Of a DNA stretch of 64,000 nt, positions 1-64,000 are shown in pieces. Origin of the DNA: Sinohyriopsis cumingii (lineage: Eukaryota; Mollusca; Bivalvia; Unionida; Unionidae); the NCBI GenBank assembly GCA_028554795.2, contig CM068826.1:107353602-107417601 (forward strand), given 5' to 3'. Under the pieces are notes generated by a model, which was not told the origin of the DNA, did not search any database, and worked only from the letters and a program-made list of their open reading frames with translations. The translations under genes were made by a program, and so were the position numbers. Numbering within the stretch: the stretch's first letter is position 1; each line of letters begins with the position of its first letter.

Positions 1-29
1 TATTTAAGAATATGTTCTGTTGTCCGGAC

Positions 30-100
30 TCTGCCATATAACATGTACAAATTCACACTGTTATACTAAAAAAGTGGATTTGAACATGTTATATGGCAGA
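30..100. repeat. 27-bp inverted repeat
   Basis: Positions 30-56 (TCTGCCATATAACATGTACA...) pair with 74-100 with two mismatches around a 17-base loop. It could be the end of a small palindromic transposon. The CTGCCAT(A)TA words resemble the palindromic MITE at 58795. Confidence 0.8.
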
Positions 101-319
101 ATGGCCAAGGTGACTAACCACTGCTTCTTTCTAGTCTGGGCAAGCTTACCACTCCTGACATTATTATGTAATAAATCCAACATAGCCCAAATTGTGAGTG
201 GACAGTTGTGCATTGGAACTCTAAGTAAACAATGCCTGACTTGAAGTTTGTAATAGATCAGTGGAGATTGGGAATTTGTCAGTTAGTGTCAGGATACTAA
301 TTTCTGTCCCGATAATGAG

Positions 320-730
320 AGGGGATATGATGTCTTACTGTTGTGATCAGGAATTAAACCTGGTTCATCTGTCTTACAGTGTGGCACATATACTACTGGG
401 ATAAACTGTCTGGACAGGTTAGGTTAGTTAGTAAGTGTTCTTTCATACCTGGGCTGCTATATTTCTCTTTAATTTGTTGCTCATCCTCCAATGTCACATG
501 GATTCACTTCTCACAGTAGTTGTAATCCATTCTCAACCAGGCCTACCTGATACCAAGAATCCTGGACAAGCCCTCAAATGCAATGGATGGGGATACAAAT
601 TCTATCACAGTAAAGGATCAAACCAGGTTATTCTGTCTCAAAGTCAGGCACACATATCACTGGATTAAAAGGTACAGACCACCTAAGCTAGTTATTAAGT
701 GGTCTCATATACCTAGACTGCTACAAATGT
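320..730. repeat. Two diverged copies of an about 120-bp segment
   Basis: 340-470 and 605-725 share the order AAACC(T/A)GGTT, CTGTCT, CAGTGTGGCACATAT/CAGGCACACATAT, ACTGGATTAAA-type block, CAGGTTAGGTTAGTTA/CCACCTAAGCTAGTTATTAA and CATACCT(G/A)G.CTGCTA. Possibly a decayed SINE pair. Confidence 0.5.
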
Positions 731-1022
731 AATGACCATTACCAAGGGATGGATACTGAACTAAGAGTAAGGCAAGAAAATTAACACCGACTTGTATAGT
801 TTCAGGTGAATTTGGATCCTTAGCTATGTAAAAATAAAAAATAAAACTCCAATATTTCAAACTGAAGTGATAATCTTTAACATAAACATTAGGCACAGAA
901 TCTTAATGCTGATGCAAGTGTTGGTGTATGCATCACCATTTGCTAATACTGGTGAAACAAATACTTGATGGTTAAAAAAAAGATGGTTCTTTGGCTCAGA
1001 ATACAGGCAGAACTAGACTTAC

Positions 1023-1139
1023 CTTGAGTGGCAACATATCATTTGTGGCAAGGAAGAGCAACAGATGGAAATCTGAGACAGCTTCTAGGAACTTCTCAGG
1101 TGGAAACTGTTCCATGTAGGAAATTAAATTATTGAAGTC
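1023..1139 (-). CDS. NPLOC4: NPLOC4 coding exon L (last in window)
   Basis: 117 bp, 39 codons, phase 0/0: [39 protein letters not shown]. Matches human ...[23 protein letters not shown]. Acceptor CCATAG, donor GTAAGT. Human NPL4 continues for about 80 residues to a C-terminal NZF zinc finger; no such exon is visible in bases 1-1022. Confidence 0.95.
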
Positions 1140-3287
1140 CTATGGAAAAAAGTAAAATTGTTTATGAAATGGCAAAGCTTGTTTTCTTAAGGCTGCAAGG
1201 GCTGCTACTGGAAGTTCTTCTAGTCTTAAATTATAAATCTTAACTCCTTATAACTTGAACATAATCGGAATAAATGAATACTGCTTGATATCACAAGGAT
1301 TATCTGCAGTTGTGCATCAAACGTGCAAAATGAAAGCTGCTTACAACCTTTCTAATACAGGACTCCTTGTATTCATACACAATAAAAGATAATGTTTTCA
1401 TACTTAATCAAGAACTTGCTGTTTCACACTATGTCCTTAGGGTGATGTGTCATATCCTTTGAAGACTGCTGGGGTGGGAGAGCCAATTGTGCTAATTTGC
1501 ATAAGTAAAGTTCATAAAGTGGGATAGCCCAATTCATTTTAAGTTGTGGGTAAATCATAGAGATGCCTGATGCATGTAGAAGAACAAAAGTTAAAAATAC
1601 ATCAATTGCCCTGAATGAAAATGCTTAAGCCATCTGTATTAAAGATTATTGGTAAGTTTGTGAACAGTGATGTTTCATTGAAGTTGGATTTTTATATAAA
1701 ATGGAAAGCATGATTATTTCAGTTGTCAGAATAGTGCTCAAGTGTAATCTATTTTTTAAGGTGATTCAGGAAGCAATAAGCTATTTTCAAAGCAAGACCA
1801 ACAAAAATAAATTTTATAACTCCAGACTCATGGAGTTTTTCTTTGTGAAGCACAGAGGCATTTATTACTGCCATATTACCTGTAAAGCCCCCATTAAACT
1901 TGAAAATATTATGTCACCTCCCCCATTCCTCCAATGAAATGCTCAGTCCCAAATGTGATATATATTCATTTTTCTGACTACATTGGAAACAGTTTGACAA
2001 TGCTAACATTATGGCCACTGATAAAAACTCAGTTCTGACCAGAACTGGCTCAGATAATTCAGCAGGGAAGTTTGAACAACAGGGTCTAGCTTGTTTGTTC
2101 TACTGATTACTCCTAAGAACTGCACAGAAATCATGTAAGGATGGTATCTGTGTGGAAAATCTGCCAGGGCATTATATGATGGCAGATCTGGATCTGTGCA
2201 GTTTGCAGTTGGACTCATAAGTGAGTACATATGGTAGATAGATTAGCAATAGTTTGGTAGTATACTGATAAGTCAGTTTCTTTCATCGGAGATAAGTGAT
2301 GGGGATGGACAAATGACAGATGGACAAAAGACACACAGTCATGGATGGACAAATGACAGGGACAACAGACACATGGTCATAAGTCTTATGGCCAGGTGAG
2401 CCTAAACTGATGAATAATAACATTATATACTGAAGACTGCTTGGTTTCTAAATTCAATAATACATTATATACTGAAGACTGCTTGGTTTCTAAATTCAAT
2501 AATACATTATATACTGATGACTGCTTGGTTTCTAAATTCAATAATACATTATATACTGATGACTGCTTGGTTTCTAAATTCAATAATACATTATATGCTG
2601 ATGACTGCTTGGTTTCTAAATTCAGTAATAATGGATGAAAATTTGACCATTAAACAACAACAGATGAAATTACAAATTTCAAATTAATGATGGAATGACT
2701 GAAACGAAACTATGCCTTTTGGTCCCTGGGCATAAAATTAAATTTTTGTCCATGACTTGTCAAATGTAACATATACCAACATATGCTTTAGAAATGTAGA
2801 GACAGAATATAGCTTGAAAGTAAATGCATTCTTAAAATTATTCACATCAACCAAAAATCATTCAGAAAGCATGTAAAGATGGTATCTGTATGGAAAATAT
2901 AGGATATACAAGAGTAGGTAAGTATTTCTAATCATTGTACAACAGTTGAAAAATCTGTTGTCTGGCACCTGTCCCAGATACTTACAAGATTCATACAAAA
3001 TAATGATTTCAGGCAAGTAGAAAATTGTCCAATATTGAGCCTTGATGATTTGAATGTTACTTACTTGTACCTCCCCAATATCAGCTCTATTCTCTATACT
3101 GAAGGTTTTCAGACCTTTATAATCAGTGAATGTGCTTTTAGGTTCCACGGGAAAGGCAGCTGTTATATCTACCAGCAAATACTCAACAGGTAGTGGACGT
3201 GCCAGTTGGGTTACTTCATTGCCATACTCATCTGTGTACTGTATTAGAAACATTGAACATAAATATATACATACATGTATACATATG

Positions 3288-3320
<33 letters not shown>

Positions 3321-6300
3321 ACTTCTTAAAGATCATTTCTACCATTATAATTACATATAATGAAACTCAATCCATTTCTCTCTGCTAAATCTATCTGTGG
3401 ACAATGAAATTAACATATGCTGTGATGTATATTGAAATACAGAATTTTAAGATTATTGAAAGAAGTATGATTTTTCTATGCAATGTTAGAACCATCTTCC
3501 ACCCATCTGTTCCACCTCTCACTGCCCATTATTATCTATGACATTATTTCATGAGTCAAAGTTTTTCACATCTGCCACCAAATTAAACTCAACAAAAAGT
3601 GATGATTTCAGGCTATACAGTTGAGCAGTCGGCAGGAGGTGATAGTTCACTTTATTTTATAAAACCTTTCACTTGACTATGTACACACTCAAACAATTGG
3701 TGAAATACAATTTTAAATGCAGTTATTCCTTGAACACAGAAGACTTTTCATATGAAAATGCAAAACTAGATATGAGCTTAAAGTGTGAATAAATTACAGA
3801 TTCAAATCTATTGACTGGAGCAAACAGATGCATATTTAGTCAATTTTTCCTCCTTAAATTAGGAATTAAAGCATTAATGTGATAAGGGCTGCTCCATTAA
3901 AATATACTTGTGACCCACGGAAGCAAATTTCAATGTGGAAGAGTCAACCATTGATGCAGTTTAGAACCATGTATTGTTTTCATATGAACTCTCTGAGTGA
4001 TCAGAGTACCTTGGCATATATTTTGTTAAAATTGTCTTCTCATTGGAACATATTCGTGTAAATGGAACATCCCTCAAAGGAATGATTTAAGGAAGAAATA
4101 CAAAACGTGCTTGAAAATAAAATGTATGTTTTTTGAACATTTGGATAATTTTTCACCATGATTTATATTTATAAATCAAAATTTTCAGTAAATTATGTTT
4201 CTCCAAGAATATTTACCCAATCACTTTACATTAGTAATACTAGCTTGCTACTTCATGAATCTAGCCCTACTAAAGGATGAAACTCTTCTTTTCCTATCTC
4301 ATACAGACAAAGGGTAATAACTCTTGCCCAGTATCTCCGTTGCTGCCATCAGGTGCTGCTAGTTTGTAGCTGAGGCTGAGCAAATATATCATCAAGGATG
4401 CTCACATGGTGAGGTGACTGGGAGGATTTTTAAGTAATGTGATTTTGTAAGTATTCTTGGAGAAGCATAATTTACTGAAAAATCACATTAGGAGAACAGG
4501 TAACAGGAGGGAATGCTGAGCATCCAACCTCTACCTAGGGAAGGATGTCTGGACTCATTGTGCAAATGACAACCCCTTCTCCTAATTACACAAGCAACAC
4601 AGCCTAGGGTCACTTCACCTGTGACCCTTATAATACGGTTAAGAACATAAATGCTGAAATCTTCTAACCTACAAAATTTCACTGGTGAATCCAATGAAGT
4701 TGATTGGCTGTGTTGTTTTGATTGGGTCTGGTGGCAATCTAAGCTGCCACCACTGGACCTGCCAGATTCAAGGTTTGCCTCTATGAAGATAAATCTCTGA
4801 GTTCAAAACTCGAGAAGCTTGACTGCTTGCTAGCCAACAGCTTCTATTATATCTCAAATCAAAACATCACGTTCAAATGCCAGGCTCGCAGAGATGGCTT
4901 GAATCACCTAAGCAGTAATCTTCATGAGGTGACTGACCTTGCGAGACGTCAAGAGTAGCATATAACCCATTTCAGCCATGAGGCATGGGCTTTAGGGGTG
5001 ATACCCTGATTCCTGGCTTTCAACAGGAGAAAGAGGTGTATGTGCATGCCACGACTTGTCTCTGTGCATGTGCATTTTAAGTAGTGCCTCGGTGCACAAA
5101 CAGGATCTTGCATGGCAGCTGCTCTTGACCTGTCTATGGAAGAGAGCAAGCGAATGAAGACTTTGATTACAGACAGATGGTAACCCATTTTTGACCACAA
5201 AGTTGTGTCAAGAAGACCACTGAACCATCCGATTTGAACTGAAGATAGTTTGGTTAGACACAAATGGCATGCAGCTCAATTAGCCTGTGTGTGAAAGCTA
5301 AAGCTATCAGGAAACATGTTTTGCATGATAGCAACCTTACAAAAGTGTGGGCTACAGGATCAAATTTATTTGAATTGCACCATGCTAAATCCCAGGAAAG
5401 ACTCCATTTTGGAAACAGAGTGAGGGATTTTGGTCAACTGAGATCAAAATGGACTAAAAGATCCAAATGGTCTTTATCATGCCCAATATCACGCCTGCTG
5501 GAATGTGACCAATATCATGGAGTGGTAACTGTTGATAGTGATCGGGGCCAACTATTTCTCCTCAAAAAGCCAGAGAAAATAGTTAGCCATTTGACGGATT
5601 GCAACAATCAGAGGGATGATGTTAGTGGTATAGCACCAGTTCCTGAAAACATGCCACTTTCCCTCATAAGCCATCAGAGTGGAGGGCCCTGGATAAGTCA
5701 TACCAGGTGGCATTGATCCTCTCTGAAACTGTCACTAGCTGTTCCTTGTGCATCTTCTCTGAAACTCACTAGCTGTCCCTTGTGCATAAGCAGTGAACAT
5801 TCAGAAGTCTGGCATTGCTGGAACTGCCGGCTGGTTTGCCCAGTGTACAGCTGGCCTGGATGATGTTGGTTTAGAAGACAGTCTGGCTATCACCAGTACT
5901 TGCCATTCCAAGGACCTGGCTGAACGAAACAGATTTTTTCACTGAAATCTCTCTCATAATAAAGACATGTCACTGATGGTGCAGCTAGATGGACTGATCT
6001 GTCACAAAGATACCCGTAAATGCTTGTTGGCTGGATGGTTTCAACAAAAAGGTCCACATGTTGGGATGGCAATGTGATGATATAATGAGTTGGATCCAAT
6101 GGATCCAGTACAAAACCCCATGTATCCAGAATTACAGGACCGAAGGCCATGCTTAGACATGTGGAGGAGGCCTTCTCTCCAATGAGCTGCCTAAAATTGG
6201 AGGTGGGGGGAAGAACACTCCCCCAATGAATTGGAATGGCATGCAATAAACTAGCTGGCTGGACTCTTTTTGCATAAGGTCCCCCATACTGGACAGCTGG

Positions 6301-9300
6301 TAATGGTGCGGTGATATAAGGAGTCAGTTCCAACAGATCCAATACAAACCCCATGCATCCTGACTTACAGGCCTGAAGGCCATCCTCAGAATTGAAGGGA
6401 GTGGAGGGACAGCCAAACATTGGTGGACACTCCTCCCTAAGGCACAGAATCATTAGTGACAAACTTTCACTTGTCTTCCTTGAATTATTCTGTCTTTCCT
6501 TCCCTAAGATGCCTTTAATATAGACTATTGCTTTGAACTTTGCATTTTAAGCATCTAGTAGACATTTCTCCTGAAATGACACAAGACGAGAAAACAAAGC
6601 ATTAATTAGCAATTCAGTATTTTACTAACTAGCTAATACCGTAGCCCAGGCATCATATGACCAAGTATTACACACGCTGCATGTCACAGATGATATACAC
6701 TTATTATATACAAAACAAGAGTCATGGTTGTCTTCTATGCTCTGAAGTTGCATATTACATTTATTTGACATTTCTGCTGAAATGACAAATGAACAGAAAA
6801 CAAAGCATAAATGAGTAATTATCACGTTACTAACTCACAAATATATACATATTCCTATTACTAACAGAGTAATCAAAAATAGTGTTGCATTTGATGCTTT
6901 ATAGACTATAAACTTATGCATTTCATGCATTTAGGTGATATTTCTACTGAAACAAGACAAGAATGGATAACAAAGCAGAAATTAACAGTGCAGCATGTAA
7001 AAAAAACTTGCTAAACCAACTCCATTACTACAGAGCAAGCAAAAATAGTATCACGTTAACTTGTAAATGACAACATCAGGTCAACGATAGCATGGTGTAA
7101 CATGGTCTTAAATAGATAAAGTCCATAAAGGTGACAAAGTCACTCAAATGTGGCAGAAACTAAAAATAATGTATACAATCTGCAGCAGAATGACTGTCCC
7201 AAAATAAAACCAAACTGAAACTTGGATGGTCCAAATTGAACACTAAAATGGCTTGGATTGTCGGTCTTAAAATGCAAGCTGTTATCTGTACTGCAGCGAA
7301 GCTAAAAACTAGCAATACCTTGTGGCGGCAGGGGGATTTAATGGGCAAGAGTTATTGTCCTTAGTCTATATGAGACAGACAGGAAAAAAATGATTTTGTC
7401 TTTTAATAGGGCTGGATTTGCAAGGCAGCAGGCTAATATTCCTGATGTCATGTGACGGGGGAATGTATCTTAAGGAGAAATGAGCACAAATCTAACAATT
7501 GCACATCTTAGGACAGACCTTGATATCTGCCAATATATTTACTAAAGTATAAACTTTAAACTTCTGCTTCCCAAAGCAGATAAAAATCTGATTAACAAAC
7601 TGAAAGTGCTGACCTGCATTTACTTCAAATGTGGAAGTTAGATATCCATCTTGACAATACCCACCTTATAGAAGACATCAGGTACATACTGTTCATTTGA
7701 AGACTCTTTGATGTAACCCAACTCAGGTGCATCTTTTGTAGGTATCAGGCAGTCATCCCTGACCAGTGCCATACACTGATTTGTCACCTGATAGCCCTCA
7801 AAATGAATCTGATTACTTGAATCACCTATAAAACAAAATATAACAAATGTAACTTTGATATCCCTTTTTTACAAACCTCACACATTAAACATCATGAATA
7901 ATTTAACCAGTATGATTCTAGATCCTCTACTCTCTCTACATGGCTGCAATAAAAAAATTACATAAATTAATATTTTAAACATGTCATTATAATCAAAACT
8001 TTGGTAAATGTAACCTTTAGACACTCCATAGGGACCCCTGCGATGGGTGCCAGAATTAGTAACTCTTTGCATGTTGCTACCATATGGATAAGTACATTGT
8101 ATGGTTTTATTAATTTCCACCCTGTGGTTTAAATGATAGGGTAATAAACTGATTGCAGACAGATAGAAAGCTAACACAAAGTGCATGCTTCTTACATAGT
8201 AAGAATAATATTAGTAATTCTCATTATGTAATATTCATCCACATGAATTGGTAAAAGACTCACTTTGTGTCAAGATATGTGGATGCTCACTGAGAAGTGT
8301 GAAGTTCAGATTATTCAGAATTCAAAATCTCCGGACTTTCTGCCAAACCTTTTCTGGTTTGGAATAAAGAGGACAAAAGGGATGAGGTTTGGCAAAACAA
8401 GAACCGAAATGCCTCTGAGACAATTTGGATCGCCCACTCTCTTGGCAGAAAGAGACGGATTCAATGCTGTTTAAAAAAAAAAAGAGTTAGGCACCTACTA
8501 GATACTTGTCTGCATGCAGTCAGGGACACAAGTCAACTGTATGAGAGTGGAGGTGCGAGTGTAGAGAAACTTTGTTTCCTATCTCCTTGATAAATCTCCT
8601 TGATAAGACTTCTGAGCAATTAACGATCATATATCTCCTTATCTCCATTCATCACGTCATTGATTGTGAATCAGAAATGATGTATAAGATAATGGTTGCT
8701 GTGAAATGGAGGGTCAGTTCTTTGTGTCTGCAAGTCCTCTATCTTGCAAACGAACAGCAGAGGCGATCCAAAGGGAGGTTTACAATGTCAGGGCAATAAG
8801 AGCATTGCTGGCCTGGTCTGTAAGCCTTCAGGAAAAGGAATGAAGGGATAACAACCCTGCTGTCGAAAACAACTGAGGCCTTGGCTTTGCATGCCAGTGT
8901 AGAAATGGAGGTGGTGGACGTTCTTAGTCTGGCAACAACCCATAAATTGTACTGCCACCTTAAAGATATACTTGGTTTGCTCTATGGTGGGATCTTAACA
9001 TGAACTATCATCAGGTTTATCTCCATATTCAGTGTGTGGGTTGTCCTGGTCGGGTTAAGATCAATATCCATATAATACATTCTTGGAGGCACAGACGAGG
9101 CATGGTCATTGTCTCTAATACTGTCATGGTACTGTCCAAGAGGACAAACCATAAGTAAAAGGCTAGCAGTATCCACAGGATGTAGTCACCAAATCAGTAC
9201 AGATGACTTGTTGAAAACTAAACCAGCCAGTATGGGTGTCAGGTGTATGGACAGCAGTGTAGATGGCTATGATGCTGGAATAATGGTTGTTGTTGTTGTT

Positions 9301-9832
9301 GTTATAGGGTTTAACGCCATTTTTCAGCACAAGATAGGTTATACATGACGGCCAGTTTTAATGGTGGAGGAAGAACCCGAGAAAACCCCGGAAAGAACCA
9401 CCGACCCACGAGAAGCTACCGGCAAGCTTTCTCACATATCCACATTGGCCGAGCCTGAGACTCAAACCCATGCAGACTGAGGTGAGATGGCAGTGATCCG
9501 TGACGGAGAGCGCTTTAGACCACTCGGCCACTTGGGGCCCCCTGGAATAATGGTAATATTAGGTGGATGGACAGATCTATCAATAAAATCCCTGGTAATG
9601 TTAATGTTCCATGGCTCAACCTGACAAGGCGTATGATACAGACCTGTTTACCCTATCCAAGGCATGTCATTAACAAACAACTTAATGTCATTAATTATTG
9701 TGGTCTGTCAGTAACCCTTCCACCCGATAACTGCATAATCACAGTCTTGCACACAATATGTAAATACAAATTAATAAAAATTCATGCTAATATTGTTTAT
9801 TGATACAAGAAAACTGCAATAAATCTGTATAT

Positions 9833-9915
<83 letters not shown>

Positions 9916-12900
9916 TTACAATATATGATAAAAAATTTTTTTATCAATATGCTATGATTGGTTTAGATGTCTAATGTACATAAAAACGAAAAAATATAGG
10001 TCAGTAAAGGCAGTTATCTTCATGTGATGAGTAAAAAAAATCCTTAATTTTTTTTGACACATTTAAATAAAATAAGCATTTTTATGTTTCTCCATAAAAG
10101 CTCAATAAGAATGCAAATTTCTGTTGAGTTATTTCTTCCACTAAAATATCACGTGTCCATGATATGGGAGGGAGATAAAGTATGATGTAATTAATAAGCA
10201 GATATAAAATCATTATCTGTGGCAATCTTTGAATCTGGCAACATATGTTTCACTGAAGATATCTGCTAAGACTAAAGGTAGATTATGTTTAATGATAAAC
10301 CTAAAAATCACTGCTTCTGCATTTGAAATAGCTCAATGACTGGTGATTGCACTGTCTTACTTGATAAGGGTTTTTAATGAGGTAGTTTGCTTTTTCAATG
10401 CAATAAAGTCATTATGGCTTTTTAACTTTGGACTCTGTATGCCTTTTGCAATGGTTTCTACCACCATGGAGACATGAGATTTCCATGTTATATACTGTGC
10501 AACATGATACTTTGATACAATGAACTATTTTAAGAGTGGACACATGTAAGAATATTTTTCTTGAAAAGTTTTTTTTTCTTTCTCTCACTAGCTTGCTCTG
10601 TAAACTGTTATTGCATTTTCAATTTTTATTCCTTGCATGATTTAACAACACAGCAAAACAAAAAACATTTTTCCAAAATTAAAATACAATAACTAAAATG
10701 AAAAACTGGAAATATAACATGAAGTTTGGCAGGTACAAAATAGAGAGCCATACATGTGCACTACAATGGGAAATCAGGGGACAGCACTAAATATTATTGA
10801 CTATTATTTCGGTTTCATATGTGACATCAAAAATGGCTCTCAAAGTTATGATAGTCTGTAAATTTTGATTACTGTTTGTAGTACCATAATATGAGTTGCT
10901 TCTCAGTAATAAGTATGATGAAACCATAACGGTAAACAGAACTGAGGATGATACTGAATAGAAGCCATATGGTAAATGAAAGGTATGGATTGAGAGCCAG
11001 ATGAATGCACAGTACAGTTGGCAGCCAGTATGGCATCAAAACTGAGGTGTGGCTGGATGATATGGACAGTATGGTCTGCAACCATATGGACAGCTGGACA
11101 GTATGGTCTGCAACCATATGGACAGCTGGACAGTATGGTCTGCAACCAAGATGGCATTAAAACTGAGTTGTGGCTTGACAGCAAATCTCATTCATGTCAT
11201 TTATAAACCCCATGTGACTGGACTTACACACCCAAATGCCATGCCTGGACATGCAGGGAGACTTAGGCCATCTAGGCTGCTTACAATATGGTGTAAACTC
11301 CCCCAAAGTATCGAAATTCTTGCCTAAAGCAGGAAGATGGAAGGACACAGAAATGGGGGTTCAAGTCATTAATAAACCCTATGCACCCCGACTTACTGGC
11401 CCAGGCCCATGCTCAGACATAGCAGGAGAGGACTTGCACCACCTGTGCTGCCCAGAATTTGGTGGAAACTCTCAAAAAGTATCTAAATTCTGCAGATATG
11501 ACATAATCCCCCACCAGGATGACCAAAGTCTCAGTATATGGTGAATGTTCATAACATCAGTACTCTCTGTCCTTTGATTCTGAATGTCCAAAAATGTTAG
11601 TGCTCTTGTTCCTTTCATTTCCATGTCACTCCAAGTTTCTTCCAGTTTTCCTTAGAACTGTTGACTATGTATTCTCTAACTGGCTCACATGCTGCACATA
11701 GTCAATTATGTACACTTTGTATATGCGAAATATGAGTCAGGGATTTCTCGCTGGCAAACATTCTTGCATTTAACATACATAGTCATTGTAGTTGATTCTT
11801 AAACAATAAAGTAAGGAAAGCAAAAAAAGGTAATGCATAGTAACTGTGTTATAAATGCAAGAGACTGCAGCTATATCAGGGTGATAAATAGTGTGTGCAA
11901 ATAACGAACTTCAAGACACATTCTATTACAATGTAGTCAGTAGAGACATGGGGGAAACTAAATCTGCAATTATGGTCAAAATTTTAAAAAATAATGTATA
12001 CCACCTGTAGAATAATTATTAATACATCTGAAAAGAACAAAACCTTCAATGGACGGGATGAAAAGTAGCACAAATTTCCAATCAATTTTGGGAGGCGAAG
12101 TGAATGATGTCAGTTCACAAGCAAAAGCTTAAAACAAGCACCACCTGTAGGCAGCAAGGGGAGGTAGTGGATTGGAGTTATTGTCCTTTGTCTTTATAAT
12201 ATAGACCAGAAAGATGAATTTTCATCTTTGAGAGGGCTGGATTTGGGAGGTAGAAGGGCTTATATTTCCAATGTTAATGTGATCAGGGAATGTATCTGAA
12301 GGAAAAAATGGTTCAGGCTGTGAATCTGAAAATAACTTGAAAACAAACCTTACAGTGGCTGGCTGCAGGAGGTGGCTGGCGATGTGAGGTGACCATAAAG
12401 TGGGTTGGAATTTTATGAGCTTTCATATTTACCTGTTACTATAACTGTAACGAACTTTGATCCAAAGTGACCATCTGAAGAGAGCTTGCAGGGGTTTGTG
12501 TACTTATTCTGGAAGTCTGCGGCCATTATACACTCCTCGGCACTGAGAAAATGGGAGTCCTGAAAAATATTGGATATGTACTGGATATCAACACATACCT
12601 GACAAAGAAAGCAATGTATAGTTACTTTTGTAGTACTTTGGATTGTATCAATTATGTGATATAAAATTCCTACAAAATATGAATGAATATCAGTGAGACC
12701 TGAAGCAAGTATCATAAAGTTCACAGAAAGATTAATGTTAAGTCCTGACGATTAAATTAATGGATAGGACAGCATATGTTAAAATAAATTCAAAAGAGTG
12801 TAACTACTTCTGTCCATCAAAAATGAAACTGTGTTTCTTATTTGATTGGGTGTATTACTGACTGAATGTCAAGGTTAAAATGACATGGCATAAAAGAAAA

Positions 12901-15900
12901 GAATATTGCACAATTATGTAAATCAAAGTCAGGTTATCCATATTACCATCTATAACTATTTATAAGTCAGATCCAACGGCAAACAACATAGAACCTAATC
13001 TGCCATCACATAGTGTGCCAGCAGATCATGTTATTTGTTTTACTGATTATTCTTAACAAAATGCACAGATCCAGATCTGCTGGAACATTATGTGATGTCA
13101 GATCTTGGTTTGTGCAGTTTGTAGTTGGAGCTGCCTTACACACAAGTACAGATGGTTAATGTAAATTGCCTTGCACAAAACATAAAATACAACTGAACCT
13201 CCAAAACTCAAAAAGTAAATGTGCAGTTTTTGAGCTTGTAAGCATGAAAAATCTTTATGCTGCAACTCAGAGTCATTTGAGTAATGCCCAAAGCATGAGT
13301 GATTAAGATTTCACTGCAAATTTACAGCAAGCAAAAATACAAGCAAATGCACAATTACAAAATGAGATACATAGTTCAGTCTCAAGATCATTCAAGCTCC
13401 TCACAATGGGCTGGATTAATTGTGATCTTAAATTATTGAGATTCCACTTAAACATTCAATGTGACAAGCAAAAACACAAGTACCAAACAACACATAAAGT
13501 CTAGTCTCATGAATATCATTCAAACTCCTCCCAATGGGTTGAAATACTACTTTCTTTTTAATGCACTGTCAACAAATTATTCTTGACTGCTGTAACAAAC
13601 TAAAGTGAATGTTAATATAGATAAATGTCTAATCCAATACTAGATCATATTTCAACCTCCTTAATTATAAGGTACATCATGCTTAAAACCCCCGGATAAA
13701 GATTAACATTCTTTTGACATCGTTTCTATTATAGGTTGGGAAACAAATAAGGTAAAGCTTTGTACTTACAATATTGCCTCTAAAGGTAAAGCTTTGTACT
13801 TACAATATTGCCTCTAAAGGTAAAGCTTTGTACTTACAATATTGCCTCTAAAGGTAAAGCTTTGTACTTACAATATTGTCTCTAAAGGTAAAGCTTTGTA
13901 CTTACAATATTGCCTCTAAAGTTCTTCACTGTTCCAAGTTTTAGGTCCTCTGCAACAAGGTCTGTGAATATCCAACCTACTGGACGAATTCCTAACTGCT
14001 CAGCAACTCTATTTACAACTTCTTCATTGGGATCTGGCAGCAACTCAATTTTGTTCTTGCTATTTTTCTGCAGAAAAGTAAAAAACAAACAGAACAGATT
14101 AACTGTAAAGTTACTTAGTTTGAACAGGCATATATATTACATATTCTTTTCATTTTGTTATTTTTTTAAATGAAAAACTCAAACCTTTTGTTGTACTAAA
14201 ATTTGAGGATATTTCTCTGCCTATCCTTTCATAATATTATGTTTAATAAACTATAACAAAGCTAAATATATGGTATAGACAACCAAAAGGTACAAACATT
14301 ATCCAAAAAGGTGCATGCAAATATTTCTGAATAAATGGTCAGAGCTGAGGGCAAAATTTAGTTGTCTAAATGACAGTCATTTTCATTGTCATGGTGGAGA
14401 CAAAACGTGAAGCCCTGTGCTCCTCCGATAATAATGCAGGAATAGAATTTACAAACTAAAAATATGTTCAAGAAACAAACTAGCCTAAATGTAAACAGAA
14501 GGGATTGAAGCTCTAATGCTCCGAAAGAATCTCCAGGATTTCAAGATAAGACTAATCTTTTCATTTTAACCACCAAGAGTTTCAGATTAATAAGATTTTC
14601 AAAATAGATGCTGTGGATGTCAGATTGGTACCAATTTCATTTAGGACCAACAAGACATTATAAGAAGTCCTCTGGTGAAAAACCCACGTTGATATGACTT
14701 TCCATTTCAGAGAAGTAACAATAATAAGATTTACCAGATGGTTTCCATGGCTGTTTCCATGGTGGCCATTCTGGATATCAGACTGGCACCATTTCCATTT
14801 AGGACCAACCATCTATTAACAAGAAGCCGTAACATGATTTTTCAAGATGGCCATTGTGGCAGTCATACCATACTGGAAGTCAGATTGGCACCATATTCAT
14901 TTACTACCAACTAGAGATTATAAGAAATCTTGCATTGAAAACCCAATTCTGATATAACCATTCATTCAGGAGTGGTGATAAAAACATTTTCATAAATTTC
15001 CACTGCGGTGGTCATACTGGACATCAGACCAGCACCAATTTTATTTTTGACCAACATCATAAGAATTCTTCTGGTAAAAATTCCCAAGTGAATGCAACTT
15101 GCTGTTCATGAGTAGTGCTAAAAAGAAGATTCTTCACACTCACTGCATGAATATGCCTGATCACTGTCTGCTTCCATTTTGGGATATATTATTCCCTGTG
15201 GTAATGATGATGCAATGTCATGATCCCTAAATAATCCATTAAAAATACCTGTAGGTAGGGAGTGAAAACAGTAAAAGCTGACTGCACTGGGTGATTTTCT
15301 TGCACCTGGGCAGACAGTTGGTTAGCTATGAGAATGGTCACCCAGTTCTTGGATGTGCATAAGGTGGTCTGGTTAGCTTTAATATCAGTTGTGCAGGAAA
15401 TATGACTGGGCAGATAAACTTGTCACTATTGTCCCCATCACAATATGCATGTGCAGTCACTGGCCTGATTATCTGCATGGATTTTTCACCAAGGTTCCCA
15501 TATTTATACACAGAAGATACCGTATGCATAGCTAAATCACTAAGATCCCCATAACTGAGTCCAGGTTGGAATGACTGGGCTGGTTAGATGGCCAGTACAG
15601 TTCTAGACTATGCTATGGTACTGTTATGTTGGATCCACCAGATCTAAAAATACCACAAATACAAGGACTTTAAGGCCCAAAGCCAATGCTTATACATGCA
15701 CAGGAACTTACATCCACTCTGAAGTTTAAAAATGGGGGAATGATTCCCCACTGTGTCCAAATTATATGCAGGAGTGAAATATGGAAAATAAGGCTTATCC
15801 AACTGTGACTTCAACATGTTTGCCCCCAAATCAGCTGATGTCATAGTGGCATACATCAACAATAGCATATTGTACCACACAGTCTAAACTGACCAAGTCC

Positions 15901-18900
15901 AAGAAAGTTCTATATTTCACAATTTCATATTCACCAAATTAAAATATAATGTATACCAACTGTTTATGAATGAACATTAATTCGAATAAATCTAAAATTT
16001 GGAATGAATGGACTGATCGTAACACAAAATGACTAAATGACTGATGTAACAGGAGGCTCATTCCATACTATGCTGTGTATGGAAGCAAAACTTAAAAACT
16101 GATAACACCTAGTGGTGGCAAGGGGAGGAAGTGGGCTTGAGTTACTGCCCTTTCTCTATATGAATTGTGTCTGAATTTTAGGACTAGAATTGGGAGGTAG
16201 CAGACTTATATCCTAATGTTAATGTAATTGGAGAATGTATTCAAAGGAGAAATCATGTTCAACACTAACCTGTGGTGGTTCATATATTGCAGCAACTGTT
16301 GCCTTGATTCCAAGAGGAACATCTTTGTGTGGTTCATAGCGTCCATATAGCATACCTAATCTCTGGTTGCCAGTACTCCGCCAATAATTCAAGAAGCGGT
16401 CACACAGACTAGGGTTCTCAAACAGAATATTATCAACATGACGATACCTCTGAAAAAGTCAATTATTCCAATAACTCAAAATATGTCACTGTTTGAGTGA
16501 AAGCATTATCATTTTTATCTGCATAAATAACACAAATATTTCATTGAATGCTGCACATTTATTTGATTGATCTATGATGATGTTGATGAGGATGAATCTG
16601 ATAAAAATTCATGGGAAATTTACCAAAACTGGACAATGTTGGAAACAAACAGTTTGACTGATTTATGAAAATGGCCAGAAGTTTAATGTGACCAGTCTAT
16701 GTGGCCAGTCTGCAGAAGAAGGCAGGATCAAAACTGGCCAGTTTGGAGAATTTTCACTAGATATTATTACTTAGCACATTAATAAAGTTTTTATTTTCAC
16801 AAATGAAGAATGCAGAATGATGTGTATTCTGTGCAAACTTCTAAGCAAATATGAACTAAATATTTATTTGTTATGTATGTATGTATGTATGCATGAATGT
16901 ATGTATGTATGCAGCATGCATGCATGTATGTATATATGTCTGTATGTATGCATGTATGTTTGTATGTATGTCTGGATAGATAGATGCATGCATACATGTA
17001 TTTTGGTTTAATGGGAAGTTATTACAATACCGACTATATGGTGCTGATCAAAAGATTAAAAGTAAACTTTTAAAATGTAAATATAAAGCACTGCAAACAC
17101 GTTTAAGGTAAACAAAAAATTTCAAATAAAAATAAACATGAAAAATACAAAGTAAAAAATAAAAAGTAAAGATTTTAAATTTTATAAAATGTATCTAAAA
17201 TAAATGAGACAGGTAAAAAAACCCATAAAATACTTAAAATTTTAATGTTCAAAATAGAAACAAAATTATTATTCTCTATAAACAAATATACCATTAATCA
17301 AAATCTTCTTGATGAATGTTAAAAAGGAAATGATCCTCTTACTATAAATTAATATGACATACTGTAATAAGTATGCACATAACTAAGAACTAAATCATAC
17401 CCTGATCTGTATTGTTTACAGATTTACAATCTGCAATCTGTTAAGGCATTGGTGAACCCAAAAACAACAATATCATAATAGTCTGTTAAAAAAAAAAAAA
17501 AATCATCATAAAGGTTCATTAAAAGCTTCTTAAAGAATAACTGAATATTGTTATTTGCATGTGTATTGTATAATCATATATCACAGAAACACTGCAAAGT
17601 CATTCCTAAGCCATATAGCATAGCTTCCAAAAAAAAAATAAAAAAAATAAATACATTTCAAAACAAAACAGGACAAAGAAGAGAAAGGAATTTTTTAAGT
17701 AAATTGTGTTTTTCAGAGAATACTTACCCAATCACATTACCCTAGGAATATCAGCCTGCTACCTCACAAATCCAACCCTACTAAAAAGACAAAAATCATC
17801 TTTTCCTGTCTATCTCAAATAGACAAGGGGCAATAACTCTAGCCCATTACCTCTCTTGCCAGTGCCAGATGTTGCTAGTTTTTAACTGAGCAATATACAA
17901 ATGAGGATACTTGCATGGTGGGATGGTTGGGAGGCTTTTTAAGTAATGTGACTGAGTAAATATTCTCAGAGAAACACAATTTACTTAAAGATTTGCTTTC
18001 TCCTTCAAATACGTTCCCAAACACATTAACATTAGGAGGATACATAAAAGGAGGAATCACCATGCTAATGAACACCCCATTTTTCTAATTACATAAGCAA
18101 CACAGCCTGTGTTCACTTGATCTGTGACAGCTACATATGGTTAAGAAGATAATTACTGAAATCTTCTAACCTACAAAATTTCACTGGTGAATCAAGTGAA
18201 GCTGATAGGCTGTGTTGACTGTTTAAATTTAGTCTGGTGGTCATCTGGGCTGCTGCCACCACACCTACCATATTCAAGGTTTGTCTCTGCAAAGATAAAT
18301 CCTTGGGACTGAAACTCAAGAAGGTTGACTCTGCATGCCAGCCAACAGCTTCTACTATAACTGGGATTGAAATGTTACATTCAGGTGCAAGGCTCGTGGA
18401 GATCACTCTAAACTCCAGAGTGGTAATGTTCGTGAGGTGACTCGGATCTTGTGAGACCTCTGGGTATGCCACAAATCAAGAGCTTCTTAACTGTCACAGG
18501 AAGAAAGAGGCATATACATGTTCCATGACTTGTCTCAGAGCATTTCAAGTAGCGCTTGAGTGCGTCAACATGATCTTACATGGATGCTGTTCTTGATCTA
18601 TCTAAGGAGAGTGAGCAAATGAGAATTCTTTCATTACTGAATGATGGTAACCTATTTTTTCTACAAAGCCTGGTTACATCAAGAGGATCACCAAACTATG
18701 CAATCTGAACTGAATCTAGTTCTGGTCGACAGAAAGGGCATGTAATTCAGTCTTGAAATCCAGTCTTGTTGGAAACGGACTCAAATTGTTTGATGATCCT
18801 GATTACACAAACATGAGAAAGCCATACCAGATTTAGGCTAATGATAAACTCCATACCCAAATGGACAAAATGCTGAAATGGATGGAGGTCAGACTTTTCC

Positions 18901-21900
18901 CAGCCTAGATGAGAGAAGATCATTTCTACCTTGAAGCAGATTACAACTTACCATGAACTGATTACTTTGTCACAGTAAGCAAAACAAGAATTTCTGTGAT
19001 GCTGGATGGATAGGGATGTGAAAATATTCATCAGTTAGGTCAGGACTGATTACATACTCATCCCTATGGATGGAGAGACAGACTGATTTGTCTCCATCTT
19101 AAAAATTTCGGTGGTGAAATGAATTGGTTGAGGTGACTCAGGTTGATGATCTGCCTCAACTTGCTGTTCACCTTCTGAATAAGAAACAACCTAGAACAAA
19201 GCCCCAGAGATTGTGGTCTTTGCACAATCATTACTGCCTGTTGTTTGAAGAGTGATGTATCTCCTGTTGTAGAAAGGCATCCTTCCAATGATCTGACAGT
19301 ATGTCTGTGATGAGGGGGGACAAGACTGTCCGAAATAAACTGGATCACCCAACTATTCTGAGGAAATAGGGAGATCCAGTGAGCCTAAAATTTAAAGGAT
19401 GCAGCTGCTCACAGGTATACTGTCTGTGGCAGTGGGAAAGGTAGGTAAATTTTTAAAGTTAGGAGGCTTGAAGGCAGAGAAACTTGGTTTCTTGCCTCCA
19501 CTGTATGCATGCCTCCTAGCTTGGTAAGACTGTTGTATCCTGTCATTGGTCTGAAATCTATATTGCAGATCTGATCTCCATACATTTAGCTGAGTGGGGA
19601 AGGAGCCTAAAGGATGGCATTTCTTCAACCTGGTTGAAATCTACCATGGTCTTGAGTAGCAGTAGGAGGTGAAGGTCAATCTGAAATGGCCACACCCATA
19701 AATGTCCTTGACTGTGACCTTGAGGCTAAATAAGTCCATTCCAATTTTGGATTTGAGTATGGCTGAATTGTAAGAGCTTTGTCATACTCACTGTGTGTTG
19801 AGTACTGACCTGATTTCACTGGCAGCTCTGGAGAAGCCATAACAGCTGGCTTCAATGACTTAATTCCATCCTCTTTGAAAATGTCACTAACTCTACCATG
19901 TAAATAAGTAGTGAACATATTCTAGCACTGCTGGAAGAGCTGGCTGGTTTGCCTGGCGTATTGTCAGCCTGGATGCAGGCAGTATATAGAAGACGTGCAG
20001 CTATCACTGGTACCGGCTGCTCTAAGGGCTTGGCTAGATGAAAAGATTTCTCATTGAAATCTCGGTTATAGTACAAATATGTCACAGACGGTATGGCTAA
20101 ACATAGATCTGTCACCAAGATGCCTGTAAATCCTAGTTGGCCAGACCACATGATCAAAAAGGTCCCCATGCTGGAATGGTTGGTATCACTGGTACCAGCT
20201 GCTCCAAAGGCCTGACTGGACGGATATATTTCTTATTGAAATCTCCATCACATAAAAGCTATGTCACAGACAGTATGACTAAATGGATGTATCTGACACT
20301 AAGATCCCCATAAATTCTAGTTGGCTGGACTGTTTTCTCAAACAGTCAACTATCCCAGACTGCCAGTGACAGTGAGACTGTATTATGAAATGACTCAAGA
20401 AAAGAAAACAAAGCATAAATTAGCAATTCAGCATGTTACTAACTCACTATTGCTGTATCCCAGACTTCCTCTGTCCTCGTATTACACACACTTCATTGCT
20501 GCATGTCATAGACACTATACTTCAGTACATACAAAAGAAAAATCATGGCTGACTTCCTTTGCTCTGAACTTTGCATTGTATGTATTTAGTTCACATTTCT
20601 ACTGAAACAACACAGAAGAGAAAACAAAGCATAAATTAGTATTCAGAAAGTTACTAACTTGCTAATATCAACTCCATTACTAACAGAGTAATTGGAAATA
20701 GCTAGTATTGTGTTTGTGCCTTCTAGACTATGCTCTGACCTTATGCATTTCATACATTTAGTTGACATTTCTACTGAAATGACACAAGAATGGAAAACAA
20801 AGCATAAATCAGCAATTAAGCATGTACTAAGCTGCTAAACCATCTCCATTACTAATGAAGTGAAAACAGTGTTGCAATAACTTGTAAATGCCAATATGAG
20901 GTCAACAAAAGTGTAAAGTATCATGGTCTTAAATAGATGAATTCCATAAAGGTGACAATATCACTCCAATTTGGCAGAAACTGTAAAAATAATGTACAAA
21001 ACCTGTACAAGAATGATTGACCTACATAATAAATCCAAAATTCGGGTTGGATGGTCCAATATGAACACTATGATGGCTTGAATTACTGGAGGTAAACTAT
21101 ATGATGTTTTCAGTAAAGCAGCAATGCTGAAATACTAGTGACATATGGCGGATGCAAGGGGAGGTAATGGGCAAAAGTTATTGCCCTTTGTCTCTACAAG
21201 ACAGACAGAAAAAGACGATTTTCATCTTCTAGTACAGTTGGATTCATGAGGTAGGAAGATAATATTCCTAATGTAACGTGACTAGGGAAGGTATCTGAAG
21301 GACACATGAGACACATCAATCTCTATATGGCATATGTTAACCATCTACCTACCTGTCTATTAAGTGTTACAGCATTAGGTTGACATTTGGTACAGATACC
21401 TCCTGGCCATGGTAAATGTTCTTTGCACCCTGGCTTTATCCTACAGCTGAGGTTTTCTAATGTGGCAAATTTTCCTCTGTTAATAAAATTTGACTAAATA
21501 ATATTTTTTCTGCAAAAGATAATCTAAAGATGAATTGTAAGAATTTATCTCAATATATTTTTAATTTTGAACTTTTAATTGTTGTTTTCTTTCATCTAGC
21601 ACAGACAGTTTAACAAGACAAAGGTTCCTGGCCATTACAACCCAGAAGTACTAACCTAAAGATATTCAAAGCAATATCTTTAGACCACAAGTGTTTCCTG
21701 CACTTGGGCTGAAACATCTTCCTGTAATAATTAAGTTGTGAAGAATAAAAAAAAGAATTATAGAGCCTACTTTCATTATTATAAGAAAGGACTCATGCTA
21801 AACTTTATACAGTGAAAAACTAGTTATTAATTTTACTTTAAACAACATATAATCTATCTCTGACACATACAATAGTCATCATGATTAGTTTTATGCAAAA

Positions 21901-24900
21901 CTTATTTTATTTAGGAGAAAAGCATATTGTAAACCTACCTGGCAGAAAGTAATGTTGGTTTTTTATTACTCATACATTAAAGTAATTTACTTCTGTAAAT
22001 TTCTGGTCATAAAAAATGTATTTTATTTCTAACGTATCATAACTTTCACAGTCATCAGGTCAGAACTTACTTATCTACCCCTCCAGTTAATTTTCGGATG
22101 TACGAGTGGAAGGACAGGTACTTGATGGGAGGATCACAAGTTGCCAAATACTGCTCATCATAGGGCTACAAAATTAAGCATGAATATAGAACATGGACAA
22201 AGATATATAATACAAGTCTATGTAATTATTCAGCATAAATAAAACATGGATAAAGATATACAATACTGGCATATACAATTATTCAGAATAACCAAAACAT
22301 AAAGATTTTGTAATAATGATTCCTTTTCCAAACAAGTGACACCAATATTAAAGAAGGGTGAATAATCTGAGGCTTGAAACATAAGTTTAACATATTTAGA
22401 TTTCATTTTTGATCTTGTGCTATATCATATTTATATTCATTTGGAAGAATTATCTTCCTGAATTTTTACAGTTTTCAAATTTACCTTTAGCTGGCACTAC
22501 ATAGCCTCCACTGTGCTGAGGTGGCATAAAACAGTACAACATGCATACACACAATCAAATACAAATGGTCAGTTCTCTGCAAAATTACCAACATGGTTTA
22601 AACATATGAATGACAACAGTGTTATTATGTACAATGTAAACAGTACCAATAGTTTAACGTTTTTGCTATTGGTCAATATGTATAAGTACTGACAAAAATA
22701 CATAAAAATATCATTTGATTCTTTATGTAGTAAACATGTACTCTCAAACACTACTTTCAAACTTAACTGCCACCATGGCAGCAACATTGGAATAAAGGCA
22801 TTCACAATGACCACCATTAGACAGAATATTTCTGGCTCATCTATTCATAATTGTATTTTCATTTTCACTGTTGTAGCGCATAATTGTTTCTTATGCCAAT
22901 ATTTCATCAAGATTTTTTGACTAGATGACATTCCATTCTTTTTAAAAAAACTAGTTTTGTGCCCTGCTGAATAAGAATCACCCCATGCATGCATGTGTTT
23001 CCACAGCAGTAGACTGTATTACTGTGTGGTTCATTCATGCAATGAAAGATGAGTAAATTGTGTTATTCATATAACATAACAGACCAAATTGCTTGTTTTG
23101 AAGTTTACAATATAAATGTATCTGGCCAAATAAATGTAAAAAAATATTAGGTCATCATTCATGTGGCATAGACTGCCCTTGCAAGCTTAGGCATTCTGTT
23201 CCACATGACCCTGTCTCCAATATTTTTCAATACTCTGTTAATAAACAATATTTATATCATTTAATTGTGGTTCCAAGATGATAGTGTCAGACCTGTTTAA
23301 AGTGTGTGTGTGTGATTTTGATTTTTAATGTAGATTTAACAATTTTTCAGTCATATCGTTATGTCTGCAGTGTGGACATTTATAGTGATGTTTACCACTG
23401 GGGCAACATGCTGCAGACATGTAGCATCATGTCCCACCCAGTCACATTATCCTGACACCAGGCCAACCAGTCCTAACACTAACCTCTTAATGCTAAGTGC
23501 CTAGTGAGGTAGCTGTTAATACCATTCTTATAAGTATGTGGTGTCACTTAGCTTGGGTTCAAATTAGCAACCTGCTGCATCTGAGGCAGACACTCTAACC
23601 ACTATGCCACTGGAGTGGTCTCAGACCTGTCTAACTAGACAGATGTCTACAAGTAACCTGCTAATATTCAGTCCATAGTTTGATCTACCTGTCTATAGTT
23701 TGATATCCTTGTCCTGACAGCAGGTTCAACATCAATAAATTGCATCATAAAGCATCTAAATGGCTACTAGTGTCCTTAAGTCTCTGTTCAACTGACACCC
23801 TCCACCCTTTTATATCAACCGTAAGTTGAATGAACTGGACAATGCTTAGTTTATAGCTTCATTTCTATTAAGACAATGCCATCCATTGGTGGAAGTGATA
23901 AAAAAACACTACTTTAATTTTTATTCTCAACAGTTCATCATGACAAAATAATATTATGAGCTTCATGCGTGATGATCTTATTTATAATTACACAGATATC
24001 ATAACATACTGAATTAATGAAATTGACAGCTTCCATAACAGCTTTAAAAAAAATACTAAAAAATACAGCTCTGGCATAAAAGTTCTAGGTCTGTAAATTC
24101 TATACCCTGAACAATAGGCCATATTTTCTTTTAAATTTCTGTACAAACTGGAGCGAAAAATCATAGCAATAAACTTTGCTGCAGTGCATTAATACTTGAA
24201 ATTTGTATGTTTTGCAAGATTTTATGAAATTTCATCCAACAACCAAGGACAGGAAGAAAAGTAAATTGTATGACTGAAAATAACTCCAGGAGATGAAAGT
24301 AAAAACTATCTTGATGCTCAAGTTTCTTGAAACATACTGTTTCAAGTGCAAGGTTTCTTTGGAATAAAAATAAGATCTAATTCATGTTCCAAATTTACTT
24401 GACTACAATTCTGAAATGTGGTGCAACAAATTCAATCATCTAAGCAATAGACAGCTGCAATATTTTTACCTCTAAAGGAGAGCAGTGAAGGCATTTTCCT
24501 AAGGGTCCATGACGACAACTGAAACAAAATTAGTTAATGTCACAAATATTCTTCACATTACAGACTGGAAAGGAATCTGCATAATGGTAACACGGTAGCA
24601 AATACTTTTCACTGCATAATACAAACTTGTCATTAGCAAGATAGTAACTTTGCATGCATAACAAGCCCTTTTCATTGCACAGTAAGTACTTTTCATGGCA
24701 TAATATGAACTTTTCATGGCATAATATGAACTTTTCATTGCATAATACAAACTTTTCATTTACGATATCAACTTTTCATTATATGAAATGACTTTTAATG
24801 TATTTTATGAACTTTTCATTGCATAATATGAACCTATCATTGCATGACAAGAACTTTTCATTACATGAAAAAAACTTTTCATTGCATAATATGAACTTTC

Positions 24901-27900
24901 ATTACATGAATTTTTCATTCCATAATACTTTTCACTACATGATATGAACTTTTCACTGCATGATATGAACAATTCTTTTGCATAATAAGTATTTTTCATT
25001 GTACGATATGAACATTTCATCTGCATGATGATATGAACTTTTAAAGTTAGTAAACTGTAGCTCACAAGACAATTCCACTATGTAACAAGAATCTGTATCT
25101 TTTACACAATGTTCTTTAAAAAAATAGAAAGCAAATTTTTAAGTAAATTATGTTTCTTTGAGAATACTTACCTAATCACATTAAGTTAGGAATATTAGCT
25201 TGTTACCTTGTGAATCCAGCCCTACTAAAAGACTAAAAACATATTTTTCTAGCTCTTTCATACAAAAGGCAAAAACTCTTGCCCATTATTTCCCCATGCC
25301 ACCACCAGCTGTCGCTAGTTTTTAGCTGAGCAGTATACTAATGAGGATGCTTGCATGGTGGAATGGCTGGGAGTATTTTTAAGCAATATGATTGGTTAAG
25401 TATTTTCAGAGAAACAAGGTACTTCAAAATTTGCTTTCTCCTTAAAATACATTCTCTAATCACATCACATTAAGAAAATCGGTAGGAGGAGGGAATGCTA
25501 AGCATCTGACCTCTACTTAAGGTATATTTCTAGAAAATGATGGCTGGATTCCCCATGCAATCTCCTATTCTTTTAGATCATTTATGCTTTCTAGTGAAAT
25601 GGGAAAAATCCAGCCTCCGTCCATCCCAGAATTTTTCATCCATTTGGTTGGAGTGTTTCACCAACCTGAATCAGGTGTGGCTTCCTCATGTTTGTGCAAT
25701 CAGAATTGTCAAACTTATTCAGTCTTTTTCCAACAAGACTTGGATTTCAGTGAGTGTCTGTGTGATTTTGATTTTTAATGTAGCTTTAACAATTTTTCAG
25801 TCATATCGCTATGATGTCTACAGTGAGACAGTTTATAGTGATGTCTAGCACTGAGGCATCATGCCGCAGACATGTAGCATGATGTCCCACCCAGTCGCAT
25901 TATCCTGACACCAGGCCAACCAGTCCTAAGACTAACCTCTTAATGCTGAGCGCTAAGCGAAGCAGCTGTTAATACCATTTTCATAAGTCTTTGGTATCAC
26001 TCGACCGAGGATTGAACCCACAACCTCCTGCATCTGAGGTGGACACTCAAACCACTAGGCCACCAAGCGGTTGGATTTCAGTGAGAGAGTTCTTGCAACT
26101 CCGTAGATTATTCACCGTGGTAGTGGACTTGACTAAGCCATCTTTTTATAAGCCCCTTAAAAATGACGTTGCTAGCACAATGGCACCCATTTCAAGTCCC
26201 TGCGATCTAATAACCAAAATCATGCCCAAGATATAATCTTACATTATTGGTCTAATCCAGGTTAGCTGATCATGGAGATCTTATTGGAGAAGCCCCAAGT
26301 GGTATTAATGATATGGTCTCCTGGCATTAGGTTGGGAATGATACTGGTACACATCTGACTATTGTTGTTGTATGGTTTAATGCCATTTTTCAGCTCAAGA
26401 TAGGCTATACATGGCAGACACTAAAACTAGTGGAGTAAGAATCCTTGAAAACCGTGGGAAGAACTGCCAACACCTGAGAAGCTACTGGCAAGCTTTCTCA
26501 TGTACCCACATTAGCCAAGCCTGAGACTCGAACCCATGCAGAAAGAGATGAGATAGTAGTGATCCAGAATGGTTAGAGCTTCAGACCACTCAGGGTCCCT
26601 TACATCTGACTGTAAAGATCCCTTGTCCTAAGGCTGTTTAATGTCCCTTCGCACTGGCAGGGTCTGAGTGTTTACAAACACCTGTGTGGGCTGAGAAGCG
26701 AGTAGGAGGGAAAGTTCCTGAGCTGCCTGCCTCAGAACTTCTTTTAACCTTCCTCCAAAAAGCAAGTTACCTAAATGGGGTCATCTGTAAAGCAAGGTTA
26801 TGATGAGGTTTGAGCAACATAGACTGCAGACATGTGTCACAGTGTATCAGGGCCGAGTTGGCTGAAGCTATCAAAGCACTGGCCATGGTATGGTGAGCTG
26901 CCTGGCTAGTGACCCTAGCAATCCTAGCCGTCGCCTCCCAAGTGTGGCTATTGTCAGATTTCTCCATGAGTCTGAAGATTGCTAATGAAATCAAATCTAA
27001 CATTGAGGATGTTGTGACGATGTTCCGAAATAGCTTGGACATGGCATGGAACACATTTTGATCCGCTTAATAATAGTGGAGTGGATATGTGAATGGCTGC
27101 TAAATTCTTATTGATGGCAGGAAGATCAGTACTGAAGGTGTCTGAGTGAGTTTAATACCAGCAAGAGGAGAACATCACTGGAACTTGACATTCTAAGAAG
27201 AAAGCCCTAGAATTTCCAAGGTTACCAATTCTACCTGAAAGCCAGTCATTGATCTCCTTGATTTCAGCCAATTTGGGGAAGGAGTTGGAAGGATGGCATC
27301 TCATCCGCCGTCACTTTAACGTTATAGTCTTGAGTAGCAGTAAGGGGTGTAGGGCATTCTGAAGTGACCAACACCCAATAAACTCAGTCTGTTCCAAAGC
27401 TGGATCTGGATATGGTTGATTTGATGGAGCTTTCACACACTCACAGTGTGTCAAGTACTGACCTGATTCCTGGTTGAGTCCCATTCTGGGTCCACTTGCA
27501 ACTCAGTGACCAAGGCCGGTCAACTTTGAAGTTGTGACTAGCCCTCCCTTGTGGATAAGTAGTGAATGTTCCCAAATCTAGCATTCCCGGAACTGCTGGC
27601 TGGTTTGCCCAGCATATGGTTGGCCTGGATGCTAGCAGTAATGAAGACAGTCTAGCTATCACTGGTACTGACCACTTCAAAGGCCTGGCTGGATGGACAG
27701 ATTTCTCACTGACATCTCTGGGATAGTAATGGTAAGTGGCCAATGGTGTGGTTAGATGGATGGATCTGTCACTAATATCTCCATATGTCTTAGTTGGCTG
27801 GTCCGTTTCAGCGAAAAGGTCACCATGCTTTAGTTAACATTTCTATCAAAACAACACCAAATAAGAAAAACCAAGCATAAATTAGCAGTGCAGCATATGT

Positions 27901-30900
27901 ATAAACTCGCTAATATTACCTCTGTTACAAATGGGGTAAGTGAAAAAAGTCAAAGTCGTGCTAACTCATACATGACAAAATGAGGTCAACAATAGTGTGG
28001 TGTAGTGTGGTCTTAAATATTCAAGTCCATAAAGGTGATAAAATCACTCAGTTTGCAGAAATTGTAATAATAATGTATACAATCTGCAGTAGAATAATTA
28101 TTCCACACAAAAAATTCAAAAGGAACACTGAATGGTCCAATTTGAATAGAAAACAATGTCTTGGATTATTAGAGGTAAACTGTGCGATGTTATCAGCATG
28201 ATCACAAAGCTAACAACTAGCAATACCAAGCGGTGGCATGGGGAGGTAATAGGCACGAGATATTTCCCTTTGTCTATATGAGATAGTCAGAAAAGATGTT
28301 TTTTGTCTTTTAGCTGTAATGGACTCATGAGGTAGCAGGCTAATAATCCTAATGTAATGTGAATGGGAAACATATCTGAAGGAGAATATTGACAGCAACA
28401 ACCAGCTTATGGTGCGAAATATATGTTCATACCAAGATGCACCCTCCATGCAAGTATGGTGGGAACAGACTACAAGGTACACCTCTCCCTCAATAAGTAA
28501 CTCTGCTTATAATCCAGGGCCAGGTATGGATCCCATTTTGTCAACCAGAGAATATCAAAACAATAGGCCCCAATTTGTTGAACATAAAGAAAATTGTGAT
28601 CAAAATTAGCACATGAAACTTTTATACATCACTTGTTTTGTCAAGAGCAGTGGTTGGTACCCAGAAATCTGATTCAGCATCATGAAATTCACAACTTTTT
28701 ATAAGAAGTCATGTATTTTATTATGTTTTCTACATAACAATATTCTTAGTACACTAATTAATATCTGGCTATATTTTGATCTATGAACATATCAACAATT
28801 GCTTCTGATGGCAGCACTTGATGAAAAAATACCAATTAAATAAATTTTGTCAATGAAATTCATATTTAAGTTCAATTTTTGAATTTAGTTTCAGAATAAT
28901 CATCATAAATGCTCTTTGCCCTCTTGTATTCAAATGCATAAAGCGTCAATCTCCATCACAGCTATATTTCAAGTGTTTATAAACACCTAATTAAGTGCCA
29001 ACTACGCTGTGATCTTTGATTTGCAAAAGTGTTTGTTATATTGTCACCATTAATTAGTAGATATGTGTTGTTTTATGACATTAGTTACATTGTGTATCAA
29101 ATCAATAAAGGGGGATGATTAATTAAAAAAAGGTTATACTGCATGCAAATCCTACCCCCTTAAGAGCCAGCAGTCAAAATAGTGCCAGGTCAACTCATTA
29201 CAATTGACCAGTTGCACACTGTTATAACTATTATTATGTAGGTAACATAATTAAGTATTCAACATTAATCAGTGGTTTATCCTACTCATTCACAAATGAG
29301 ATCAATGAAAGCAAGAGAAGCAAGTGAAAGGAGAACTCGGCAAACAAAGGCTTTTGTTTTACCAATATAGTTTGTTACGGAGAAGTCAGTTCCAACGTTT
29401 GTAGTGAACTTAAATTCCCAAGTTGGCACTAAGAGGTTTGCTCAAGGATGAGCAGAATCTTGACTATTACTTGATTTGAAATCACAGCACAATATAAAAT
29501 AAAGGGTCCCAATTTTAGTTTATGAAACAGCTTCATCCATGGATACATCTTTGACACAAGTTTTAAGGTCTTGAAATTAAAACCTGGACATAAATTGTAC
29601 ACAATGTTTAATCAGTAGTAAAGAGTAGGTTACAGTCACCCAATTTTCGTATGCAACACAAATACACACCAAGATTCAATGACAGTACAAGTCTAGCACA
29701 AATATATACCAAGATTCACCAGCAGTACAATGTGTATGATTGGACAAAGATTATGCATCAACAGTTTCATGGACAAAGTGACTCTTATATACCATCTATG
29801 AAAAGGGAGTATTAAAAGTGGTCCATTCCTACAATTAGTCCTTAAGTGGTAAATGTCAAGATAACCCGATGGGCACTTTTCTTTGGTAGCAAAACATTTT
29901 AGCAGTGTAGGTTTTTTCAAATGTAAATAGGGAGATATCTTGTTCAAAAGTTACCTGAATACTCAAAAGAATCTCTCAAACACAAAATAAGATTGCAGCT
30001 ACCACTGCTGTTGGAATAATAATAACCATGTTGCATTATCTGCTTTGGCAGGTGAGACAAAAAGGTGTTAATTACTATTGCTCATTTTTATTCCTGTAAA
30101 TCTTGCCATCCTCCTTTGCCAAAATCTGATCAACTTCATCCTCTCCAACAGTGACAAATGGAGCAGCAGCCTCCATGGGACTCTCTGCCTCATTTGTATC
30201 AGTAAGCATGAGAAATAACATGTCACCATGTCTGAAAAAGAAGGAAAGAGTGATTACCTTCATATCACATAGATCCTTTTTAAGATTAATTTAGAGGTTT
30301 TACTCCACTCAAAACATCTGTCATGTTACCTATCATGTACAAAAATAACCATGCATTTTCAGGTGGAAATATGAGGAGAGAACAGAATATTTTCCAGATA
30401 TCACTTTACATTCAGGTGGAATTGCAATAAGATTTTCAAGATGGCTGTGGTAGTGGTCATATTGGATGTCAAATCAGCACCATTTCATTTAAGACCAACT
30501 AGACATCATAAGAAGTCTTTTGGTGAAAATCCCAGGTCAGCATAACATTTTGTTGTCACAAGTTTTACAGCTGGTCAGTGTCACCATATTTATTTAGGAA
30601 CAATACCATATTTATTTAGGAACAATGTGACATTATAAAAATTCTTTTAGTGAAAACCCATGTCGATATGTTGATATGACCATCCGTGTATCAGGAGTAG
30701 TGATAACAAAGATTTTCAAGATAGCCACTGTGGTGGCCATATTGGACAACAGATCAGCACCATTTTCATTTAGGGCCAACCAGACATCAGGGCCCAGAGT
30801 GGCCGAGTGGTCTAAAGTGCTCTCCATTACAGATCACTGCCATCTCATCTCTGTCTGCGAGGGTTCGAGTCTCGGATTCGGCTAATGTGGGTATGTGAGA

Positions 30901-33900
30901 AAGCTTGCCATTAGCTTCTCGTGGCTCAGTGGTTCTTTCCGGGGTTTTCCCGGGTTCTTCCTCCACCATTAATACTGGCTGCCATGCATAGCAATACAAC
31001 TGGTTCATCACTTCATATAAGGGATATATTGGGATAAATTACACCAAATTAAAATCTAAGTACACAAATTTGGAAATGTACCAAAAATGCTGTCAAAAGA
31101 TGAATTACGCCTTGTCGTCTCTTAGTAGCAGTACCTCTTAAATCACCATACCTAATGCTGCCCAGCATCTGGTTGATGTTACTGTAGGTGCTAGCCAATC
31201 AATGTTAGGGTTTGCTCTTGCTTTGACTCTCACGTGTTCATAAATGTTTCTAGTTGTAAAGTGGTGATGGCTGAATGTAATGGACAACAAAAGTACTGTA
31301 TGTCTTGTAATCTTTTCCCAACTAATGATCTTGACCTTTGAGTTTGGGACTTGCCAATGGTATGTTAAAATGAGGCCATACAAATGTTTGAAGTCATTTT
31401 TCCAAGGGTATAAAATAATGAAACAAAAAAGAAAAATAACTTGCATGTGCATGAACAATGTATAAGAGATTACTGAGAATTCATACTCAATATTCAGAGA
31501 TTGTGACTTCTTAAACTATGTATATTAAATAATATTTTCACATCAAAGCAGTTACTTTATTTTGTAAGAATCCACAGTTTTAGCTCTAGTTGTTCTGATC
31601 CAGTCTTTCTTTTCCCGTGTCTTATACACCTTCCAACCAATGTCTCCCAGATTGAATTCTTTCTGAACCTGTAATTTGAATACAACATTAAACAATCAAT
31701 TAACTAGTGCATCAATAGCATTATTCTTCATTGAGAGAATACAAATACATGTGAAACATGATAAAAAAATACCAAAGGGACAATATATAAGATGACTTAA
31801 CAAAAATGTGATGTGCATCAACAAAATCTATTTTTATGGATGACTTTGGCCATGTAAAGAATCAAAGTAGATTCTATTGTGAATCATGTGAGTGTTTGTG
31901 GTCAGAACATGTCAGAATTTGACTGCAAGCCAGATATTACCTTCTTGCAGTCTAACTTATCCCTTCTGTTAAGTCTTATTGTGTCCCTTTACTGTAATAG
32001 GAGCTAACTTCTTGTATTCAAAGAGAAAGAAAAAGGAATTTGCCTTTGGGAATGGAAGCTGAGAATGGTGTCATTTCACTGATGTGATCCAAGTCATTGA
32101 CAACACATGATTTCCTCTTGCAAGTCCTCTATGTGGAGGATCTTCAGCTGTTGTGATCCTCTCCAGGATTGAAGCTCCCAACTCCTCTACAATCAAAACA
32201 TCCCTAAAGAGAGTTAGGAATGAAGGAAGAGTTTGGATGTGGAAAGATTAGCAGCAATCTCAACTGCTATAGTGGAGTTCAGGTTTCTCATCTGGGTAAG
32301 CTGGTCATTAAACTAGCTGATCATTGATCAAGGGTGTTTGATCTTAGTGGGGCAATCAGAGCTATTGCAGTCTGTGCCACCCATTTTTTAACTGTTTCTG
32401 CAATCAAAATTGACGGAGGAAAGGCATGCCCACATGAACTCCCAGCTAATTAAAGGAGCATGTACTGCCCATACTTCTGGGCACATGTAACAATTAAAAA
32501 GAAACATCAAGCATCAGATTATCCCAAAGGGCACAGACTTGATGGAAGGTTCTTGGAGGGACAACTCTGCATGAAGCTGTTGTCCTCCCTTTATAATGAG
32601 TAGGCCTAGACACTAAGCCAGGCAGGAATGTGTCTGATCTTGAATATTACCTGATAAGACATGATCATTGATGTTTTCCATTACTATGAGGCAAAGGTCT
32701 GGTGACTGCCTGCTTACTCCTTTGTTATGTATATTTGATTTAATTTAATTGTTTGTTAGTTTAAATTTTTATACATATTCCAGTACATGCTATTGCAATG
32801 TAACTTTATTTACTGATTTTACATTTTCCAGAAATTCAGTTCAGTTCTGTTTGACCCGACTACTATTTTTTTGTGTTGATAAACAACTAATAATAGAAAC
32901 ACTGTATCTAGTTTCTGACCTTGATTCAGAACCAGTGAAGTTTTGGTAAACAAGTTTTTTAAAAATAATTTATAAAAAAAAATCTTTCTCAAAGATTCAT
33001 TATGTGGAATCAAGGCCATACCTGGATTATGTGACAAATAACATGTATCAATTGTTACAAACTTCTAAATTTTCTAGAAGACTGACCCACATCCAAGAAT
33101 CTGTTTTGCGTCTTAATGAGCATATAACTGTTGTTTTTTTCATAGAAGTTTGTCAATCGGGCTCCAAACATATGTTGTGACCAGTCTGAGTTGAAATTTT
33201 ATTTTATTGAGTTTCAAGTGATTCTTTCCCTGGAAATATACAAATGCTCCTAAAAAATTCTTAAATAAAAACATTTATTGTAAGTTATACTGAATTCAAT
33301 ACTGGAATAATGTTTTCTGTGATTCAAAAAGAAACTGTTGACACAACAGCACTTCACAGGTCACAACAGACATCTTCCATTTTGGATTTCATCAGGACTT
33401 CAACTCAGTCTCATGCAGGACATTTTATTACTAGGACTTCAATTTTTTAATTCCTGGACTATTTTTGGATTTAATCGAAATACCTTAAGATATTTTTCTC
33501 ATTTATTCACTTTTATTCCAGGAAAATAAATTATTTGTTAAATTTTACAAAGCTTTGTCTTCACTCTTTTCTGTTACTTTTTGTAAGAGACTAGACTCGT
33601 AACACCTTGCTGAGGTATATCACCATAAAAAATCTAACCATCATTATCAGGACCATGTTTCATGGATACATTCCACCCAACCAGATAATGGCTTTCATTT
33701 CCAAGAGGTTCATATGAAGAGCCTTCCCCTGAAGATCCATATGCCATTGACCATCTAAGGCCATCCCTCAATGAGTAGGCCAAAGAGCTGTAAGAAACTT
33801 TCTCACCTAAACAACGTCTTGTTTGAAGCCTTTTCCACTACATGAGCTATACTTTTGACATGTTTTGGAGAAAGACACCTAGTTATAATGTATTAAGAGT

Positions 33901-36762
33901 TCCATATCCTGATGAGCAGAATGCTGAAGAAGAAAAAAGGCTTGATTTCTATAAAATGATTATCCACCCTGAATTGTTATGAACAAAAAAACATACTCAC
34001 CAAATGAATGCCATCTCTGTTGAGGAAGTTGTGAACTGGGATAAGACTTGGTCTAACTTCATACTTAGGTACAATTTCAACATCTTGGTTGATGCCTTCT
34101 CCAATGCACAAATGATTCTTTCAATGTATTTTGCAGAAAGATGCCAAGTTGACATGTGTTACAGGTTCCATACCTAGATGAACCAATTTTTTTTAGAAGG
34201 TACAAGGGTCAAATTCTCTCCATTTGTTTGTGTGACTATCCACCACACAATGGGAGTAATAAAGCTGTTTATGTTGTGAACCAAAAACCAAAATTACAAT
34301 GAATTTGGAGTGTGTTGTGAAGGAACATCACCATCTCTACGCTGGATGTCCTGAACTCTAAATGAAAGCAAAAGGGCTTAGAGTGGGGCCATATGAATCG
34401 GTATATGGAAGTATACATTGGATACGCAGAGATCGGAGACTGCACTGAAAGTTAAAGGGCAGCTCTTGCGCTTCTTGCTTTCTCACCTCCTCAATTCATT
34501 GCCCTAACAGAAGTGGAGAACCAAAAGAGAGGAAGCTTATAGAAAAACAGTAACGATCATTAATGATTTTTGTTCAGCTGGATGACAAAGAAAAATAATA
34601 GATGCAAGTAGGGCGGAAGTCAATGCAATATTCATGACTAACTCTGACCTGGCATTTAAAGACTTGTATCTGCACTTTATTATCATCATTTAGACAAGGC
34701 ACATGTTGTGAAAATATCCCTGAACATGACATAAAGTTGCATGCAATGACTTACCATAAGTAAGCTCTTGCATTACCAGAATCATGAATGCTCCAAAAGA
34801 TGCCTGGTAAGTTTTACAATCTTTAACAACTGTAGCAAGATTCTGGATGAAAATACTACAGATTTCCTCTATTGCTGCTTTGAACTATATTCTATCTGTT
34901 CTACTGTTGGACAGGCATGCTCCAGTATTTCCATTCCACCACCTTTATCAATGGGAAATGATGATGGAGTATCGTCAGCTGCTGGTTTGGTTTGGTTGGA
35001 TGGCTTCATAAGTAATACCAGTTTGCTATGAATTTCATAGGTATGGTTGGTCCAGTCAATTGCTCTGCTGGCTTGCCAGAACAGAACAATGACCACTCTA
35101 AACATACAAGGTTTCATCATGCAGATGGACTGGCTGGCTGGCAGTTAGAAAATCACTATTACTGCACACAGTTCATTCGTACAGCTGGACAGTTTGGTCA
35201 GCAGTTGGAACAACATACCAATGACAATATATTGTTTTTGGTCTATCCAGCTGCAGTATAGTCAGTATGGATCATCTATATACCCTGTATCAGTACAGAC
35301 CATCTGTCCATGCTGCATTGGTCATATTGCAAGTCTTCACATCCTGCTGACTTTCTTAATATTGTCATGCACAAATGCAAGCCCTCATGCCTCATGGGTG
35401 TGGTCATATTTGTTTGTGAGCCATCATGTCCCACTGGCAAGGTTAGAGGCTTATCCCCAGTGAGATTAAAATATATCAACTTTATGTCTACTCACTGACA
35501 TATCAAATATAAAACCTATTCAGTCATACAGATCATATGCAATTCCACAATGTATACATGCATACAGTATGTTTTGGTGCTGTTTTTCCATCTGCAAGTT
35601 AAGGGCATTTCAAAATCACTCATGAGACTAATCAACAGATCAAACTGTTCTCAGATACAGTATATTCTGGTACTATTTTGCATCTTCACTGGGGGTGGAG
35701 AGAGTGTCACAATGTCACCCATGAGACTAATCAATGATTCTACCATATTCACGGATACAGTATATTCTAGTGCTGTTTCTGCATCTGCATGAGGGATAGA
35801 GAATGCATCTTGAAATACCCAGCGGAACTAACGAATGATTCATAAATGAGAGGTATGTATTGGAGAACTTTCATTTTTGTAGCCCTTCAGCTGCTTTTCC
35901 AAAATGTTGGACCAAGTGTTCTTGTACCAAAGTGCATACACATTACATGTGTGCCAACGAGCAATTATATATGTGGACATGCTTTGTGTCCATCCTCCAC
36001 ATCCAATAATCTTGTCATCTCTGTAATGAATAAGGGGAACAAGTGTGTATGATTTGGAATTTTAACATAGCTTTAAAAAAATTTCAGTCATATCTCTACG
36101 ATGTCTGCAGTGTGGCAGTTTATAGTGATGCCTAGCACTTGGGCATCATGTCGTGGACATGTTGCACAATGTCCCACCCAGTCACATTATCCTGACACCA
36201 GGCCGACCAGTCCTAACACTAACCTCTTAATGCTAAGCGACAAGCGAGGCAGCTGTTAGTACCATTTTTGTAAGTCTTTGGTATGACTTGGCTGGGGATC
36301 AAACCCATGACCTTCTGTATCTGAGGCGGATGCTCTAACCACTAGGCAACCGGAACGGTCGGGAACAAGTAAGGGCATACAACAAATATGTAAACCGAGT
36401 TAATGAAACAACTTAGAAGTGTACTGGTACAGTGAAAATTTCTCTAGTGAAATTGAATGTTACTGATTGAAATCACATGTGACAATAATGAACATTATGA
36501 TAACTGCAAAAATATGAATAAATTCACTAGAATTCATACAAATTTTAAATGCACTTTTAAAAACAACATTCTGACATACTGTGTCACTGAAAAAGAAATG
36601 TCAATGATCAAATTTATGTTATATAATTTAACTGGATTGGCTGGACGACATATTTATAGCATGGCAATGAAAAGCAAAAACTGGTTTAAACCAGGTATAA
36701 AGGTTGCCACCTAGTGGGTAGAAAGGGGAGTTGATGTGTATGAGTTGCTTCCCTTCATTAAT

Positions 36763-36824
<62 letters not shown>

Positions 36825-37231
36825 TACACACACACACAGAAAAATATATTTTTCTATCTATCCAGGAAGGCTGGATTTGGATGTAACAAAGAAAGTTAAC
36901 ATAGTGTAATGAGATAAAGTAATGTATTTGACAGAGAAATATGGGAATCTTATCTGATAAACCCTTTAAGTTTCAGAGAGTAAACAATATGCATAAATTA
37001 AAATTATTACACGTATATCTCAATGATAGATATAAAAAATGCTGATTAAAAGGACATACATCTTGCATCAGGATGCAATACAGACGAATTCCTTGATTGG
37101 CATAGTTCTTCAAATTCACTCTTCAATACCTAAATAGTGTCATGTACCTTGTTTAGAAAATCAGCAATGCTCTCTGAACCCTGAGTTTCAACCCTCTTTG
37201 TCCCATATTCTGGGGACTGGATACGAATGGT
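1023..37231 (-). CDS. NPLOC4: NPLOC4 (NPL4) gene body, 12 exons, partial at both ends
   Basis: NPL4 pairs with UFD1 to recruit ubiquitinated substrates to the p97/VCP unfoldase, for example in ER-associated degradation; it acts in cytosol and nucleus. Seen here: twelve minus-strand exons (84,113,156,49,95,124,180,162,127,161,174,117 bp in coding order) whose splice phases all match, giving 514 codons without a stop. Translated order: ubiquitin-like fold (about residues 1-75), zinc motif [12 protein letters not shown] with a second CxxC in [10 protein letters not shown] (about 118-200), MPN region with [12 protein letters not shown] and [11 protein letters not shown], and C-terminal region with [17 protein letters not shown] and [12 protein letters not shown]. 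It is collinear with human NPL4, which has about 608 residues. Missing: the first few codons (exon right of 37231) and about 80 C-terminal residues (left of base 1). The family MPN domain is non-catalytic. Introns run from about 0.7 to 5.7 kb and are rich in transposons. Identity is very secure. Confidence 0.97.
1700..1880 (+). repeat. Dispersed repeat, first copy
   Basis: Contains GAAAGCATGATTATTTCA, AAGGTGATTCAGGAAGCAAT and TTTTTCTTTGTGAAGCACA, also found in inverse orientation at 39130-39320. Class unknown. Confidence 0.6.
2040..2245. mobile_element. Copy of the palindromic MITE, with an internal insertion or rearrangement
   Basis: Shares TTGTTTGTTCTACTGATTAC, GATGGCAGATCTGGATCTGT and GTTTGCAGTTGGACTCATAA with the element at 58795. 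The block AAATCATGTAAGGATGGTAT within it recurs, slightly changed, at about 2870-2900. Confidence 0.55.
2420..2629. repeat. 42-bp minisatellite, five copies
   Basis: Units start at 2420, 2462, 2504, 2546 and 2588; consensus includes ACATTATATACTGA(A/T)GACT and GGTTTCTAAATTCAATAAT. Because 42 is a multiple of three, both strands stay open, creating artefactual open frames. Lies in an NPLOC4 intron. Confidence 0.95.
3065..3238 (-). CDS. NPLOC4: NPLOC4 coding exon K (C-terminal domain)
   Basis: 174 bp, 58 codons, phase 0/0: [58 protein letters not shown]. Matches human [20 protein letters not shown] onward. Acceptor AATACAG, donor GTAAGT. The open frame runs on past both ends, but the splice sites and homology set the limits. 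Confidence 0.96.
3291..3318. repeat. (GT)n microsatellite
   Basis: Fourteen GT dinucleotides, about 50 bp upstream (in sense) of the acceptor of NPLOC4 exon K. Confidence 0.97.
4183..7490 (-). mobile_element. DIRS-like element copy 1, degraded, with inverted terminal repeats
   Basis: The left end (4183-4360) and right end (about 7320-7490) are inverted copies of one another, with shared landmarks such as ATTACATTAGGAATATTAGC, CTACTAAAAGAC, AGACAAAGGGCAATAACTC. A second inverted copy of the outermost left sequence lies at about 4430-4476. The interior (5890-6462, minus) is related to the interiors of copies 2 and 3 but has many breaks. The sense strand of the internal frames is minus, the same as NPLOC4. 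Assignment to DIRS rests on copy 2's reverse transcriptase. Confidence 0.65.
5890..6462 (-). pseudogene. Open frame in DIRS-like copy 1 interior
   Basis: 190 codons open on the minus strand but of unconvincing composition. Its DNA is partly repeated in copies 2 and 3 (the stretch containing GCTGGATGGTTTC, 5960-6060) and in the fragments at 11200-11500 and 15610-15760. It is most likely untranslated element sequence rather than a gene. Confidence 0.35.
7665..7825 (-). CDS. NPLOC4: NPLOC4 coding exon J
   Basis: 161 bp, finishing a split Gly codon and then 53 codons: [53 protein letters not shown]. Very close to human [20 protein letters not shown] onward. Acceptor TTTATAG, donor GTGGGT. Confidence 0.96.
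8190..9274. other. Intron segment, possibly a decayed element
   Basis: Between NPLOC4 exons I and J and left of a SINE-A. 8330-8470 and 8700-9180 are less AT-rich and hold short open stretches, but I recognise no protein and see no splice structure. It is interrupted by stops on all frames. Confidence 0.35.
9287..9541 (-). mobile_element. SINE-A (tRNA-headed), full length with 12-bp target duplication
   Basis: Inserted between perfect 12-bp copies of CTGGAATAATGG (9275-9286 and 9542-9553). In minus sense it starts GGGGCCCCAAGTGGCCGAG, with an A-box-like GGCCGAGTGGTC and B-box-like GGGTTTGAGTCTC, then a GGGGTTTTCTCGGGTTC core, and ends in GGCGTTAAACCC plus an (ACA)n tail. The head resembles a tRNA of Ser/Leu type. 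Other copies are at 26361, 30790, 42572, 51127 and 60451. Confidence 0.85.
9838..9912. repeat. (AT)n microsatellite
   Basis: About 37 uninterrupted AT dinucleotides. Confidence 0.98.
10900..12310 (-). mobile_element. DIRS-like fragment (right end and part of body)
   Basis: The end at about 12150-12310 carries the family right terminus (GGAGTTATTGTCCTTTGTCT, GGGCTGGATTTGGGAGGTAG, GGGAATGTATCTGAAGG). The body at 11200-11500 resembles 6280-6440 of copy 1 (ATAAACCC-ATG-x-CTGACTTAC-type blocks). No matching left terminus is seen. It contains a short 32-bp tandem repeat. Confidence 0.5.
11060..11155. repeat. 32-bp tandem repeat, about three copies
   Basis: The unit contains GACAGTATGGTCTGCAACCA followed by TATGGACAGCTG; copies start near 11065, 11097 and 11129, nearly identical. 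It lies inside the DIRS-like fragment. Related CAGCTGGACAG-type words occur near 35180. Confidence 0.75.
12433..12559 (-). CDS. NPLOC4: NPLOC4 coding exon I (MPN domain)
   Basis: 127 bp: [43 protein letters not shown] with the Gly codon split. Matches human FLSSEECITAGDFQNKHPNM onward. Acceptor TTTTTCAG, donor GTAAAT. A DIRS-like fragment ends about 120 bp away on the low-coordinate side (near 12310). Confidence 0.96.
12965..13160. mobile_element. Copy of the palindromic MITE
   Basis: GGCAAACAACATAGAACCTA, ATCTGCCATCACATAGTGTG, CAGATCCAGATCTGCTGGAA and TTTGTGCAGTTTGTAGTTGG follow the same order as at 58795-59022. Confidence 0.6.
13751..13920 (-). repeat. Five exact-length 34-bp tandem units carrying an exon end and splice donor
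   Basis: Units at 13751, 13785, 13819, 13853 and 13887, each 34 bp, identical except one T for C in the fourth. In minus sense each has 15 bases ending GGCAATATT, followed by the donor GTAAGTACAAAG. The unit at 13887-13920 overlaps the real end of NPLOC4 exon H; the other four lie in its intron. Confidence 0.97.
13906..14067 (-). CDS. NPLOC4: NPLOC4 coding exon H (MPN domain)
   Basis: 162 bp, 54 codons, phase 0/0: [54 protein letters not shown]. Acceptor CTGCAG, donor GTAAGT. The last 15 exon bases plus the donor form the first of five tandem 34-bp units (13751-13920), so four extra exon-end/donor copies follow in the intron. Reading past the true donor meets a TAG stop after eight codons. 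Confidence 0.96.
14582..15110. repeat. About 140-bp tandem repeat, 3-4 diverged units
   Basis: Each unit has TTTTCAAGATGG..GTGG, then CAGATTGG(C/T)ACCA, then TTTAGGACCAACC, then TTATAAGAA, then GGTGAAAA(A)CCCA. A second cluster of the same repeat is at 30425-30790. Confidence 0.75.
15540..16257 (-). mobile_element. DIRS-like fragment (right end)
   Basis: The right terminus at about 16110-16257 matches the family (GTTACTGCCCTTTCTCTAT, GGGAGGTAGCAGACTTATAT, GTAATTGGAGAATGTATTCA). The upstream body at 15610-15780 has the same order of blocks as the fragment ending at 12310. It stops about 13 bp from the donor of NPLOC4 exon G. Confidence 0.5.
16270..16449 (-). CDS. NPLOC4: NPLOC4 coding exon G (start of MPN domain)
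   Basis: 180 bp, 60 codons, phase 0/0. [60 protein letters not shown]. Collinear with human KYRHVDNIMFENHTVADRFL onward. Acceptor TTTTTCAG, donor GTTAGT. The end of a DIRS-like fragment (near 16257) lies only about 13 bp beyond the donor. Confidence 0.96.
16871..17000. repeat. (TATG)n-type microsatellite
   Basis: Runs of TATG, GCATG and GTATGT over about 130 bp. It generates open frames of Tyr/Met/Cys-rich peptide on both strands, which are not genes. Confidence 0.93.
18880..19348 (-). pseudogene. DIRS-like reverse transcriptase fragment
   Basis: The first part reads [36 protein letters not shown]; after a frameshift near 19110 the typical FKMETNQS block appears; further on comes [17 protein letters not shown]. 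These match the fingers/palm start of DIRS-type reverse transcriptases (x-SRLFLVPK-x-RPVIDLSxLN, FKMETxxS, DLTDAYFHIPIH). The YxDD region is not seen. Frameshifts and stops make it a pseudogene. Confidence 0.7.
19392..20169 (-). pseudogene. DIRS-like gag-region remnant (copy 2)
   Basis: Several overlapping minus-strand open stretches precede the reverse transcriptase in the same sense. The last of them is basic and aromatic (RPF-type, e.g. [20 protein letters not shown] and [15 protein letters not shown]). Matching sequence occurs in copy 3 (27240-27830) and copy 1 (about 5800-6060). Its position before RT implies gag; no diagnostic motif was recognised. Confidence 0.45.
21353..21476 (-). CDS. 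NPLOC4: NPLOC4 coding exon F (second zinc-binding half)
   Basis: 124 bp, completing a split Lys codon and then 41 codons: [41 protein letters not shown]. The Cys/His residues are those of the second NPL4 zinc site. Acceptor TTAACAG, donor GTAGGT. A DIRS-like element ends about 45 bp downstream in the following intron (near 21310). Confidence 0.95.
22071..22165 (-). CDS. NPLOC4: NPLOC4 coding exon E
   Basis: 95 bp, phase 0 in and two bases out. It encodes [18 protein letters not shown] then [14 protein letters not shown], matching human PFDEDYLNHLEPPVKHMS and [14 protein letters not shown]. Acceptor TTTTGTAG, donor GTAAGT. Confidence 0.95.
23301..23630 (-). mobile_element. SINE-B (tRNA-headed) with 14-bp target duplication
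   Basis: Flanked by TCAGACCTG(T)TTAA-type duplications (23287-23300, 23631-23644; one mismatch). The head at the right in minus sense resembles a tRNA gene (CATAGTGGTTAGAGTG..., TTTGAACCC-type B box). The body includes CACATTATCCTGACACCAGG and ACTAACCTCTTAATGCTAAG; it ends in (GT)n. Family mates: 25755, 36045, 50405. Confidence 0.85.
24470..24518 (-). CDS. NPLOC4: NPLOC4 coding exon D (zinc-binding motif, 49-bp exon)
   Basis: 49 bp: one base finishing the previous codon plus 16 codons, [16 protein letters not shown]. The Cys-x7-Cys-x2-Cys pattern is the first half of the NPL4 zinc-binding region. Acceptor GTTTCAG, donor GTAAAA. A diverged 21-bp tandem array lies 80 bp upstream in transcription sense (24600-25045). 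Confidence 0.94.
24600..25045. repeat. Diverged 21-bp tandem array
   Basis: Recurring GCATAATATGAACTTTTCAT words, about 20 imperfect units. Minus-strand reading gives repetitive YYAMKSS-type peptides, an artefact. It begins 80 bp upstream (in sense) of NPLOC4 exon D. Confidence 0.9.
25755..26070 (-). mobile_element. SINE-B copy nested in DIRS copy 3, perfect 15-bp duplication
   Basis: TTGGATTTCAGTGAG occurs at 25740-25754 and 26071-26085. The tRNA-like head at the right reads, in minus sense, CTTGGTGGCCTAGTGGTTTG with B box GGGTTCAATCC. Body as in the other SINE-B copies. Confidence 0.87.
26361..26601 (-). mobile_element. SINE-A copy nested in DIRS copy 3
   Basis: Flanked by perfect 10-bp ACATCTGACT duplications (26351-26360, 26602-26611). 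Same element as at 9287, with about 15-20 percent visible divergence, tail at the left and tRNA-like head at the right. Confidence 0.8.
26767..27054 (-). pseudogene. Helical gag-like open frame in DIRS copy 3
   Basis: 95 codons, starting [20 protein letters not shown] and rich in Ala, Ser, Met and Leu, with no stop for 285 bp. Long Ala-rich helices occur in the gag of DIRS-like elements, but no diagnostic motif is present, so gag is an inference from position and orientation. Confidence 0.4.
28400..30075. other. Intron sequence with no recognisable feature
   Basis: Part of the NPLOC4 intron between exons C and D, from the end of DIRS copy 3 to exon C. AT-rich single-copy-looking sequence. 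CAGTACAA..AGCACAAATA-type words are repeated near 29660-29720; otherwise I see nothing. Confidence 0.6.
30076..30231 (-). CDS. NPLOC4: NPLOC4 coding exon C (end of ubiquitin-like domain and linker)
   Basis: 156 bp. HGDMLFLML closes the ubiquitin-like fold, followed by an acidic linker ([18 protein letters not shown]) matching human VEDEIDQYLSKQDGKIYR. The donor is the less common GTAATT; using it gives RNKNEQY joined to CRHG, exactly aligned with human RSRDPQL-CRHG, which fixes the boundary. Acceptor TTTTTCAG. Confidence 0.95.
30425..30789. repeat. Second cluster of the about 140-bp repeat
   Basis: About 2.3 units with GATTTTCAAGATGGCTGTGG, TCAGCACCATTTCATTTAAG and AAGAAGTCTTTTGGTGAAAA blocks as at 14582-15110. 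The SINE-A at 30790 was inserted directly at its end. Confidence 0.75.
30790..30990 (+). mobile_element. SINE-A copy, plus orientation, tail truncated
   Basis: Starts GGGCCCAGAGTGGCCGAGTG with a clear A box, then B box GGGTTCGAGTCTCGG at about 30861-30875, then the GGGGTTTTCCCGGGTTCTTC core. It stops after CTGCCATGCATA without the ACAAC tail, so it is 3'-truncated. Confidence 0.8.
31556..31668 (-). CDS. NPLOC4: NPLOC4 coding exon B (ubiquitin-like domain)
   Basis: 113 bp, entering in phase 0 and leaving with two bases (AA) of a Lys codon completed by the next exon. It encodes [18 protein letters not shown]... to ...DSYKIK, collinear with human VAKEFGFQNNGFSVYINR...LKIK. Acceptor ATTACAG, donor GTAACT. 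Confidence 0.94.
31990..35500. other. Intron with decayed repeat-like sequence of unknown class
   Basis: NPLOC4 intron between exons A and B. Blocks at 32090-32700 and 33600-34400 look like degraded coding sequence of a retroelement (mixed GC content, broken frames), but I find no motif. 34980-35300 shares CAGCTGGACAG-type words with the DIRS-like fragment at 11060. No host gene is supported. Confidence 0.35.
35555..35850. repeat. About 110-bp tandem repeat, 2.5-3 units
   Basis: Each unit holds ATACAGTAT(A/G)TT, (T/C)GGTGCTGTTT, GCATCT, then CATGAGACTAATCAA. Units begin near 35562, 35654 and 35757. Plus-strand frames here are by-products. Confidence 0.8.
36045..36360 (-). mobile_element. SINE-B copy with 10-bp duplication
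   Basis: GGGAACAAGT flanks it perfectly (36035-36044, 36361-36370). The head is at the right (GGTTGCCTAGTGGTTAGAGC in minus sense) and the body is shared with the other copies. Confidence 0.85.
36690..36965 (-). mobile_element. Short DIRS-like right-end fragment with a microsatellite
   Basis: GGTTGCCACCTAGTGGGTAG, GAGTTGCTTCCCTTCATTA, GGCTGGATTTGGATGTAACA and GGGAATCTTATCTG resemble the family right terminus, split by a (TA)n(CA)n tract at 36766-36838. Diverged. Confidence 0.35.
36766..36838. repeat. (TA)n(CA)n microsatellite
   Basis: About 24 TA then TACATACA and CA repeats, inside a DIRS-like end fragment. Confidence 0.97.
37148..37231 (-). CDS. NPLOC4: NPLOC4 coding exon A (first identified, ubiquitin-like N-terminus)
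   Basis: 84 bp, 28 codons, phase 0 at both ends. It begins [13 protein letters not shown] and ends SIADFLNK. The acceptor is GTTTTAG and the donor GTACAT. It matches the N-terminal IIIRVQSPDG-KRI strand of the NPL4 ubiquitin-like domain. There is no ATG, so a further upstream exon must supply the start; in human NPL4 only about five to seven residues precede this point. Confidence 0.95.
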
Positions 37232-37414
37232 CTAAAACAAAAAAGAAAAGTTTATTTCAGAAAACCAGATATACATATGAATTACTAATTTCTGCCACTA
37301 ATGAGATCCAGCAAAACAAGAATCTGGACTGTAAATCAGAAAGTGTGTCAGAACCTATTATCAATGTCCAGATATGATCAGTTATTGTGGATTGTGGTAA
37401 TTCCATGTGAACTC

Positions 37415-37860
37415 TGCTTTAGTTGGTACTTAACTGAATATTCACTTTAGTTGGTTTTTAACTGAAGTCACTTTAGTTGATATTTAACTGAATATTCACT
37501 TTAGTTGGCTTTTAACTGAATATTTACTTTAGTTGATATTTAACTGAATATTCACTTTAGTTGGCATTTAACTGAATATTCACTTTAGTTGGCATTTAAC
37601 TGAGTATTTACTTTAGTAGGTATTAACTAAATATTTACTTTAGTTGGTATTTAACTGAATATTCACTTTAGTTGGTTTTTAACTGAAGTCACTTTAGTTG
37701 ATATTTAACTGAATATCCATTTTAGTTGTCTTTTAACTGAATATTTACTTTAGTTGGTACAGAACTAAATATTTACTTTAGTTGCAATTTAACTGAACAT
37801 TCACTTTAGTTGGTATTTAAATGAATATTTGCTTTAGTTGCTATTTAACTGAATATTCAC
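37415..37860. repeat. 28-bp tandem array, about 16 units
   Basis: Unit TTCACTTTAGTTGGTATT plus TAACTGAATA, with substitutions and a few length changes. Lies about 185 bp upstream (in sense) of NPLOC4 exon A, in the intron before it. Confidence 0.92.
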
Positions 37861-37914
37861 AATGTCACAGTAGTGTTACGGTTACTTTACTAGGTAGCAG
37901 GTAACACTATTCAT

Positions 37915-38250
37915 TCTAAAATTTAAGTTGCTTTTTAACTGTAGATTTATCATGTCATGGTAACTCTAGCTGATATTAAACTGGATATCACCAAGTCATG
38001 GTAATGTCATGAATACTCTACTTAGTGGGTATTTAACTATATTTATCATGCCATGGTAACTCTAGCTGGTATTAAACTTGATGTTTATGATGTCATGGTA
38101 ATGTCATGATAACTTTGACTGGTATTCAACTGGATGCTCATCAAGTCATGATAACTTTGACTGGTATTCAACTAGATGCTCATCAAGTCATGATAACTCC
38201 AACTGGTATTTAACCAGGTGCTCATCAGGTCATGATAATATCATGATTGC
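37915..38250. repeat. Degenerate tandem repeat following the 28-bp array
   Basis: Repeats of GTCATGGTAACTCTAGCTGG / TATTAAACTGGAT-type words, about 40-60 bp apart and variably decayed. Shares the TATTTAACTG word with the neighbouring 28-bp array, so the two may have a common origin. Confidence 0.7.
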
Positions 38251-38788
38251 TCTACTTTAAGTTGCTTTTAAACTGGCTGATTTCTTGATATGGGTTAATA
38301 ATATGAACCTTCACTTCCAAAATCTTCATTAAAAAATATATGTTTAGGAGGTAAGTATTGAATGACTTGCTCCTAGCTGATTTGAAATACCATACACATT
38401 CTAACTGACTGGTGTGGCAATATTGAATAACAGACAAGCCTTATAATTTTTCTACAGTGGTACAAAGCTTAAAGATTTTTTTAAAGACACAGGCCCAGGG
38501 GTGGTGACTTAAAAAAAATCACAAGACCTTACTTGAATTCCACAAGCCCTGACTCAAATTTCCATGTGCCCAAAATTTTCCAAGTTTTCAATATTATGTC
38601 ACCTGACACCACAGTTGCTACACTTCAAATATGAATTCAATAGGGTTCAGTGAAGGGTTTAAAGTAAATGGCATTAGTGTTAATCATTACACTCACTAGA
38701 TATATGGACAGTACTCATGTTCATACTTCTCTGCTTGATTCACTGAGAGAAACCTGGTCAGAACCGAGTTGTTCTAGATGACCATTTC

Positions 38789-38802
38789 GGGGGGGGGGGG
38801 GG
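38789..38802. repeat. G14 homopolymer
   Basis: A run of 14 G in AT-rich surroundings, seen in the plus strand; its length is prone to sequencing error. Confidence 0.9.
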
Positions 38803-39129
38803 ATAATATTTTTATGTTTAATGGAGGCTTTACAGGTAATGCAGCAGTAATAAATGCCTCTGTCCAATATGGGTGGCAATGGTTTATCAACAAACATGAG
38901 TGTGTGCTTATTATAGTCTTTCCATCAATCTATTGGATGGCTAAAATCATCCTGAAAAGCAGGGGTCATGCAATGGTATTTTAACAAGATTAAGAAGATG
39001 AATGATAATAAATAGAACTAATCTGAATATTCAATTGAGCAAGGTCAAAAATGTTACAGGTGGTGCATTTTGCCAGATATCATAAATACAGGAAAGACAT
39101 ATGTTAATATGTTGTTTGCAGTATGTACA

Positions 39130-39320
39130 AAGAAATAAAGCCCCCACCCACCAATTTTTGCTGGTGTGCTTCACAAAATAAAGCTCTGTTAGTCAGGAGA
39201 AATAAAAATTATTTTGCAAGGCTTTGCTGATAGCCAGCTGCTTCCTAAGACACCTTCAAAAATGAGTTGCACCCAAACAATATTGCGACAAATGAAATAA
39301 TCATGCTTTGCATTCTATAC
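39130..39320 (-). repeat. Dispersed repeat, second copy
   Basis: Minus-strand sense repeats the 1700-1880 sequence (GCAAAGCATGATTATTTCA, AAGGTGTCTTAGGAAGCAG, TTTTGTGAAGCACACC). A 115-codon minus-strand frame overlaps it and extends to 39592; I recognise no protein there. Confidence 0.6.
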
Positions 39321-41029
39321 ATGGAGTAAAATCTGACTTTGAAGAAACTCTGCCTCTGTTCATGTTCGTAAACTTGTAAATGATCTTTAACACAGATGGC
39401 GTAAACATTCTCATTCAAGGCAATGATAGCTAATAACTTTTGTTCTCCTACATGCATACAGAATCTCTTTGATTTACCCATTTTGGGTTGATCCACTTCA
39501 TGATCTTTACCTATACAGCTTAGAAGAATGTGTTTACCTACTGCAGTCTTCAAATGCATCACACTAGCTATTGTCAACCAATTAATACGCAAGTTTATAC
39601 CTGACCTCTTTGTTTTTAATTGCTGCCATTTAAACTATCCAAAGGAAAGTTTTATACCAGCTCCAGTCATGACTGTTTGCTGTTTATGCATGCTACATGT
39701 AATGGTCATATAGTAAAGTGGTCATTTTCTTTTTTCTACCTTCAAAAATTACTGAAAATCTTGTATTTCAAAATAGGACCATGTAAGGGTATCTGGGATT
39801 CAAAATTCATGTTTTTTGCATGACACTGTGTTATAACAGGTATGTCTACATTGTGCCTGGCATCTTTTCAGGTGAACTAAAAACATTACAAGCCCAATGG
39901 GCACCTTACATAGAATACAGGAGAGTCTTAAATTAGAGGGGCTATCAGATTTTTTGAGCACCAGGTGGTAGATGTCTAAAATGCTAAAAATCTGCTGCTC
40001 ATTTCGAGAATGGCTTCTATGAATGCCTTTTCTATAACAATCTTGGAACTAAATCAAGTGACTTATTCGAACAAGCTGTTTCTAAATCTGGCCCATCACC
40101 CTAACTGAACCAATGCAAGAGTGAACAGTCACACATGGAATAATCTGCGTCAGACATCAAGTTTCTGCATTTTTCACCTTTCCTGGCACAAAATTTATGT
40201 ATTAGCAGTTAATGCAGGGGTCTCAAACTCAAATCACCAATAAGGCTACACGAGGATTAGTATATTAGCCTGAGGATGCAGTTGTGAAGAAAAACTCATT
40301 AATTAATGCATTATTAACTATTTTACAAATGCTGGGTGTTGTTGCAGGCCACAGGAAATAACTCCATGGGGTGCATGTTTGAGAACACTGATATAATGGC
40401 ACTTCAGCACAATAATGACTATATGGTGCCAATTAAAAGTAAAGTTCTAAAAATGTAAAAAAAATAAGGCATGCACAAAAACTATTGGAAAATAAACTCT
40501 TTTAAACAAACATAAATATGAAGTACTACAAGATAAAATGTAAAGCAGGTATGCATGAGGCATGTATATATGACCTATATGCAATCTGCACAATACAATC
40601 TCATCAGTTTTAACCATGTGACAGTACTGAACCAATCACAATTGGCAGATTGAATTAGATGTGGCAAACTGGCAAACCTCAGTCTAGCGGAATTCTTGCG
40701 ATATCAACCACATATGAATATGGTTTGATATATTTCAGTGTATAAAACATTCTCACATCTTATATCTTACTCTGTATAAACTCTGAGACAAAAACACTAT
40801 ATCCTAATTTGTCTATATAGTTTTCAGTAGCAGAACAACAGTTCTCGAATGGATAAACTGTGACAAACCAATGACAGGGTATAATGGTACTAAAAGAACT
40901 GAGGAATATTTTGTCTAATTCTCAACATGTCTTGATTCCGAGGTCACATGCACTGCTTATTCCGCTATGCTCAGAAATTAACACAATAATAAAATATAAA
41001 TTTGTTATATGCTGCACTCTTATAAATGA

Positions 41030-41320
41030 CCACATGTACATCTCTGGGTCTTTGTGCCTCTGAATTCAATCACAGTAAATATCAATACATTGTCCCACCC
41101 AGCCGCCAGTCAAAGCCTTTGAACCTGCTGTCCAGCTATTGCATTATGTTCTTCTGATGTACTCTTATTATGGCAACATGTACATCAATGGGTATTTCAG
41201 CCACTAAATTATGTCATTGTAAATATCAGCACAGCTAATTAATCAAAACATTTTCCCACTAAGCAGGTGGCTGAAGCAGGATGGGCAAGTCTTTGAATTT
41301 TGCTGCCCACCTATTACATG
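41030..41320. repeat. Diverged two-copy tandem repeat, about 140 bp
   Basis: Both halves contain ACATGTACATC..TGGGT, GTAAATATCA, then a CCCAC run, then AA(G)TCTTTGAA and CCAGCTATTGCAT/CCACCTATTACAT. Confidence 0.6.
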
Positions 41321-42571
41321 CATACGGTGGTCTCCCACCTAAGTGATTTTCGAAATCCAAGATAAAACACTGGCGCCCAGATACGCGTGATTAAGCATTT
41401 TCGAGACCTCTGTAATATAATGATCAGCATGGTAATAGCTAAAACTTATTGACAGAGATTTCCTACAGGTATAATAAATATGGAATCAGCCAACTAGTAA
41501 TTTTGTATAATTTGATTCCATGGTCTGCAGGAAGTCTGAGAACATGCCTATGAAGTGTACATTATCAAAAATAGGGATAAGCTATAAGTTAAAATTCATG
41601 TAACCATGGAGCAACTAATTTGCTACAATTACATGTTCTTGCACTGCCCAAGGTCCAATGAGTTAAACATGTAACAATAATATCTTTAAAAAAAAACATC
41701 TCTATTAACATATGGAGATTTCATATGCAGTAGCAAATATCCACCCCAACCCCATTATGGTGCACTGCTGCTTAATCCTGAGTCTATGACAATATTATTT
41801 CACTTTTCAAAATAAAATTTTTGAATAATTAATTACTTACAGATAAAGATAAGTTTACCTCATTATTTAAAAACAACTACTGCATAAATAATTATACCAC
41901 AAATATCTACCGATTAAGAAAAATAATTTAAATAAGAGTAGATGTCCTACAGAAATGGATTTCACCATCCACTTTTATGGTCATTTATTCCAGTGAGTAC
42001 ACTTCCTTTCAAACGTAAAGTAAAAGTTATACATGTCATGTATGTGCTCAAAACTATTTCAATGGGTGACATTTGTTAGAATTCGATTACACATACCTTT
42101 AAATGGCAATTATTGACTTTATATTTTGGTCCACATACATCCATATTCCTTTGGAAAGTCATTATTTCCCTCCCCCATGAGAAATATGTACGGCAAAATG
42201 TTAAATTAAGTGGACATTTTTGGATGTGGTCCAACTAAAGGTGTGATCCAGTATAAACTGGACTGAATGTTGCACACTGTGATGTCATAATGAAAGCAGT
42301 GCTGTGCTGAAAACAAATTTGTACTACCCTGTTATTTGTTATGACATCCTCTTTACTTGACCCAGTTTAGTACCTGGCTATCACTGTAAATGTCCACTGT
42401 GATCAACAGTTTTCATCTGAATTTTTTTATGACATTTAAGGCGTATTCAACAATCTGATAAGGCCTTGGTTACACAATTTTAGTAGTAAAATATACAAAT
42501 GATCTGTTGATGACATTTCTATGTAGTAAAATAAATGTTTATTATTTCCCAATGTTTGTCTTTCATTGATA

Positions 42572-42740
42572 GTTGTTTTTTTGTGGGTTTAATGCTATTT
42601 TTCAGGAAATGATAAGCTATATATGATGGCCAAATAACTGGTTGTGGAATACCAGCTGGAAAACACTGGCAAGAACCTGCAACACATAGGAAGCTACTAG
42701 CAAGCATTCTCACATGGCCAAGCCTGTGACTTGAATGCCA
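42572..42740 (-). mobile_element. SINE-A copy, head-truncated and diverged
   Basis: It begins with the GTTG-rich tail and GGGTTTAATGCTATTTTTCA, then the family core, to CAAGCCTGTGACTTGAATGC. The tRNA-like head is lost. Confidence 0.65.
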
Positions 42741-43199
42741 TGCATTTATGGTCTAATATTGTATATATGCAAATTTAGCATGGTTTCTTCTATAAACAAT
42801 TTTAGTTTACTCCAAATCAGGTCTGATTTTAAATAAACACACTTACAAATAGATCATTTCTTATCAAACTTATTATGAAAGGCACTATAGTTCATTCTGC
42901 ACAGCATTGCAAATGATATCCACATCTGCTGCTCAGTGAATTTTCAAGTTAGCATTATTAAATATAGCTAAAAGTAACTAATTCGTTTTGTACGTATAGT
43001 ATTTCAACACCATTCAAACTGACACATAGCAAAAAACATCTGATTTAATGCATTCAAAATCAAGGTGGTCTATTTACATAAAACGTTCTGATGCTGCAAT
43101 GACCTGTGGATGAGTCAATTTGTTTATTTAAGCATATCTGCTTCTTATCTACTTATTCGGCCATAATGTAGCTGCCTCCCTTAAATTTCTTTGCAGTCT

Positions 43200-45591
43200 C
43201 AAAAACTGACTCTTCCAGTACTTGGGACGAACATGGCTTGACAGATTACATGTACACAGACTAGTCTTCTTTTTTTTTATCATGTATTGAATGAATGGTG
43301 TTCTGCTGTATGTCAGTAGGAATTATTTCTGAATTATTCGTGTACGAAACGAATTCAGTAATTTTAGGTACATTTCGAGACGGTGACGTTAAAATTAAAT
43401 GAGAAACAGATGCGGAAAGACACTTTAAAATCTGTACTTTACTAAAGTCTTTAGTAAACATGACAAGAACTAAAAGGACGCAAGTATATTATGTAATTTA
43501 CACGGTTATTTTGCCTAAATCGCACTGATTCTAACCTGCTGTGTATCGTCAGACTAAAAACACAGAGGTCTATGTCTGAACCATACACGTAGTCCAAATA
43601 CCGTTATGGCCAGTAACAACTTAACATAACAAAATCTGGCAACTGCTTATTGTCCTACTCAGTGTGAGTGAAATCGAAATCCATAATCGAAAAGAGCAAG
43701 AGGGACAGAGAGAGAGAGAGATTTCACTCGTACAGCTATCTTTGATCTGGACATGTCTCTAGATATTAACAACCAACGTTCGGGATATCATCTGCAAAGT
43801 CATGCAATAACAAAATTCGGTGATGACAAATTCTGCTGGATAATAGCTGTACTGTACTTCAACGGCAAAAAACAAATATATCCGAATCAAGAAACCGTTT
43901 GTGTAGCATGGTTCTTGGCGATGATGTAACAATTATCCATATTTATTTGAAACATAGGGAACCAAGTCTACGGTTTGAGTAGACTGGTTAACTCTCACTA
44001 TTTGTTAGGGGGTGCTCACAAATTATGATTTACTTTTGAGAGAGTGACGTATACAAGGTAAGGTGTTTGCATTTAAAACATGCACAGTGGAGAATATATT
44101 GGCATACCTCTATGCTATATTAATGTAATGTGGATGATATTTCTTTGGATATTGTACTTTTGGAAATTGTACATGATGTAAACCCACTACTAACTAAAAT
44201 GACTGCTCCCTTGTGCTAAAAAAAAAATTCAGCATGGATAATTCTAAAGCACACTATCCATAACAGTTATTAAAATATGCGAAATGAATTTTGCCAGACG
44301 AAACAATAACAGCTTCAGAAAGTGCAATGAATGAATTACCAAATATATATAATGTACAGAAAGTTATCGGCTATTTTTTTATATATACAATTTACCTCTG
44401 ACGTTCAGGAAGTGAAAATGACCAAGTGGAGCTAGCACTTTTTGGAAAGATGCACATCTGGAATAAGGCCAAGCTGTATACTCTATAACCTATTACACCC
44501 ATCAATCATACGCCAAAATAAAGGGAATTAAAGGTTCTTTGAACTATACCTATTAAAAGATATACAATTTTGTTTTAAATAGCCAGTATGACCAATGAGG
44601 AAAGCCAGGAAAATGCTTTTTCTTTAAAATTCTAATACGAAACTGTAGAGCGCCACCCAAGTTGGCATCAGAGTATAACCGAAAACATTCGCACAAAATA
44701 ATATCAAGCGATCTCAATAACCATGACTATTTCCGCATCTTAAAATATGCATCAGGCATTGGCTCAGTAATTTACCTAAAATAATACATTTTGTTCTCCG
44801 AAGATTTCTTCGCAGAAAAAGCTTAATCCATTGGGACCATCCAGGCTACATATAAAATTGGGTCGGATGATGTGGGATTGATCGAGATGATTCAATTGAA
44901 AACAATTAGTTCCAGGCATTCGTAATTTCGCGGCTGATCCAAATCGTGATTGCGACTAGTCTGGTTCCCTGCTTAATATGCTCCATGTGTTGCACTCCGC
45001 TCTATTTATACAGCGGAGTGCAACGCAGGGTGCAAACTATGCAGGGAACCACACTTGATTGCGATAGACTGGTTCCATGACCGCTCTAAACTCCGTTACC
45101 CTTGGTTGGACTTGTCCAAACAATTCGTTATCAGTTAGGAAGAGAGTTAGGAAGAGTAACGAAACAGAGATCGTTAGGGAACCAAAATAAAGAACATAAA
45201 TATAAAAAAAACTACGCACATCAGAGACAGAATATTGAACAACTATAGTGCTCTAAGAAACATAGTCAAATTTACGTTTTGCTAAAGCACATATTAACAC
45301 ATTTTATTTACGAAAAATTGAACTTACTTTAAAGCTCAATTCTAAAAATATATTGGATTAACATGAGCAAGTCGTGAAAATAAACAAAGTAATTAGGAGA
45401 AATGTTTGGAACTATTTTGTTACTCCTAACATAAAGACGTGACCACAGAGTTGTTTGGTGTAGGGGTAACATCCAAAACTGGTTAGTAAATTGCAAGATT
45501 GCAGAGGCGCTTACTTAGCGGCGATAGTACATAGTGCTGTTCTTGAATAAGCACTTGAATGATTTTGAATGCTTCTCTAACGTAAACAACT
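43200..45591. promoter_or_regulatory. Probable divergent promoter region between NPLOC4 and the plus-strand gene
   Basis: NPLOC4 is read leftwards and the unrecognised gene rightwards from 45592, so both should start in or near this interval. CG dinucleotides are visibly more frequent here than in the introns, and recognisable SINE or DIRS copies are absent. It contains a (GA)n tract (about 43708-43721) and a nested inverted repeat (44963-45050). No TATA box or initiator can be assigned with confidence, and the NPLOC4 first exon was not found. Confidence 0.4.
44963..45050. repeat. Nested inverted repeat in the divergent promoter region
   Basis: The inner arms are a perfect 13-bp pair, GTTGCACTCCGCT (44989-45001) and its complement (45012-45024), around a 10-base AT-rich loop. 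The outer arms are a perfect 10-bp pair, GGTTCCCTGC (44963-44972) and its complement (45041-45050). A partial direct copy of the left flank (TGATTGCGA...CTGGTTCC) recurs at 45056-45076. It could form a cruciform or be a decayed palindromic transposon. Confidence 0.85.
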
Positions 45592-45679
45592 ATGGCCGCT
45601 GTCAAGTTGTTGGACTTGTCCCAACAAATATTTAATACAACAGGTTTCCATTTTAATTGTTATCCTTCGTTTCTTCATG
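45592..45679 (+). CDS. Unrecognised plus-strand gene, exon 1 with start codon
   Basis: ATGGCC opens a frame of 29 codons plus one base: MAAVKLLDLSQQIFNTTGFH, FNCYPSFLH. The donor chosen is G|GTAGAG: the leftover G joins AT of the next exon to make an Asp codon, giving ...SFLHDKPPIPVKSRP. It is the first ATG downstream of the divergent intergenic region. The alternative donor three bases later would break frame. Start and boundary are inferred from phase agreement only; I do not recognise the protein family. Confidence 0.65.
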
Positions 45680-48600
45680 GTAGAGTAAAAATTGAAATAT
45701 AAAATTTACAAACTGAGAACATGTTCTAGTTATTGGAAAGAAGGACTTAGTTCATATCGAGCATCGCCCAAGTCGTCATCAGTAGATCACCATTTTTTGT
45801 TATTACTACGACCACCGCCCTCATTGTTGGCATCTACAACAATAAACAAATAAGACTACACAAGCAAAAACAGTAGCATCATTCCCATCATGAGTGATAA
45901 CGTGTTCTTGTTGTTTTGCTAATAGACATGGTTTCGTCACATATTAATGGGTCAACGTCCAGTTTTAAATTACTGGGGTAGACTTATCTTTAAATTGGAG
46001 GATTTGGTAGAACATAATTATTTAAAGACGTTGTTCTGCCAAATCCTTTACTCCATATAGAAAATGAACAGAATAAATAATTTCCAGTTTATTTGTAGAT
46101 GTAAAACAGAAAGTTAAAAGAGACACTCTTATTTAAGGACAGATGCACTCATTTGTGTGTTGTATACAGTTTTAAAAATATGCATCTTTTTGTAAATGAA
46201 GATAATATACGCAAACATTAATTTCTGACCAAATTCCTGGAAAATTTGGAGATACACATTTATATAAGTTAGGGAAGATTAAATTGGAAAAGATTTTAAA
46301 ATACATTTTGTTGTGATATTGTTTATCCTGTATCATGATGATAAAATTTACCATCTGCTGTTAATAATCTTTATCCCAAGATAGGATGAACATAGCTAAT
46401 AATGATATGTCAACCATACATAAGATGGAGAACAACTGGTTATTCTTATTCAGCATCTCCATTTAGATTTCTTCATAGAAATATTGCCACAAACCAGTTT
46501 TTGACAAAAATTCATTTATGTGATACTGATAAATGCACGTTTTATGAGGAGGGATAATTTATTCTATGATTATTTTCTTATTGTAAAATTTGTGAACATT
46601 TTTGGAAATTATTTATGGAATGTATTTGAACTTATAAAGAGAATTATAGAATTATATGAAAAGATATTTTTATAGGAAATAACACTTTTGGAAAATCTTA
46701 CTAATTACATGTACTTACTTTTGTTTGCAAAATATTTTATATACAGAGCATATTGTGCATTAAGTATCTGAAATATCACCTATTATATTAAATTTGTTGA
46801 ATTATATAAAAGACTGGAAAAATATATAGCTCCCTTCCCCCCAAAGAAAAACCTAACATAACTGATGACTGGGGGAAATAGTGGATGTTATTGTCAGTTT
46901 TTGGTATGTGATTTTGTTTTCCCTTTTTTCGTTTGTCCTGAAGATTTTTGCACGTTCATATTTTTTTGTGTGCAAAGGAAACAATATAACATTTTATGAA
47001 AACTGGCAGTTTAATAATACCTTAGATTTGAATGTGATTTTGTGTCATTTGTGTCCAGTATGTGTGTTTTAAGTAAACAGGTGAAGGTCAGGGTCAAAAC
47101 AGTTTAAGGTATTCCCATGTACATCAGGTCAGATGGTGGTTAGGAAATATTTAAAATCCTCACAACTTACGGTGATCAAGAAAAAAATTAATTATATTGT
47201 TAGCCACAAATGTGAGCAGTGTATTTTATTATAGATGCTGATTTTTGTGCATCATTATTGCAATTTTGTTTAAATGATTAAAATAGCATGCTGTCAATAA
47301 TCAAATCACATAGCATATTTATGTGTTTAGATTTATTCATGACTTGTCCCTGAATATTGAAAAAAAACTTTATATTGATTTCTGACTCCATTTCATATAA
47401 TATATGATCATTGAACTTTTTCACTGTTCCTATAGTTCTGTCTAACACATGAACATATCTATTTAGCAAATTGTTAAGTTGAAATGCTCATTTTCATCAA
47501 TCTTTCTTCATCAATCAATCACACACACATACACACACACACGCACACAAGTATTTTTTCAAATTATTCTAATTCATTCTCTATAAATGTGTTATTTATT
47601 TAACAGTAGCAAATTAAATATAAATGTAATTAATAATTACAAATTCAGTAACCAGATAGTCATATATGAAAATATCAGATTTCCCATCATGCCATTAGTT
47701 GCTAACTTGTGTGTGCTTACAAAAGTTGTACCTGCAACAACAATTTTTTTAGCTAGATTAAATAAATAAAAACTGCCCTATATTTCAGACAAGGAAATTA
47801 ATCTTTGATAAAGTAATTTGACAAGAGGCTGTTTGCATATCTTTGAAGTTATTTCCCCTTGCTTCATTGACAACAACAACAAACCCACTGAGATGCATTG
47901 CAGAATTGGATTTGCGTTGTTTTTAGATATGGTCAAATAGTATACAAAATGACAAAAATATAATTTACTGCAATGGATTAGGTCAATCCAATCCTACTCC
48001 TTTCTTAAGTCACCTATATTTATGTAATCAGGCTATAAAAGTGAGGTGAATTTATCAAAATGGGATGGGAGTTAGCATGTACCAAAGAGTAAGTTTACTC
48101 TTCTAAACTTTGATTCTGGAGTAAGTTCATTATATAATAAAAAGAAAATTTTCCTTTCCTACATTAATACCAGATTTGTGGTACTCAAAACAATATATAT
48201 TTTAAGTAGTGGTTTTTCCACTTGTTAAAATTTGTTGATTTTGTTACCACATAATGAAATATATCCAGTATTAACATAGGAAAATAAAGTATCCTCTATG
48301 TTACAATAATCATAATATCATCAGTAGAAGCAGTGGCAGCATCAGTCTTTATAAACTTCTTGTTAATTTTGGACCTTTTGGAAGTTATTACTTAGTGAAT
48401 ATTTAACACTGAACACAAATGCATTGTCTTGGAAACATTAAAAATTAGCGAAATAGTAAAGTATTTGTCTGAGTCAGAGTTTAACTCAACTGGTATAAGA
48501 AATTAGGTTTTTTTTCCAATCTGCTTTTTACTTTTCGTTTCTGAGATGCCATGTATATATTTGTAAATGCTCAATAAAATATGAAAATGTAGATCATATT

Positions 48601-48684
48601 GTAATGAAACTAAATTACACACAGTTAAATTATTTAATATTTAATGGAAATTCAGTCCAAATGTGACTCATTTTCAATTTTCAG
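45680..48684 (+). other. Intron 1 of the plus-strand gene
   Basis: 3.0 kb, very AT-rich, with only a short (CA)-rich tract at about 47520-47548. No transposon or exon recognised, although a skipped small exon cannot be excluded. Confidence 0.5.
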
Positions 48685-49483
48685 ATAAGCCCCCCATTCC
48701 TGTGAAATCAAGACCATCCTCAGGAAATTTCCATTACAGGGGCAGTTTATTTACATCCACTTACAACAATAAACTTTTTCAGTCACCTGACGTGACTGTA
48801 GACAAGGATACTCAAGGAAGGACCAGTGAACCTGAAGCAAGCAGATGCAATACAAGCTTTGAATTAAAGTCTTTTACTTCCCAGAAAGATTCATGTGTTT
48901 CTTCACATAGCAGACGAGTACAAAGTGCCAAAGGAAGGTTAACAGAAAAAAATAAAAATTCAACTGCACACACTGTATCTAGAACTAAATATAGACAGAG
49001 ACCATTTAGTGCTAATGATAAATATAGGCTTCAGAATGAAGATGGCGACTTCAAGGACCTGTTGCAGAGAAATGAGTCAAATGATCCTAGTCAAAATATG
49101 CTTTCAGGGAAGAGAGAAGTAGCTATAATTAATATCTGTGATAAAGTATCATCAGATTTATTTGAGATACAGCGGAAAAAATTCAGTGATTGTCAAGGTC
49201 ATGATGGTCAAACATTTAATCCAGATAATCAGACCCAGAAACCTTGGCGGCCAGCCTCCGCCAAGTCTGATCTATCTCAGTCTTTTCTTTGCCAAAATGA
49301 AGTTGAAACAAAGGAAAAAGAGGCAGATCTGAAACCGTCAGTGTATGGATTGAAAAATCAGAGACAGGTGTATGGTAGCACACCAAATCTCCAGGATGCC
49401 AATGTCACATACCAGAGCTTCCCTTACAAACTTGCAGATGACAACGATCAGCATTCATCTAACATGCAGCTTGTGGTTCAAAG
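48685..49483 (+). CDS. Unrecognised plus-strand gene, exon 2 (large, low complexity)
   Basis: 799 bp, the longest open coding block in the window. Acceptor AATTTTCAG; donor AAAG|GTTAAG. It starts DKPPIPVKSRPSSGNFHYRG and ends NMQLVVQR. Polar and Ser/Lys/Gln-rich, with no membrane segment or clear fold, and with recurrent basic motifs RPSSG, RVQSAKGR, QRPFSAN and WRPASAKSD. RP-x-SA(K/N) motifs recur in many ciliary and microtubule-associated proteins, which is only a hint. Its phases (2 in, 2 out) fit both neighbouring exons, arguing for a real exon rather than chance. Confidence 0.8.
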
Positions 49484-50189
49484 GTTAAGAAATAATGAAT
49501 GATACAGAACATAATTTTATTTTACACATACAATGAGACCCATCTAATGAAACATTTTAATTTTGTGTGTAAATTTCCTGTTTGTTGACAGGAGTCCTTA
49601 ATAGATGAATTAACTGTAGCATTTAAAGCACAAGCTTATGTGTTTTCATTCCACAGTAGGCAGTTCTACATTATATAAAGGATTAATTATATGAGTATTT
49701 TCATTGCATATTCTTTATATTGAGTATCTCAAATAAAAGGTATCTTTTAAGGCATCTTTCACTGTAATCTTAATAGTGCAAATCAACACAGGAGCACATA
49801 TACCTGTAGTCATTACAGTAGATAGTACATCAATATTTTAGGATAGGTAACCATATCTGTCTCTTTGAGATCATTTTCAAAGATTGCTAAATGTAACATA
49901 TCCTGCTGCAGAAACAGTTCATATTCTTCATATATTGTATCTTAAAGAAAACTATATGCACACATATACATTGTAAGATTTTTCCTTTCCAGATCATTCT
50001 TTTGGAAAATAAAAAAAATATGTTGATTATTTAATAATTTAGAGACCCTAAGTTTACCTGTTATGTGTCAAATAGTCTCCATTCCTTCAGCAATTTATAG
50101 TAAATTCTGTCCTCATGGATAACTGGTCAACTGTTATGGGTCCCTTTTCTAAATATTGTGATCAGCTTCAAGCACAAAGCATACAATGG

Positions 50190-50404
50190 GGCATCAACAG
50201 TAATTGAAGGTACAGTACTCATGTACAATGAGGCATGCAGCAATTAATGGTATGATACTCCTGTACAATGGGGCATCAACAGCAATTGATGGTACAGTAC
50301 TCCTGTACAATGTGGCATCAACTGCGATTGATGGTACAGTACTCTTGTACAATGGCACATGCAGCAGTTGATGGTACAGTACTCCTGTACAATGGGGCAT
50401 CGAC
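50190..50404. repeat. 42-bp minisatellite, left part
   Basis: Unit ACAATGGGGCATCAACAGCA plus ATTGATGGTACAGTACTCCT plus GT, about five units, some shortened by 3 bp. Interrupted at 50405 by a SINE-B. Confidence 0.93.
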
Positions 50405-50750
50405 CACTCTGGTGGCCTAGTGGTTAGAGCATTTGTCTCAGATGCAGGAGATCACATGTTCAAACCCCAGCCAAGTCATACTAAAGACTTATAAACAGGG
50501 TACTAACAGCTGCCTTGCTAGGCATTCAACATTAAGAGATTAGTGTTAGGACTGGTCAGCCTGGTGACAAGAGAATGTGTCTTGGTGGGACATGATGCTA
50601 CATGTCTGTGGCATGATGTCCCAGTGTTAAACATCGCTATAAACTGCCACACTGCAGATATCATAGCGAAATGACTGAAACATTGTTAAAGCTATGTTAA
50701 AAATCCAAATATCACATAGACACAGAGGCACACACATGCTTACACACACA
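50405..50750 (+). mobile_element. SINE-B copy inserted into a 42-bp tandem array
   Basis: Plus orientation, starting ACTCTGGTGGCCTAGTGGTT (A box) with ATGTTCAAACCCCAG as B box, body as in the other copies, ending in a CACACA tail. Flanked by ATG(G/A)GGCATCGAC at 50392-50404 and 50751-50763. The flanking sequence on both sides is the same 42-bp array, which the insertion split. Confidence 0.87.
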
Positions 50751-51020
50751 ATGAGGCATCGACAGCAGTTGATGGTACAAAACACTCCTGTGCAATGGGG
50801 CATTAGCAGCAGTTAATGGTACAGTACTCCTGTACAATGGGGCATCAACAGCAACTGATGGTATGGTACTCCTGTACAATGGGGCATGCAGAAATTGATG
50901 GTACAGTACTCATATACAGTGGGGCAGCAACAGCAGTTGATGGTACAGTACTCATGTACAATAGGGCATCTGCAGCAATTGATGGTACAATACGTGTACT
51001 CCTGTACAATGGGACATCCA
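50751..51020. repeat. 42-bp minisatellite, right part
   Basis: Resumes with ATGAGGCATCGACAGCAG after the SINE; about six units with the same consensus. Open frames on both strands are artefacts of the unit length. Confidence 0.93.
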
Positions 51021-51126
51021 TCTGTTTTAGGTTCAAAACTTGAAAACCACTGACAGCTAGTTGACTGCAGCAAGAGAAATTTAATTTGGTCTTGTTCATG
51101 AGTCAGCCAAGATATTGCATGTAGCT

Positions 51127-51257
51127 TTTCGTGTGTCAGTGGTTATTTCCGAAGCTTTTCTGGGTTCTTCCTCCACCATTAATACTGGCCGCCATGTATA
51201 GCCTGTCGTGTGCTGAAAAATGGCGTTAAACCCTACAACAACAACAACAACAGAAAG
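51127..51257 (+). mobile_element. SINE-A 3' half with (ACA)n tail
   Basis: Core and tail only: GTGGTTATTTCCGAAGCTTT, CTTCCTCCACCATTAATACT, GCTGAAAAATGGCGTTAAAC, then (ACA)n. Flanked by GCATGTAGC at 51118-51126 and 51258-51266, a plausible 9-bp duplication, so it was probably inserted 5'-truncated. Confidence 0.75.
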
Positions 51258-51411
51258 CATGTAGCATGCAAGATGGCAATACAATTATTGATAATTTAAG
51301 ATCATGATACTGATTATATGCTTTTTATTCCTTTTAACTGTCCTACTCCAAAGGTACCCAGTGAATTTCTTCTGCATTTTGCATCATGTTTTTACTTCAC
51401 TCAGTACAGCA

Positions 51412-51695
51412 GTAAGTAATCTGCTTGGTATTGTATTTAATATGAATTGTCAAGACTTTGTAAGTAATCACTTGGTATTATGTTTAATTTGAATCATCAA
51501 GACTTTGTAAGTAATCACTTGGTATTATGTTTAATTTGAATCATCAACACTTTGTAAGTAATCACTTGGTATTATGTTCAATTTGAATCATCAAGACTGT
51601 GTATTATATTTAATTTGAATCATCAAGACTTTGTAAGTAATCACATACTGTGTGTAATCACTTGGTGTTATATTTAATTTGAATCATCAAGACCT
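51412..51695. repeat. About 47-bp tandem repeat
   Basis: Unit GTAAGTAATCACTTGGTATT plus ATGTTTAATTTGAATCATCA plus AGACTTT; about six units with internal deletions. Confidence 0.9.
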
Positions 51696-52314
51696 AATGC
51701 ATGAAATTAAATATAATGATATTCATTTATATCATTACAAGTTCTCAAAGATTACATATTGCAGGAGTGCTTTATCATTCTTCATTTGGCTGATGAAGTC
51801 AGGTGGACCAAGAAGTTGTTCACAACATTTTAAGAATTATTTTCCGACATAACTGGTCATGGCAGAGAAAAATCATACAAGCTGCAATTTGGTTGTGGAC
51901 TGTCCACATATACATATTAACAGTTTGCACGAGTTCAACAGTTGCTTGACCAAGACATGGTCAGTTCACACTGAGATTTTCTAATAAACAATGAAAGTCA
52001 GGACAGACTCAGTTAAAATCAGTTGATAGAAAAATGATTTAGATTACTGTGTGGGTGCAAGGTCAGTTCACCTTTCTGAATTCAGCAGTTTCAAGCCACT
52101 TAAAATATAGAATTTCTAAGGAGTAGACCACTGCATCCAAGAAAAGATAGATAAGTAGTGGTAAAGAACAATGCTTTAGACTAGAAGTTTAGGTGATCAC
52201 TACGAAAAGTGCATGTGAAACAAATCAAGAAATATAAGTCCTTTTATGGATTTATTTCCTAAAACCAAAACTTTATAATGGTAACTGAGAACATGACTTT
52301 TATTTCTCTTGAAG

Positions 52315-52525
52315 GCCAATACCACAAACTTTGGTACCTCTGCAGCCATGGTTGACAGAGAGTGATGGGCGGTTGGAGGAAGTTATTGGCATGGATCCTA
52401 CACAATGCTTGGTGTTTTTACCTCTCCTTCCTGATGATATTGATGACCTGCCTGAAGTTCCAGAGCCCCACACCATGGAAGAAGATTTACCTTTTACAGA
52501 TGATTTGACTTCACCAGGGCCATGG
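52315..52525 (+). CDS. Unrecognised plus-strand gene, exon 3 (acidic)
   Basis: 211 bp. Acceptor CTTGAAG; the first G completes an Arg codon begun by exon 2, then PIPQTLVPLQPWLTESDGRL, EEVIGMDPTQCLVFLPLLPD, DIDDLPEVPEPHTMEEDLPF, TDDLTSPGPW. Donor TGG|GTAGAA. Strongly acidic, with hydrophobic and proline stretches; probably a disordered interaction region (inference). Confidence 0.8.
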
Positions 52526-53126
52526 GTAGAATAAATATAACAAAAACATCAGTCTTTCTCTCTCTTAATTTATTGCTGATCTATAATGAAAGGCCCAATA
52601 AGAAGGGTGACCTCTTATGAATTGGATAAAATAATAAAGTTACATTATTGTAAAGGAGAATAAGATGGCCTCCTCTTACCATGGTGTGACTCTGGCAATG
52701 GGCTTCATTAAAAAGGGACCACTGTACTTCAGATTTCTTTACATGCTCAAAGTACAGCAAGTGCCACAGCTATAAAACATTTTCATTCTGATGTTCAAAA
52801 ACTCGGATTTCTGACATTTGATTTGCTAATGAAAATTCACCGACTAATCAGACGTCAGAAAGTTTGGGTGAGTCTGAGAATTTTTTTGTATAACCTTGAG
52901 GTCTGGTATTTTACTCATCACTGCTGAGTGGTGAACTCTCTCTCATATTAAAGGTAATTCTCACAAACTTGAACTTACTAGTTTCCTAAACAGCTTTCTA
53001 CTTGGAGTAACTTATTATTATTTGCAAAGTTGAATGGTAAAAGGCAACTGAAACTATTACTTTAAAAGTTCAGAAATTTTAAATCTTTGTTTATGATAAC
53101 AGTATGAAGGTTAATGAAGCTTGTTT

Positions 53127-53547
53127 CTTAACACATTAACCCCTAGCAACGACTTTACGGGGCAGGAGGTAGTAGCCTACTGCCGAGCTCTATAGCGTCA
53201 TGGTCATGCATGATACACTAAAGTGGGTGGTATTATAGAAAGGTAGACAGATATAGCTCTACAATGATGCCAAATAATCTGAAATATCTAGTTGCACTAC
53301 AAAATACAGATAGAAAAACCTCATGTTTTGGACCCGACTTTTTTTAAACCAAAATTCGCCCGTGGTCAGAATCCGATTTTGTGTCATGATTTTAGACTTT
53401 TTGGTCTAACACAGTTAGGCAGTATGTTATTGAAAGATGACCGGGGATTTGGTGTTTTCGAGTCTATTCAAAAATAGCTTTCAAAATGTGTTTCCTACTT
53501 GATTTTCAGGCAAAAATGACAAAAACCTCCAGGGGTTAATGTGTTAA
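53127..53547. mobile_element. piggyBac-type MITE with 18-bp terminal inverted repeats
   Basis: Perfect 18-bp inverted ends: CTTAACACATTAACCCCT (53127-53144) and its complement (53530-53547). TTAA occurs at both ends, and CCCCTAG next to TTAA is the terminal style of piggyBac-like elements (family knowledge). The 421-bp interior is richer in CG than its surroundings, carries no transposase, and contains only a chance 61-codon frame. Non-autonomous. Confidence 0.65.
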
Positions 53548-53968
53548 GACACTTTAGTATATAGAATATAACATACACTATTTTAGGGAACAATCACATC
53601 TTCTGAAGTCAAAGAAAAAACAAAATTACAGTGAAACATGTGCTAGCTTATATTTTCATATAAAAGACACCTTCTCATTATAAAAATCAGAGAGTAATCA
53701 GAATTAGAGTGAAACGTGTCTTAGCATATATTTTCATATAAAGCACACCTTCTCATTTAGACAAACTTTATAAGCTCCATTTCCTAATATGTCATTATCA
53801 TTTTTAGCCTGGATGTAAAATACACTGCACATAATGGTCAAATTTATGTGGCTCCTCTGGTGTCTTTACACAGATTTACTTCACTATTTAAATATTAACT
53901 GAGATTGGATCTAATCAGTGGTCATTTATTGCACAATCAATCAATAATCTTTCTGAGTGATGAATGTC

Positions 53969-53970
<2 letters not shown>

Positions 53971-54015
<45 letters not shown>

Positions 54016-54046
54016 CAATAATAATAATAATAATAATAATAATAAA
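53971..54046. repeat. (TAA)n microsatellite
   Basis: About 25 TAA/AAT triplets with one short interruption (AAAACA). Confidence 0.97.
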
Positions 54047-54124
54047 GACTTATTTAAAGAAGTAGCTCATTTGGTCAACTGACCAATCTTCCATGAGGCC
54101 TTCTACAATCTACAATGATATTGT

Positions 54125-54128
<4 letters not shown>

Positions 54129-54203
<75 letters not shown>
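54129..54203. repeat. (AT)n microsatellite
   Basis: About 37 AT dinucleotides, 85 bp after a (TAA)n tract at 53971-54046. Confidence 0.98.
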
Positions 54204-54205
<2 letters not shown>

Positions 54206-54931
54206 GCACAATTTTTACAAAATAAGTTGTCTTTAGATACAAATGCTATTAAAGACTAGACAGTTTATCTATTGCTACAACAAAATATGTACAGTGAATA
54301 ATAATTTGAATAAATAAATCCACCAAAGGGGAAAAACTGAACACAACAATAAGACTGATTCTGCTTCAAATTTTAAGGCAAGAATGAGCATTTCCTTGGC
54401 AAATAAGATTTTATATCCCTCTACTCGAACTAGGTCTCAATTACCATTTTCTACAAATAATCTGTCAACTTAATGGAATGTTTACTACTAATAATGATCA
54501 GAAATATTAATCCACAGTCATAGAGAAATATTTAGCTTTGTATTATGTTGTTTACCAAATAATGGTACTGGTCAGTTGCACAATTAACCTGATTTTGGAC
54601 AAGGTCAAGTACAAAATACCGATGCACATAACATAATCACTATGAAAAGTCAACAAATAATACAAATTAAATATACATAACAATATGTATATATGTATGT
54701 GTGTGTGTGTGGTTGTGTGTTCCATTTTTTAAGAGTTTTTCAGAAAATATAAGAAAAAGTATATGGATGGTGTGCATTTGTAACTTAGGGGATTGTGAAA
54801 ATTGTAAAATATTGTGCCAAAATCAGCAAATTTTGACACATTTTTGATCAACAGTTATTTGACCACATCATTGATGGTACTGGCATGAAATATATGTTGC
54901 AATTTTGTTGATTGATTTATTTCTCTTTCAG

Positions 54932-54958
54932 AATCCAAAGAAATATCCACATCCCTTT
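54932..54958 (+). CDS. Unrecognised plus-strand gene, exon 4 (27-bp microexon)
   Basis: 27 bp, nine codons NPKKYPHPF, phase 0/0. It has a pyrimidine-rich acceptor (TTTCTCTTTCAG) and a consensus donor GTAAGT. Its size and frame fit exons 3 and 5. Being in phase, it could be skipped without shifting the frame. Confidence 0.7.
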
Positions 54959-55249
54959 GTAAGTATCTTACTATAGATAATCTGTAAGAACTTTGTTTGC
55001 TATTAAATAATAGCTGAAATAGTGTTTTTATTAAATTATGTTTAAAATTTTATGCATGTACTTTTTATTTTATTGATAACAAGTTATACAGTGAATATGG
55101 CTTCTTGGCTGTGATAATTAAAATGGTATGCACTTGTTTTTGAAGTCTTATTTATACCATTAGGCATTTAAAATTATTTTATTTCCTCCAAGATGAGAGT
55201 AAAGTTTGTTAAATTCCTATGGAGGTTTTATTTCTTTTTCTTGTCAAAG

Positions 55250-55338
55250 TATGAGAACAGAGAACCAGTGGAAGAGTGGATTTGTAAACACAGGGGAAAA
55301 AGCTTGGATGATCTTTATGATGAGGAAAATTGGATGGG
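55250..55338 (+). CDS. Unrecognised plus-strand gene, exon 5
   Basis: 89 bp: YENREPVEEWICKHRGKSLD, DLYDEENWMG, leaving two bases of the last Gly codon. Acceptor TTGTCAAAG, donor GTAAGT. The charged PVEEWICKHRGKSLDDLYDEENW block looks like a conserved motif and would make the best search seed, but I cannot name it. The gene continues to the right. Confidence 0.75.
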
Positions 55339-56379
55339 GTAAGTTATTACTTGCAGTGAAGCATATCTATAATGTTGGAACACTTTTGTATGTTTTTTTC
55401 TCTTGAAATTGCCATTTCTGAAGTGAAGCAGTCAGAATCCTAGCTTATTGCAATTCCAATAAAATGTCCTGCAAAGGACAGTATGGCTGCTTTATTTGTT
55501 TGACCTTGACATCAGTAAATATCTAGCTATTTACAACAGTTACACACAGTAAATGTTTAAGAATTATTTGCACATATGACTTTTTCCAAGAAATACCCAA
55601 AGTTTCCAGCAATACTTGTCATTTTATTTTGATTATTATTTTTGTCAAGGTGAGAATGAAACTGCTGTCACACACAAGTGATGCAGTAAATACTTGAAAA
55701 TATGTAGGCTTTTCCTGACAAATTTCATCTGTTGTAACCGTATGTAAATATGTCTCATACTATTATTAAGTAAATGCGACGCTTCAGAATGTTCTTGCAT
55801 TTCCAATGAAATTCTTTATTTGTGGTAAAAAGTAAAGCATTGTGGATACCAAATACATGCTTAAAAATTGCAGCTTCTGGAAAAAATAGTTATTTCTATA
55901 CCATGATACAAGTAGAGTCATTGCTTTTTTAAAGTAATTTTAGTATTGGATGAATTTACATTGCTTCAGGTAGATATAAATAAAGGGGCACCAACTCAGT
56001 TTGCCACATTCTCCAGCACATCTAACTACTGTTTTTTTTAAATATATTTTGTTGGCTAAATCCATATTATTTCATTTATGAAAACAAAGTTAATGTTATG
56101 TTCATCTTTTAAAATAATTAATCCTAAGATATGTCATTAAACAGCTTGTCATTTTGTCATGAACAATTGTTTCATCATGATGAATAATGTCTTTATTGGA
56201 AAAAGTACTGAATGCATGCAGTATTACTAAATGTTGCTAAATACTTTGGAATGTGCAATTAATATTATTTTAATTTGTCTTGTAGAATCATCACAAGATG
56301 CTACTTCATACATGCTTATAGTTATATGCAACTTGTAACATGGCCATCTGCATACATTTCTTCAAAGTCATTGTAACTA

Positions 56380-58233
56380 TACTGCTGTAATACCAGATGC
56401 AATGCCTGCCATTGTGATTATACTCTATAATACCAGATGCAATGCTTGCCATTGTGATTATACTCTATAATACCAGATGCAATGCTTGCCATTGTGATTA
56501 TACTCTATAATACCAGATGCAATGCCTGCCATAGTGATTATACTCTATAATACCAGATGCAATGCTTGCCATTGTGATTATACTCTATAATACCAGATGC
56601 AATGCCTGCCATTGTGATTATACTCTATAATACCAAATACAGTGCCTGCCATTGTGATTATACTCTATAATACCAGATGCAATGTCTGCCATTGTGATTA
56701 TACTCTATAATACCAGATGCAATGCCTGCCATTGTGATTATACTCTATAATACCAAATACAGTGCCTGCCATTGTGATTATACTCTACAATACCAGATGC
56801 AATGCCTGCCATTGTGATTATACTCTGTAATACCAGATGCATTGCCTGCCGTTGTGATTATATTCTGTAATACCAGATGCAATGTCTGCCATTGTGATTA
56901 TACTCTACAATACCAGATGCAATGCCTGCCATAGTGATTATACTCTATAATACCAGATGCAATGCCTGCCATTGTGATTATACTCTATAATACCAGATAC
57001 AATGCCTGCCATAGTGATTATACTCTATAATACCAGATACAATGCCTGCCATAGTGATTATACTCTATAATACCAGATACAATGCCTGCCATTGTGATTA
57101 TACTCTATAATACCAGATACAATGCCTGCCATTGTGATTATACTCTATAATACCAGATGCAATGCCTGCCATAGTGATTATACTCTATAATACCAGATGC
57201 AATGCTTGCCATTGTGATTATACTCTATAATACCAGATGCAATGCCTGCCATTGTGATTATACTCTATAATACCAGATGCAATGTCTGCCATTGTGATTA
57301 TACTCTATAATACCAGATGCAATGCCTGCCATTGTGATTATACTCTATAATACCAAATACAGTGCCTGCCATTGTGATTATACTCTACAATACCAGATGC
57401 AATGCCTGCCATTGTGATTATACTCTGTAATACCAGATGCATTGCCTGCCGTTGTGATTATATTCTGTAATACCAGATGCAATGTCTGCCATTGTGATTA
57501 TACTCTACAATACCAGATGCAATGCATGCCATTGTAATTATACTCTGTAATACCAGATACAATGCCTGCCATTGTGATTATACTCTACAATACCAGATAC
57601 AATGCCTGCCATAGTGATTATACTCTGTAATACCAGATGCAATGCCTGCCATTGTGATTATACTCTATAATACCAGATACAATGCCTGCCATAGTGATTA
57701 TACTCTATAATACCAGATGCAATGCCTGCCATTGTGATTATACTCTATAATACCAGATGCAATGCCTGCCATTGTGATTATACTCTATAATACCAGATGC
57801 AATGCCTGCCATTATGATTATACTCTATAATACCAGATGCAATGCCTGCCGTTGTGATTATACTCTATAATACCAGATACAATGCCTGCCATTATGATTA
57901 TACTCTATAATACCAGATACAATGCCTGCCATAGTGATTATACTCTATAATACCAGATACAATGCCTGCCATAGTGATTATACTCTATAATACCAGATAC
58001 AATGCCTGCCATAGTGATTATACTCTATAATACCAGATGCAATGCCTGTCATTATGATTATACTCTATAATACCAGATGCAATGCCTGCCGTTGTGATTA
58101 TACTCTATAATACCAGATGCATTGCCTGCCATTGTGATTATATTCTATAATAGCAGTTACAATGCCTGCCATTGTGATTATACTCTATAATACCAGATGC
58201 AGTACCTGTCGTTGTGATTATACTCTTTAATAC
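56380..58233. repeat. 40-bp minisatellite, about 46 copies, with higher-order structure
   Basis: Consensus TACTCTATAATACCAGATGC plus AATGCCTGCCATTGTGATTA. Units differ at a few recurring positions (GATGC/GATAC, CCATTG/CCATAG, CTATAA/CTACAA/CTGTAA). The variant order in 56651-56925 is repeated almost exactly in 57251-57525, a 600-bp (15-unit) shift. Located to the right of exon 5 of the plus-strand gene. Confidence 0.97.
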
Positions 58234-58794
58234 CATTATCCAAACTGATCAAAGTGTGTTTTCAGTGGAATAATATGGAAAAGAATCAGTTGGAAATCAG
58301 AGTAAACCTGAATTATGGAAATTTAACACAGACTGGGTGTGTTTTTGGTGTAACAAATTTGCAAATGACTTCAGTGGAAAATAATTTGAGAAAGTCTGTG
58401 GATTTTCTGTACAAATGTCAAGTCTCTTCCAGATGTTTTGTGTCTATGTAATGTCATGCTCAAAATGGCTGACTCAGGATCATAGCTTGTGTAAAAATTT
58501 TAACTAATCAAAACATAGAACAGTGTCTCCTTACATGCTAAAGCATGATTGAAGCACTGCTGAAATTCTAGAAGCATTTAGCAACTTCATAGCAAAAAGT
58601 GAGTTTGGGCAGCACTAACCCATTTATCAGAAGTAAATTACAGGTAGTTAAAATCAAAAATAATGTGACTGTCTACAGTACTTCAATCATAATTAATTTT
58701 TCAGTTGATGATAAGAGTCATGAATTGTGGTGAAAAAGTATGTCTAATCAAAATTTTTGTATTAAAGAAATTAGCATATTGTATTTATCTTGAG

Positions 58795-59022
58795 ATATAC
58801 TGTATATACTTACTTGTCAGCTGAGTCAAACTGCAAACAACAAAGATCCTAATCTGCCATAGTATAATGTGCCTGGAGATCAGGGTCTATGTTGTTTGTT
58901 CTACTGACTACTCCTTACTCCTGACAAACTGCACAGACCCAGATCTGCCAGTGCATTATACAATGGCAGATCTGGTTATGTGCCTTTTGCAGTTGGATCA
59001 TAAGTGAGTATATATGGTATAT
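58795..59022. mobile_element. Palindromic MITE-like element
   Basis: The left half (TGTATATACTTACTTGTCAG ... CTGCCATAGTATAATG) is an imperfect inverted copy of the right half (CATTATACAATGGCAG ... TAAGTGAGTATATATGGT), giving arms of about 80 bp. Related copies lie at 2040-2245 and 12965-13160. No coding capacity; probably a terminal-inverted-repeat DNA element. Confidence 0.65.
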
Positions 59023-59562
59023 TACATTTTGACCTCTCAGTAGTGATACAGTTATTATATCACAACACCAGACATAGACCTGGACCCACAGTGATTTATA
59101 TTACATAAAATCCTGTACCAATCAAACCAAACATTGTTCCTTCCATCCATCTTAACTAATCAGTTAAGGAAATGCTATTAAACTATGGTTGACTGACATA
59201 GTAGAACTGTTATGCATAAATACAGGTGTTGGATTCTTTTGAATGATTTTAACTATGCAGGTCATTGAGAGTCAAAGGTTGCACTGTTGCCATTGTTGTT
59301 TTGGTTCCTGGAGCTCAGTTTTTAAATATTGTCCTAGGTAAAGAACATGTCTCCCTTGATCAGGCACAAATAAGAGCTGGAGATCTTTTATCATAAAGTG
59401 ACCCCACCAGTGTAATGCATATATAATATTTTTTCTTGATTACCACTCATACAAAACTGCATGGCTTATTGTTTTCTCGAGTGAACACCAGTTACTTTAT
59501 GGTAATGAAATTTTAGAATTTTATATCTTTGCATATCTAATTAATTCATAATAATTTTGCAG

Positions 59563-59583
59563 CAAATTTAAAAAATGGAAAAG
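59563..59583 (+). CDS. Tentative microexon 6 of the plus-strand gene
   Basis: 21 bp after acceptor ATTTTGCAG and before donor G|GTAATT. It would complete the Gly codon left by exon 5 and add KFKKWK, leaving AG. Only phase and splice signals support it; such sites occur by chance in AT-rich introns. Confidence 0.25.
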
Positions 59584-59782
59584 GTAATTTGTTCGTATTC
59601 CTTCTCTTTCCAAAGCTGCCTATATTTAAAATTAGATTTTTGACTTCTTTTCCACATCTTCTTTTCGCCACTACACATTTTTTCCACTATACACATATTC
59701 TTCTCAACCTTTCATAGTAGTCTTATAGTAGTTTATTAGTAAGTGATATAGTACTGATTAATCTCTCTCTCTCTCCATACAG

Positions 59783-59804
59783 AATTTCCATGATTTCAAC
59801 CTTG
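59783..59804 (+). CDS. Tentative microexon 7 of the plus-strand gene
   Basis: 22 bp behind a strong (TC)n polypyrimidine tract and CATACAG, before G|GTAATG. It accepts a two-base carry-over and gives ISMISTL, ending in phase 0, from either exon 5 or the tentative exon 6. Weak evidence. Confidence 0.22.
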
Positions 59805-60450
59805 GTAATGCTAATATTTTGAGATTGCCATTTAGTTATATTAACTCTGTTTGCTTAAATCTGTCCTACACTTCTTTCATTTTATATTTCTTTTCATGAA
59901 GATGTTGATAATCTATTTGTATTAATGTAAGCTGCTATAGACCCCTTTTCAGAAAGACCAATGGCGTCTATATTGGATTACAGATGATATATTTTACCAT
60001 TGATTTTATTGGGATTGGAAATTGAAATAATGATGAATTCTTTCAGTCTCAAAAAAAGGTAATATACATCAATAGAACAAACAAAAGCAGGCTTTATGCT
60101 AGTGTCTGTACTACCATCACCAGAATATTTTTTCTGGTCTAGATCACTATATACATGTATTCAGATAAAAGTAATTTTCAGTTAGAGAATAGTCTGGTTA
60201 TCTGGTATTGGTCAAGGTAGTGTGTAGTGTATTTTGTAAATCTGTTTGTAGATATTTTCCCAGTATGATATGTTAAAAAGTTTCAGTTTTGGTCAACTTA
60301 TAATGGATCAAAATTAGCTGTGTTCACAACGGTAAATTTGTAAATCCTTAGTAAATCTTAAAACCATCTGCTTGTAACTTTAGCAGAATGAGATATGTAA
60401 TTTTGGAGATTTCAGCATGCTTTTTATCTCAGTCAGCTTGAATTAAATTA

Positions 60451-60648
60451 TGGCCAGACAGTATATTTGGTGAAGGATGAACCCAGGAAACCCTGGGAAG
60501 AACCAAAGACCCATAGCAAGCTACTAGTAAGCTTTTTCACCCACCCACATTGGTCAAGCCGAGTCTCAGACCCATGTGGATAGAAGTGGGTTGTACAAGT
60601 GATCTGTAAAAGGCAAGCACCTTAGACCACTCTGCGACATGGGGGCCC
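60451..60648 (-). mobile_element. SINE-A copy, diverged
   Basis: In minus sense it starts GGGCCCCCATGTCGCAGAG, with A- and B-box remnants and the core; the plus strand shows GAACCCAGGAAACCCTGGGA and CCACATTGGTCAAGCCGAG. The tail is missing. It lies in the plus-strand gene's presumed intron. Confidence 0.7.
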
Positions 60649-61554
60649 AATATACTTACTTAATAACGGGGACTATGAAGGACCTTACAGTGAGAAAGTG
60701 CTGTATCTGGATTCTTTGCTTGTATGGATCCCCATCATTTTTTCCCCAAATTTAAATCTCAGTGATTAAAATTGCTAGTCTGGATGACGAATGTTCTTTA
60801 CATTATTATTATCATAAATTATTATTATTATTATTTATTGAGGGTACCTCAGTTAATGCAATGACTATTGTCCAATGAGACACCTTTTTGGTGAAAAGGT
60901 AACCAAGATAAATCAAAATAAAGTTAAACTTACAACATCATTTTTTCATTTTAAAAAATCAGCATAGAGGAATATAATTTAGATATACAAAAGACAAGGA
61001 TGGTTTACACAGCAGATTGGTTATTGTTTTTATAAAAAGTTAGTCATGCATCACCTATTTTCACAGAATATAACACATGACTGGATAATTTATTGCAATT
61101 CCTTCGGACATGTATGTTTTCAGAACCTCGTTTATGAATTCTTTGTATTTTCAGCTGTTTTTACATGTGGATGGAGGAAGTGAATTCCATAGGAATGCAC
61201 CTGATTACTGGACATTGTTATTTTGATTTTCAGTTTTAATTTTTGGGGTAACATGAACAAAGTTTACCGTTTTTAGCTGTTTTAAGTTGATGCTGCATGG
61301 AAGCAAATTGTTCTTTGAGATACATGTATTTTGGTGTAATTCCATTTAGGCACTTGTATACTAAGTCTGTCTTGTGAAGATCAATCCTTTGGGGAGCTGT
61401 TTGCCGTTTTTAAGTTCTGCAAATAGGCATCAGATGAATGAACAGGGGATGTATATAAACTTATAAACTTAAATGTACCACATATTTTAGGGATCTACAG
61501 TTCCTGTCTTGTAGTGATTCTGTACATTTTCTCCACTACTGAAGAACAGCAATC

Positions 61555-61815
61555 CTTGTTTGGGACCATATAAGTATTATAATATAAGATCCCATAAGTG
61601 GGACTACAGAAGTATTATAATATAAGATCCCACAATTGGGACTATATAAGTATTATAATTATAAGATCCCATGATTTGGACTATATAAGTATTATAAGAT
61701 TTCATGATTGGGACTGTATAACTATAATTATAATATTAGAGCCCATGATTGGGACTATATATATATCATAATCCATGATTGGGACTGTATGAGTATTATA
61801 GTATAAGATTCTAAT
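61555..61815. repeat. About 40-bp tandem repeat
   Basis: Units with GGGACTATATAAGTATTATA and ATAAGATCCCATGATT, five to six diverged copies. Confidence 0.88.
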
Positions 61816-62975
61816 ATATATTGCTATTAGTTCTGAGATATAATTGAAAGTTTCTCACCATTTTCAATACATTGCCTATTTCAAATGAGAAAGTTTGGGA
61901 TTGCCAAGTTTTTGAAGTCTTTGTTTCCAATTAATACACTTAGTTTTTCTATCAAGTAAATTATAATTTTGCTTTGCTCTGACCAACACTTAACCATTTA
62001 AGGTCAGTATTTACTTTCACTGCAAAGAAATCAGTTTTTGCAAAGTTGGTGCTCAAAGAAAGGTAATTAGTTTATTATTATTATTATTTTTATTATTATT
62101 ATTATTTTTGTTGTTTTGTTGTTGTTTCATGCTGACTCCAGAACTCTGAGAAATGACTTTATGGACTTTCCAGCTTCAACAAAGTTATCATCCTTCCCAT
62201 TTTGCAATGCACATGATAAAATATGAGAACTAAATTACACATGACAAAATATGAGAACAAAATGCAACTAATATAGTTTATATTTATGACACTTGTATGT
62301 ACTACCAGTTTATTGTCTGGAATTTTTTACACTTTTTATATACCCACATAAGATATTGTATATTAAGTTATGATGTTTATCATCCATGTTTTACTTTGGT
62401 TTCCTGACAATAACCCAAGTTCTCACTTTCTACAGTTATCAAACTTCATGGATGACCTGCACTTGGAGTATGGAAGAACCTTATTATTTTGGGGTTGCAA
62501 TGATCAATAGTCTAGGTCACTATGAATGAATGAATTAATATGCTTTCTACTCAGTTAATCCAGCTATCACATGCAGTTACCAAAAAATTGTCAATAGTTT
62601 GCAATTGGGGTAGGGAAAAACCCTTTCAACTATGGGTTCAGTAGTCAAACATCGTGGATGGAAGGCATTTAGAGTAAGGAATAAGCCTATATCATTTTTG
62701 GGTCAAAAGATCAAAGGTCTATATCACTGTGACAGAAAGAACAATAGTATCTGCATGATAATATTTCTACATAATAGACTTGGAAAATCTTTCTGGCTAG
62801 TTTGCACTTGGGGTAATGAAGAAGTCTTTTGAGTCAAAATTTCACTTTCTGCATGGGAAGTATTTTTTTAATATATTATATGCAAATGATGCACATCTCA
62901 GTGTGTACTTTTTCTGCTTCGGTGCTAATATTAATTTGTGTGAATGTGAGATGTAAATCAAAAATGCATAAATTA

Positions 62976-62976
<1 letters not shown>

Positions 62977-63009
<33 letters not shown>
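62977..63009. repeat. (AC)n microsatellite
   Basis: About 16 AC dinucleotides. Confidence 0.97.
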
Positions 63010-63010
<1 letters not shown>

Positions 63011-63264
63011 TCTAAAGCAGTGCTGTAAAGAGCATTCAGCATTAATTATTAGAATTTATAGTACAGCTAATGAATAAATTGTCAAATTCTCTGGTGCTGT
63101 TATTAAATAGTGCTACAATTTTTATGCTGTTAATGGAGTTAATACAATTTTTTTAATGCATTGTGGAAGTGTTTTTGTATGCATGTGATTCATTTTTTGC
63201 ATGGGTATCAATTTTATTGGTTTACCAAATTGCATTTTTATGATCAAAGTCATGTCATGGTTGT

Positions 63265-63405
63265 GTATCTCATTAAGGAAGGAATCCTCTGTTCCTCACT
63301 GAAGGATATTTGTAAATGGGGTATTTAAATGTGTGATTGTTTAGCTCATAATGGAAGGGGTCCTCTTTTCCCCACTGAAGGATATTTGCTTATGAGGTAT
63401 TTAAC
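63265..63405. repeat. Two-copy tandem duplication
   Basis: GGAATCCTCTGTTCCTCACT-GAAGGATATTTG...GGTATTTAA at 63280-63330 is repeated with changes at 63357-63404 (GGGGTCCTCTTTTCCCCACT...). Confidence 0.75.
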
Positions 63406-63626
63406 AGCATCCTCAAAATTCACAAAAATTAGACCTCCAGGAATAAAACAAGAGAATTCATAGTTTCACAAAAGGAATTATTGTGTGCTATTGTTTATTT
63501 AATGATTTATATTTTTATTTATTAATATTGCAAAATATGCAGATTTTTCACATTTTTCTGCTAGCAATAAAATTACCAACATATATTTAATAATCATGTG
63601 TCACCTCTTATCAAGAAAATTATAGT

Positions 63627-63975
63627 TCTTCCTCACTATATTACTCTAAATGCAGTCCATAATTGTCTTCCTCATTATAATACTTTCAATGTGGTCCATA
63701 ATTACCTCTCTCATTACAGTACTTTCAATGTGGTCCATAATTACCTCTCATTATAGTACTTTCAATGTGGTCCATAATTACCTGTCTGTTTATAGTACTG
63801 TCAATGTGGTTCACAATTACCTCTCTCATTATAGTACTTTCACTGTGGTCCATAATTACCTTTCTCATCATAGTACTTTCAATGTGGTCCATAATTACCT
63901 CCCTCACTATAGTGCTTTTAATGTGGTCCATAATTACCTCTCTCATTATAGTAATTTTAATGTGGTACATAATTG
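63627..63975. repeat. 39-bp minisatellite, about nine copies
   Basis: Unit TCATTATAGTACTTTCAATG plus TGGTCCATAATTACCTCTC. 39 is a multiple of three, so open frames on both strands here are spurious. Confidence 0.93.
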
Positions 63976-64000
63976 CCAACAGTGTTATAGAGTGAACTGC

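Follow-up and report, generated by a model that had tools for sequence, protein, structure and literature searches.

Mirage minisatellites, tandem repeats that span an exon-intron boundary, were described in lancelets, where their units measure 10-160 bp and are found at both exon ends (PMC3087553, PMC3902484). The lancelet genes concerned are Adh3, the globins BflGb6 and BflGb9, troponin C, and PGBD5, with units of 10-72 bp in Adh3, 60 and 108 bp in PGBD5, and 150-160 bp in the globins, and a splice signal is carried by many, but not all, of these units. Regular splicing is described in these reports as undisturbed, partly on the basis of RT-PCR (PMC3087553, PMC3902484), and length differences between haplotypes are reported, with somatic instability cited for Adh3 (PMC3087553).

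How the spliceosome selects one of several equal sites can be read from natural arrays of identical donors, and the published cases conflict, as minigenes used the first donor only, while a duplication in human MSH6 never did. In the study by Carranza et al. from 2022, five minigenes with two identical donors and flanking introns of 365 nt used the upstream donor exclusively, and human exons that lie between long introns and have near-equal donors also prefer the upstream one (PMC9225289). Where human alternative donors are unmatched for strength, the downstream site is preferred in ~60% of events, and when the identical donors were weakened, the preference for the upstream site persisted in the smaller constructs and exon skipping occurred in the larger ones (PMC9225289). 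The MSH6 variant c.3936_4001+8dup, a 74-bp tandem duplication across a donor, gives no normal transcript from its haplotype; a ratio of 7:1 is reported for the downstream copy versus exon skipping in blood cells of one carrier, and skipping as the only aberrant product in some samples (PMC9818763).

The array studied here lies in the window, i.e., the whole stretch of 64,000 nucleotides that was analyzed, which covers positions 107353602-107417601 of contig 3 in a 2.9-Gb animal genome assembly. A search for the mollusc hemocyanin domain PF14830 had no match, a negative that by the tool's own account carries no information. NPLOC4 is located on the minus strand of the window, where similarity to Pfam NPL4 or to structures of human NPL4 revealed nine exons. 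Two of these nine are weak on their own, namely, a 16-residue stretch near 24517 (i-value of 0.78) and the exon near 1139 (E value of 0.88), which is the last one within the window. The features at the array are as follows.

13749..13921, minus strand: mirage-type minisatellite, 34-bp unit, 5.1 copies (Tandem Repeats Finder and direct copy comparison)
13906..14067, minus strand: NPLOC4 exon H, 162 nt, starting and ending in codon phase 0, acceptor TTTTCTGCAG (Pfam NPL4, 5.6e-10; human NPL4 chains, 5e-13; ends read from the sequence)
12433..12559, minus strand: NPLOC4 exon I, acceptor ATATTTTTCAG (Pfam NPL4, 1.6e-17; human NPL4, 2.2e-15)
12560..13905, minus strand: H-I intron for splicing from donor 1, 1346 bp (read from the sequence)
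13904..13905, minus strand: donor 1 (GT), the only donor open into exon I (copy comparison and translation)
13870..13871, minus strand: donor 2 (GT), a copy of donor 1 (copy comparison and translation)
13836..13837, minus strand: donor 3 (GT), a copy of donor 1 (copy comparison and translation)
13802..13803, minus strand: donor 4 (GT), a copy of donor 1 that keeps the phase behind two stop codons (copy comparison and translation)
13768..13769, minus strand: donor 5 (GT), a copy of donor 1 (copy comparison and translation)
13882..13884, minus strand: in-frame TAG reached by every read-through past donor 1 (translation, end of the open reading frame)

The array covers the end of exon H plus the first 157 bases of the next intron, 173 bp in all. 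Tandem Repeats Finder reported a period of 34 with 5.1 copies, 98% matches, and no indels, and direct reading gave five copies of the unit TTTAGAGGCAATATT|GTAAGTACAAAGCTTTACC, whose sole difference is one G>A in the exon-derived part of copy 2. The original prediction of a 34-bp unit in five copies with one substitution was thus confirmed, and five such 34-mers cannot have arisen by independent chance. Each unit joins the last 15-16 bases of the coding exon to a GTAAGT donor; the predicted 15 coding bases are correct, and they become 16 if the shared C at 13921 is included. Since GTAAGT is present in all five copies, the units carry the splice signal. The claim of a full consensus donor held on the intron side only, as the exon side reads ATT instead of the consensus MAG. 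Likewise, the five GTs predicted on the minus strand exist, but the coordinates given for them name the T, the G bases being 13905, 13871, 13837, 13803, and 13769. The array is flanked by CTT on both sides, with the exon reading ...AACTTTAG and the intron ...ACCTTATT.

Exon H was matched through a frame of 60 aa and is followed by exon I at adjoining positions of the NPL4 profile (83, then 84). Splicing from donor 1 joins ...TVKNFRGNI to exon I in frame, and the loop at this junction appears one residue longer than in human NPL4, as read from the alignments. Donors 2 to 5, in contrast, all read VSTKLYL and then the TAG at 13884-13882; use of donor 4 would add 102 bases and so restore the frame, but behind two stop codons. 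As predicted, the frame is therefore open from the first donor only, and any other choice truncates the protein inside the NPL4 (MPN) domain. The TAG arises at the first unit junction and doubles as the AG of an acceptor-like CTTTACCTTTAG, which is formed anew at every unit junction. Skipping of exon H would be in frame, with a loss of 54 residues. The introns flanking exon H measure 2202 and 1346 bp. A third reading frame upstream of exon H had no match to solved structures.

The modeled pairing of donor 1 to U1 amounts to -6.8 kcal/mol, which is among the weaker values of the nine NPLOC4 donors compared; values for the presumed donors of the other eight exons lie between -5.6 and -13.4 kcal/mol. 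Given this weakness on the exon side, some leakage to the copies is plausible. Closely spaced donors also occur elsewhere in the gene. The exon near 21481 (minus strand) ends in CAG|GTAG|GTAG, with candidate donors at 21352 and 21348, 4 nt apart, which we take to be a classic overlapping tandem donor. The exon near 3241 (minus strand) ends in GAG|GTACAA|GTAA|GTAA, with candidate donors at 3070, 3064, and 3060, one pair of which is 6 nt apart and hence in frame.

We also searched the genome for other donor-bearing arrays, using a pattern of three AGGTAAGT motifs spaced 18-48 bp, with overlapping matches counted separately. The pattern had 855 matches (406 + 449), whereas the same pattern read backwards had 5780; for CAGGTAAGT, the numbers were 223 and 808 (backwards). 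As the backwards patterns are commoner, donor motifs are not enriched in arrays. Of the 855 matches, 100 were listed, among which at least 27 separate arrays could be distinguished, and 501 bp upstream was fetched for each of them. Pfam was scanned with 25 open frames from 19 of the 27 arrays, a scan that left out some open frames of these 19 and could not reach exons under 20 codons. For seven of the other eight arrays, no open frame as long as 20 codons was present at the first located copy, and the eighth (L052) repeats the flank of L051. Two of the 19 arrays scanned (27 among the matches listed) stand on recognizable exon ends, as follows.

G000:C2:39291777-39292154 (L048 278-655): second donor mirage, 42-bp unit, 9.0 copies, 96% matches, nine GTAAGT donors, at the end of an NTE-like (PNPLA6/7) exon
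G000:C2:26812660-26812858 (L056 361-559): third donor mirage, 38-bp unit, 5.2 copies, 82% matches, five donors listed, all AAG|GTAAGT, at the end of a MUS81 exon

The first of these exons matched Pfam NTE_Ploop with 1.3e-5 and 25.5 bits (curated cut-off, 27) over 30 of 223 positions, up to the donor. This exon has TTGCTTTCAG as its acceptor, and its final 12 bases are found again in the units. Neither solved structures nor NCBIfam yielded a match to its frame, and the Pfam match, the acceptor, and the open frame together suggest the NTE-like identity. The other exon matched MUS81 (2ziu) with 5.9e-9 and Pfam ERCC4 with only 0.033, and the unit of its array consists of the last 32 exon bases plus GTAAGT. 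In both arrays, a stop is met past donor 1 before donor 2, as in NPLOC4. Since it was the donor motif that led to both, they are no evidence that selection preserves the donors; the divergence of the MUS81 copies does indicate that such an array can persist. Weak Pfam matches at other arrays (CaKB, 0.25; PNRC, 0.19; DUF5992, 0.12; PPIP5K2_N, 0.062) were judged to be due to chance.

Including the one in NPLOC4, there are at least three donor mirages in this genome, and the arrays at the NTE-like and MUS81 exons are new here. Among the results listed in searches of the open literature on such arrays, run without gene names, there was no donor mirage in NPLOC4, NTE/PNPLA6, or MUS81. AGGTAAGT occurs 12 times in a 200-kb sample, which corresponds to ~170,000 sites genome-wide if the sample is typical. 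With a guessed number of 10,000 to 20,000 true donors, 6-12% of arrays would be expected on donors by chance, and 2 of 27 thus indicates neither preference nor avoidance.

Several other arrays were observed. At 51412-51693 of the window (plus strand), a 47-bp minisatellite carries GTAAGT in five of about six copies and adjoins no recognizable exon; it was rejected as a second exon-end case, as a Pfam search with 46-61 kb in six frames remained without a match at an E value of 0.01, and it thus exemplifies a repeated donor motif beside which no exon is known. An array at G000:C6:43889984-43890261 (plus strand) is built from 37-nt units of GTAAGT, a pyrimidine tract, and TTTCAG, so that its junctions read CAG|GTAAGT, like a recursive splice site. 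Two pairs of distant arrays share a common unit (C2:64409343 and C2:84534299; C1:163602499 and C1:171079428), and the L051 and L052 arrays have the upstream flank in common as well. Units shared over such distances suggest a dispersal of some donor-bearing minisatellites, which may reside inside transposable elements.

Near-identity of the NPLOC4 copies had been taken to imply recent expansion. One difference among five copies fits this and points to a recent event, though turnover within an array can also keep its copies alike. Judging from the sequence, a segment from the last 16 bases of the exon to about base 19 of the intron would have been duplicated in tandem, the CTT common to both ends being a possible slippage point, and the copy number would then have risen to about five.

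Minisatellites with a period of 15-100 and three or more copies make up 4.6% of the window, and in 200 kb sampled at 20 places on contigs C1-C4 their share is 4.5%. At a share of ~4.5% of the sampled genome, it is not very surprising that an array strikes an exon end. When the seven arrays of the window were placed at random, with selection ignored, 33% of trials had at least one array on any of the nine donors of NPLOC4. Much of this value is owed to a 1.9-kb array, without which the rate was 13%, and with the two youngest-looking arrays only it was 5%. Given these rates, no particular cause has to be invoked for the position of the NPLOC4 array, even if such a position is somewhat unusual. 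The further arrays of the window include one of 42 bp x 5.2 (97%) at 2413-2630, between two NPLOC4 exons, and one of 40 bp x 46.7 (93%) at 56369-58235.

Our main reading, with a probability of about 0.75, is that the NPLOC4 array is a young minisatellite of the mirage type, that donor 1 is used, and that the extra copies are spliced out as intron. Exon H would be recognized across its own length, with its acceptor paired to the nearest, first donor, and the four further copies would then be intronic and removed. A minor fraction of the transcripts may be spliced at one of the copies, run into the in-frame stop, and be degraded. The long introns on both sides of exon H and the minigene results together predict, on balance, the choice of donor 1, and from this we infer first-donor use and near-neutrality; the array is likely inert in splicing. 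The lancelet mirages, reported to leave splicing undisturbed, the richness of this genome in arrays, and the two other arrays at exon ends also speak for this reading. Counted against the neutral reading were the MSH6 duplication, the ~60% lean toward downstream sites, the exon skipping seen with weakened donors, the weak NPLOC4 donor, and the fact that the lancelet reports concern another lineage.

The array had originally been proposed to act as a decoy-donor or decay switch. The extra donors would then compete for U1, a downstream choice would lead via the in-frame stop to nonsense-mediated decay, and the copy number would set the level of NPLOC4 protein. It is true that every downstream donor leads to a premature stop ahead of the later exons and that the duplicated MSH6 donor took over splicing completely. 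An in-frame stop also lies between donors 1 and 2 in all three arrays (NPLOC4, NTE-like, and MUS81), but by our estimate a stop is expected about half the time in 34-42 nt of AT-rich intron, which makes three of three uninformative. No regulatory sequence feature was found, as the RNA of the array (221 nt) folds no better than shuffled versions (z = -0.66) and no Rfam family reached its gathering score anywhere in the window. The long flanking introns favor donor 1, the lancelet mirages were reported to be neutral for splicing, and donor-bearing arrays are many in this genome, which argues further against a switch. Beyond the arrangement itself nothing speaks for a regulatory reading, which is therefore not supported, and we regard a decay switch as unlikely.

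It is quite unlikely, too, that the array is a harmful or costly allele, which would disturb splicing substantially through downstream donors or skipping of exon H and be tolerated as heterozygous or young while being lost. The MSH6 precedent is in line with this idea, as are the single substitution among the copies, which suggests youth, and the length of exon H (162 nt), with which skipping keeps the frame. However, two further exon ends carry arrays of this type, of which that in MUS81 has diverged to 82% matches, and the small survey revealed no depletion of arrays on donors, a result that rests partly on the guessed number of true donors. We consider it very unlikely that the array serves as a length-variable row of U1 landing sites within a recurrent class of donor mirages, in which the copies would raise recognition of the exon or shift transcripts to decay and so tune output between individuals or cells.

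An assembly error, with one or two copies at the real locus and five produced by repeat collapse or expansion, has a precedent, as one of the lancelet mirages seemed to be wrongly assembled in a draft genome (PMC3087553). The array is far below modern long-read lengths, though, has an internal variant in copy 2, and lies in a 301-bp locus that was matched once in the 2.9-Gb assembly; such an error is highly improbable. We dismiss as extremely improbable a nascent intron or recursive splicing, in which CTTTACCTTTAG|AGG at the unit junctions would act as an acceptor and create 10-nt micro-exons between the repeated donors. In its favor, each junction has a tract rich in pyrimidines before an AG and, 10 nt further on, a donor; the candidate junction acceptors lie 24, 58, 92, and 126 nt from donor 1; and tandem duplication has given rise to introns in a potato gene and was also described for genes of fission yeast (PMC4974935). 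However, all four products that were translated run into a stop shortly past the junction, introns of only 24 to 126 nt would be needed after donor 1, and the tract is short, with no branch site evident to us at the usual distance.

The significance of the array lies in what equal donors reveal about splice site choice, and at least three arrays of this kind, carrying from five to nine donors, are available in this genome. Should donor 1 always win, exon definition would be confirmed in vivo at a stringency that is hard to build by hand; should it not, the repeat number would be a heritable dial on expression. The data also suggest that minisatellite-rich genomes carry many donor mirages.

With regard to known systems, the NPLOC4 array shares all three structural features of mirages, namely, a unit of minisatellite length, a position across a real exon-intron boundary, and units that carry the donor. 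Its 34-bp unit falls within the range reported for lancelets, and BflGb9, in which the 3' boundary of exon 2 is duplicated, is a donor-side case there. It differs in the gene, in the 2.9-Gb genome, and in having five near-perfect donors at 34-bp spacing; 2.9 Gb is far larger than any lancelet genome known to us. Neutral splicing and length polymorphism were reported in lancelets, whereas the NPLOC4 array is known from the sequence of one assembly. The human MSH6 duplication also runs in tandem across an exon end and donor and yields identical donors, but it has one extra copy, is pathogenic, leaves the first donor unused, and repeats only 8 intronic bases. MSH6 intron 9 is presumably short, which would place this duplication under intron definition and fit a proximity rule. 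The internal tandem repeats by which human genes are altered within segmental duplications are minisatellites as well, some of them at exon-intron boundaries, with average units of 30 bp x 4, an average that pools exonic and boundary cases; they occur in recently duplicated genes, often with novel introns and alternative transcripts (PMC2812944). For the earthworm metallothionein, the text examined reports intronic minisatellites and no boundary case (PMC12783039). In intron gain by tandem duplication, splice signals are multiplied as in NPLOC4, but a new intron is formed, whereas the existing NPLOC4 intron merely grows (PMC4974935). The array is thus best filed with a known kind, the donor-side mirage minisatellite, and very probably extends mirages, in their donor-side form, from lancelets to another lineage.
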